Assembly: GCA_000415505.1 (NCBI GenBank)
Contig: KE354322.1
Coordinates: forward strand, 1 to 40,888
DNA: 40,888 nt
Direction of reading: 5' to 3'
Origin: Streptomyces afghaniensis 772
GTDB lineage: Bacteria > Actinomycetota > Actinomycetes > Streptomycetales > Streptomycetaceae
Notes under the pieces: generated by a model
Database searches by the model: none
What the model was told of the DNA's origin: nothing
The model's input: the letters and a program-made list of their open reading frames with translations, nothing else
Part shown: piece after piece, positions 1-40,888 of the stretch
Layout of the letters: each line of letters opens with the position of its first letter
How positions within the stretch are numbered: the stretch's first letter is position 1
Made by a program: the position numbers and the translations under genes

Positions 1-457
1 GCCCGGTCGGTGTGCGCCGCCGACCTGCTCCGCGTCGCTGGCCGTGGCCCGCAAGATGGGCGCGGACACGACCGTCGACATCTCCCGGGGCGAGGAACTG
101 CCGCGGGACACCGACGTCGTCTTCGAGGCGTCCGGCGCGCCCGCCGCACTGGGAGCGGTCCTGCGGGCCACGGCCCGCGGCGGCACCCTCGTGCAGGTCG
201 GCAACCTGCCGGGGACGGCCGAGCCCGCCGTCCTGGGCGACCTCGTCACCCGCGAGATCACCTGGATCGGCTCCTACCGCTTCGTCGACGAGATCGACGA
301 CGCCCTGCGCGCCCTGCGCGACGGCCTGGACGTCTCACCGGTCATCAGCCATCGCTTCCCGCTGGACCAGGCCGAGCAGGCCCTCACGGTCGCGGCGGAC
401 CCGGCGAGCGCGAGCAGCAAGGTGATGCTGCGGCTCGGCGGACCGGTCACGGTCTGA
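1..457 (+). CDS. Zinc-type sugar alcohol dehydrogenase (L-idonate 5-dehydrogenase-like), C-terminal part
   Basis: This is the 3' end of a medium-chain alcohol/sorbitol dehydrogenase cut by the left edge of the window. The visible part is the end of the Rossmann domain and the C-terminal segment. Recognisable stretches are VARKMGADTTVDI, the substrate-domain turn VFEASGAPAAL, the sheet GGTLVQVGNLPG, and the family ending SSKVMLRLG. The catalytic zinc ligands lie off the window. The next gene is a PfkB sugar kinase 49 bases downstream, so the pair probably works in aldonate or keto-sugar catabolism; this is inference. Frame 1 (ARSVCAADL) reads well to about base 27, and frame 2 (SASLAVARKMGAD) from base 29, so there is one apparent extra base near 25-31. 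The L-idonate assignment is by overall similarity only; another sugar-alcohol dehydrogenase is possible. Confidence 0.7.
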   Translation, partial: PGRCAPPTCSASLAVARKMGADTTVDISRGEELPRDTDVVFEASGAPAALGAVLRATARGGTLVQVGNLPGTAEPAVLGDLVTREITWIGSYRFVDEIDDALRALRDGLDVSPVISHRFPLDQAEQALTVAADPASASSKVMLRLGGPVTV

Positions 458-506
458 CCCCATACGTACGCCCCCGGGCCACCCGCCAGGAGAACAGGAG
501 AGCACG

Positions 507-1508
507 TTGCCCCACCCGACCGCCGGTTCCCGGGCCGCCGAACCCGCTCGCGAGCACACCGCGGCGGACGTCGTGTGCCTGGGCGAGACCATGGCCGTCC
601 TCAGCCCGCCGGACGACCGGCCGCTCGCCGACCAGTCCGCGCTCCGCCTCTCCGTCGGTGGCGCCGAGTCCAACGTGGCCTGCGGGCTGTCCGCGCTCGG
701 GCACCGCGCGGCCTGGCTGAGCCGGGTGGGCGACGACGCGTTCGGGCGGCGGATCCGCGCGGAACTCGCGGCCCGGGGAGTCGACGTGGGCGCCGTCGGT
801 GTCGATCCGGCGCATCCCACGGGCGTGTACTTCAAGGACCCGGGGCCCGACGCGACCCGGCCCCTGTACTACCGGAGCGGATCGGCCGCGGCCCACATGG
901 GACCGGAACTGGCCCGCGCGCCCGAGCTGCGGGGGCCGCGCATCGTGCACGTGTCGGGCATCACCGCCGCGCTGTCCGGCAGCTGCGCCCGACTGCTGGA
1001 GGAGATCGTCGTACGCCGCACACCCTGGGGCGCGGCAGCGGACCGGCCGGTCGTCTCCTTCGACGTCAACCACCGTCCCGCCCTGTGGAGGGGGCGTGCC
1101 GCCGACGCTGCAGCGGCGTTGCGGGACCTGGCCCGGGCCGCGGACCTGGTGTTCGTGGGACGCGACGAGGCCGAGGCCCTGTGGGGGACGCGCCACCCCG
1201 ACGACATCGCGGGCCTGCTCGACCCGGCTCCGCTCGTCGTCGTCAAGGACGCGGAGCACGGCGCGACCTCGTACGCGGCGGGCGGCGAGGTCACCTTCGC
1301 CCCAGCCCTCGCGGTCGAGGTGGTCGAACCGGTCGGCGCGGGCGACGCCTTCGCCGCCGGGTATCTGTCCGGTGTCCTGGAGGACGCCGACGAGGAGTCC
1401 AGGCTGCGCCGCGCCCATCTGTCGGCGGCGACGGCCCTGCGCAGCCGGGACGACATGCCCGACCTGAGCATCGCGACCTCTTCGGCCCTGACAGGGCAAC
1501 GGCCTTAG
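507..1508 (+). CDS. PfkB-family sugar kinase (2-keto-3-deoxygluconate kinase-like)
   Basis: A 333-residue ribokinase/PfkB-fold kinase that phosphorylates a sugar or keto-acid with ATP. Visible signatures are the N-terminal strand CLGETMAVLSP, the substrate-lid motif GGAESNVACGLSALGHR (first PfkB signature), VGDDAFGRRIRAEL, and the C-terminal catalytic motif VEPVGAGDAFAAGYLSG holding the GAGD anion hole and catalytic Asp. The start is TTG at 507, chosen because AGGAG at 496-500 lies 6 bases upstream. It follows the dehydrogenase in the same direction, which suggests one catabolic unit; a 2-keto-3-deoxygluconate kinase role fits but is not proved. Its stop codon overlaps the stop of the convergent nitrate reductase gene by 3 bases, so no space remains for a conventional terminator. 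Confidence 0.85.
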   Translation: MPHPTAGSRAAEPAREHTAADVVCLGETMAVLSPPDDRPLADQSALRLSVGGAESNVACGLSALGHRAAWLSRVGDDAFGRRIRAELAARGVDVGAVGVDPAHPTGVYFKDPGPDATRPLYYRSGSAAAHMGPELARAPELRGPRIVHVSGITAALSGSCARLLEEIVVRRTPWGAAADRPVVSFDVNHRPALWRGRAADAAAALRDLARAADLVFVGRDEAEALWGTRHPDDIAGLLDPAPLVVVKDAEHGATSYAAGGEVTFAPALAVEVVEPVGAGDAFAAGYLSGVLEDADEESRLRRAHLSAATALRSRDDMPDLSIATSSALTGQRP

Positions 1509-3741
1509 GGCCGCACCGCCTCCAGCCGCACCGCGCACGCCTTGAACTCCGGCATGCGGGAGGTCGGGTCGAGCGCGGGGTTGGTGAGGGAGTTGGCGCG
1601 GCCCTCGCCCGGCCAGTGGAACGGCATGAAGACGGTGTCGGGGCGGATGGCGTTGGTGATCCGGGCGGGCGCCACGGCCCGGCCCCGCCGGGACACGACG
1701 GCCACCGGATCGCCCTCGGCCGCCCCGAGCCGGGCCGCCAGCCGCGGATGCAACTCCACGAACGGCCCGGGCGCGGCGGCGTTCAGTTCCGCCACGCGCC
1801 GGGTCTGCGCCCCGGACTGGTACTGCGCCACGACCCGCCCCGTGGTGAGCAGCACGGGGTACTCGTCATCCGGTTCCTCGGCGATGGCCCGGTGCGAGAC
1901 GGGGACGAAGCGGGCGCGTCCGTCGGGGGTGGCGAAACGGTCGAGGAAGAGGCGCGGGGTGCCGGGGTGGACACGGCCCGCCGTGTCCACCGTCGAGGCC
2001 GTCGGGTCTTCCGCCCTGGCCGCCGACTCTTCCGCTGAGGCCGTCGCGTCCTGTGTGGAGGCCGGGCGGCCCGCCGCGCTCCGTTGCGCGCCTGGGCCAC
2101 CCGCCCCGCCCTCGGCTCCCGTCAGGCCCTCCGGCTCCACCGCCGGACAAGGCCAGAACACCCCGTTCTCCTCCACGATCCTGCGGTACGTGATCCCCGA
2201 GTAGTCCGCGGGGCCGCCCGCGCTCGCTCGGCGGAGTTCCTCGAAGATCTCCTCCGGGTCGGTCGGGAAGCCCTTCTCCACGCCCAGGCGGGCGGCCAGT
2301 TCGTGGAGGACCTCCAGGTCGCTGCGGACGCCGTCGGGCGGGGTGACGGCCTGGCGGCGGAGCAGGACCCTGCCCTCCAGGTTGGTCGTCGTGCCCGTCT
2401 CCTCGGCCCACTGGGTGACCGGCAGGACCACGTCCGCGAGCGCTGCCGTCTCCGACAGGACCACGTCACACACGGCCAGGAAGTCCAGCGCCTTGATGCG
2501 CTCCTCGACGTGCGCGGCACGCGGCGCCGACACCACCGGGTTGGACGCCATCAGCAACAGGGATTTGATGTCCGTGCCCAGCGCGTCCAGCAGCTCGTAC
2601 GCACTGCGCCCCGGGCCGGGAAGGCTGTCCGGGTCCACGCCCCACACCTCGGCGACATGCCGCCGCGCCGCCGGGTCGTCGAGCTTGCGGTAGCCCGGCA
2701 ACTGGTCGGCCTTCTGCCCGTGTTCGCGGCCGCCCTGCCCGTTGCCCTGCCCGGTCAGGCAGCCGTACCCCGACAGCGGGCGGCCCGCCCGGCCGGTCGC
2801 CAGGCACAGGTTGATCCACGCGCCCACCGTGTCGGTGCCCTTGGACTGCTGCTCGGGCCCCCGCGCCGTGAGCACCATCGCCGACTCGGGCTCGCAGAAC
2901 ATCCGTACCGTCTCCCGCAGTTCGGGAACGGACACCCCCGTGATCCGCTCCACGTACTCCGGCCAGTGCGCCATCGCGGCGGCCCGGGCGTCCTCCCAGC
3001 CCACGGTCCGCTCCTGGACGTACTCCTCGTCCACCCGCCCCTCGGCGATCACCAGATGGAGCAGCCCCAGGGCGAGTGCCAGGTCCGTGCCCGGCCGGGG
3101 TGCCAGGTGCAGGTCCGCCTGCTCGGCGGTCTTCGTGCGGCGCGGGTCGATGACGATCAGCGTGCCGCCGTTCTCCTTGAGCTCGTTGAAGAACCGCAGG
3201 GACGGCGGCATGGTCTCCGCGAGGTTCGAGCCGACCAGGATCACGCAGCCGGTCTTCGGGATGTCCTCCAGCGGGAACGGCAGGCCGCGGTCGAGACCGA
3301 ACGCCTTGATGCCGGCCGCCGCGGCCGACGACATGCAGAAACGGCCGTTGTAGTCGATCTGGGACGTGCCCAGCACGACCCGCGCGAACTTGCCGAGCGT
3401 GTACGCCTTCTCGTTCGTCAGACCGCCCCCGCCGAACACCCCGACCCCGTCCGGCCCGTACTCGGCGCGCGTGCGGCGCAGCCCCTCGGCGATCCGGTCC
3501 AGCGCCTCGTCCCAGGAAGCCGGCACCAGCTCGCCCCCTCGCGCACCAACGGCGAGGTCAGGCGCACGTTCGAGGCCAGCACCGCCGGCGCCGTACGGCC
3601 CTTGCCGCACAGCGCACCCCGGTTCACCGGGAAGTCCGTACGCTCGCTCACCTCGACGGTCCCGTCGGGCGCGGGCGTCAGGTTCATCCCGCACTGCAGG
3701 GCGCAGTACGGGCAGTGCGTGGGCGTGGCGGTGGTCTGCAT
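1505..3741 (-). CDS. nasA: Assimilatory nitrate reductase, molybdopterin catalytic subunit (one apparent frameshift)
   Basis: A molybdopterin-guanine-dinucleotide oxidoreductase of about 745 residues that reduces nitrate to nitrite in the cytoplasm. From the N-terminus: a [4Fe-4S] site CPYCALQCGM with its fourth Cys in GALCGKG; the long molybdopterin domain (SASWDEALDRIAEGL-type start, NYNGRFCM-like region, GSNLAETMPP, IDPRRTKTAEQADLHL, GYGCLTGQGNGQGGREHG); and the C-terminal dinucleotide-binding domain ending MPFHWPGEGRANSLTNPALDP and SRMPEFKACAVRLE. That ending is typical of NasA/NarB/NapA-type enzymes. No Tat or Sec signal is visible, which fits an assimilatory enzyme. The first ~70 codons (3741 to about 3540) are in one frame and the rest in another. 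One extra C in the run at 3534-3538 restores a continuous protein. A GlnR-type box lies at 3765-3802. Confidence 0.85.
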
Positions 3742-3764
3742 ACCGTTCAGCCTGCTTCGGCCGT

Positions 3765-3802
3765 GTTACGCGCGGGACGGTTCCCTGTTACGCGGCAGGG
3801 AC
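3765..3802. promoter_or_regulatory. Candidate GlnR operator upstream of nasA
   Basis: Two exact GTTAC pentamers at 3765-3769 and 3787-3791 are spaced 22 bases apart. They are followed after 6 bases each by GACGG (3776-3780) and GGGAC (3798-3802). This matches the GlnR layout known in Streptomyces, gTnAc-n6-GaAAc-n6-GtnaC-n6-GAAAc, with both a-sites perfect and both b-sites degenerate. It lies 24 to 61 bases before the nasA start, where a nitrogen regulator would act. GlnR control of nasA is established in S. coelicolor; binding at this copy is inferred. Confidence 0.7.
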
Positions 3803-3901
3803 GGCAACCTCCCCGTCGCCACCCCGCCCGCGTGAGGCACACGCCTGCCCACCTTCACGTCGCCGCCGACCGGCACGGACGTTGCCCTTGTGACGAAAAA
3901 C

Positions 3902-3913
3902 GCCACATGTGGC
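3902..3913. other. 12-base palindrome in the nasA / adenylation-operon intergenic region
   Basis: GCCACATGTGGC is a perfect 12-base inverted repeat in the 312-base divergent intergenic region 3742-4053, 35 bases upstream of the proposed -35 of the adenylation operon. It could be a dimeric regulator site. Apart from this, the GlnR-type box and the promoter at 3948-3975, I see nothing else in this intergenic region. Confidence 0.35.
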
Positions 3914-3947
3914 TCATTGCTCTCCTTTCTTGGCTGATCCGACCTCG

Positions 3948-3975
3948 TTGAGAGTTGAATCAGCGCCACTACGCT
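3948..3975 (+). promoter_or_regulatory. Putative housekeeping promoter of the adenylation operon
   Basis: TTGAGA at 3948-3953 and TACGCT at 3970-3975 are separated by 16 bases. They agree with the streptomycete housekeeping pattern TTGACn / TAnnnT. The implied transcription start is near 3982, about 70 bases before the ATG at 4054. Confidence 0.45.
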
Positions 3976-4053
3976 CTCGCTACGCGCAGCGCTCGCACGA
4001 CTCCGAACGGCGTTCGACTCCCACACTCGAAACAGCCAGGAGGCCAACCGATC

Positions 4054-5574
4054 ATGCCACTGCGCCATCTGACCCCCCATGACCGGCAGCTGTTCCGGCA
4101 GTACGGCCGTGGCCCCACCGTCCCCGTCCCCGACCCGCTCCTGCACCACGCCGTCGCCCGGCACGCCGCCGCCACCCCGCACGCCGTGGCCGCCGAACAC
4201 CAGGGTGCGCACCTCACCTACGGCGAGCTCGACCGCCACGCCGACGCCCTCGCCGCCCGCCTCGTCCGCGAGGGCGTACGCCCCGGCGACCACGTGGGCC
4301 TGTTCGTCCGCCGCTCGATCCCGATGCTCGTCGGCCTGCTCGGCATCCTGAAGGCCGGCGCCGCCTACGTCCCGCAGGACATCGGCCTCGCGCCCCCGGC
4401 CCAGCTCACCCACGTCATCCGCACCGCCCGGACCCGGGTCGTCCTCACGGTCGCCGAACACGCCCACCGGGTGCCGCTGCCCGACGGCCACCTGCTGCTC
4501 GCGCTCGACGAGCCGCTGCCGTACGCCCCGGCCCCGCGCCCCCGCGTCACCGGCGACGACGGCGCTTACGTCCTGTTCACCTCCGGCACCACCGGCCGAC
4601 CCAACGGCGTGAAGGTCACCCACCGCAACGTCGCCAACATCCTCCTCACCGAGCCGGGCGGCCTCGGCATCCGCCCCGGCGACCGGGTCGCCCAGCTCCT
4701 CAACATCGCCTTCGACATGGCCGCCTGGGAGATCCTCGGCTGCCTCAGCCACGGCGGCACCCTCGTCATCCGCGGCAAGGACATCGCCGCGGCGGCCCGC
4801 ACCGCCGACGTGCTGATCGCCACCCCGACCGTGCTGTCCGGCCTCGACCCTGCCGCCTGCCCGCGCGTGCGCACGGTCGCCGTCGCGGGGGAGCCCTGCC
4901 CGCGCCCGCTGGCCGACCGCTGGGCCCGGCGGGCCGCCTTCCACAACTGCTGCGGCCCGACCGAGACCACGATCGTCAACACGATGAGCCGCCACGACCC
5001 GGCCGCCCCGCTGCTCACCATCGGCCGCCCCACCCCCAACAACACGGTCTACGTCCTCGACGCCGACCGGCGCCCGGTGCCCGTCGGCGAGCCCGGCGAG
5101 ATGTGGGCCGGCGGCGACTGCGTCTCCGCCGGCTACCTCGACAACGACGCCCTCAACGCCGAGCGGTACGCCCCCGACCCCTTCCTCGGCGGCGGCCGGC
5201 GCATGTTCCGTACCCGCGACCTCGGCCGCTGGACCCCCGACGGCGAGCTGGAGCACCTCGGGCGCACCGACGACCAGGTCAAGGTGCGCGGCTTCCGCGT
5301 CGAACTGGACTCCGTCTCCTCCGTCCTGGAGACGGCCGCCGGCTGCACCCGTGCCGTCACCCTGAGGCGCGACGCCCGCACCCTGGTGTCCTTCGTCTGC
5401 CCGGCCGACGTCGACCCCGACACGGCCCGCCGCGCGGTCGCGGACACCCTGCCCTACTACTGCGTCCCCGAGCAGGTCCTGCCCCTGGCGTTCCTCCCCG
5501 AGACCGACCGCGGCAAGGTCGACAAACAGGCCCTGCTGGGCATGCTCGAACAGCGCCTGGCGGTGGCCCGATGA
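4054..5574 (+). CDS. Stand-alone amino-acid-type adenylating enzyme (NRPS A-domain-like)
   Basis: A 506-residue ANL-superfamily enzyme that should activate a carboxylate as its acyl-AMP. It has the NRPS A-domain cores: A3 LFTSGTTGRPNGVKVTHRN, A4 FDMAAWEI, A5 NCCGPTETTIVNT, A7 RTRDLGRW, A8 GRTDDQVKVRGFRVEL, and A10 TDRGKVDKQAL with the catalytic Lys. The FD of core A4 supplies the Asp that binds an alpha-amino group, so an amino acid is the likely substrate. By eye the pocket reads D-M-W-I-A-A-C-I-V, which I cannot match to a known code. The usual Lys of core A3 (PKG) is Asn (PNG). No carrier-protein, condensation or reductase domain follows: the protein ends about 13 residues after A10. Start ATG 4054 has AGGAGG at 4038-4043. 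Its stop overlaps the next ATG (ATGA), so translation is probably coupled. Confidence 0.85.
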   Translation: MPLRHLTPHDRQLFRQYGRGPTVPVPDPLLHHAVARHAAATPHAVAAEHQGAHLTYGELDRHADALAARLVREGVRPGDHVGLFVRRSIPMLVGLLGILKAGAAYVPQDIGLAPPAQLTHVIRTARTRVVLTVAEHAHRVPLPDGHLLLALDEPLPYAPAPRPRVTGDDGAYVLFTSGTTGRPNGVKVTHRNVANILLTEPGGLGIRPGDRVAQLLNIAFDMAAWEILGCLSHGGTLVIRGKDIAAAARTADVLIATPTVLSGLDPAACPRVRTVAVAGEPCPRPLADRWARRAAFHNCCGPTETTIVNTMSRHDPAAPLLTIGRPTPNNTVYVLDADRRPVPVGEPGEMWAGGDCVSAGYLDNDALNAERYAPDPFLGGGRRMFRTRDLGRWTPDGELEHLGRTDDQVKVRGFRVELDSVSSVLETAAGCTRAVTLRRDARTLVSFVCPADVDPDTARRAVADTLPYYCVPEQVLPLAFLPETDRGKVDKQALLGMLEQRLAVAR

Positions 5575-6839
5575 CCACGTCCCCCGCCCGGACCCGCCAG
5601 GACACGGGCGAGCTCCCGCCGCTCCTGTCCGCCCCCCGCCGCCTGCTCAAGCACCCCCGCCTGATGCACTACAACCGCCTCGCGGCCCTGGTCCTCCTGG
5701 CCAACGCGGCGTTCCTGTGGGTCGCCCGGCCCCTGGCCACGCCGACCCTCGGGCACGCCGCCCTCGCCAACCTCGCCCTCGCCGTCCTCGTCCGCCAGCA
5801 GTACGTCATCAACCTCTTGTTCCGGCTGGCGACCTCGGCCCCGGTCAGCTGGCCGCTGAGGGTCCGCTGGACGCTCGGGAAGGTGTACCACTTCGGCGGG
5901 CTGCACGTGGGCGGGGCGCTGGCCGGGGCGGCCTGGTTTCTGGCCCTGACGGTCGCGGTGACCCGCGCCGGAACGGACGTGCCGCTGATCACGGTGAGCT
6001 GGACCCTGGTGGCCCTCCTCGCCCTGATCGTCGCCACCGCGCTGCCGCCCTTCCGCAGTCGCCACCACGACCACTTCGAGAGGATCCACCGCTTCGGCGG
6101 CTGGGGCGCCCTCGCGCTCTTCTGGAGCCACACCCTGCTGTCCGGCCAGGGGCCGGTGCCGCTCGCGGTCCTCGCCGTCGTCACGTTCAGCGTGGCCCTG
6201 CCCTGGCTGCGGCTGCGCAAGGTGGACGTCCGCACCGAACGCCCCTCTCCGCACGTGACGCTGGCTCACTTCGACTACGGCGAGACCCCCTTCGCCGGCT
6301 CCTCGACCGCCATCAGCCGCAGCCCGCTGAAGGAGTGGCACTCCTTCGCCAACGTCCCCGCCCCCGGCCGCTCCGGCTTCCGGCTCACCATCTCCCGCGC
6401 CGGTGACTGGACCGGCTCCTTCATCGACGACCAGCCCTCGCGGGTGTGGGTCAAGGGCATCACCACGGCCGGTGTCGCCAACATCGAGGTCCTGTTCAGA
6501 AAGGTGGTCTACGTCGCGACCGGCAGCGGCATCGGCCCCTGCCTGCCCCACCTGCTCGCCGCCGAGGTCCCCTCGCGCCTGGTCTGGGCGACCCGCGACC
6601 CCCGCGCCACCTACGGCGACGCCCTCGTCGACGAGATCCTCGCCGTCCAGCCGCACGCTCTGGTCTGGGACACCTCCCGGCACGGCAAGCCCGACATGGT
6701 GCGGCTCGCCCACGCCGCGTACCGCGACTTCGGTGCGGAGGCGGTCATCTGCATCTCCAACAAGCGGCTGACCTGGCAGGTGGTGCACGGCCTGGAACGG
6801 CGCGGCGTTCCGGCGTACGGCGCGATCTGGGACTCGTAA
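5571..6839 (+). CDS. Multi-TM NAD(P)-binding oxidoreductase-like membrane protein (TmpA-like)
   Basis: A 422-residue membrane protein. Residues ~30-215 hold about five or six hydrophobic segments, including LAALVLLANAAFLWVARPL, VGGALAGAAWFLALTVAV, LVALLALIVATALPPF and LAVLAVVTFSVALPWL. His residues near the membrane (RSRHHDHFERIHRFGGWG, WSHTLL) recall ferric-reductase-like cores. The C-terminal ~200 residues resemble a ferredoxin-reductase NAD(P) domain, with the nucleotide loop VATGSGIGPCLPHLLA (GxGxGxxP-like) and the ending CISNKRLTWQVVHGLERRGVPAYGAIWDS. The FAD half is poorly conserved, and I see no classical RxY(S/T) FAD motif. The nearest family I recall is the fungal integral membrane protein TmpA. 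It starts inside the stop of the adenylating enzyme gene (ATGA), implying a joint function, perhaps oxidising or reducing the activated amino acid or its product at the membrane. That is inference. Confidence 0.7.
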   Translation: MTTSPARTRQDTGELPPLLSAPRRLLKHPRLMHYNRLAALVLLANAAFLWVARPLATPTLGHAALANLALAVLVRQQYVINLLFRLATSAPVSWPLRVRWTLGKVYHFGGLHVGGALAGAAWFLALTVAVTRAGTDVPLITVSWTLVALLALIVATALPPFRSRHHDHFERIHRFGGWGALALFWSHTLLSGQGPVPLAVLAVVTFSVALPWLRLRKVDVRTERPSPHVTLAHFDYGETPFAGSSTAISRSPLKEWHSFANVPAPGRSGFRLTISRAGDWTGSFIDDQPSRVWVKGITTAGVANIEVLFRKVVYVATGSGIGPCLPHLLAAEVPSRLVWATRDPRATYGDALVDEILAVQPHALVWDTSRHGKPDMVRLAHAAYRDFGAEAVICISNKRLTWQVVHGLERRGVPAYGAIWDS

Positions 6840-6860
6840 CCCACCTTCCAGGGAGTGAAG

Positions 6861-7628
6861 ATGAACCACCTGAAAGCCGAACGGGACGGCCGCGTGGTGA
6901 CCGTCCGCCTGCACCGCCCGCACGCCCTGAACGCGCTCAGCTCCGAGCTGCTCGCCGAACTCCTCGGCGTCCTCGGCCCGCTGGACCAGGACCCGGAGGT
7001 CGGCTGCTTCGTCGTCACCGGCTCGGAGAAGGTCTTCGCGGCCGGCGCGGACATCAGGGAGATGGCGGGCCGGTCGGCCGTCGACATGATGTCCGAGGAC
7101 TACTTCGCGGCCTGGGAGGATTTCGCGGACCTGCGCACCCCGAAGATCGCCGCCGTGTCCGGCTACGCGCTCGGCGGCGGCTGTGAGCTGGCCATGATGT
7201 GCGACCTGGTCGTCGCGGGCGAGTCGGCCCTCTTCGGCCAGCCCGAGATCAAGCTGGGCGTGATACCCGGCATCGGCGGCACCCAGCGGCTGACCCGGCT
7301 GGTGGGCCGGGCCAAGGCCCTGGACCTGGTGCTCACCGGCCGCACGATGGACGCCCGGGAGGCCGAGCGCTGCGGCTTGGTCTCCCGCGTGGTCCCCGAC
7401 GACCGGGTCCTCGCCGAGGCCCTGGAAGCGGCGGCGGCCATCGCCTCGTACGGCCGCACGGCGGTCCGGGCGGCCCGCGAGTGCGTCGACCGGGCCCTGG
7501 AGACGGGCCTGCGGGACGGCCTGCGCTTCGAACGGCGGGTGTTCCACGCGTTGTTCGCGACCGAAGACCAGAAGGAGGGGATGACGGCGTTCCTGGAGAA
7601 GCGCCCCCCGCGCTTCCACGGACGCTGA
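6861..7628 (+). CDS. Enoyl-CoA hydratase/isomerase (crotonase) family protein
   Basis: A 255-residue crotonase-fold protein. Diagnostic features are the N-terminal strand LHRPHALNALSSELLAEL, the oxyanion-hole segment FAAGADIREM, the second oxyanion strand VSGYALGGGCELAMMCDLVVA, and FGQPEIKLGVIPGIGGTQRL. This last carries the two Glu positions of true enoyl-CoA hydratases (GGGCE and GQPE), so hydratase activity is expected. Start ATG 6861 is preferred over GTG 6855 because GGGAG (6851-6855) is then spaced correctly. It lies 21 bases after the TmpA-like gene, so it is the third gene of the operon. A strong hairpin at 7695-7723 ends the unit. A crotonase with a stand-alone amino-acid adenylase is unusual outside secondary metabolism. 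Confidence 0.9.
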   Translation: MNHLKAERDGRVVTVRLHRPHALNALSSELLAELLGVLGPLDQDPEVGCFVVTGSEKVFAAGADIREMAGRSAVDMMSEDYFAAWEDFADLRTPKIAAVSGYALGGGCELAMMCDLVVAGESALFGQPEIKLGVIPGIGGTQRLTRLVGRAKALDLVLTGRTMDAREAERCGLVSRVVPDDRVLAEALEAAAAIASYGRTAVRAARECVDRALETGLRDGLRFERRVFHALFATEDQKEGMTAFLEKRPPRFHGR

Positions 7629-7694
7629 CGGTCACAGGACAGCCGGGGACGGGACGCACGGACCACACCGCGCTCCCGCCCCCGGCCACGTTCA

Positions 7695-7723
7695 GGGGCT
7701 GTGTCTGGTCAGGACACGGCCCC
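7695..7723. terminator. Hairpin between convergent genes
   Basis: An 11-base stem (7695-7705 with 7713-7723, one G-U or mismatch position) closes a 7-base loop. It sits 3 bases before the stop codon of the minus-strand secreted protein and 67 bases after the crotonase stop, so it can serve as a bidirectional terminator. There is no T tract, as is common in actinobacteria. Confidence 0.6.
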
Positions 7724-7725
7724 GG

Positions 7726-8034
7726 TCAGCACTCGTACGCGTAGTACGGGTCGTCGCCCGCATCCAGACCGATCCTGCCGGTCCCGTGAGGGCCGATCTG
7801 GATGCACGACGGGTCCCAGCCGTCGACTTCCACGCTGGCGGAGATGGTGTGCCCGCACACGTTGTGGATGTCCGCCCACCCGGGGCCGTAGGCGCCGAGC
7901 TTGGCGCAGCCCGGCTCCATGGCCCTGACCGGCGCGGCGGCCACGGGTGCCGCCGAGGCGGCCCCCATGGCGGCCGGCCCGGCCAGCAGCGCGACCGCGG
8001 CGGCCGTGACCAGCGCGGAGCGAAGTCGAGTCAT
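7726..8034 (-). CDS. Small secreted four-cysteine protein, possibly alpha-amylase-inhibitor (tendamistat)-like
   Basis: A 102-residue protein with a classical Sec signal: MTRLR, then the hydrophobic stretch SALVTAAAVALLAGPAAMG, and a likely cleavage after AASA/APVA near residue 28. The mature part is about 70 residues with four Cys spaced 17, 17 and 25 apart. That resembles the 16, 18, 28 spacing of the Streptomyces proteinaceous alpha-amylase inhibitors, which use two disulfides. The inhibitors' WRY triplet is not obvious (GPGWAD at the equivalent place), so inhibition is not assured. ATG 8034 is chosen because the signal peptide begins there and AAGGA lies about 6 bases upstream; an in-frame ATG at 8142 would bury the signal peptide. 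No operon partners. Confidence 0.65.
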   Translation of the reverse strand: MTRLRSALVTAAAVALLAGPAAMGAASAAPVAAAPVRAMEPGCAKLGAYGPGWADIHNVCGHTISASVEVDGWDPSCIQIGPHGTGRIGLDAGDDPYYAYEC

Positions 8035-8193
8035 CAGGTGTCCTTTCCCCCAGTTCGCGGCGGTCGGCCCGATCCGCCGCCGCACGGCGAAGACACTAAG
8101 CGTGATCACATAGTCACGTAGAGCATCCATGGTGTTTTTCACGCGCTGGGGTGAAATGTGCGCGTCAAACCCGCCGGAGGAGAAAGTCCGGAA

Positions 8194-8892
8194 TCATCCG
8201 AGAGTCTCTTCGGCCGTGGCCAACGCCCTCTCCACGCCCGGCTCCCGGGGCCCCAGGAACCGGGGATCCGGCCGGAACACCGCGTCCAGAGCCGCCTTCC
8301 CGGCGGCGAGGATCTCCCGCGCACCCCCGTAGTACCAGGTCGCGTCGTGCACGGCGTCCACGCCCACCCCGTACGACTCGACCCCTGCCGCCTGACACAG
8401 CGCCACCGCCCGCCGGATGTGGAAGCCCTGGCTGATCAGCACGGCCTCGTCCACCCCGAAGATCTTCTTCGCCCGCACACAGGAGTCCCAGGTGTCGAAC
8501 CCCGCGTAGTCGCTGACGATCCGCCCGTCGGGCACCCCGTGCCGCGTCAGATACACCCGCATCGCGTCCGGCTCGTCGTAGTCCTCGCGGCTGTTGTCCC
8601 CGGTGACGAGCACCACCTCGACCCGCCCCTCGCGGTACAGCGCGGCCGCCGCGTCCAGCCGGTGCGCGAGGTACGGCGACGGCTCCCCGTCCCACAGCCC
8701 GGCACCGAACACCACGGCCACCTCGGTCCGCGGCACGTCCGCCGCCGTCCGCAGCCGGTCACCCGCGGCCACGTACATCCAGGTCGCCGGAAGCAGCGCG
8801 AGCACACACCCGGCCATCACGGCCTGCACCAGCCGCCGCCGGCCTCGCCGGGTACGCGGCAGTCGCGGTCTGCGGAACGTCACACGACGCAT
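8194..8892 (-). CDS. SanA/ElyC-family (DUF218) membrane-anchored protein
   Basis: A 232-residue protein of the YdcF/SanA/ElyC family, whose members affect envelope integrity and vancomycin sensitivity in other bacteria; the biochemical role is unsettled. A very basic N-terminus (RRVTFRRPRLPRTRRGRRR) precedes one membrane segment (VMAGCVLALLPATWMYVAAG), placing the domain outside the membrane. DUF218 signatures follow: VAVVFGAGLWDGEPSPYLAHRLDAA, LVTGDNSREDYDEPDAMRVYL, DYAGFDTWDSCVRAKKIFG and AVLISQGFHIRRAVALC. The start has a GGGAGGGA ribosome site. It is divergent from the chelatase gene, with a 215-base shared upstream region in which I see no clear promoter. Confidence 0.85.
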   Translation of the reverse strand: MRRVTFRRPRLPRTRRGRRRLVQAVMAGCVLALLPATWMYVAAGDRLRTAADVPRTEVAVVFGAGLWDGEPSPYLAHRLDAAAALYREGRVEVVLVTGDNSREDYDEPDAMRVYLTRHGVPDGRIVSDYAGFDTWDSCVRAKKIFGVDEAVLISQGFHIRRAVALCQAAGVESYGVGVDAVHDATWYYGGAREILAAGKAALDAVFRPDPRFLGPREPGVERALATAEETLG

Positions 8893-9107
8893 CGGACGGT
8901 CCCTCCCCAGGTCGGCCCCTCGACAGTCAGGGACGCCCGCTCAGGCCGCCCGGTTCATCCGCCCACGCGTGACCAGCTTCACGCGTTACACGGAACCGCC
9001 AGGTCAAGCAGCCTCACACTCCCCATGTCCCACATCGTGAACCGCTGGAAAACACCCGTGACGCCCACGCAACGGGAAGGCAACGTGCGGCGGCGACCAT
9101 CGATGGC

Positions 9108-9890
9108 ATGCCCAGCCAGCTCAGCCTCGTCCCGCCGCCCGCCACGCGCCGCCCGGCCCCGCCCGCCCTCGTGGTCGTGGCGCACGGCAGCCGCGACCCC
9201 CGCGCGCTGAGCACCGTACGCGCGCTCCTGGACCGTGTCCGCGCGCTGCGCCCCGACGTGCCGGTGCACCTCGGGCACATCGAACTGAACGCCCCCCTGC
9301 TCCCCGACACGCTCGCCGCCCTGGGCGACACGGAGGCGGTCCTGGTCCCCCTCCTCCTCAGCCGCGGCTACCACGTCAAGCAGGACATCCCCGAGATGGC
9401 CGCGGCCGCCGAGGCCCGCACCCACCTGGCCGCCCCGCTGGGCCCGCACCCCCTCCTGGTGGACGCCCTCCAGGCCCGCCTGACGGAGGCCGGCTGGCCC
9501 ACTCACATGGATGAGGCGACCCGCCGCACCAGCGCCGTCGTCCTCGCTGCCGCCGGCTCCCGCGACCCGGACGCCAAGACGGACACCGGCTGCACGGCCC
9601 ACCTGCTCGCCGCTCGCCTGGGCGTCCCCGTCATCCCCGCCTATGCCTCCGCAGCGACCCCGACGGTCCCGGCGGCCGTGCGCACCCTGATCGCGAGGGG
9701 CCGTCACCGCATCGCCCTGGCCTCCTACTTCACCGCCCCCGGCCGCTTCGCCACGGAATGCGCCCAGTCGGCCCCCTGGATAGCGGCGGCCCCCCTGGGC
9801 ACCCACCCGTCCATGGCCCACCTCCTCCTCCACCGCTACGACGAGACCCTGGCGGCCCGGGGGACACAGCTGCAATTGGCTTCGGCCTAA
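9108..9890 (+). CDS. Sirohydrochlorin chelatase (CbiX/SirB family)
   Basis: A 260-residue class II chelatase with two CbiX repeats. The first has the metal-binding His of [13 protein letters not shown] and the second strand [19 protein letters not shown] with its His. The second repeat starts at [18 protein letters not shown]. These enzymes insert Fe2+ (or Co2+) into sirohydrochlorin to make sirohaem or cobalamin. Given nitrate reductase 5 kb away and the known co-location of such genes with nitrite/sulfite reduction, sirohaem synthesis for nitrite reductase is the likeliest role. The start ATG 9108 has no clear ribosome site; GGGAAGG lies about 30 bases upstream. Confidence 0.85.
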
Positions 9891-9910
9891 AACGCGGGGT
9901 ACTGCACGTA

Positions 9911-9960
9911 CCTCAGGGGCGCGGGGAACTGCGCGACCAGCCCGAAACCACCCGCACCCG
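9911..9960 (+). repeat. Dispersed Streptomyces-type intergenic repeat, copy 1
   Basis: A GC-rich element beginning CCTCAGGGGCGCGGGGAACT, followed by GCGCGACCAGCC and ending CACCCGCACCCG. It lies between the sirB and dgt genes. A second copy in the opposite orientation occupies 21436-21489. The core GCGC-N8-GCGC can fold on itself. Confidence 0.75.
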
Positions 9961-9994
9961 CCCGAAAACAGAACCCGGCAGACGCACAGGCGCA

Positions 9995-10000
9995 TACTGT
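9995..10000 (+). promoter_or_regulatory. -10 element for a leaderless dgt transcript
   Basis: TACTGT fits TAnnnT and ends 6 bases before the ATG at 10007, which puts the transcription start at or next to the start codon. No convincing -35 is visible. Confidence 0.4.
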
Positions 10001-10006
10001 CGGCAC

Positions 10007-11284
10007 ATGGACGGCACCTCACCACACCCCCGGGCCTACGACCCGACGTCAGTCGACCGCTGGGCCCCGGAACCAGACAAACGCCCCGGCCGCACCGCCT
10101 TCCAACGCGACCGAGCCCGAGTCCTGCACAGCGCCGCCCTGAGAAGACTCGCCGGCAAAACCCAAGTGGTGACGCCCGGCACCCTGGGCCCGGCCTGGGA
10201 CGCCAGCCCCCGCACCCGCCTCACCCACTCCCTCGAATGCGCCCAGGTCGGCCGCGAACTGGGCGCGGCCCTCGGCTGTGACCCGGACCTCGTGGAAGCC
10301 GCCTGCCTCTCCCACGACCTCGGCCACCCGCCCTTCGGCCACAACGGCGAACAGGCCCTCAACGAGTTCGCGGCGGACTGCGGCGGCTTCGAGGGCAACG
10401 CCCAGTCCCTCAGACTCCTCACCCGCATCGAGCCCAAACGGTTCACCCCCGAAGGCTCCGTCGGCCTCAACCTCACCCGCGCCGCCCTCGACGCCGCCAC
10501 CAAGTACCCCTGGCCCCGCGGCGCCCACCCCACCGACCCGGCGTCCCGCAAGTTCGGTGTCTACGACGACGACCGCCCGGTCTTCGACTGGGTCCGCAAG
10601 GACGCCCCCGGCACCCGCGCCTGCTTCGAGGCGCAGGTCATGGACTGGTCCGACGACGTGGCCTACTCGGTGCACGACGTGGAGGACGGCCTGCACGCCG
10701 GCCACATCGACCCGAACTGCCTGCACGCGGAACCCGAACGGCAGGACGTCTTCCAGGTCGCCCGGGACCGCTACGTACCGGCGGACACCGACCCCGCCGA
10801 ACTCGCCGAGGCCCTGGACCGGCTGCTCGCCCAGGAGTGGTGGCCGCACGGCTACGACGGCACCGCCGTCGCCCAGGCCCGGCTGAAGGACGCCACCAGC
10901 CAGCTCATCGGCCGCTTCTGCCTGGCCGCCGAGACCGCGACCCGCACCGCGTACGGCGCCGGACGGCTCACCCGGTACGCCGCCGAACTGGTCGTCCCGC
11001 GCGAGGCCAGGATGGAGTGCGCCGTCCTCAAGGCCGTCGCCGACCTCTACGTCATGCAGCGCGCCGAGCAGGAACGCCTGCGCGCCGACCAGCGCGTCGT
11101 CGTCGCCGAACTGGCCGAGGCGCTCACCGCCCGCGCCCCGGACGGCCTGGACCCGCAGTTCCGCGCGCTGTTCGACCGGGCGCCGGACGACCGGGCCCGC
11201 AAACGGGTGATCGTCGACCAGATCGCGTCTCTCACCGACACCTCCGCCCGTTCGCTTCACGCCCGTCTGACGGGGCACGCATGA
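10007..11284 (+). CDS. dgt: Deoxyguanosinetriphosphate triphosphohydrolase (dGTPase)
   Basis: A 425-residue HD-domain dNTP triphosphohydrolase converting dGTP to deoxyguanosine and triphosphate. The metal-binding HD signature is spread over [31 protein letters not shown] and the distal Asp of [18 protein letters not shown]. The N-terminal [26 protein letters not shown] is typical of the bacterial family. The ATG at 10007 has no Shine-Dalgarno sequence. A TAnnnT element (TACTGT, 9995-10000) ends 6 bases before it, so a leaderless transcript is likely. The next core gene, dnaG, shows the same arrangement. Confidence 0.9.
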
Positions 11285-11451
11285 GACTGGTGGGAAAACC
11301 CATGGGAAACAGGGGGCAACACCCGGGAAACACGGGACCCCGGCATGCCCGATCGTGACCCTCCGTGGCCTGATCGGGTCACTCCCTCTTCCCGCATCAC
11401 GCTCCGTGCGGGACGCTCGCAAGTGGCGACACCCTTACGAGGAGGCATCAA

Positions 11452-12717
11452 GTGGTCGACGCGGATCAGACATTCATCATCGTCGGAGGCGGACTCGCCG
11501 GCGCCAAGGCGGCCGAGACGCTCCGGGCGGAGGGCTTCACCGGCCGGGTGATACTGATCTGCGACGAACGTGACCACCCCTACGAGCGCCCGCCGCTGTC
11601 CAAGGGCTACCTCCTCGGCAAGGAGGAACGCGACAGCGTCTTCGTGCACGAGCCCGCCTGGTACGCGGCGAACGACATCGAGTTGCACCTCGGCCAGACC
11701 GTCGACGCGATCGACCGTGCGGCCAAGACGGTCCGCTTCGGCGAGGACGGCACCGTCGTCCGCTACGACAAGCTGCTCCTGGCGACCGGCGCCGAGCCCC
11801 GCCGCCTCGACATCCCGGGCACGGACCTGGCCGGCGTCCACCACCTGCGCCGGCTCGCGCACGCCGAGCGGCTCAAGCACGTACTGACCAACCTCGGGCG
11901 GGACAACGGCCACCTCGTGATCGCGGGCGCCGGCTGGATCGGCCTGGAGGTCGCGGCGGCGGCCCGCGAGTACGGCGCCGAGGTCACCGTGGTCCACAGC
12001 GGGCCGACCCCACTGCACCACGTCCTCGGCCCCGAGCTCGGCCAGCTCTTCGCCGACCTGCACCGCGACCACGGCGTCCGCTTCCACTTCGGCAGCCGGC
12101 TCACCGAGATCGTCGGCCAGGACGGCATGGTCCTCGCGGCCCGCACGGACGACGGCGAGGAACACCCGGCGCACGACGTCCTGGCCGCGATCGGCGCGGC
12201 CCCGCGGGTCGCTCTCGCGGAAGCGGCAGGGCTGGAGATCGCCGACCGGGCGCGCGGCGGCGGCGTCGTGGTCGACGAGCGGCTGCGCACCTCCGACCCC
12301 GACATCTACGCGGCCGGCGACGTGGCCTCCTTCCACCACACCCTCTTCGAGACCCGCCTGCGGGTGGAGCACTGGGCCAACGCGCTGAACGGCGGCCCGG
12401 CGGCAGCCCGCTGCATGCTCGACCGGGACGTGACGTACGACCGTGTGCCCTACTTCTTCTCCGACCAGTACGACCTCGGCATGGAGTACTCGGGCTGGGC
12501 GCCCCCGGGGACGTACGACCAGGTGGTGATCCGGGGGGACGCGAGCCGGCGCGAGTTCATCGCCTTCTGGGTGAAGGAGGGCCGGGTACTGGCCGGGATG
12601 AACGTGAACGTGTGGGATGTCACAGACAAGATCCAGCAGCTGATCCGCTCCAAGGCCCGGGTGAACACGGAGGCGCTGGCCGACCCGCACGCACCGCTGG
12701 ACGGCCTCGCCTCATAG
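11452..12717 (+). CDS. FAD-dependent NAD(P)H oxidoreductase (ferredoxin/rubredoxin reductase type)
   Basis: A 421-residue two-dinucleotide-domain flavoprotein. It has the FAD loop [18 protein letters not shown] at residues ~8-25, the NAD(P) loop [23 protein letters not shown] at ~158-180, the second FAD motif [11 protein letters not shown] near residue 285, and a C-terminal reductase domain ([18 protein letters not shown] onward). This architecture belongs to ferredoxin reductases of dioxygenase, P450 and related chains, and no disulfide CxxC is present. The start is GTG 11452, supported by GAGGAGG at 11439-11445. The electron acceptor is unknown: no ferredoxin or P450 gene is adjacent. The nitrate reductase and sirohaem genes nearby make nitrogen assimilation possible but unproved. 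Confidence 0.85.
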
Positions 12718-12743
12718 CCGTCAGCACTGTCGGTCCGCCCCCG

Positions 12744-12749
12744 TAGAAT
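12744..12749 (+). promoter_or_regulatory. -10 element for a leaderless dnaG transcript
   Basis: TAGAAT fits TAnnnT and ends 6 bases before the GTG at 12756, where no ribosome-binding site exists. This points to leaderless initiation of dnaG. Confidence 0.5.
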
Positions 12750-12755
12750 CGCTGC

Positions 12756-14678
12756 GTGGCTGGACGGATCAACGACGAGGACGTGAAGGCGGTACGGGAC
12801 GCGGTCCCGATCGACGCCGTGGTGTCCGAGTACCTCCAGTTGCGCAACGCGGGCGGCGGCAACCTCAAGGGCCTCTGCCCGTTCCACGACGAGAAGTCAC
12901 CGTCCTTCCAGGTCAGCCCGAGCAAGGGACTCTTCCACTGCTTCGGCTGCCAGGAGGGCGGCGACACCATCACGTTCGTGATGAAGATCGACCACCTCTC
13001 CTTCTCGGAGGCGGTCGAGCGCCTGGCCGGCCAGGCGGGCATCACCCTGCGCTACGAGGAGGGCGGGTACAACCCCTCCCACCAGCGCGGCGAACGTATC
13101 CGCCTGGTCGAGGCCCACAAGATCGCGGCCGAGTGGTACGCGGAACAGCTCGCGACCTCCCCCGAGGCCGACACCGGCCGGGTCTTCCTCGCCGAGCGCG
13201 GCTTCGACCAGGCCGCCGCCGTCCACTTCGGCGTCGGCTACAGCCCCCAGGGCTGGGACCACCTCACGCGCTATCTGCGCGGCAAGGGCTTCACCGACAA
13301 GGAGATCCTGCTCTCCGGGCTCGCCCAGGAGGGCCGCCGCGGCCCCATCGACCGCTTCCGCGGCCGCCTGATGTGGCCCATCCGCGACATCGGCGGCGAC
13401 GTCGTCGGCTTCGGCGCCCGCAAGCTCTACGAGGCGGACAACGGCCCCAAGTACCTCAACACGCCCGACACGGCCATCTACCGGAAGTCCCAGGTCCTCT
13501 ACGGCATCGACCTGGCGAAGAAGGAGATCGCGAAGACGAGCCGCGCGGTCGTGGTCGAGGGCTACACGGACGTCATGGCCTGTCACCTCGCCGGCGTCAC
13601 GACCGCCATCGCCACCTGCGGCACGGCCTTCGGCGGCGACCACATCAAGATCCTCCGCCGGCTGCTGATGGACAACGGCTCGGCCCGCGTCATCTTCACC
13701 TTCGACGGCGACGCGGCCGGCCAGAAGGCGGCCCTGCGCGCGTTCGAGGACGACCAGAAGTTCGCCGCCGAGACGTACATCGCCATCGCCCCCGACGGCA
13801 TGGACCCCTGCGACCTGCGCCTGGCCAAGGGCGACGAGGCGGTGGCGGACCTGGTCGAACCCCGCACCCCGCTCTTCGAGTTCGCCCTCCGCCAGATCGT
13901 GAGCCGTTACGACCTCGACACCCCGGCCGGCCGCGCCGCCGCCCTGGACGAGGCCGCCCCGATCGTCGCCCGCATCAAGAACAGCGGCGCCCAGCACGAG
14001 GTCGCCGTCCAGCTCGCCGGCATGCTCGGCATCCTCGACACCCAGTTCGTGGTCAAGCGCGTGGCCCAGCTGGCCCGCTGGGCCCGCGACCGCGGCGGCA
14101 AGGGCCCGGCCCCGGACCGGCACCAGCAGGGATCGCAGCAGTACGCCGCCGCCCAGCCGTCCGCGGCCCCCCGCGGCCCCGCCCTCAACCTCCGCAACCC
14201 GGTCTACGCCACCGAACGCGAACTCCTCAAACTCGCCCTCCAGCGCCCCGAGTTGGTCTCCCCGGCCTTCGACGCGTACGGTGTCGACGAGTTCACCGCC
14301 CCGCCCTACGCCGCCGTACGCCAGGCCATCCTGGACGCCGGCGGCGCCGAACTGGGCGTCGCGGACCCCCAGGACTATCTGGTGAAGGTCCGCGAGGCCG
14401 CCCCGGACGACGCGGTCCGCGCGATGGTGACGGAACTGGCCGTCGAGGCGATCCTGCTGCACAAGGGCGTGAAGGGTGTCGACGAGACCTACGCGGGCGC
14501 CCAGTTGGTCACCGTCCGCCGCCGCGCCGTCGAACGCCGCATCCGCGACATCACCGGCCAGCTCACGCGCCTCGGCACCCACGGCGACCCGGCCCAGCTG
14601 GCCGCCGTGCAGAACGAACTCTGGGTCCTCCAGCAGTACGACCAGGCCCTGAGGGAGCACGGCGCCGCCGCGCTCTGA
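12756..14678 (+). CDS. dnaG: DNA primase
   Basis: A 640-residue DnaG primase that synthesises RNA primers at the replication fork. The N-terminal CHC2 zinc finger is [12 protein letters not shown] and [11 protein letters not shown] (Cys, His, Cys, Cys ligands; residues ~38-66). The catalytic core contains [20 protein letters not shown], and the TOPRIM fold has [16 protein letters not shown] (catalytic Glu, ~268) and [17 protein letters not shown] (Asp pair, ~312-325). A proline/glutamine-rich linker at about residues 455-475 precedes the C-terminal helicase-binding domain. The GTG start at 12756 lacks a ribosome site and lies just behind a TAGAAT element. It is followed 248 bases on by hrdA in the same direction. 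Confidence 0.97.
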
Positions 14679-14926
14679 CGTCACCGCGCGGTCACGGACC
14701 GGAAGCAAAAAGTCATCGCACGCCCCTCGTGGCGACGATGTGTCTTACCCCACACTGGGTTCCGGTGCCTGAGTCCTCGGAGCGCGGCCGATCCGTCCCC
14801 GACGGGTCCCAGACCCCCGCGGTTCCGCTCATCGCGTACGGGACGGACAGCGGCGAGGCCGCTCACTCCGCCCCCGAAGTACCGCTGCCGCCCGCCTTGG
14901 CAGCGATCATCCTGGAGGTCGCCCCC

Positions 14927-16057
14927 GTGCAGACCCAGACCCTCACCCAGACCGACGTCAGCGGTGCCGTCGGCGCCGACGGCACCGCACCGGACGCGGA
15001 GGACGACGTCCTTCCCGCGGTCCCGGCGCAAGGCCGCGTCGTGCTCCGCCCCGAGACGGAACCGGAGGAGCCGCCCGCCGAGGCCATCGAGCCGGCCGAG
15101 GCTCCCGAAGCCGTCGAACCGCCGCCGGCCCGCGCCGACACCAGCGGCCCCTCCTCCGACCTGTTCCGCCAGTACCTGCGGGAGATCGGCCGCATCCCCC
15201 TGCTGACCGCCGCCGAGGAGGTCGAACTCGCCCGCCGCGTCGAGGCCGGCCTGTTCGCGGAGGAGAAGCTGCGGCTCGCCCCCGACCTGGACAGCCAGCT
15301 GGCGCTGGACCTCGACCGTCTCGTCGTCATGGGCCGGATGGCCAAGCGCCGCCTCATCGAGGCCAACCTGCGCCTGGTCGTCTCCGTCGCCAAGCGCTAC
15401 GTCGGACGCGGCCTGACCATGCTCGACCTCGTCCAGGAGGGCAACCTCGGACTCATCCGGGCCGTCGAGAAGTTCGACTACGCCCGCGGCTACAAGTTCT
15501 CCACCTACGCCACCTGGTGGATCCGCCAGGCCATGTCCCGCGCCCTGGCCGACCAGGCCCGCACCATCCGGGTGCCCGTGCACGTCGTGGAACTCATCAA
15601 CCGGGTCGTCCGCGTCCAGCGCCGCATGCTCCAGGAGCGGGGTTACGAGCCGACACCGGAAGAGGTCGCCGCCCACCTCGACCTGGCCCCGGAGCGCGTC
15701 AGCGAAGTGCTGCGCCTCGCCCAGGAGCCGGTGTCGCTGCACGCGCCCGTGGGCGAGGAGGACGACGTCGCCCTCGGCGACCTCATCGAGGACGGCGACG
15801 CCACCAGCCCCGTCGAATCCGCCGCGTTCCTCCTCCTCAAGGAGCACCTGGAAGCGGTCCTGTCGACCCTGGGGGAGCGGGAGCGCAAAGTCGTCCATCT
15901 CCGCTACGGCCTCGCCGACGGCCGCCCCCGCACGCTGGAGGAGATCGGCCGCATCTTCGGCGTCACCAGGGAACGCATAAGGCAGATCGAGTCCAAGACC
16001 CTCAACAAACTCCGCGACCACGCCTTCGCGGACCAGCTGAGGGGCTACCTGGACTGA
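14927..16057 (+). CDS. hrdA: RNA polymerase principal-like sigma factor HrdA
   Basis: A sigma-70 group 2 factor of 376 residues, closely related to the principal sigma but lacking its long N-terminal region. After a Thr/Glu/Pro-rich acidic leader (~75 residues) come region 1.2 ([20 protein letters not shown]), region 2 with [20 protein letters not shown] and [20 protein letters not shown] (2.3/2.4), region 3, and the 4.2 helix-turn-helix [20 protein letters not shown]. The start is GTG 14927, with a strong GGAGG at 14914-14918 spaced 8 bases; ATG 14738 in the same frame has no such site. Position behind dnaG supports HrdA rather than HrdB, C or D. Group 2 sigmas are typically dispensable. A perfect hairpin follows. 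Confidence 0.9.
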
Positions 16058-16069
16058 GCTGGACCGCGA

Positions 16070-16095
16070 GGGGGCCGCCCGTCACGGCGGCCCCC
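16070..16095. terminator. Bidirectional hairpin terminator between hrdA and the ABC exporter genes
   Basis: A perfect 10-base GC stem (16070-16079 with 16086-16095) and 6-base loop lie 12 bases after the hrdA stop and 15 bases before the end of the convergent ABC gene. There is no T tract. Confidence 0.75.
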
Positions 16096-16110
16096 GCCCA
16101 TCCAGCCTGT

Positions 16111-18039
16111 CTAGTCCACCTCCGCCGCCGCCTGCGCGAACTGCGCCTTGTACAGCCGGGCGTAGGCCCCGTCCGCCGCCAGCAGCTCCTCGTGTTCGCC
16201 CTGCTCCACGATCGCCCCGTTCTCCATCACCAGAATCGTGTCCGCGTCCCGGATCGTCGACAGCCGGTGTGCGATGACGAACGAGGTACGGCCGTGCGCG
16301 AGTTTGGCCATCGCCTTCTGGATGAGTACCTCCGTGCGGGTGTCGACCGAGCTGGTGGCCTCGTCCAGCACCAGGATCACCGGGTCGGACAGAAACGCCC
16401 GGGCGATGGTGATCAGCTGCTTCTCACCCGCGCTGACCCCCGTCCCCTCGTCGTCGATCACCGTGTCGTACCCGTCCGGCAGCGTACGGATGAACCGGTC
16501 CGCGTGCGCGGCCCGGGCCGCCTCCTCGATCTCCCCCCGCGTGACGTCCCGCGCGGCCCCGTACGCGATGTTCTCCGCGATCGTGCCGCCGAACAGCCAG
16601 GTGTCCTGGAGCACCATGCCGATCCCGGCGCGCAGTTCGTCCCGGGACATCCGCGCGATGTCCACCCCGTCGAGGGTGATGCGCCCGCCGCTGACGTCGT
16701 AGAACCGCATCAGCAGATTCACCAGCGTCGTCTTGCCGGCGCCCGTCGGGCCGACGATGGCCACCGTGTGCCCGGGCTCGACCTTCAGCGACAGGTCCTC
16801 GATCAGCGGCTTCTCGGGGTCGTAGCGGAACGACACGTGCTCCAGCGCCACCTGCCCGCGCACTTCCTCGGGCCGCACGCCCGGCACCGGATCGGCGCTC
16901 TGCTCCTCCGCGTCCAGCAGTTCGAAGACCCGCTCCGCCGAGGCGACACCCGACTGCACCAGGTTCGCCATGGACGCGACCTGCGTCAGCGGCATGGAGA
17001 ACTGCCGCGAGTACTGGATGAAGGCCTGCACGTCACCGATGGACAGCGAGCCCGAGGCGACCCGCAGCCCGCCGACGACCGCGACCAGCACGTAGTTGAG
17101 GTTCGACACGAAGAACATCAGCGGCTGCATGACCCCGCTGTTGAACTGCGCCCGGAACCCCGCCTCGTACAGCGCCTCGTTCTGCTCGGCGAACTGCTGC
17201 GCCGACTCCTCCTGCCGCCCGAACACCTTCACGAGCGCGTGCCCGGTGTACATCTCCTCGATGTGCGCGTTCAGCTTGCCCGTCGAGCGCCACTGCTGCA
17301 CGAAGTGCGGCTGCGACCGCTTGCCCACGCGTGTGGCGACGACGAACGACAGCGGCACGGTCACCAGCGCGACCAGCGCCAGGATCCAGGAGACGTAGAA
17401 CATCATCGCGAGGACGCCGATGATGGTCAGCACCGAGTTGATGAGCTGCCCCATCGACTGCTGGAGCGTCTGCCCGATGTTGTCGATGTCGTTCGTCGCC
17501 CGGGACAGCACCTCACCGCGCTGGCGCTTGTCGAAGTACGACAGCGGCAGCCGCGACAGCTTCGTCTGCACGTCCTCGCGCATCCGGAACATCGTGCGGT
17601 TCACGGCCCGGTTGACCATCCGGGTCGCCACCGCCATCAGCAGCCCGGCCACCAGGAACACGCCCAGCGCGAGCAGCAGCACATGCCCGACGGTCGTGAA
17701 GTCGATGCCCTCGCCCGGGGTGAAGTCGGTGCTGCGCAGCATGTCGGCGACGTCACCGTCCCCGCGCTGCCGCATCGAGTCGAGGACCTGCTCCTTGCTC
17801 GCCCCCTCGGGCATGTCCCGGCCGACGATGCCCGCGAAGACCAGGTCGGTCGCCTTGCCGAGGATCTTCGGCCCGACGACGTTGAGGCCGACGCTGAGCA
17901 CCACGCACGCCAGCAGCACGAAGAGGGTGATGCGCTCCGGCCGGAACTGCGCGACGAGCCGTTTGCCCGATCCCTTGAAGTCCAGCGAGCGCTGGTCGGG
18001 GCCGCCCCCGGCCATCATCCGCCCCATGGGCCCCGCCAT
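16111..18039 (-). CDS. ABC exporter half-transporter, subunit 2 (consensus Walker B)
   Basis: A 642-residue fused membrane-plus-ATPase exporter subunit. Transmembrane segments include ITLFVLLACVVLSVGLNVVG, VLLLALGVFLVAGLLMAVAT and LTIIGVLAMMFYVSWILALVALV. The ATPase has Walker A GPTGAGKTTLV, the degenerate signature GVSAGEKQLITIARAFL (normally SGGQ) and the catalytic Walker B VILVLDEATSSVD. It pairs with the upstream subunit, whose signature is intact but whose Walker B Glu is replaced. Together they form one consensus and one degenerate ATP site, as in TM287/288-type heterodimers. Its ATG shares a base with the stop of the first gene (TGATG), so translation is coupled. Substrate unknown; family members export drugs or lipids. 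Confidence 0.9.
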   Translation of the reverse strand: MAGPMGRMMAGGGPDQRSLDFKGSGKRLVAQFRPERITLFVLLACVVLSVGLNVVGPKILGKATDLVFAGIVGRDMPEGASKEQVLDSMRQRGDGDVADMLRSTDFTPGEGIDFTTVGHVLLLALGVFLVAGLLMAVATRMVNRAVNRTMFRMREDVQTKLSRLPLSYFDKRQRGEVLSRATNDIDNIGQTLQQSMGQLINSVLTIIGVLAMMFYVSWILALVALVTVPLSFVVATRVGKRSQPHFVQQWRSTGKLNAHIEEMYTGHALVKVFGRQEESAQQFAEQNEALYEAGFRAQFNSGVMQPLMFFVSNLNYVLVAVVGGLRVASGSLSIGDVQAFIQYSRQFSMPLTQVASMANLVQSGVASAERVFELLDAEEQSADPVPGVRPEEVRGQVALEHVSFRYDPEKPLIEDLSLKVEPGHTVAIVGPTGAGKTTLVNLLMRFYDVSGGRITLDGVDIARMSRDELRAGIGMVLQDTWLFGGTIAENIAYGAARDVTRGEIEEAARAAHADRFIRTLPDGYDTVIDDEGTGVSAGEKQLITIARAFLSDPVILVLDEATSSVDTRTEVLIQKAMAKLAHGRTSFVIAHRLSTIRDADTILVMENGAIVEQGEHEELLAADGAYARLYKAQFAQAAAEVD

Positions 18040-19772
18040 CAGGCAGCCTCCGCTTCCGTGAGCTGGGAGAGCACGATCTCCCGGTAGGTCTCGTTGTCCG
18101 CCATCAGCTCGTGGTGCCGGCCGGTGCCGACGACGTGGCCCTCGTCGAGGACGACGATCCGGTCGGCGTCCCGGATGGTCGCCACCCGCTGGGCGACGAT
18201 CACGACGGTCGCCTCCGCGGTCTCCTGCGCGAGCGCGGCCCGCAGGGCGGCGTCCGTGGCGTAGTCGAGGGCGGAGAAGGAGTCGTCGAAGAGGTAGATC
18301 TCCGGGCGCTGCACGAGCGTCCGGGCGATCGCGAGCCGCTGCCGCTGACCGCCCGAGACGTTCGTCCCGCCCTGCGCGATCGGCGCGTCGAGCCCGCCCT
18401 CCAGCCGCTCCACGAACTCCTTGGCCTGCGCCACCTCCAGCGCGTGCCACAGCTCCTCGTCGGTGGCGTCCGGATTGCCGTAGCGCAGGTTGGTCGCCAC
18501 CGTGCCCGCGAACAGATACGGCTTCTGCGGCACCATCCCGACGGTCTTCGCGAGCAGCTCCGGGTCGATCTCCGCCACCTCGACCCCGTCCACGAGCACC
18601 TGCCCCTCGGTCGCGTCGAACAGCCGCGGGACCAGCCCCAGCAGGGTCGACTTGCCACTGCCGGTCGAGCCGATGACGGCGGTCGTCTCGCCGGGCCGGG
18701 CGACCAGGTCGACGGCGCGCAGCACCGGCTCCTCGGCACCCGGATAGCGGAAGCCCGCCCCGCGGAGCTCCAGATGCCCGTGCCGGCGCAGCTCCCGCAC
18801 GGGCGCCGACGGCGGCACGACGCTCGACGAGGTGTCCAGCACCTCCTGGATGCGCTCCGCACACACCTCCGCGCGCGGCACCATCATGAACATGAAGGTG
18901 GCCATCATCACGGACATGACGATCTGCATCAGATAGGCGAGGAACGCGGTCAGGTCACCGATCTGCATCTCCCCGCTGTCGATCCGGTGCGCGCCGAACC
19001 ACACCACGGCGATCGACGACAGGTTCACCACCGTCATCACGATCGGGAACATCAGTGCGAGCAGGTTTCCGGTGCCCAGCGCGAAGTCCGTGAGATCGGT
19101 GTTTGCCTTGCGGAAGCGCTGCTGCTCGTACTCGTCCCGGACGAAGGCCCGGATGACGCGGTTGCCGGTGATCTGCTCGCGCAGCACCCGGTTCACCGTG
19201 TCCAACCGCGTCTGCATGGCCCGGAACAGCGGCCGCAGCCGCCGCACGATCAGCGTCACGCAGATGCCCAGCACCGGTACGACCGCCACCAGCACCCCGG
19301 ACAGCGGCACGTCGAGACCGAGCGCCAGCACGATGCCGCCCACGCACATGATCGGCGCCGACACCATCAGCGTGAACGTCATCAGCGCCAGCATCTGCAC
19401 CTGCTGGACGTCGTTCGTCGTACGGGTGATCAGCGAGGGCGCGCCGAACTGACCCACCTCACGCGCGGAGAACGACTGCACCCGGTCGAACACGGCAGCT
19501 CGTACGTCCCGCCCGAGCGCCGATGCCGTACGGGCGCCGTAGTACACGGCACCGATGTTGCACACGACCTGGACCAGCGAAATGCCGATCATGAGGGCGC
19601 CGTAGCCCAGGATGTAGCCGGTGTCTCCGTTCACGACACCCTGGTCGATGATGTCCGCGTTCAGCGTGGGCAGGTAGAGCGTGGCGCAGGTCTGCAGGAA
19701 CTGCAGCAGCACCAGCAGGACGATGGGTCTCTTGTAGGGCCTGAGATGGACCCGCAGGAGTGGTATGAGCAC
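18039..19772 (-). CDS. ABC exporter half-transporter, subunit 1 (degenerate Walker B)
   Basis: A 577-residue exporter subunit starting at GTG 19772 (MLIPLLRVHLRPYKRPIVLL). It has six predicted membrane segments, among them IVLLVLLQFLQTCATLYLP, IGISLVQVVCNIGAVYYG and VLVAVVPVLGICVTLIV. The ATPase domain has Walker A GSTGSGKSTLLGL, a canonical signature NVSGGQRQRLAIARTLV, and Walker B IYLFDDSFSALD, where the catalytic Glu is Asp. It is the first gene of a two-gene operon with the consensus subunit. The AT-rich stretch 19850-19868 upstream (containing TTACCTCAACCGAATTAA) may hold the promoter or an operator, but I cannot assign boxes with confidence. Confidence 0.9.
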   Translation of the reverse strand: MLIPLLRVHLRPYKRPIVLLVLLQFLQTCATLYLPTLNADIIDQGVVNGDTGYILGYGALMIGISLVQVVCNIGAVYYGARTASALGRDVRAAVFDRVQSFSAREVGQFGAPSLITRTTNDVQQVQMLALMTFTLMVSAPIMCVGGIVLALGLDVPLSGVLVAVVPVLGICVTLIVRRLRPLFRAMQTRLDTVNRVLREQITGNRVIRAFVRDEYEQQRFRKANTDLTDFALGTGNLLALMFPIVMTVVNLSSIAVVWFGAHRIDSGEMQIGDLTAFLAYLMQIVMSVMMATFMFMMVPRAEVCAERIQEVLDTSSSVVPPSAPVRELRRHGHLELRGAGFRYPGAEEPVLRAVDLVARPGETTAVIGSTGSGKSTLLGLVPRLFDATEGQVLVDGVEVAEIDPELLAKTVGMVPQKPYLFAGTVATNLRYGNPDATDEELWHALEVAQAKEFVERLEGGLDAPIAQGGTNVSGGQRQRLAIARTLVQRPEIYLFDDSFSALDYATDAALRAALAQETAEATVVIVAQRVATIRDADRIVVLDEGHVVGTGRHHELMADNETYREIVLSQLTEAEAA

Positions 19773-19915
19773 GCTGCTTCTCTCGGGTGGGTGACGGGGC
19801 GGGTTCGTTGCCCCTGGCCCCTATCGTCGAACACTCCACCCGCGTTACCTCAACCGAATTAACCCAACAGGCGGTCAAAAAGCCCCGGGCTCCCTCGGAT
19901 CCGCCCGCCCGGCCA

Positions 19916-21370
19916 CTACGGCCGCATCGCCCCCGGATGCGTCTGCTCCCGTACCGACACGAACTGCTGCCGCACCGCCTGCCCCACGGCCAGTTCCTCC
20001 CCGGGCTCCAGCACCTGCGCGACCGCGCCCTGCCAGGCCGGCGGGGTCCGCGCGTCGAGCGTGCCCTGGGACGCCCCGAGTGCCCAGGCGGCCTGCCGGG
20101 CGGCTCCGATCGCCGCGTAGTCCGCCGGCTGCGGCACCACGACCTGCGTCCCGAACAGCGAGGGCGCGGCCGCCTGCACGGCGGGCAGTTCGGCGGCCGG
20201 ACCGAGCAGGAACACCCGCCGCACCTCCACGCCCCGGGCGCGCAGCACGTCCAGCGCGTCCGCGAGCCCGCACAGCATGCCCTCGAACGCGGCCCGCGCC
20301 AGATGCTCCGCCTTCATCGACTCGCGCCTGAGCCCCGCCAGGGTCCCCGCGGTGTGCGGCAGGTTCGGCGTCCGCTCACCCTCCAGATAGGGCAGCAGCA
20401 CCAGCCCGTGCGCCCCCGGCGTCGACTTCATCGCCAGCTCGGACAGGCTCTCCAGATCGGGCAGCCCCAGCAGCTCGGCGGTGCCGCGCAGCGTCCGTAC
20501 GGCGTTCAGCGTGGTGACGACCGGCAGGTGCATGCCGGTCGCGTCGGCCAGCGCGGTGATCATCCCGGAGCCGTCGACCAGCGCCTCGGGATGCACGGCC
20601 ATCACGGACCCGGACGCGCCCAGCGACACGACCGCGTCCCCGAGCCCGATGCCGAGCCCGAAGGCCGCCGCCATGGTCTCGCCGGTCCCCACGGAGATCA
20701 GCAGCCCCTCCGGCGTCGTACCGGCCGCGTCCGCCGGGCCGATCACCTCCGGCAGCATTACCTGGTGCCCGAGCGCCAGCTCGACCAGGTCGGGCCGGTA
20801 GGCGCCGGTCGCCGCGGACCAGTACCCGGTGCCGGACGCCCCGCCCCGGTCGGTGGTTCTCCGGACCGGCCGGCCCAGCAGCTGCCAGACCAGCCAGTCG
20901 TGCGCCTGTAGGAGGATCGCGGTGCGCTGCGCGTTCTCGGGCTCGGTCCGGGCCAGCCAGCGCAGCTTCGTCACCGGCTGCGCGGCCTGGGGCACACATC
21001 CCACCGCCTGCGCCCACGCCTCGCGCCCCCCGAGCGCGTCGATCAGGTCGGCCGCCGCGACCTGCGTCCGCTTGTCACCGCCGACCATCGCCGGCCGCAC
21101 GGTGTTGCCCTGCGCGTCCAGCGGCACGACGGCGTTCTGCTGCGCCGATACGCCGATGGCCTGCACGCCCTCCAGCAGACCGCCGCCCGCGGCCTCGCCC
21201 AGGGACAGCAGCCAGGCCTGCGGGTCGACGTCGGACGGCCGGCCGCCGCTGTCGGGGCTCTCCACCGGATGCGGTGCATATCCCTGCCTGAGCACGGCTC
21301 CGGAGTCCGTGTCACAGACGACGATACGAGTGAAATCGGGTGAACTGTCCAACCCGGCGACTATCCCCAT
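19916..21370 (-). CDS. FGGY-family carbohydrate kinase (xylulokinase-like)
   Basis: A 484-residue sugar kinase of the FGGY fold. The N-terminal phosphate-1 loop is GIVAGLDSSPDFTRIVVCD, the FGGY-N domain has IGVSAQQNAVVPLD and KLRWLARTEPENAQRT with LQAHDWLVWQLLGR, and the C-terminal half has VSLGASGSVMAVHPE, LVLLPYLEGERTPNLPHTAGT and the adenosine loop VRRVFLLGPAAELPAVQAA. The length and the YLEGERTPN motif suit xylulokinases. ATG 21370 is used; an in-frame TTG lies 6 bases upstream, and no Shine-Dalgarno is visible for either. It lies 143 bases upstream of the ABC exporter pair on the same strand. The substrate cannot be read from sequence. Confidence 0.85.
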   Translation of the reverse strand: MGIVAGLDSSPDFTRIVVCDTDSGAVLRQGYAPHPVESPDSGGRPSDVDPQAWLLSLGEAAGGGLLEGVQAIGVSAQQNAVVPLDAQGNTVRPAMVGGDKRTQVAAADLIDALGGREAWAQAVGCVPQAAQPVTKLRWLARTEPENAQRTAILLQAHDWLVWQLLGRPVRRTTDRGGASGTGYWSAATGAYRPDLVELALGHQVMLPEVIGPADAAGTTPEGLLISVGTGETMAAAFGLGIGLGDAVVSLGASGSVMAVHPEALVDGSGMITALADATGMHLPVVTTLNAVRTLRGTAELLGLPDLESLSELAMKSTPGAHGLVLLPYLEGERTPNLPHTAGTLAGLRRESMKAEHLARAAFEGMLCGLADALDVLRARGVEVRRVFLLGPAAELPAVQAAAPSLFGTQVVVPQPADYAAIGAARQAAWALGASQGTLDARTPPAWQGAVAQVLEPGEELAVGQAVRQQFVSVREQTHPGAMRP

Positions 21371-21435
21371 GGCCAAAATTCTGCCGTACCGCTGCGCTGG
21401 CTTGGGCCGTGGGCGCCGTGGGGATGTTGCGCCGG

Positions 21436-21489
21436 GTTTCGGGTGCGGGTGCGTTGTGGCTGGTCGCGCCGTTCCCCGCGCCCCTGAGG
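21436..21489 (-). repeat. Dispersed Streptomyces-type intergenic repeat, copy 2
   Basis: Read on the minus strand this region starts CCTCAGGGGCGCGGGGAACG, continues GCGCGACCAGCC and ends with the CACCCGCACCCG block. It is nearly the same as 9911-9960 but inverted. It sits between the FGGY kinase start and the YtxH-like gene. Confidence 0.75.
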
Positions 21490-21522
21490 GACATGACCTC
21501 GCACGGCGTCGAGAAGGAACTG

Positions 21523-21828
21523 TTACGTGTTGCTTGTGCCCCAGTCGTCCTCGCCGCCGTTGTGGGTGGCTCGCTCCTTGAGGTGGCGGACCCGCTCGGC
21601 CACCGAGTCGGGGACGCGGTCGCCGACCTTGTCGCTCACCACGTGGTACGCCTTGCCCGCGAACTCACGGCCCTGGTGGGCCGCCGACTCCGCGGTGTTG
21701 CGGACGGCGGGGTTCTGCGCGAACTGGCGGGCCGACTTCTTCAGCTGTTCGTAGCGCTCGCGTCCGGCCCTCGTGCCCAGCACGTAACCCAGCACGACTC
21801 CGGCGACGAAAGTGAGCCGGTAACGCAT
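21523..21828 (-). CDS. YtxH-like small membrane-anchored protein
   Basis: A 101-residue protein with one N-terminal membrane segment (LTFVAGVVLGYVLGTRAGRERYEQL) followed by a charged helical tail (KKSARQFAQNPAVRNTAESAAHQGREF, VRHLKERATHNGGEDDWG). The G-x-x-x-G segment running into RAGRERYEQ is the YtxH-type signature; such proteins are often stress-linked, but the biochemical role is unknown. ATG 21828 is chosen so the protein starts just before the membrane helix; GTG 21837 is an in-frame alternative. Confidence 0.75.
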   Translation of the reverse strand: MRYRLTFVAGVVLGYVLGTRAGRERYEQLKKSARQFAQNPAVRNTAESAAHQGREFAGKAYHVVSDKVGDRVPDSVAERVRHLKERATHNGGEDDWGTSNT

Positions 21829-21987
21829 GGCGACCACCCTTCCCTTGCGTAGGTCTCCGGTGCGGTGACGGCGCCGGGGAGTACCGATTGGCGGAGCACC
21901 CCCCTGCTTGCGCTAATGTATGTGTCGCAGCGAGCGCGCGCCCTCTGGCGAATACCCAGGTAGGTACGTTCGATGCAAACGAGACCT

Positions 21988-22060
21988 TCCTCGGTAGCTC
22001 AATTGGCAGAGCAGCCGGCTGTTAACCGGCAGGTTACTGGTTCGAGTCCAGTCCGGGGAG
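21988..22060 (+). tRNA. tRNA-Asn (anticodon GTT), copy 1
   Basis: A 73-base cloverleaf: acceptor TCCTCGG paired with CCGGGGA, D arm TAGCTCAATTGGCAGAGCA, anticodon loop TGTTAAC (GTT), T arm ACTGGTTCGAGTCCAGT, discriminator G. CCA is not encoded. The gene lies 6 bases upstream of a near-identical copy. Confidence 0.95.
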
Positions 22061-22065
22061 CTCGG

Positions 22066-22138
22066 TCCTCCGTAGCTCAATTGGCAGAGCAGCCGGCTGT
22101 TAACCGGCAGGTTACTGGTTCGAGTCCAGTCGGGGGAG
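22066..22138 (+). tRNA. tRNA-Asn (anticodon GTT), copy 2
   Basis: Identical to copy 1 except in the acceptor stem, where TCCTCCG pairs with CGGGGGA. Base pair 6-67 has changed from G-C to C-G on both sides, so pairing is kept. CCA is not encoded. A terminator follows at 22150. Confidence 0.95.
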
Positions 22139-22149
22139 CATGTTGAACG

Positions 22150-22173
22150 AGGACCCCCGCAGGGGTCCTTTTT
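22150..22173 (+). terminator. Rho-independent terminator of the tRNA-Asn pair
   Basis: Stem GGACCCC (22151-22157) with GGGGTCC (22162-22168), 4-base loop, then five T (22169-22173). It is a canonical intrinsic terminator 12 bases after the second tRNA. Confidence 0.9.
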
Positions 22174-22327
22174 CATGTCCGTTCCGATCTTCCGGGAACC
22201 GTGCGGCGCCGGGCGCAGTCCTCATGGTCGCGAAGGCCGTGCGAAGCCGACCATCCGAAGCAGGAGATCGTATGAGCGGCTATGCTGCGGCAGACGGCGC
22301 GCACACATGTACGCGACACGCCGCTAT

Positions 22328-22404
22328 GGGGCGGTAGCTCAGCCGGTTAGAGCAGCGGACTCATAATCCGTCGGCCGTGGGTTCGAGTCCCACCCGCCCC
22401 ACCA
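22328..22404 (+). tRNA. tRNA-Met (anticodon CAT)
   Basis: Acceptor GGGGCGG paired with CCGCCCC, D arm TAGCTCAGCCGGTTAGAGCA, anticodon arm GCGGACTCATAATCCGT (CAT), T arm GTGGGTTCGAGTCCCAC, discriminator A and encoded CCA (22402-22404). It is not initiator-like. A CAT anticodon could also belong to lysidine-modified tRNA-Ile2, but the elongator Met reading is the default. A weak 5-base hairpin (22405-22417) follows. Confidence 0.9.
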
Positions 22405-22423
22405 CTCGCTACGCGAGGAGAAC

Positions 22424-22484
22424 CGTTTCCAGCTGCGGAAACGTAGGGGCGGCGGCCGCGAGGCTCGGTTCAAGCTTTCCTGAA
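22424..22484. promoter_or_regulatory. Inverted repeats upstream of the metal-sensor gene
   Basis: Two dyads precede the ArsR-type gene. CGTTTCC (22424-22430) with GGAAACG (22437-22443) is a perfect 7-base inverted repeat. TTCA-N8-TGAA lies at 22469-22484, 28 bases before the GTG at 22512. The second is placed like a self-regulatory operator. The first could be a terminator stem after the tRNA, though it lacks a T tract. Assignment is inference. Confidence 0.4.
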
Positions 22485-22511
22485 TTCAGCCATCTGTGTA
22501 TCGTCGTGGCT

Positions 22512-22847
22512 GTGCTGAATCTCGCGTCCGACATCGAGGTGCTGGCGCGGTTCGGTCGCGCGCTCGCCGATCCGATCCGCTGCCGTCTGCTGCTCGTCCT
22601 GCGTGCGGCTCCGGCCTACCCGTCCGATCTGGCCGAAGCCATCGGTATCTCCCGCACGCGTCTGTCCAACCACCTGGCCTGTCTGCGTGACTGCGGACTG
22701 GTCGTCGCCGTTCCCGAGGGCCGTCGTACGCGCTACGAGCTTGCCGACCCCCGTCTGGGTCACGCGCTGGACGACCTGCGCACAGCCGTGGTGGCTGTCG
22801 CCCAGGACAGCAGGTGCCCGGACGCCGAGGAGACGGGCTGCTGCTGA
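22512..22847 (+). CDS. CmtR-like ArsR-family metal-sensing repressor
   Basis: A 111-residue winged-helix repressor. The helix-turn-helix is SDLAEAIGISRTRLSNHLACLRDCGLV, and the wing is PEGRRTRYELAD. The recognition helix carries C-x3-C (ACLRDC), and the C-terminal tail carries more Cys (SRCPDAEETGCC). This pattern is diagnostic of CmtR, the Cd(II)/Pb(II) sensor of mycobacteria, which uses Cys57, Cys61 and Cys102. It should derepress the adjacent exporter when metal binds. GTG 22512 is the probable start; GTG 22506 is an alternative, and no ribosome site is obvious. Its stop shares one base with the exporter ATG (TGATG), which implies coupled translation. Confidence 0.85.
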   Translation: MLNLASDIEVLARFGRALADPIRCRLLLVLRAAPAYPSDLAEAIGISRTRLSNHLACLRDCGLVVAVPEGRRTRYELADPRLGHALDDLRTAVVAVAQDSRCPDAEETGCC

Positions 22848-23572
22848 TGGCCGCGGAGATTTCCCTCGGCCCGGCTCCCGCACGCCGGGAGGTCCTGGCG
22901 CGCCGCATACGGCTCCTGGTGGCGGCGACGATCACCTACAACGTGATCGAAGCCGTCGTCGCCATCACGGCGGGGTCGGTCGCGTCGTCCTCCGCGCTGA
23001 TCGGCTTCGGTCTGGACTCGGTGATCGAGGTCTCGTCGGCGGCCGCGGTGGCCTGGCAGTTCTCGGCCCGCGAGCACGCCGTGCGCGAGGCGCGGGAGAG
23101 GAAGGCGCTGCGGATCATAGCCGTGTCGTTCTTCGCGCTCGCCGCCTTCGTGGCGGTGGACGCGGTCCGGTCCCTGGCGGGCAGCGGGGAAGCCGAGTCG
23201 TCGGTGACCGGCATCGTGCTGGCCGCTGTGTCCCTGGCGGTCATGCCGTTCCTCTCCGCCGCGCAGCGACTGGCCGGCCGGGAGCTCGGGTCGGCGTCGG
23301 CCGTGGCGGACTCCAAGCAGACGCTGCTGTGCACCTATCTCTCGGCGGTCCTGCTGGTGGGACTGCTCGCCAATGCGGCGTTCGGCTGGTCCTGGGCGGA
23401 TCCCACAGCCGCTCTGGTGATAGCGGGGATCGCCGTGAAGGAAGGCCGGGAGGCGTGGCGCGGAGACGGCTGCTGCGCGCCGGCCGGGCTGAGCACGCTG
23501 AAGGCCGGCGGCGATCCGGCCGGAGCCGAGGACGCCTGCGGCTGCGCCCCGGCGGGCGCCTGCTGCAACTGA
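22847..23572 (+). CDS. CDF-type cation exporter with a Cys-rich tail
   Basis: A 241-residue membrane protein with six helices (for example LVAATITYNVIEAVVAITAG, IIAVSFFALAAFVAVDAV, GIVLAAVSLAVMPFL, LSAVLLVGLLANAAFG). The layout is that of cation diffusion facilitators. The zinc-type HxxxD sites are not present: the TM2 site reads LDSVIE and the TM5 site ADSKQT. The usual cytoplasmic C-terminal dimer domain is missing and is replaced by a short tail holding seven Cys (CCAPAG, DACGCAPAGACC). That suits a soft metal such as Cd or Pb, in agreement with the CmtR-like regulator immediately upstream. Direction (export) is inferred from context. Confidence 0.8.
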   Translation: MAAEISLGPAPARREVLARRIRLLVAATITYNVIEAVVAITAGSVASSSALIGFGLDSVIEVSSAAAVAWQFSAREHAVREARERKALRIIAVSFFALAAFVAVDAVRSLAGSGEAESSVTGIVLAAVSLAVMPFLSAAQRLAGRELGSASAVADSKQTLLCTYLSAVLLVGLLANAAFGWSWADPTAALVIAGIAVKEGREAWRGDGCCAPAGLSTLKAGGDPAGAEDACGCAPAGACCN

Positions 23573-23579
23573 CCTGGCG

Positions 23580-23876
23580 ATGCCGCCACTTCGGGGCAGG
23601 GGGCCTCGTCGGTGTTCGGGTCCGGGCGTCGACACTGGGCGGTGCCGAGGCGGCGTCGGCGGTGGGTGTACGTGGTGATCGCCTGCCACAGGTGGCGGCG
23701 GTCGGTGTCGGGCCAGAGGTCCGGCGTGAAGTGCAGCTCGGCGTAGGCGGTGTGCCAGGGCAGGAAGTTGGAGGTGCGCCGCTCGTTGCCGGTGCGCCGG
23801 AGCAGGTCGACGTCCGGCATGTCCGGGTGGGGCAGGTGCCGCGCGAAGTCCTCCTCGCCGATCGGGTCGGGTGCCG
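23580..23876 (-). pseudogene. C-terminal remnant of a cis-prenyltransferase (UppS family)
   Basis: Minus-strand translation gives EEDFARHLPHPDMPDVDLL, RRTGNERRTSNFLPWHTAYA and ELHFTPDLWPDTDRRHLW. This matches the last third of undecaprenyl (cis-polyprenyl) diphosphate synthases, where the equivalent motifs are DLxIRTxGExRxSNFLLWQxAYAEFxFT and LWPDFxxxDL. The first two-thirds, including the catalytic Asp and NFSTENW region, are missing. There is no stop in this frame until 23335, inside the antisense exporter gene. Boundaries are approximate. It may be a decayed copy, or a small gene joined by a frameshift to the acidic peptide at 23877-23954. Confidence 0.6.
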
Positions 23877-23954
23877 TCAGGAGCCGGTGCCGTCGTCCTC
23901 GCTGCCGGTGTCGTCGCGGTCGCCCTCTGCCTGGGACGGGGTGTGGTCGCTCAT
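23877..23954 (-). CDS. Very small acidic peptide (25 aa), possible leader of the UppS remnant
   Basis: ATG 23954 is preceded by an ideal AAGGAGG site at 7-base spacing and encodes 25 residues rich in Asp, Glu, Gly and Ser (SQAEGDRDDTGSEDDGTGS). It ends just where the UppS-like frame begins. The strong ribosome site argues that something is translated here. A one-base change would fuse it to the UppS-like fragment. Confidence 0.4.
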   Translation of the reverse strand: MSDHTPSQAEGDRDDTGSEDDGTGS

Positions 23955-24121
23955 CGGGATGCCTCCTTCCCGTGCCGGTGGACCGGAGCGGCCGTGTGCC
24001 GTGCTCCGGCCGTGACCGGCCGAGTACCCCGACGGGCTGCGAAGCACCGTGGCAGCAGCGGGCTGCCCGGCCGGCGGCGTACCGGGGCGGCGGCCGGGGG
24101 GCGGGCTCCTCGTGCCGGGGG

Positions 24122-24816
24122 TCAGGTCCGGCCGCGGCGGGCGATGGCTCGCTGCAAGGCCTCACGGAGGCGGGGGACGGGCGGGGACCGTCGGGCTTCG
24201 TGCTGGCCGTCACGGCGGCGGCCACGTCACGGAGCTTGGTGTTGGAGAGCTGGGAGGTCTCGCGGAGGATGTGCCAGGCCTCGTCGGACGTGCAGCCGTG
24301 GGTGGCCATGAGGATGCCCCGGGCCTGGTCGATGACCGGGCGGGAGGCGATGGCCTGGCGGAGCTGCTCGACCTCCTCCTGGAGGACGTGCAGGCGCTCC
24401 GCGCGTTCCAGGGCGACCGCGGACGGGGCCGGGGCGGCCGGCCGGCCGGGCTCCGGGTCGGGGTGGGGCGTGTCGCGCAGGGGGTCGGCCGTGTCCAGGC
24501 CCGCCAGTTCCAGGATCCGGCGCGGCTGGCCGTTCCAGTTCGTGGTCGTGACCGTCACGAATCGCTGCCGGGCGAAGTCGCCCAGCACGTCGAGGAACTG
24601 CAGACCCGCCGTGTCCATGAAGTGCACGCCCCCCATGTCCAGGTCCACCCGCGTGATCGTGGGCGGCAGTTCGGCCAGGGTCCTGGCCAGTGTTTCCGCG
24701 CAGCCGTGAACCAGCTCACCGCACGGGGTGAGCTCAGCCCGTTCCGCGTCCACGCGGCCACTGATCACCAGTGTGTTCAACCCTCCTGTGCGATGTGCTG
24801 ATGCCGCAGACGTCAT
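24122..24816 (-). CDS. STAS-ANTAR regulatory protein (one apparent frameshift near the 3' end)
   Basis: About 231 residues. The N-terminal half is a STAS (anti-sigma antagonist-like) domain: RVDLDMGGVHFMDTAGLQFLDVLGD, with Thr where partner-switch STAS proteins carry the phosphorylated Ser/Thr. After a Pro-rich linker comes a short coiled region and an ANTAR RNA-binding domain: LRQAIASRPVIDQARGILMA, HGCTSDEAWHILRETSQ, SNTKLRDVAAAV. ANTAR proteins act by antitermination on dual hairpins. Read as given, the frame runs on to 23335. A one-base shift in the G-rich run near 24165-24175 yields the expected ending REALQRAIARRGRT and a stop at 24122. ATG 24816 has AGAGG upstream. It is divergent from the STAS/MEDS operon. 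Confidence 0.75.
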
Positions 24817-24933
24817 GTCACCGCCTCTTCGGTCGTGTTCCTCCTCGCGGAACCGCACGACGTCACTCGCCCCCGTGGACGTCGGTGTGAGGTGCGCCTG
24901 CCCGCCGTACGGCGTACTACACACCACAGCGGG

Positions 24934-24958
24934 GAATGAGCTTCCCCCGGGCGGGTAC
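24934..24958 (+). promoter_or_regulatory. Sigma-B-type promoter for the STAS / MEDS-kinase operon
   Basis: GAAT (24934-24937), 15 bases, then GGGTAC (24953-24958). This matches the Streptomyces SigB-family consensus GNNT-N14-16-GGGTAC/T exactly. The implied start near 24965 is about 28 bases before the TTG start at 24993, and it excludes the in-frame ATG at 24936. Confidence 0.65.
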
Positions 24959-24992
24959 GAGCGCTGTGGTCCACAAGCGTGGGGAGAGGGGC

Positions 24993-25349
24993 TTGAACAC
25001 TCAGTATCGGGTGCCGGCCGCCGGGTCCAGTGACCCCGTGCCGGGCCTGGCGGTGTTCCCGTTGTCCGGGCGCAACGGTGTCCGGGCGGCGGGTGAGGTC
25101 GTCCTGACGACACGTGCGATCTGGGAAGGCGTACTGGAGCAGGCCGTTCGCGAGGATGAGGACGTGTACTACCTGGAGTTGTCCGACGTGACGTTCGTCG
25201 ACGTCGCGGGCGCGGGTGCGCTGGCGACGGCCGCCGGGCAGCTCGGGGACGGCCGGCGGTTCGTGGTGCGACGGCCACCGCCCGCCCTGCGGCGGACGCT
25301 GGACCTGCTGTGGCCCGACCACGCCGGGATCGAGGTGTCGGTGTCATGA
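24993..25349 (+). CDS. STAS-domain protein (anti-sigma factor antagonist-like)
   Basis: A 118-residue STAS protein. Recognisable are LTTRAIWEGVLEQAVREDEDVYYLELSDVTFVDVAGAGALATAA and the terminal RRPPPALRRTLDLLWPDHAGIEV, typical of the anti-sigma antagonist fold. The usual phospho-Ser position reads DVAGAGAL, with no Ser or Thr, so regulation by phosphorylation is doubtful. The start is TTG 24993 with GGGGAG 6 bases upstream; other in-frame starts lie before the proposed transcription start. Its stop overlaps the ATG of the MEDS/HATPase gene (ATGA), so the two are co-translated and probably interact. Confidence 0.7.
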   Translation: MNTQYRVPAAGSSDPVPGLAVFPLSGRNGVRAAGEVVLTTRAIWEGVLEQAVREDEDVYYLELSDVTFVDVAGAGALATAAGQLGDGRRFVVRRPPPALRRTLDLLWPDHAGIEVSVS

Positions 25350-26299
25350 CCGCTCCCGTGGCCGAACCCTTCGGCGCTCTCGACCCCTTCGTCCATCCCG
25401 CGCTCTTCTACCGCGACGAGGCGGAGTACCTCGACGTCACCGTGCCCTTCGTGCGGGAGGGCCTGGCGGCCGGCGAACCCGTGGCCGTCGCGGTGCCGGG
25501 CAAGAACCTCGCGCTGATCCGGGACGCGCTGGGCGAGGCCGCCGAGTCGGTGCGGCTCCTCGACATGCGCGAGGCGGGCCGCAACCCCGGGCGGATCATC
25601 CCCGGCGTGCTACGCGCGTTCGCCGACGCCCAGCCGCCCGGACGCCGGGTGCGGATCATCGGCGAGCCCATCTGGGCCGGGCGCTCCGACACCGAGTACC
25701 CCGCCTGCGTCCAGCACGAGGCGCTCATCAACGCGGCCTTCCGGGGCCGTACGGCGACCATCCTGTGTCCGTACGACGTCGAGCAGCTCCCCGAGCACGT
25801 CCTCGCCGACGCCTACGCCACCCATCCGACCGTCATCCCCTCCGGCTCCCGGCTGGAGCAGGGCAGCGACGCGTACGCGCCCGGGGACGTCGTCGACCGC
25901 TACAACGAGGCGCTGCCGCCCGTGCCGGACGCGCTGACGTTCGCCTTCGACTCCGGCTCGCTCTCCCAGGCCCGGCACGTGGCCGTCGGGGAGGGCGCGC
26001 GGCTCGGGCTCACCGGCGTCAAGCTGGACGACCTGGCCCTCGCCATGGCCGAGCTCACCACCAACAGCGTGGTGCACGGCGGCGGTTCCGGGGTGCTGCG
26101 GGTGTGGACCGAGGGCGGGTACGTGGTCTGCGAGGTGCGCGACGAAGGGCGGCTCACGGACCCGCTGGCCGGGCGCCGGCCCGTGCCCCGCGACCAGCGC
26201 GGCGGGCGCGGGCTGCTGCTGGTGAATCTCATCGCCGACCTGGTGCGGGTGCACAGGGGGGACAGCGGGACGACCGTGCGCTGCTGGTTCACCCGCTGA
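25346..26299 (+). CDS. MEDS-domain sensor with RsbW-like HATPase (anti-sigma kinase type)
   Basis: A 317-residue fusion. Residues ~1-170 form a MEDS domain (HPALFYRDEAEYLDVTVPFVREGL, GEPVAVAVPGKNLALI, ILCPYDVEQLPEHVLADAYATHP), named from methanogen and DcmR sensors. Residues ~200-317 form a histidine-kinase-like ATPase of the serine-kinase anti-sigma class: N box DDLALAMAELTTNSVVHGGG, G boxes EVRDEGRLTDP and GGRGLLLVNLIADLV. No dimerisation helix with a phospho-His is present, so this is not a classical sensor kinase. The overlapping STAS gene and the sigma-B-type promoter suggest a stress partner-switch whose sigma target lies elsewhere. It ends 29 bases from the convergent mbl. Confidence 0.85.
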   Translation: MTAPVAEPFGALDPFVHPALFYRDEAEYLDVTVPFVREGLAAGEPVAVAVPGKNLALIRDALGEAAESVRLLDMREAGRNPGRIIPGVLRAFADAQPPGRRVRIIGEPIWAGRSDTEYPACVQHEALINAAFRGRTATILCPYDVEQLPEHVLADAYATHPTVIPSGSRLEQGSDAYAPGDVVDRYNEALPPVPDALTFAFDSGSLSQARHVAVGEGARLGLTGVKLDDLALAMAELTTNSVVHGGGSGVLRVWTEGGYVVCEVRDEGRLTDPLAGRRPVPRDQRGGRGLLLVNLIADLVRVHRGDSGTTVRCWFTR

Positions 26300-26327
26300 G
26301 GGCCGCTGAGGGTCTCGGGGCGGTGGC

Positions 26328-27365
26328 TCAGGACCCCAGCGGATCCAGCGCCAGCGGTGCGATCCTGCCCTCCATCATCGCGCCGAGGCCCTGCACGGCG
26401 CACACGTCCGGGCGCTCGGCGATGTGCACGGGCATACCGGTCGCCTGACGCAGCATCTGGTCCAGGCCCGGCAGCAGCGCACTGCCGCCGACCATCATGA
26501 TCCCCCGGTCGGCGAGGTCGGCGACCAGGTCGGGCGGGCAGGAGCGCAGCACCTTGCCGATGCCGTCCAGGATGGCGGTGAGCGGCGTCTGGATGGCATC
26601 CCGTACGGCGGCGGTGTCCACCTGGACGGATCGGGCCAGGCCGGTCGCGACGTCCCGCCCGTGGATCTCCGTCGAGGCCGGGCCCTGCGGGGTGAGACCG
26701 TTGCCGGACAGGGCGAGCTGCAACGGCCGTACCGACTGGCTGGGCAGCATCAGCTCGTGTTCGTGCCGCAGGTGCTGCACGATCGCCTGGTCGACGGCCT
26801 CGCCGCCCACCGGGATGCGCTCGGCGGTGACGATCGAGCCGAGGGACAGCACGGCCACCTGCGTCGCCGCCGCCCCGCACACCATGATCATCGTGGCCTC
26901 GGGCTGCTCCACGGGCAGTCCGCAGCCGACGGCGGCGGCGATCAGCGTGTCGACCAGCTCCACGCGGCGGGCCCCGAGGCCGACCAGCGTCTCGATGGCG
27001 GCGCGCTGGGCGAGCGGGTCGGCGTCGTGCGGGGTGCAGGCCGCGGCGCGCAGGATCGGCTTGCGGCGCAGGCTGCGGCGCATCTTGTCGCCGAGCAGGT
27101 GCCGCAGCATGCGCTGCGCCATCTCGATGTCGACGACGGTGCCGCCGGAGACCGGCCGTGCCACCCGGATGTAGTCCGGTGTGCGGCCCGTCATCTTCTC
27201 CGCGAGTTCGCCGACCGCGATCAGCGCGCCGGTGCGGGTGTTCACGGCGGCGGCGGACGGCTGGTCGACGACGAGCCCGGCGCCTTTGACGTAGACACGG
27301 GTGCGGGCCGCCCCCAGGTCGACGGCGAAGTGGCAGCGGCGCAACTGCTCCAGACTGGCGGTCAT
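26328..27365 (-). CDS. mbl: MreB-like actin homologue Mbl
   Basis: A 345-residue actin-fold protein of the MreB family. In Streptomyces, Mbl works with MreB in spore-wall assembly. It has the N-terminal phosphate-1 loop FAVDLGAARTRVYVKG, the segment RTPDYIRVARPVSGGTVVDIEMAQRMLRHLL and the adenosine loop RGIMMVGGSALLPGLDQML. The phosphate-2 loop, normally DIGGGTTEVAVISL, reads CGAAATQVAVLSL here, so the catalytic Asp and two Gly are lost and ATP turnover may be weak. ATG 27365 has GGGAGGA upstream. Context fits S. coelicolor mbl (SCO2451, from memory). The family also includes MreB itself, but loss of the phosphate-2 motif points to Mbl. Confidence 0.85.
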   Translation of the reverse strand: MTASLEQLRRCHFAVDLGAARTRVYVKGAGLVVDQPSAAAVNTRTGALIAVGELAEKMTGRTPDYIRVARPVSGGTVVDIEMAQRMLRHLLGDKMRRSLRRKPILRAAACTPHDADPLAQRAAIETLVGLGARRVELVDTLIAAAVGCGLPVEQPEATMIMVCGAAATQVAVLSLGSIVTAERIPVGGEAVDQAIVQHLRHEHELMLPSQSVRPLQLALSGNGLTPQGPASTEIHGRDVATGLARSVQVDTAAVRDAIQTPLTAILDGIGKVLRSCPPDLVADLADRGIMMVGGSALLPGLDQMLRQATGMPVHIAERPDVCAVQGLGAMMEGRIAPLALDPLGS

Positions 27366-27538
27366 GGCAGGTCCTCCCGAGAGCACAGACCGTGGGAAGC
27401 CGCCAGGTGGCGGGCCTCGCAGACGTGGGGCCGCCGGGCGGCGGGCCTCCCTCGCATCCTGCGCGGGAAGGGCCCGGGGCGCCTTTCTGAGGGGGCCGGG
27501 CGGGGTGCCGCCGAACGGGGGGTTCGGCCCCGCCGGAC

Positions 27539-28215
27539 CTAGAGCGAGCGTGCGGCCTCCAGGAGCGATGTCAGGGAGGTGACGGTGGTTTCGCAGCCGG
27601 CCTCGCGGAGCTGCCGGTCGGTGGTGGCGTTGCGGGCGAGGCCGACGAAGCGCAGGCCGGCCCGCTGGGCGGCGGCGAGCTCGGCGACCGTGCACCCGAT
27701 GACCAGGCCCGTGGTGGCGGTCCCGGCGCCGGAGTCCAGGGCGCGCAGCAGGCAGTCCGGGTGCGGTGTGAGGAGACCGAGATCCTCGGCGCGGCCGTGA
27801 ACGCCGGCCAGGGGGAGCGTGCCGTAGGGCCTCAGGTAGCGGTGTGCGGCCTCGGCGCAGGCGTCCGTGACCACGCAGACGCGGCGGCCGGAGGCGTGCA
27901 GGGTGCGGAGCAGGGGCGCGAAGTTGTGTGTCGCCGGCGCGTGCGGCACGGCCCGGAGTTCGAGGTCGTCGAGGCGTTCCCGCAGCAGCGGGCCGAGCCG
28001 GTCCTGCGCGAAGGCCCGCAGTACGTCCAGTGGATGCGCGAACGCCTCCTGCCCCGCTCCGCCCCCGGTGTCCCGAGGGCCGCGGTGCTCGGCGACGAGG
28101 GCGAGCAGGTCGCGTACGGCCTCGCGCGCGGTGCTCGCCGAGAACAGCCGGGCAACGGGCCCGTCGAAGCCGAACAGCACGGTCTCGGCGTCGCCGAGGA
28201 GGCCGGGCAGCGGAC
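27539..28215 (-). other. HAD-like domain with lost catalytic residues
   Basis: The last ~225 codons of the composite above fold as a HAD phosphatase-like domain (ETVLFGFDGPVARLFSASTA to TSLLEAARSL), but all key motifs are damaged. Motif I is GFDG, with Gly for the nucleophile Asp of DxDG. Motif III reads LTPHPD where family members have K-P-x-P-D. Motif IV reads IGCTVAEL where GDxxxD is expected. Motif II keeps its Thr (VVTDAC). The domain is therefore probably a binding or sensing module. It could be a separate gene, but no ribosome site or good start is visible in its frame. Confidence 0.7.
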
Positions 28216-30772
28216 GGTCCGGCCACGGGGCGGGCCCTGCGGCCCGGGCAGCGCCGCTCCCTCCGGGGCGAGCCGCACCGAGGCCGCCACCGACAGGCCC
28301 GGCACCGGCCACCCGCGCAGCCCGGCGTTGACCGCACGCTGGGCCGCGCCCGCCCGGCGCAGTGGATGGCGGCGGGTGATACGGGCCGCCTCCTCCAGCA
28401 GATGGCCGAGCAGCGGCTCGGACACCCGGGTGACCTCGGCGCGCACGAAGGCGACCGGGTCGTCCACCTGCCAGGACAGTTCGACCGCGGCGGTGAAGGC
28501 GCCCTTGCCGGAGCTCGGCAGGGAGACCTGGTGGTGGGAGTGGTGGGTGGTGAGGTCCACCTCGTAGTACGTCACGAGCCGCGGCGGCCCGTCGCCGTGC
28601 GGCTGGGCGGGGTTGAGGAGGGTGAGCGGGCCGTCGGGCCGGGTGTGGACGACGGCCGTGCGGCCCGGGGCCGGTATCCCGAGCCGGCGCAGGTCGCGCG
28701 TGATGAACGGGCCCCGCACCAGGTCGCGGGCCTCGGGGCCGGGGGCGGCCGTGGCAGGGGACAGCGGGCAGTACCAGGCGACGGGCGGGGTGTCCGTGGC
28801 GCCGCCCCGGTAGAGGGGCTGGAAGCGCTGCGGTCCCTGTGCCGCCGAGCTGCCGGCGAACTGCTCGTACACGCCCGGGGAGACGACCACCTGGATGTCG
28901 GCGGACGCGTGCGGTTCCTCCTCCGGCGGCGGGGTGGGCCGGTCCCAGAACGTCACGGTCAGACGCGGCGGGTCCACCAGCCCGGTGAGCACCTCGGGCA
29001 GCCCGCGCAGGACCGCGACCAGCACCGGGAGCACATAGGTGCCGGGTTCGGTGTGGACGGCGTAGCCGTTGCCGCGGACCCGGACGTCGAACTGGGAAGC
29101 GGTGAGGGCGCCGCGGGAGAGCATCTCGTGCACCGCGTATTCGAGGGTGATACGGGCCTCGGGGTGGTGGGTGAGGTCGTCGGCCTCGAAGAGGATCGTG
29201 GGGCGGGCGCGGTGGCCCAGCCGGCGTACGGTCTCCTCGCTCACCGTCGCGAACGCCGTGCCCGAGCCGTCGCGTTCGCCGGTCGTCTCGGCCCGGAACT
29301 CGCCGGCCGCGAGTCCGGCCCGTTCGTCGATCAGGCCTCCGACCTGTGCGAGGAACTCGCGGGTGCGGCCCCGGGCCGTGCGCGGGAGGGAGCGCAGCAG
29401 CAACTCCCGCACGCCGGGCCGGAACTCGTAGGAGCCGGGTGGGCCGGGGACGGAGGCGAGCATGCCGCTGAGGATCACCTCGGCCAGGTGCTGGGGGCGC
29501 GGGTCGCGGTCCACGGTGCGCTGGACCAGGCGCATCACCGGCACCGAGGGGACCGCCAGGGCGAGGTGCCCGGCGAGGCGGAAGGCCTCCGGGGACGCGG
29601 TCGCGCGAAAGCGCAGGACCAGCTCCTCCGGGGAGGACGAGGCGATGTCGGGGGTCGGTTCGGCGGGCGGGGCGGGGGAGGGCGGCAGCCAGGCCGCGGC
29701 GCCCGGCGTGCGGGCCCCGCCCGGGCCTGCGACCAGGGCCGCCCAGTGCGCGAGCCAGGGGGCGCCCGGTTCCAGGACCGGTAGCGGGAGGGCCTGGTCG
29801 GGGGGTGGTGCGGCTTCGTAGGGGGTGAAGGCGAGGGTCGCCGAAGGTGCCGCCGTGGAGGGGGAGGTGAGCAGGCCCGGCTCGGCGGGGAGCGCGGTGA
29901 TGGGCCAGAGGTGTTCCGGGAGGGGCTGCACCACGGCGAGTGGCAGGTGGCGGGCCCAGTGGCGCAGCGTGCGGTACCACCGCTCGCCCGCCTCGCCCGG
30001 ACGCCACTGCGGGCCCATGCAGTCGCTGACGACGAGCGTGACGGTGCGGCCGTCGTCGAGGACGGGGACGTGGCGGGCCCGGCCGTCCGGGGTCGCCGGG
30101 TGCAGGGTGACCGTTCGGAAGAGGCCCGACTGGGCGAGGGCGGTGTGCAGTTCGCTCACCAGGGGGCGCCAGACCGGCATGGTGGGGCCGGTGTCGTGCA
30201 CGAGGTTCAGGCGCAGCCAGCGGTCGGGGGCCGGGCGCAGGACCGGGAGCCACACGTCGGGGTGGGCGCCGAGCCGGGCGATGCGGTCGGCCGTCGCCCG
30301 CTCGTCCAGCACCCGGGCGTACGGGGAGGGCACCTTGCGCCTGAGCGGGCGCAGGGCGCGCTGGAGCGCGAGGGGGTGGGGCAGCATCGGGGGCGCGGGG
30401 GCGAGGAGGGGGATCCGCCGCCGGGTGGGGAGTCGTGCGGGGAGCGCGGGGCGGGCAGGGTCAGCGGGACGCGGTCGGGGGTGGGCGGACCGGCTCCGGC
30501 TCCGGTTGCGGGGGTGCGGGGGCGGGGGTGTCCGCCTTCTCTTGGGTTTCCGCCGTCTGGGGGGTGTTTGCCTCGGGTGCGGGCGTGGCGGACGAGGGGG
30601 CGTTGTCGTCGCCGGGTTCCGGCAGCGGCTCCTCCTGCCGGTCCGGGTCCAGCAGGGCGGCCATCCACAGCAGTTCGGCCAGCTCTCGGGGCGTCGGCGA
30701 CGCGCCGGCCGCGGACAGGGCCGCGGTCAGCCGGGCGACCGGTGACGGTCCGGGGCCGTGGTCAGAGACCAT
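27539..30772 (-). CDS. SAV_2336-type protein: N-terminal domain, vWA-like core and C-terminal HAD-like domain (two apparent frameshifts)
   Basis: This is a composite of about 1,077 codons. It starts at ATG 30772 with the SAV_2336 N-terminal domain (VARLTAALSAAGASPTPREL, AELLWMAALLDPDRQ), then a Pro/Glu-rich linker. Near 30480 the frame must change once. The core follows (RRRIPLLAPAPPMLPHPLAL, QRALRPLRRKVPSPYARVLD), with a vWA-like strand LNLVHDTGPTMPVW whose D-x-G-x-T replaces the MIDAS DxSxS, then VTLVVSDCMGPQWRPGEAGE. Near 28215-28245 the frame must change again to enter a HAD-like domain ending at 27539. Without that change the core frame continues to 27832 as low-quality sequence. The first codons overlap the end of the MoxR gene by 11 bases. 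This type of protein is the vWA partner in predicted vWA-MoxR-VMAP conflict systems. Exact boundaries depend on the two indels. Confidence 0.7.
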
Positions 30773-31781
30773 CGCCGTCGGCCGTCGCGCTGAGGTACGG
30801 CATCAGCTGCTCGGCGAGGTCGTCGCGGGACTCGGCGTCGAGGCCCGCGACTCCGGTGAGGTAGAGGGCGTTCAGCAGCTGGTCGGTGGCGAGTTCGCCG
30901 CCGCCCGCCCGCTCCAGGAAGCGGGTGATCAGACGGTCCGCGTGACCGTCCGGGGTGTCGAGGTGGGCGCGGACGATGTCGGTGAGCTGGTCCCGGTCGG
31001 GGCGGCGCAGCTTCAGCCGGACGCAGCGGCGCAGGAAGGCGGGCGGGAACTCGCGTTCGCCGTTGCTGGTCAGCACGACGAACGGGAAGGCCCGGCAGCG
31101 GACCCGCCCGCGGTGGACGGTGACCGGGGTGTCCGTGCCGTCCGCGAGGACCTCGGCCGCGCCGTCGCCCGAGTGGCGGGCGGCCCGGACCAGTTCCGGG
31201 ATCTCGTACTGGCCCTCCTCCAGCACGTTCAGCAGGTCGTTCGGCAGGTCGAGGTCGCTCTTGTCGATCTCGTCGACGAGCAGGGCGCGGGGCCGGTCGT
31301 AGGGGAGCAGGGCGGTGCCGAGCGGGCCGAGGCGCAGGTGGTCCTCGACGTCGCCGGCGGCACGGCCGGGCCCGCCCTGCCGCTCCCGGGCCGCGTACAG
31401 CCGGGACAGCGGGTCGTACTGGTAGAGGCCGTCGGCGAGGGTGCTGCGGCTGGTGATGTTCCAGCGCAGGACCGGTCCGAGGCGCAGCTCGCGCGCCACC
31501 GCGTACGCGAGTGAGGACTTGCCGGTGCCGGGCGGGCCCGTGACGAGCAGGGGGCGGCGCAGGCACAGCGCGGCGTTGACGAGCCGGACGCTCTCCGGGG
31601 TGGCCACGTACGACTTCGCCCGGTGCACGCGGTCGGGGGAGACGGCCGTCGCGTCATCGCTGTCGAGGGGCGGCGGCAGGGCGGGCCCGCCGTCGAAGGC
31701 ACGCCAGGGCGGTGGGGCGGGGAGGTGGTCGATGCCGTCGTGCGGCTCGTTCTCGCCGGTGTAGACGGACCAGTGCGGCAT
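30762..31781 (-). CDS. MoxR-type AAA+ ATPase
   Basis: A 339-residue AAA+ ATPase of the MoxR group. It has Walker A VTGPPGTGKSSLAYAVA, Walker B ALLVDEIDKSDLDLPNDLL, sensor 1 FVVLTSNGEREFPPAFLRRC with the arginine finger, and a lid domain to the C-terminus. MoxR ATPases remodel partner proteins, usually with a vWA protein encoded next door. Here the SAV_2336/vWA gene starts inside its last codons, and the protease-VMAP gene ends 69 bases upstream. ATG 31781 begins MPHWSVYTGENEPHDGIDHL; the first ~50 residues are a poorly conserved leader. The set matches the predicted ternary vWA-MoxR-VMAP architecture. Confidence 0.88.
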   Translation of the reverse strand: MPHWSVYTGENEPHDGIDHLPAPPPWRAFDGGPALPPPLDSDDATAVSPDRVHRAKSYVATPESVRLVNAALCLRRPLLVTGPPGTGKSSLAYAVARELRLGPVLRWNITSRSTLADGLYQYDPLSRLYAARERQGGPGRAAGDVEDHLRLGPLGTALLPYDRPRALLVDEIDKSDLDLPNDLLNVLEEGQYEIPELVRAARHSGDGAAEVLADGTDTPVTVHRGRVRCRAFPFVVLTSNGEREFPPAFLRRCVRLKLRRPDRDQLTDIVRAHLDTPDGHADRLITRFLERAGGGELATDQLLNALYLTGVAGLDAESRDDLAEQLMPYLSATADGDGL

Positions 31782-31850
31782 GGGGGATGTTCTCCGCTCT
31801 CCGTTTCGAGCTGGTGGTTCTCAGGTGCGCCGGGCCGGGCCCGCGGTGGG

Positions 31851-33539
31851 TCAGGCCACGGGGGTCCGGGCGTGGGCGGCGGCTACGGCATGCGGGTCGG
31901 TGAAGACGCGCGGGTCGTCCCACAGCAGCTGGATGCCGTGGGCCCAGTGGTCCTCCTCGGCATCGGCCTCTTCGCGCAGGGCCAGGATCCGGCGCGGGAG
32001 CTCGGCGGGCGGTACGGCCTTGAGGCAGGTGTCGAGCTCGTCGAGGAAGGCCTTGCCGGTGCAGCCGTCCGCTCCGGAGCAGTCCTCCTGCCCCGAGCCG
32101 CAGCCGTCGCGCGACCACACGATCACCGGGGCCGGCGCCGTGAGCGAGGTGTCGAAGTGCGGCCGGGTGCGGGAGGCGGCCGGGGCGGTGCCGAACCCGG
32201 CGAGGCAGGCGTCGGGCTGCCGCAGCCGCATCCGCAGCCGCCCGGGTTCCTCCGGACCGCCGCACTCCACGCGGTGCATCCGCGCGCCCGGCAAGGCGTC
32301 GAGGCGCTTCCAGGTCCGGGTCAGCACGTGCCGGGTGCTGGCCTTGCGCCGGGCGTGGTCGGTGACGACCAGCGGGTAGACGCAGCCGAGCGGGGTGGCG
32401 TCGTCGGGGGCGCTCTCCCAGCGGTCGACGGGCCAGTCCAGCCAGTCCCGGGGCAGCGCGAAGGCGACCAACTCGTCGGCGCCGGGCGTCAGATACCGGA
32501 AGGCCGCCTCGATACGGTCCTGCACGTACGCGCGCAGCCGGTGCTGCTCGACCGTGCCCGAGTCCACCGGGTGCCGCCGCCCCTCGCTGTACGCGGACAC
32601 CTCGACGCGGACCAGGTCGTCGCCCGCGCCGCTGTGCCCGAGTTCGACCAGGATGGGCGACCAGTCGGGCGCCGACGGCTCCGCGGCCGGGGTGTGCAGC
32701 AGGTCCTGGAGCCGGTCGGCGAACCGGGACACCGTGCGCGCGGCGCCCGGGCCGTCGAGTTCGCACAGCACGAACAGGGCCGCCGACCACAGCGAGTCGA
32801 ATCCCTCCGCGGGCGGCGGCGGATCGAACGGGTCGGCCGCCGCGGTGTAGAGCCGGACCGGGTCGCACTCCACGCCCGCGCGGGCCGCCTTCTCGACCAG
32901 GGCGCGCAGCCGGGCCCGGTCGGCGGTGGTGTGGTCCGAGGTGGGGACCAGGCTCTGGAGTGCGGGCCAGTAGCGGGCCATGACCTGGGTGGGCATCATC
33001 CGGCCGGTGCGCACCTCCCCGCTGCCGGCCGCCGCCGTGACCATGCCGACGACCTCGCCGGTGTCGGCCAGGGTGACGGCGGCCCCGCTGAAGCCGGGGG
33101 CCAGGGGCTGGCCGCCCGGGTGCCAGGCCTCCAGCTGGAGCCACTCCCGTTTGATCAACTGGGGTGCGGTGACGCGGTATTCGGCGAGGGTGCCCTCGTC
33201 GAAGCCGGCCGGAAAGCCGTAGACGACGAGCTTGCGCGGCGTTGTGCCGTGCGCGGCGTCGACCGGGGCCAGCGCGGCCGGGGCGACGGGCACCTCCCGG
33301 TCGAGTTCCAGCACGGCGAGGTCGCCGAGGTCGGTGCTGGAGCCGGACCAGCCGCCGTGGGCGACCACCCGGGCGGGCACGGGCGGGGAGCCGGGCCGCT
33401 CCGTGAACGTCACGGTCAGGCTCTCGCCGTCCCCCACGACGTGGGCGCACGTCAGCACCGTGCCGGGCGCGACCAGGAAGCCCGCTCCGGCCACCCGGCC
33501 CCGTAACTCGACCCGGGCGTGCCACTCGGCGCTGTTCAT
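31851..33539 (-). CDS. Cytosolic trypsin-like protease fused to a VMAP C-terminal domain
   Basis: A 562-residue protein. Residues ~1-210 form a trypsin-fold serine protease with all three catalytic residues: His in VLTCAHVVGDG, Asp in DLGDLAVLELDRE and Ser in APGFSGAAVTL. There is no signal peptide or membrane segment, so it is cytosolic. The remaining ~340 residues resemble the VMAP (vWA-MoxR-associated protein) C-terminal region: WSPILVELGHSGAGDDLVRVEVS, VAFALPRDWLDWPVDRWE, YPLVVTDHARRKA, and a Cys-rich DGCGSGQEDCSGADGCTGKA. In predicted conflict systems such a protease is thought to be released on a trigger and cleave host or self proteins. Its ATG overlaps the stop of the Trypco1 gene (ATGA). 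Confidence 0.85.
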   Translation of the reverse strand: MNSAEWHARVELRGRVAGAGFLVAPGTVLTCAHVVGDGESLTVTFTERPGSPPVPARVVAHGGWSGSSTDLGDLAVLELDREVPVAPAALAPVDAAHGTTPRKLVVYGFPAGFDEGTLAEYRVTAPQLIKREWLQLEAWHPGGQPLAPGFSGAAVTLADTGEVVGMVTAAAGSGEVRTGRMMPTQVMARYWPALQSLVPTSDHTTADRARLRALVEKAARAGVECDPVRLYTAAADPFDPPPPAEGFDSLWSAALFVLCELDGPGAARTVSRFADRLQDLLHTPAAEPSAPDWSPILVELGHSGAGDDLVRVEVSAYSEGRRHPVDSGTVEQHRLRAYVQDRIEAAFRYLTPGADELVAFALPRDWLDWPVDRWESAPDDATPLGCVYPLVVTDHARRKASTRHVLTRTWKRLDALPGARMHRVECGGPEEPGRLRMRLRQPDACLAGFGTAPAASRTRPHFDTSLTAPAPVIVWSRDGCGSGQEDCSGADGCTGKAFLDELDTCLKAVPPAELPRRILALREEADAEEDHWAHGIQLLWDDPRVFTDPHAVAAAHARTPVA

Positions 33540-33901
33540 GAGGCGGGGCTGGTCTCCGGACCGGCCGGGGACCAGGTCAGTCTGACCACCAGGTGGCCCT
33601 CGGCGGTGCCCTTGGCGATGAACGCGCCCGTCTCCGCGGACAGTTTGACCCCGAACTCGATCTCCACGCCGTCGGGCTTCAGGGACCCGTCGCGGAACAC
33701 CCGCAGTGCGGACTCCGCCGCCGAACGCACCCCGTCCAGGGCGCCCTCGAAGGTGCGGGTCGCCTGGACCGTGCCGTCGCCGCGGGAGACCAGGCGGGAG
33801 CCGGACCGCTCCTCCTCCACCGCCTCGACCGCGACCACGGCACCGTCACCGGTCCTGAATTCGACCAACCCGTCCACGGCACCCCCGTCGTCCCACTGCA
33901 C
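33536..33901 (-). CDS. Trypco1 (CU044_2847-family) partner of the trypsin-like protease
   Basis: A 121-residue protein of the family named CU044_2847 / Trypco1 ('trypsin co-occurring'), found almost only next to cytosolic trypsin-like proteases. The conserved end is VEIEFGVKLSAETGAFIAKGTAEGHLVVRLTW. The middle (GVRSAAESALRVFRDGSLKP) is helical. It is the first gene of the operon and overlaps the protease start, so it probably acts as a chaperone, inhibitor or recruiter of the protease; the role is predicted only. The start is GTG 33901, with GGAAA about 9 bases upstream. The AT-rich stretch 33905-33958 before it is the likely operon promoter, though I cannot assign boxes. Confidence 0.8.
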   Translation of the reverse strand: MQWDDGGAVDGLVEFRTGDGAVVAVEAVEEERSGSRLVSRGDGTVQATRTFEGALDGVRSAAESALRVFRDGSLKPDGVEIEFGVKLSAETGAFIAKGTAEGHLVVRLTWSPAGPETSPAS

Positions 33902-33959
33902 TGAGCATTTCCATTGTTACGGAAGGTACTTGATGTTGCGGGAGGCATCCACCGAACTC

Positions 33960-35317
33960 TCACGGACCCACGGTCCCCCGGATCACCCCCAGCTCCACCA
34001 GATCCTGCGGCCGGATGCGGAGCTGGTCCGCCGTCGCCTCCACCTCGCGCGGCGGCCGCTTGAGGATGGCCGCCGCGAGCTCCGGCGCGATCACCGAGAA
34101 GTAACTGTCCGGGGTGCCCAGGTGTTGCCGGGCGCGGCCAGCGCCAGCGCGCCGCCGGAGCCGCCCTCGCCGATCACCAGCGTCGTCACCGGCGTGCGGG
34201 CGCCGGCCACCGCGCCGAACAGGTCCGCGATCGCGGCGCCCGCGCCCTGCCGCTCCGCCGCCGCGTCGTTGGCGGCGCCCGGGGTGTCCACGAGGGTCAG
34301 CACCGGGATGCCCAGCCGGTCCGCGAGGCGGATCAGACGGGCGGCGGTGCGGTAGCCGGCGGGGCGGGTCGCGGTCCCGGTCTGCGCGGCGTAGGCGACC
34401 GTCCGGCCCTCGTGCGTGCCGAAGCCGCACAGCATGCCGTCCGGGTCCGTGCCGCCGCAGCGGTCGCCGCTGATCGCGGCCCGGTCGGAGAAGTAGGCGT
34501 CCAAGTAGGCGGCGGCGCGCGGGCGTCGGGGTGAGCGGGCGCGCCGGACGGCGTCCCAGCCGGTGGCGGGCAGGCCCGCGTCGTCGCCGAGCGGTTCGGG
34601 CGGCGGGGCCGGTGTGCCGGACGGGCACGTCAGCAGCCGCAGCCACCGGCCCAGAGTCTCGCGCAGCTCCTCCGGCCGTACGACCGCGTCCACCGCGCCG
34701 GCCGCGAACTGCGCCTCGGCCGTGTACGCCGCCGGGTCCGCGTCCGCCGGCCGAACCCGGGAGCCGGCGAAGCCGACCTGGGCCCCGGGCAGCGCGAGGA
34801 CCACGTCGGCGCCCGCCCCCAGGGTGGCCCAGCCGCCCCCGGTCGTCGGATCGCGCACCACCGCGACCTGCGCGAGACCCGCCTGTCTGGTGAGCGCCGA
34901 CTGCCGGGCCACGCGCTGGAGCTGGGTCAGGGCGAGCATGCCCTCCTGCATCCGGCTGCCGCCGGTGGCGACCAGTGGCACGACCGGGAGGCGGTGCTCC
35001 CGGGCGTAGGTGTACGCCGCCTCCAGCCGGTCGCCGGTGCGTTCGCCGAGCGAGCCGCCGAGGAAGCCGAACTCGAAGGCGATCAGCACGGCCCGGGTGC
35101 CGCCCACGCGGGCGGTGCCGCAGACCACGGACTCCTGCTCGCCGGTGCGCTCGGCGGCACGGGTGCGCAGGGCGTCGTAGCCGGGCCAGCCGAGCGGGCC
35201 GTCGGGTTTGGAGTCCCGTATGACGGCGGGCAGTTCGGCGAAGGTGGCGTCGTCGGCGATGGCGTCGGCGACCGCCCGGGCGGAGAGACGCTCAGTCGCG
35301 GGGAGGCGCTCAGTCAT
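33960..35317 (-). CDS. Fused carboxyltransferase (AccD-AccA-like) protein of the malonate locus (one apparent frameshift)
   Basis: About 450 residues. The N-terminal half is a carboxyltransferase beta domain (FEFGFLGGSLGERTGDRLEA, VVPLVATGGSRMQEGMLALTQL) without the AccD zinc finger. The C-terminal half is the alpha domain (YFSDRAAISGDRCGGTDPDG, LADRLGIPVLTLVDTPGAAN, VIGEGGSGGALALAAPGN). Near 34116 one base is missing. The frame then continues as TPDSYFSVIAPELAAAILKR and RPQDLVELGVIRGT to a stop at 33960; otherwise translation ends early at 34091. The ATG overlaps the end of matB by 8 bases. In rhizobial mat operons the equivalent place is held by malonyl-CoA decarboxylase, so this protein may decarboxylate or transcarboxylate malonyl-CoA. 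A biotin partner is not encoded here. Confidence 0.8.
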
Positions 35318-36767
35318 GGGACAGCGCCCGCTTCATGATCTTCCCCATGTCGTTGCGGGGCAGGGCACCGAGGTGGTGGACGACCCGGGGGCGCTTGTGC
35401 GGGGCGAGCCGCTTGGCCACGTGATCCGCCAACTCGTCGAGCGACGGCGGGGACTCCGGCTCCGCGGGGACGATCCACGCCACGATCCGCTCGCCCAGGT
35501 CGGCGTCCGGCTCCCCGGTGACGGCGGCCTCCCGCACCCCCGGGTGTTCCAGGAGCGCGTTCTCGATCTCCCCCGCCCCGATCTTGTAACCGCCGCTCTT
35601 GATCAGGTCGGTGGCCTTGCGGCCGACGATGCGGACATAGCCGTCGGGGTCGCGCACCGCCATGTCGCCGGTGCGGAACCAGCCGTCGGCGGTGAAGGCG
35701 GCGGCGGTGGCGTCGGGCCGGTTCAGATACTCGGTGAACAGGTTCGGGCCGCGCACCTGGATCTCGCCGACGGTCTCACCGTCGTACGCGGTGACCTCCG
35801 AGCCGTCCTCCTCGACCAGCCGCAGCTCCACGCCCGGCAGCGGCACACCGACCGTGCCCGGGCGGGCCTCGCCGTCGGCACGGACGCTGGTGTTCATCAG
35901 CGTCTCCGTCATGCCGTACCGCTCGATCACCCGCCGCCCGGTCGCCGTCGCGATCCGCCCGTGGTCGTGCACGGGCAGCGCGGCGGAACCGGACACCAGC
36001 AGCCGCGCCCCGGTCAGCGCCTTCACCAGCTCCGGGTCGCCGGTCACCGCCTCCGCGATCCGGTGGTACATCGTCGGCACGCCGAACAGCATGGTCGCCC
36101 CGGCGTTCAGCTCCCGGGCGACGCCCTGCGTGCTGAAGCGGCCCAGGTGCCGCACCGAACCGCCGCGCCGCAGCGGGCCGAGGGTGCCCAGGACCAGGCC
36201 GTGCACATGGAACAGCGGCAGTCCGTGGACGAGTACGTCGTCGCCGGTCCACTGCCACGCGTCGGCCAGTGCGTCCAGGGTCGAGGCGATCGCCCGGCGC
36301 GGGATGACGGCACCCTTGGGCGGGCCGGTGGTGCCGGAGGTGTAGACGATCAGGGCCGGGGCGGACTCGTCGGCGTGGTCCACGGGGACCGGCCCGGTGC
36401 CGCGCACGTCGACGTCGAGGCGGGGCAGGTCCCGCACGGGGGCGGGGAGTTGGTCGTCCGGTGCCGTGAGCACCAGCTCGGGTGCGCTGTCGGACAGGAT
36501 GTGCCCGAGTTCCTTCTCGCCCGACTTCGGGTTGAGCGGCACGGCGGGGACACCGGCCAGCAGCGCGGCGACGACGGCGACGGCGGTTTCCATGGTGGGC
36601 GTCGCCCACACGGCGACCCGCGTGGCCTCGCCGATGCGGCCCGTGAGTGCTCCGGCCGCGGCGGCGAGCTGCGCGTAGGTCAGGGAGCGCTCGCCGAACC
36701 GGAGGGCGGGCCGGTCGGCCGAGCCGTCGGCCGGGGCGTCGGTCAGGGCCGGGAAGAGGGGGGTCAC
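35310..36767 (-). CDS. matB: Malonyl-CoA synthetase (MatB)
   Basis: A 485-residue acyl-CoA synthetase that joins malonate (and methylmalonate) to CoA with ATP, giving polyketide and fatty-acid extender units. ANL motifs: LIVYTSGTTGPPKGAVIPRRA, YGMTETLMNT, GWFRTGDMAVRDPDGY, GRKATDLIKSGGYKIGAGEIE, and the C-terminal catalytic Lys in GALPRNDMGKIMKRAL. The start GTG 36767 is chosen because AAGGAG (36777-36782) lies 9 bases upstream; ATG 36776 abuts that site directly. The close match in context and sequence to the characterised S. coelicolor MatB (SCO2444, from memory) supports the name. It lies 54 bases downstream of the transporter. Confidence 0.9.
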   Translation of the reverse strand: MTPLFPALTDAPADGSADRPALRFGERSLTYAQLAAAAGALTGRIGEATRVAVWATPTMETAVAVVAALLAGVPAVPLNPKSGEKELGHILSDSAPELVLTAPDDQLPAPVRDLPRLDVDVRGTGPVPVDHADESAPALIVYTSGTTGPPKGAVIPRRAIASTLDALADAWQWTGDDVLVHGLPLFHVHGLVLGTLGPLRRGGSVRHLGRFSTQGVARELNAGATMLFGVPTMYHRIAEAVTGDPELVKALTGARLLVSGSAALPVHDHGRIATATGRRVIERYGMTETLMNTSVRADGEARPGTVGVPLPGVELRLVEEDGSEVTAYDGETVGEIQVRGPNLFTEYLNRPDATAAAFTADGWFRTGDMAVRDPDGYVRIVGRKATDLIKSGGYKIGAGEIENALLEHPGVREAAVTGEPDADLGERIVAWIVPAEPESPPSLDELADHVAKRLAPHKRPRVVHHLGALPRNDMGKIMKRALSHD

Positions 36768-36821
36768 GCGACACATCTCCTTAGCTGTTGCCTGCGGTTG
36801 TCCGTGGGCGGTGGGGGCTGT

Positions 36822-38222
36822 CTATCCCCACCCGGGCACGACCATCACCAGCCACGCCGCCGCCGGTACGACCGCCACCACGATCCCTCCGTACACCATC
36901 AACTGCCGGAAGAAACGCTCACGGTCCACGTCCGGCGCGGCGGCCAGGACGAGTGCGCCGTTCGTGGAGAACGGGCTCACGTCCACGACGGTCGCCGACA
37001 CGGCGAGGGCGGCCACCATGCCGATCGCGCCGATCTCGCCCCGTTCCAGGAACGGCACGGCCAGAGGGATCAGGGCGCCCATGATGCCCACGGAGGAGGC
37101 GAAGGCCGAGACGAGTGCGCCGATGTAGCACAGCAGGACGGCTGCCAGCAGGGGGATGCCGATGTTTCCTACGCCCTCGCCTGCCCAGGTGATCGTGCCC
37201 ATCTCGTCGAGGACGCCTATGTAGGTGAGGACACCGCAGATGAGGAGGACCGTCGGCCAGGCGATCTGGCCTGTCGCCTTGCGGCTGTCTTCCGGCCACA
37301 GCGTGCTGAGGACGACGGCGAGGGTGATGGCGGTGAGGCCGGCGTCCAGGTCGAAGACGAGGACGGCGACCACCAGGGCGAGGAGGGAGGCGAGGGTGGC
37401 TGTGCGGGAGGGGGTGAGGCTGGTCGTTTCCGTGCTCGGCGTGGCTGCTGGGGCCGGGTCGGTCCGCAGCTCGGCGGGGCGAGGTGCCGCTTTCTGTGGG
37501 ACGGGTGCCGCCCCAGCGGCACGACCGCCCGCAGCGGGGGCAGGATCGCCCGCAGCGGGGGCGGGGCTGCCGCCGTCGCCCCCTGCGTCGACGTCCCGTT
37601 CGTCCACCGCCCCCTGCGCCCACAGCTTCAAGCCGCCGCAGACGACGAACACCACGCCGGCGATGACCAGGTTCGCCGCGAGGGACGACAGGAACAGGAC
37701 CACCTCGTTGCCGGGGAGCTTCTCGCGTTCCACGATGCCGTTGACGATCGAGCCGTAGATGCTGATGGGGGAGAAGCCGCCGGCCTGGGCGCCGTGGACG
37801 ACCATCGCGCCCATCAGCAGCGGGCTGATCCCGTACCGGGCGGCGAAGCTCAGGGCGATCGGGGCGACGATCGCCACCGCGGCCGGGCTGACCGCGCCGA
37901 TCGCCGTGAGCGCGCCGGTCAGCGCGAACATCACCCAGGGGATGAGCGCCACCCGCCCCCGCACGAGCCGGACGGCGGCGTGCACCAGCCAGTCGGTGGT
38001 GCCGTTGGCTCGGGCGATCGCGAAGAGGTACGTGACGCCGACCAGGACGACGAACAGGTCGCCGGGGAAGCCGGCGAAGATGCCGTCCGCGTCGAGGTCG
38101 GCGACGAGCCCGCCGACCCCGAAGGCGGCGGCGAAGGCGAGCGCGCCCATGTTGACGGAACGGGTGGTGGCGATGACGAACACCACGACGAGGACGAGGA
38201 TCGAGATGAGTTCGGGGGACAT
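36822..38222 (-). CDS. matC: Malonate/dicarboxylate carrier, MatC-like
   Basis: A 466-residue membrane transporter with about 12 helices in two halves, beginning ISILVLVVVFVIATTRSVNM, ALAFAAAFGVGGL and FPGDLFVVLVGVTYLFAIA. The SSVGIMGALIPLAVPF and HGAQAGGFSPISIYGS segments resemble the paired motifs of the SLC13/MatC dicarboxylate carriers. A ~60-residue Pro/Ala-rich hydrophilic loop (about residues 220-280) separates the halves. It contains a short tandem repeat (37526-37562, 16 identical bases at 21-base spacing). Context with matB and a divergent GntR regulator, the rhizobial mat arrangement, supports malonate as substrate. Confidence 0.8.
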   Translation of the reverse strand: MSPELISILVLVVVFVIATTRSVNMGALAFAAAFGVGGLVADLDADGIFAGFPGDLFVVLVGVTYLFAIARANGTTDWLVHAAVRLVRGRVALIPWVMFALTGALTAIGAVSPAAVAIVAPIALSFAARYGISPLLMGAMVVHGAQAGGFSPISIYGSIVNGIVEREKLPGNEVVLFLSSLAANLVIAGVVFVVCGGLKLWAQGAVDERDVDAGGDGGSPAPAAGDPAPAAGGRAAGAAPVPQKAAPRPAELRTDPAPAATPSTETTSLTPSRTATLASLLALVVAVLVFDLDAGLTAITLAVVLSTLWPEDSRKATGQIAWPTVLLICGVLTYIGVLDEMGTITWAGEGVGNIGIPLLAAVLLCYIGALVSAFASSVGIMGALIPLAVPFLERGEIGAIGMVAALAVSATVVDVSPFSTNGALVLAAAPDVDRERFFRQLMVYGGIVVAVVPAAAWLVMVVPGWG

Positions 38223-38269
38223 ACGGGCTCCCGTCTTTGGGCCCCGGAGCGGCTGGGAGCACCAGGAGA

Positions 38270-38375
38270 GTGGCCGAGTGGCTGAGCCACTTGAGGTGCG
38301 TTGGCTGAACAGCGTGGGTGCGGCCCGGGCGTCCGTCAAGGGGGTGGGCAAGAATTGGTTCAGCCACTCGGCCAC
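38270..38375. promoter_or_regulatory. Paired inverted-repeat operators between matC and the GntR regulator
   Basis: A 16-base sequence GTGGCCGAGTGGCTGA (38270-38285) recurs exactly, inverted, at 38360-38375, with 74 bases between. The first copy also lies in a perfect 15-base palindrome AGTGGCTGAGCCACT (38277-38291). A third TGGCTGA half-site occurs at 38301-38307. The placement in the divergent control region suggests binding sites for the GntR protein on both promoters. Confidence 0.6.
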
Positions 38376-38417
38376 CGCGAGGTGCCGGTGTTACGCTCCC
38401 GGCGAGAGGGGGACTCC

Positions 38418-39131
38418 GTGACCGACGCCCTGCGCCCCATGACCAAACAGCGCCTCTACGAACAGGTGCTGGAGCGGCTGCGGCAGTACGTCGCCGAGGG
38501 CGGCCTGCGCGCCGGCGACCGGCTGCCGCCCGAGCGCGATCTGGCCCAGCGGCTCGGGGTGAGCCGGGCCTCGGTGAAGCAGGCGATCGTGGTGCTGGAG
38601 GTCCAGGGCCTGGTGGAGGCCCGGCACGGGGGTGGCACGTACCTCGTGCGGGACAGCCTCGACACCGAACCGGTCGACCGGATGGTGGAACGCCGCCGGC
38701 GCCTGCCCGATGTCCTGGAGGCCCGGGAGGCGCTGGAGACGAAGCTCGCAGAACTGGCCGCGGAGCGGCGCTCGGAGGAGGACCTGGCCGCGATGCGCTC
38801 GGCGCTCGCGCACATGTCGGAGGAGATCTCGGCGGGCGGTCACGGCGTGGAGGGCGACCGGCTGTTCCACGCGGCGGTGACGGCGGCGGCCCACAGCGGT
38901 CTGCTCGCGGAGTTCATGCGCTCCATCGCCGAGCAGATCGCCGAGAGCCGCACCGAGTCCCTCCGCCAGCCCGGCCGCCCGTCCCGCTCCCTCTCCCAGC
39001 ACCGGGCCATCCTCGACGCGATCGCCGCACAGCAGCCCCGCCAGGCGGCCACGGCCATGCGACGGCACGTCCGCACCGTGGCGAAGGTGCGGTTGCTGGA
39101 CTGGGAGCCGGAGGAGTCCGGGGAGTCCTAG
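38418..39131 (+). CDS. GntR/FadR-family regulator of the malonate locus
   Basis: A 237-residue FCD-type GntR regulator. The winged helix is YEQVLERLRQYVAEGGLRAGDRLPPERDLAQRLGVSRASVKQAIVVLEVQGLVEARHGGGTYL (in full from ~residue 14), followed by an all-helical FCD ligand domain with the metal-binding His/Asp pattern (GDRLFHAAVTAAAH, SLSQHRAILDAI, AMRRHVRT). The start is GTG 38418 with GAGGGGG upstream. Rhizobial MatR is a GntR protein that senses malonate, so this is probably its functional equivalent. It is divergent from matC, with the repeats at 38270-38375 between them. Confidence 0.85.
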   Translation: MTDALRPMTKQRLYEQVLERLRQYVAEGGLRAGDRLPPERDLAQRLGVSRASVKQAIVVLEVQGLVEARHGGGTYLVRDSLDTEPVDRMVERRRRLPDVLEAREALETKLAELAAERRSEEDLAAMRSALAHMSEEISAGGHGVEGDRLFHAAVTAAAHSGLLAEFMRSIAEQIAESRTESLRQPGRPSRSLSQHRAILDAIAAQQPRQAATAMRRHVRTVAKVRLLDWEPEESGES

Positions 39132-39165
39132 GGCGTGTCCGCAAAGTCCCGCCTGCCCCGCGACG

Positions 39166-40269
39166 CTAGGCGGTGGCCGCGCGCTCTTGCCGCTCCACCA
39201 CGTCCGCCACCACACAGCTGACGTTGTCCGGACCGCCGGCCTCGTTCGCCGCCGTGACCAGGGCCTGGACCGTTTCGGCGGGGGCGGCGGGGGAGGCGAG
39301 GACCTCCAGGATCCGGTCCTCGGGGACCACACCGGTCAGGCCGTCGGAGCACAGCAGGTAACGATCGCCCGGGAGCGTGTCGTGCAGGCGGAGGTCCGGG
39401 ATCGTGGTGGCCCCGTCGCCCGTCAGAGCCTTCAGGAGGAAGGACCGCTGGGGGTGGGACACGGCCTCCTCGGGCGTCAGACGCCCCTCGTCGATCATCG
39501 ACTGGACGACCGTGTGGTCGTGGGTGATGAGGAACAGCTCCCCGTCGCGCAGCAGGTAGGCGCGGGAGTCGCCGATGTGCACCAGGGCCAGCCGTGAGCC
39601 CGTCCACAGCAGGGCGGTCAGGGTCGTGCCGATGTCGTCGGCGCCGTCGGCCACGTCCCGGACGGCCTGGGCCGCGCCCCGTACCGCGTCCTCCAGGAGG
39701 TTGAGGACCCCGCCGGCCGGGATCTCGTCCGTGTCCAGGAAGCGCAGTGCCTCCACGGCGGCGCTGCTCGCGGGCGCGCCCGCCGGTCCGAAGCCGTCGG
39801 CGACGGCGAGCAGTCGGGTGCCCGCGTACGCCGTGTCCTGGTTGGCGGGGCGGACGCGACCGGTGTCCGAGTGGGCTGAGTAGCGCAGTTCCAGCATGGC
39901 GGTGTCCTTTCCGGACTCATCCGAGTCCGCTGTCAGGTGATCGACCAGGAACGCGGCGAGGTCCCGCCGTACCGCCGTCTGAGCCTCGACACGCGCCCAG
40001 TAGGCGCGGATCTCCCGGGCGGCGGCGGTGGAGTCGCGGTCGTGGAGTCGGCAGACCTCGCGGATCTCGGCCAGCGGCATGCCCAGCCGCCGCAGCCACG
40101 CCACCAGCCGGGCCTGCTCCAGCTGCCCGACCGCGTAGTACCGGTATCCGGTGTCCGGGTCCACCCGGGCGGGCCGCAGCAGGTCCAGCTCGTCGTACAG
40201 GCGCAGTGCCTTCGGCGAGAGCCGGCACGCCTTCGCGAACGCGCCGATCGTCAGCATGTCCCGGTGCAC
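39166..40269 (-). CDS. MerR-type regulator fused to a PP2C Ser/Thr phosphatase
   Basis: A 367-residue fusion. Residues ~1-75 hold a MerR winged helix (LTIGAFAKACRLSPKALRLY, DELDLLRPARVDPDTGYRYY), followed by a coiled dimerisation helix (AREIRAYWARVEAQTAVRRDL). Residues ~130-367 form a PPM phosphatase with the metal-binding Asp motifs RPANQD, LAVADGFG, IGDSRAYLLRDG, CSDGLTG and GGPDNVS, so catalysis is expected. GTG 40269 has GGGAGGTGG at ideal spacing; ATG 40257 is a close alternative. The fusion suggests a phosphatase recruited to DNA, or a DNA-binding protein that senses or resets phosphorylation. The MerR part lacks the metal-ligand Cys of metal sensors. Confidence 0.85.
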   Translation of the reverse strand: MHRDMLTIGAFAKACRLSPKALRLYDELDLLRPARVDPDTGYRYYAVGQLEQARLVAWLRRLGMPLAEIREVCRLHDRDSTAAAREIRAYWARVEAQTAVRRDLAAFLVDHLTADSDESGKDTAMLELRYSAHSDTGRVRPANQDTAYAGTRLLAVADGFGPAGAPASSAAVEALRFLDTDEIPAGGVLNLLEDAVRGAAQAVRDVADGADDIGTTLTALLWTGSRLALVHIGDSRAYLLRDGELFLITHDHTVVQSMIDEGRLTPEEAVSHPQRSFLLKALTGDGATTIPDLRLHDTLPGDRYLLCSDGLTGVVPEDRILEVLASPAAPAETVQALVTAANEAGGPDNVSCVVADVVERQERAATA

Positions 40270-40404
40270 CTCGCCACCTCCCTCCGATTCCGCCACCGAT
40301 GCTGGGGCTTCACCGAAGGTGAAGGTCAAGCGGGCTGTTCCGGTTCCGGCGGCGGTTGTTAGCCTGCCGGTCGATCACCCGATCGCACGAAGAGGGAGCC
40401 CTTT

Positions 40405-40888
40405 GTGCCCCGTATCGCACTCGTCACCTACGACTCCGGTCCCGAGCCCGGCAGGGACCAGGACCTCCCGCTGCTGGTACGGGCGCTGCGGGACGCCGGT
40501 GCCGAGGCCGTCGCCGTGCCCTGGGACGCCCCCGGCGCCGACTGGGGCGGCTTCGACCTCGCCGTGATCCGGTCGACCTGGGACTACAGCTGGCGGGCGG
40601 CGGAGTTCTCGGCGTGGGTGCAGCGGTGCGGAACGCTGACACGGCTCGCCAACCCGCCCGCGGTCGTGCGGTGGAACACGGACAAGCGGTACCTCGGGGA
40701 TCTGGCGGCTGCCGGCGTGCCCGTCGTCCCCACCCGGTACATCGCGCCCGGCGAGCCCGCCGACCTCCCTGACCACCACGAATATGTCGTCAAGCCCACC
40801 TCCGGCGCCGGCGCCCGTTTCGCCGCCCGCTACACCCACGACGAGCACGAAACGGCCGTACGACAGCTGAAGCGGATCGCACGCCGAG
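40405..40888 (+). CDS. ATP-grasp family protein, N-terminal part
   Basis: The first 161 residues of a protein cut by the right edge. The N-terminal fold (PRIALVTYDSGPEPGRDQDL and FDLAVIRSTWDYSWRAAEFS) followed by NPPAVVRWNTDKRYLGDLAAAGVPVVPT and HHEYVVKPTSGAGARF is that of an ATP-grasp carboxylate-amine ligase. KPTSGAGA is the beginning of the ATP-binding lid. Substrates cannot be deduced. GTG 40405 has GGGAG 7 bases upstream. The remaining catalytic residues lie beyond the window. Confidence 0.75.
   Translation, partial: MPRIALVTYDSGPEPGRDQDLPLLVRALRDAGAEAVAVPWDAPGADWGGFDLAVIRSTWDYSWRAAEFSAWVQRCGTLTRLANPPAVVRWNTDKRYLGDLAAAGVPVVPTRYIAPGEPADLPDHHEYVVKPTSGAGARFAARYTHDEHETAVRQLKRIARR

Follow-up and report, generated by a model that had tools for sequence, protein, structure and literature searches.

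We identified a four-gene operon on the minus strand of Streptomyces afghaniensis 772, at positions 27539..33901 of a 40,888-nt stretch of contig KE354322.1 (hereafter the window), that belongs with the predicted vWA-MoxR-VMAP ternary conflict systems of Kaur et al. 2020 (eLife 9:e52696; PMC7159879). We lean towards a reading in which the tail of the vWA protein would sense, the MoxR ATPase would remodel and the VMAP trypsin would be the output. The pairing of a live protease with dead tail enzymes, as judged from catalytic residues, favours this direction of signaling and suggests that the protease is the weapon of the system. What is said below of Kaur et al., of Dore et al. 2024 (PMC10907252) and of PMC10910872 is drawn from excerpts of those papers.

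Operon layout and gene linkage

ORF calls and profiles place the four genes, all on the minus strand, in the order Trypco1, VMAP, MoxR, vWA/SAV_2336 (Table 1). The initial annotation had described a tightly packed operon, and the ORF coordinates bear out both the gene set and the spacing: an ATGA overlap joins Trypco1 to VMAP, 69 bases lie between the VMAP stop codon and the MoxR start (31781), and the end of MoxR (30762) overlaps the start of the vWA gene (30772) by 11 bases. The Trypco1 start codon is uncertain, with a two-base difference from the closest relative (genome G009) falling within the first called codons.

Table 1. Genes of the operon and of its two flanks, in window positions.
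Feature	Position	Strand	Evidence
Trypco1 protein, putative partner of the trypsin	33536..33901	-	PF19493 3.6e-26, NF041216 1.9e-23; 121 aa as called
VMAP protein: trypsin-like protease, helical middle, VMAP-C	31851..33539	-	PF20028 1e-43, Trypsin_2 1.3e-13
MoxR AAA+ ATPase	30762..31781	-	PF07728 (AAA_5) 2.4e-8 and motifs
vWA/SAV_2336 gene, piece 1, 103 codons, first frame	30461..30772	-	NF041121 positions 2-77, 1.8e-4, below cut-off
vWA/SAV_2336 gene, middle piece, second frame: vWA core and mid-tail	28186..30411	-	NF041121 positions 100-474, 6.3e-122
vWA/SAV_2336 gene, last piece, first frame: HAD-like domain	27539..28216	-	HAD weak, PF00702 8e-4, below cut-off
Left slot flank: ACC-type carboxyltransferase gene	33960..35317	-	PF03255 3.7e-32
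Right slot flank: mreB/mbl-like gene	26328..27365	-	Conserved neighbour of the operon

The VMAP protein carries a trypsin-like domain at its N-terminus (residues ~1-195; PF13365 match) with the triad H33/D73/S151, followed by VMAP-C at residues 309-543, where PF20028 scores 150 bits (cut-off 27); its neighbour is Trypco1 (PF19493). In a structure model, the nearest folds to the protease domain are HtrA/DegS/MarP-type stress proteases. The fold matches of the whole-protein model were all taken up by this domain, and a sequence search of solved structures with the VMAP protein gave no match. MoxR has Walker A (GPPGTGKS) and Walker B (LLVDEIDKS) motifs. The main sequence family of the fourth gene is NF041121 (SAV_2336_NTERM), which we take, from gene position, to be the vWA component. 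The name 'SAV_2336' is absent from the text of Kaur et al. 2020 (PMC7159879). PADLOC returned weak domain-level matches only; examples are RT-Protease_XI for the trypsin (6.1e-7) and IetA for MoxR (6.7e-6).

The assignment to the ternary class, which the initial annotation had made from the sequence, is upheld by these profiles, the Trypco1, VMAP-C, MoxR and SAV_2336 searches that it had proposed each giving a match, and by the N-terminal motifs of MoxR: WSVYTG and PPWRAF correspond by eye to WxhapG and PsWRxa, the subsystem motifs excerpted from Kaur et al. (PMC7159879). Homologues point the same way. A genome scan by similarity to the vWA gene yielded 79 named loci, which form one family of closely related genomes. 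In 64 of the 67 with room upstream, Trypco1, VMAP, MoxR and vWA follow in order, and the remaining three have VMAP, MoxR and vWA without a Trypco1 match, so that the order VMAP, MoxR, vWA holds in 67 of 67. Unlinked homologues had been named beforehand as grounds for giving up the assignment; the linkage of these genes is not accidental.

The neighbourhood is shared as well. Downstream lies a gene that is presumably mreB/mbl-like, a name given from its sequence and not from a profile; it is present in 73 of the 79 named relatives. Upstream, a carboxyltransferase or AMP-ligase-like gene occurs in 56 of the 65 relatives with at least 7 kb of upstream sequence and is missing in nine, so this left flank is common and not universal.

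Live protease and dead tail enzymes

Of 89 loci supplied, 77 gave a trypsin match, all with an intact triad, and 77 gave a MoxR match, all with intact Walker A and B. These are counts of sequences and not of independent events, because the named relatives were all found through this vWA gene and are closely related; some of the 10 loci from the wider genus survey also repeat species among the 79 named ones. Read in the same way, the catalytic residues of the tail are uniformly lost. The nucleophile Asp of HAD motif I is present in 0 of 78 sequences (Gly in 76, including the window, Ala in one and Cys in one), as is the Lys of motif III (0 of 78, window included), with 74 of the 78 sequences distinct. 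The kinase Lys, HRD Asp and DFG Asp are each found in 0 of the 66 relatives with a kinase-like match (from 89 loci; one gap at DFG), and two control kinases keep all three. The window's own tail is without the kinase-wHTH block, which is present in many close relatives.

The fold of the HAD domain was read from a relative, L025 (S. coeruleorubidus ATCC 13740), which has an intact operon. Its AlphaFold2 model of the vWA protein has low confidence in the putative vWA core and a Foldseek list taken up by HAD; the HAD fold is phosphoglycolate-phosphatase-like. Searching solved structures by sequence with a vWA relative gave one weak HAD match. The two mid-tail parts are less certain and would be called cyclase-like and Band-7-like in the naming of Kaur et al. 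Compared with five Band_7 loci from the same genome, the tail gave an hhalign E of 0.069 with 0.8% probability over 55 columns, and a Pfam search of L025 at E 0.1 found no Band_7 match. A class III cyclase profile check gave no convincing alignment, several of its reference frames having been crudely chosen and possibly wrong, and the Pfam search of L025 found no cyclase match. The dead-enzyme argument applies to the HAD and the kinase alone.

Among relatives, the tail domains are more variable than the other parts of the operon. By a quick method, 27 changes of tail type were counted on a 73-row MoxR tree, with types assigned by BLAST against pieces of relatives and the window's type set by hand. 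Type 'T' marks resemblance to a wHTH/BTAD stretch, a looser criterion than Pfam's, and L068 and L118 are typed as kinase-bearing while falling below the stricter cut of the kinase comparison. Eight of the 89 loci (L041, L044, L048, L060, L069, L074, L090 and L094) were omitted for being broken or having an open end, and the tree was built from 73 of the 82 rows left.

These observations bear on how the system might work. In the reading that we prefer, the vWA protein would be the scaffold and also the sensor, with a variable tail that would bind some sign of invasion or damage. This tail would consist here of the HAD-fold domain and the two less certain parts, and in many relatives of a pseudokinase and wHTH block. 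Remodelling of the complex by the MoxR ATPase would follow. The catalytic output would be the VMAP trypsin, which VMAP-C and Trypco1 would hold; it would cleave proteins of the cell or of the invader and might kill the cell or arrest it. The same direction is proposed by Dore et al. 2024 (PMC10907252), with the vWA protein sensing and the VMAP protease acting.

Kaur et al. (PMC7159879; summarised in PMC10907252) propose the opposite, in that VMAP would sense, MoxR would transmit and the trypsin would cut the vWA protein, whose freed C-terminal tail domains would be the effectors. This published model, which we consider possible but doubtful for the present family, agrees with the greater variability of the tail, as effectors often vary in this way. 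Against it stand the loss of the HAD nucleophile and kinase lysine throughout this clade and the constant retention of the protease triad; without catalytic residues, the HAD and kinase modules could act by binding only. Pseudo-enzymes may nevertheless be effectors through binding. A sensing tail with a protease output is the simpler arrangement where the HAD and kinase are dead and the protease triad is always kept. The two published predictions are opposed as to the sensing end and the acting end of the system, and 77 of 77 live triads, 0 of 78 HAD nucleophiles and 0 of 66 kinase lysines, counted across related sequences, give a concrete reason to prefer the protease as output.

Frame breaks in the vWA gene

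The initial annotation called the operon complete, which is wrong for this assembly because the scaffold gene is frame-broken. The vWA gene lies in three pieces and two frames, with changes at ~30.49-30.40 kb and near 28.2 kb. Codons 1-103 run to an in-frame stop at 30461; the second frame then holds the core and mid-tail of the vWA protein (30411 to ~28186), and the HAD domain (28216-27542) returns to the first. The operon end given earlier, 27539, coincides with the point where the HAD frame stops, and hence the gene had been read across its breaks. In the nearest sampled relative, G009 (MoxR 98% identical; vWA middle piece 92% identical in the second frame), the gene is a single open frame of 1089 codons.

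Aligning the window with G009 at the DNA level shows three one-base length differences in the vWA gene, none in VMAP or MoxR, and one in the neighbouring carboxyltransferase gene, whose frame is broken near 34.12 kb. The alignment holds other length differences that have been only partly sorted into coding and non-coding. A programmed frameshift or conserved split of the vWA gene was also considered and was rejected, since a single open frame spans both core and HAD in 77 of 89 loci; the other 12 are cut off, broken or without a HAD match (L041, L044, L048, L075, L081, L083, L084, L089, L090, L094, L097 and L133).

Error in sequencing or assembly is a likelier source of the breaks than decay, because the adjacent carboxyltransferase gene is also broken, the assembly is in 1724 contigs and the stretch has a GC content of ~75-77%. 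In addition, at least four of the 79 named relatives (L041, L044, L090 and L094, by eye) seemingly have no single vWA frame, and all four are whole genome shotgun records. That the breaks are real, and the system of this strain already a decaying remnant, is in our judgement unlikely, even though the three one-base differences all fall in the vWA gene rather than in VMAP or MoxR, and the same slot shows partial losses in other genomes, namely a lone Trypco1 (L113, L122) or a HAD tail (L115, L117 and, by eye only, L130).

A chromosomal slot with full, empty and remnant states

The operon occupies a chromosomal slot between the ACC-type carboxyltransferase gene and the mreB-like gene. As a means of escaping the bias of the set gathered by vWA similarity, the mreB-like gene was sought in 81 genomes drawn evenly from the genus, 80 of which had a match, our own genome included. 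The stretch upstream of it was taken from 77 genomes besides G009, leaving out G017, where an mbl fragment lies at a contig end. The operon core stands at the slot in 10 of 78 genus loci. Among 79 loci (the window, L109 and the 77 fetched), 52 had neither carboxyltransferase nor ligase next to mbl and do not enter the slot comparison; they gave no VMAP, MoxR or vWA match within the stretch examined, which was short in some.

The comparison covers the other 27 loci, window included, with a carboxyltransferase or ligase near the mreB-like gene. By states set by hand, 11 are full, 11 have none of the operon and five, those with a lone Trypco1 or a HAD tail, hold a remnant, where 'full' means that VMAP, MoxR and vWA were matched (L132 has no Trypco1 match and L133 no HAD match). 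On an mbl tree of the 27 genomes, full versus not full requires nine changes, at least seven of them forced by starred branches, while shuffled labels require 8.7 on average and were as low as observed in 355 of 500 shuffles. Presence of the operon is without phylogenetic clustering on this tree.

The window and G009 group with G026 (locus L112), whose mbl is 97% identical and whose site is empty. There, homology to the left flank ends at the carboxyltransferase stop codon and resumes ~15 bases past the stop codon of the vWA gene, the two flanks being 15 bases apart. Seven of the 11 loci without the operon are short empty sites of this kind, of 15-281 bases (L112, L119, L123, L125, L126, L127 and L128), and the other four (L137, L158, L159 and L172) hold ~1.8-5.1 kb of other DNA, with L172 having no carboxyltransferase. 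Repeats were sought at each slot end alone, and no flanking pair was found.

The operon behaves as a self-contained cassette in one slot, often gained or lost. The slot data are compatible with repeated loss and with re-gain alike, and the existence of remnants speaks for loss in some lineages. Such loss-prone presence fits many dispensable gene sets and not defence alone. A chaperone-protease module for quality control or development, in which an HtrA-like protease would work with MoxR and vWA proteins outside of any conflict, would suit the stress-protease folds nearest to the protease domain and a stable slot adjoining the mreB-like gene, but it is rather improbable, since the operon is dispensable, being absent or remnant in 16 of 27 comparable genomes (the close relative G026 among them), and frequent exchange of tail modules would be unusual for housekeeping. 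The naturally full, empty and remnant slots provide ready-made comparison strains.

As a more speculative extension of our preferred reading, and one that we put forward tentatively, the vWA tails of this Streptomyces family may be dead-enzyme sensors, perhaps decoys resembling the proteins that invaders attack, swapped as modules within the cassette of an often-emptied slot, with the VMAP trypsin released by MoxR as the only weapon. The dead enzymes in question would be the pseudokinase and HAD folds, perhaps with a cyclase-like fold too, by analogy with integrated-decoy immune receptors.

With respect to known systems, the locus was proposed at first as the likeliest place in the window for an undescribed system, with the HAD end as an extra module. 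Neither claim holds: the type is already described, as a prediction, in Kaur et al. 2020 (PMC7159879), and HAD is no extra module, because that paper reports a strong coupling of Band-7 domains to HAD at the C-terminus. According to its excerpts, a missing lysine may leave the HAD inactive, inactive kinases also occur, and VMAP systems are common in multicellular bacteria. The remark that such systems lack an experimentally defined trigger or target agrees with the literature matches listed, which give only predictions for vWA-MoxR-VMAP systems and no experimental trigger, target or phenotype. Relative to the excerpted parts of Kaur et al., the new points are the missing HAD nucleophile, the motif counts and the slot with its empty sites.

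The operon resembles the VMAP ternary systems of Kaur et al., as excerpted, in its VMAP-C domain, its N-terminal trypsin with an adjacent Trypco1, its order of VMAP, MoxR and vWA, its MoxR N-terminal motifs and its multi-domain vWA tail ending in HAD, and differs in that the vWA gene of this assembly is frame-broken and its tail has no kinase-wHTH block. The protease domain shares fold and catalytic triad with HtrA/MarP-type serine proteases; unlike them, it is fused to VMAP-C and shows no PDZ in the Pfam search. The tail domain shares its fold, on relative L025, with phosphoglycolate-phosphatase-like HAD phosphatases, but the nucleophile Asp and the motif III Lys of those enzymes are missing in all 78 sequences. 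The same ternary core occurs in vWA-MoxR-VMAP genes near CRISPR loci (PMC10910872, as excerpted), an occurrence that fits a conflict role. In Thiohalocapsa, the DGR-linked ternary systems of Dore et al. 2024 (PMC10907252) likewise combine a trypsin-VMAP, a MoxR and a vWA protein, and the vWA-sensor model of that paper fits the present data; as excerpted, their tails carry diversified CLec domains, whereas the recognised domains of the tails described here are dead enzymes.

Other features of the window

The gene for the ACC-type carboxyltransferase, which neighbours the operon in the window, changes frame near 34.12 kb, with its C-terminal part lying in a different frame from the rest. Coding frames are also muddled in a second stretch of the window, which G009, the nearest sampled relative, matched piecewise only; this segment is possibly a further frame error or a replaced segment.

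Coordinates of features in the window
Feature	Position
tRNA genes: two tRNA-Asn (almost adjacent) and one tRNA-Met	21988-22404
Stretch with muddled coding frames	22603-25347
ACC-type carboxyltransferase gene	33960-35317

Genes filling the slot in remnant genomes

Two relatives' loci retain only a remnant upstream of the mreB-like gene: L115 (a HAD tail) and L122 (a lone Trypco1 gene). In both, the slot holds a long, oppositely oriented gene whose product reads like a secreted subtilisin, a name given by reading rather than by profile. In L113 the slot gene adjoins the orphan Trypco1 gene and spans roughly 2.0 to 0.4 kb ahead of the mreB-like gene; again by reading, it appears to encode an FAD-linked oxidase with a twin-arginine-like start.

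VMAP-C matches across the genome

VMAP-C matches above the curated cut-off number four in G000, the genome holding the window, and lie on contigs C617, C760, C500 and C105. Outside the window's own contig, the three remaining VMAP-C contigs have MoxR matches of approximately 50-62% identity, one of them fragmented. This genome perhaps carries four VMAP systems, or parts of such systems.
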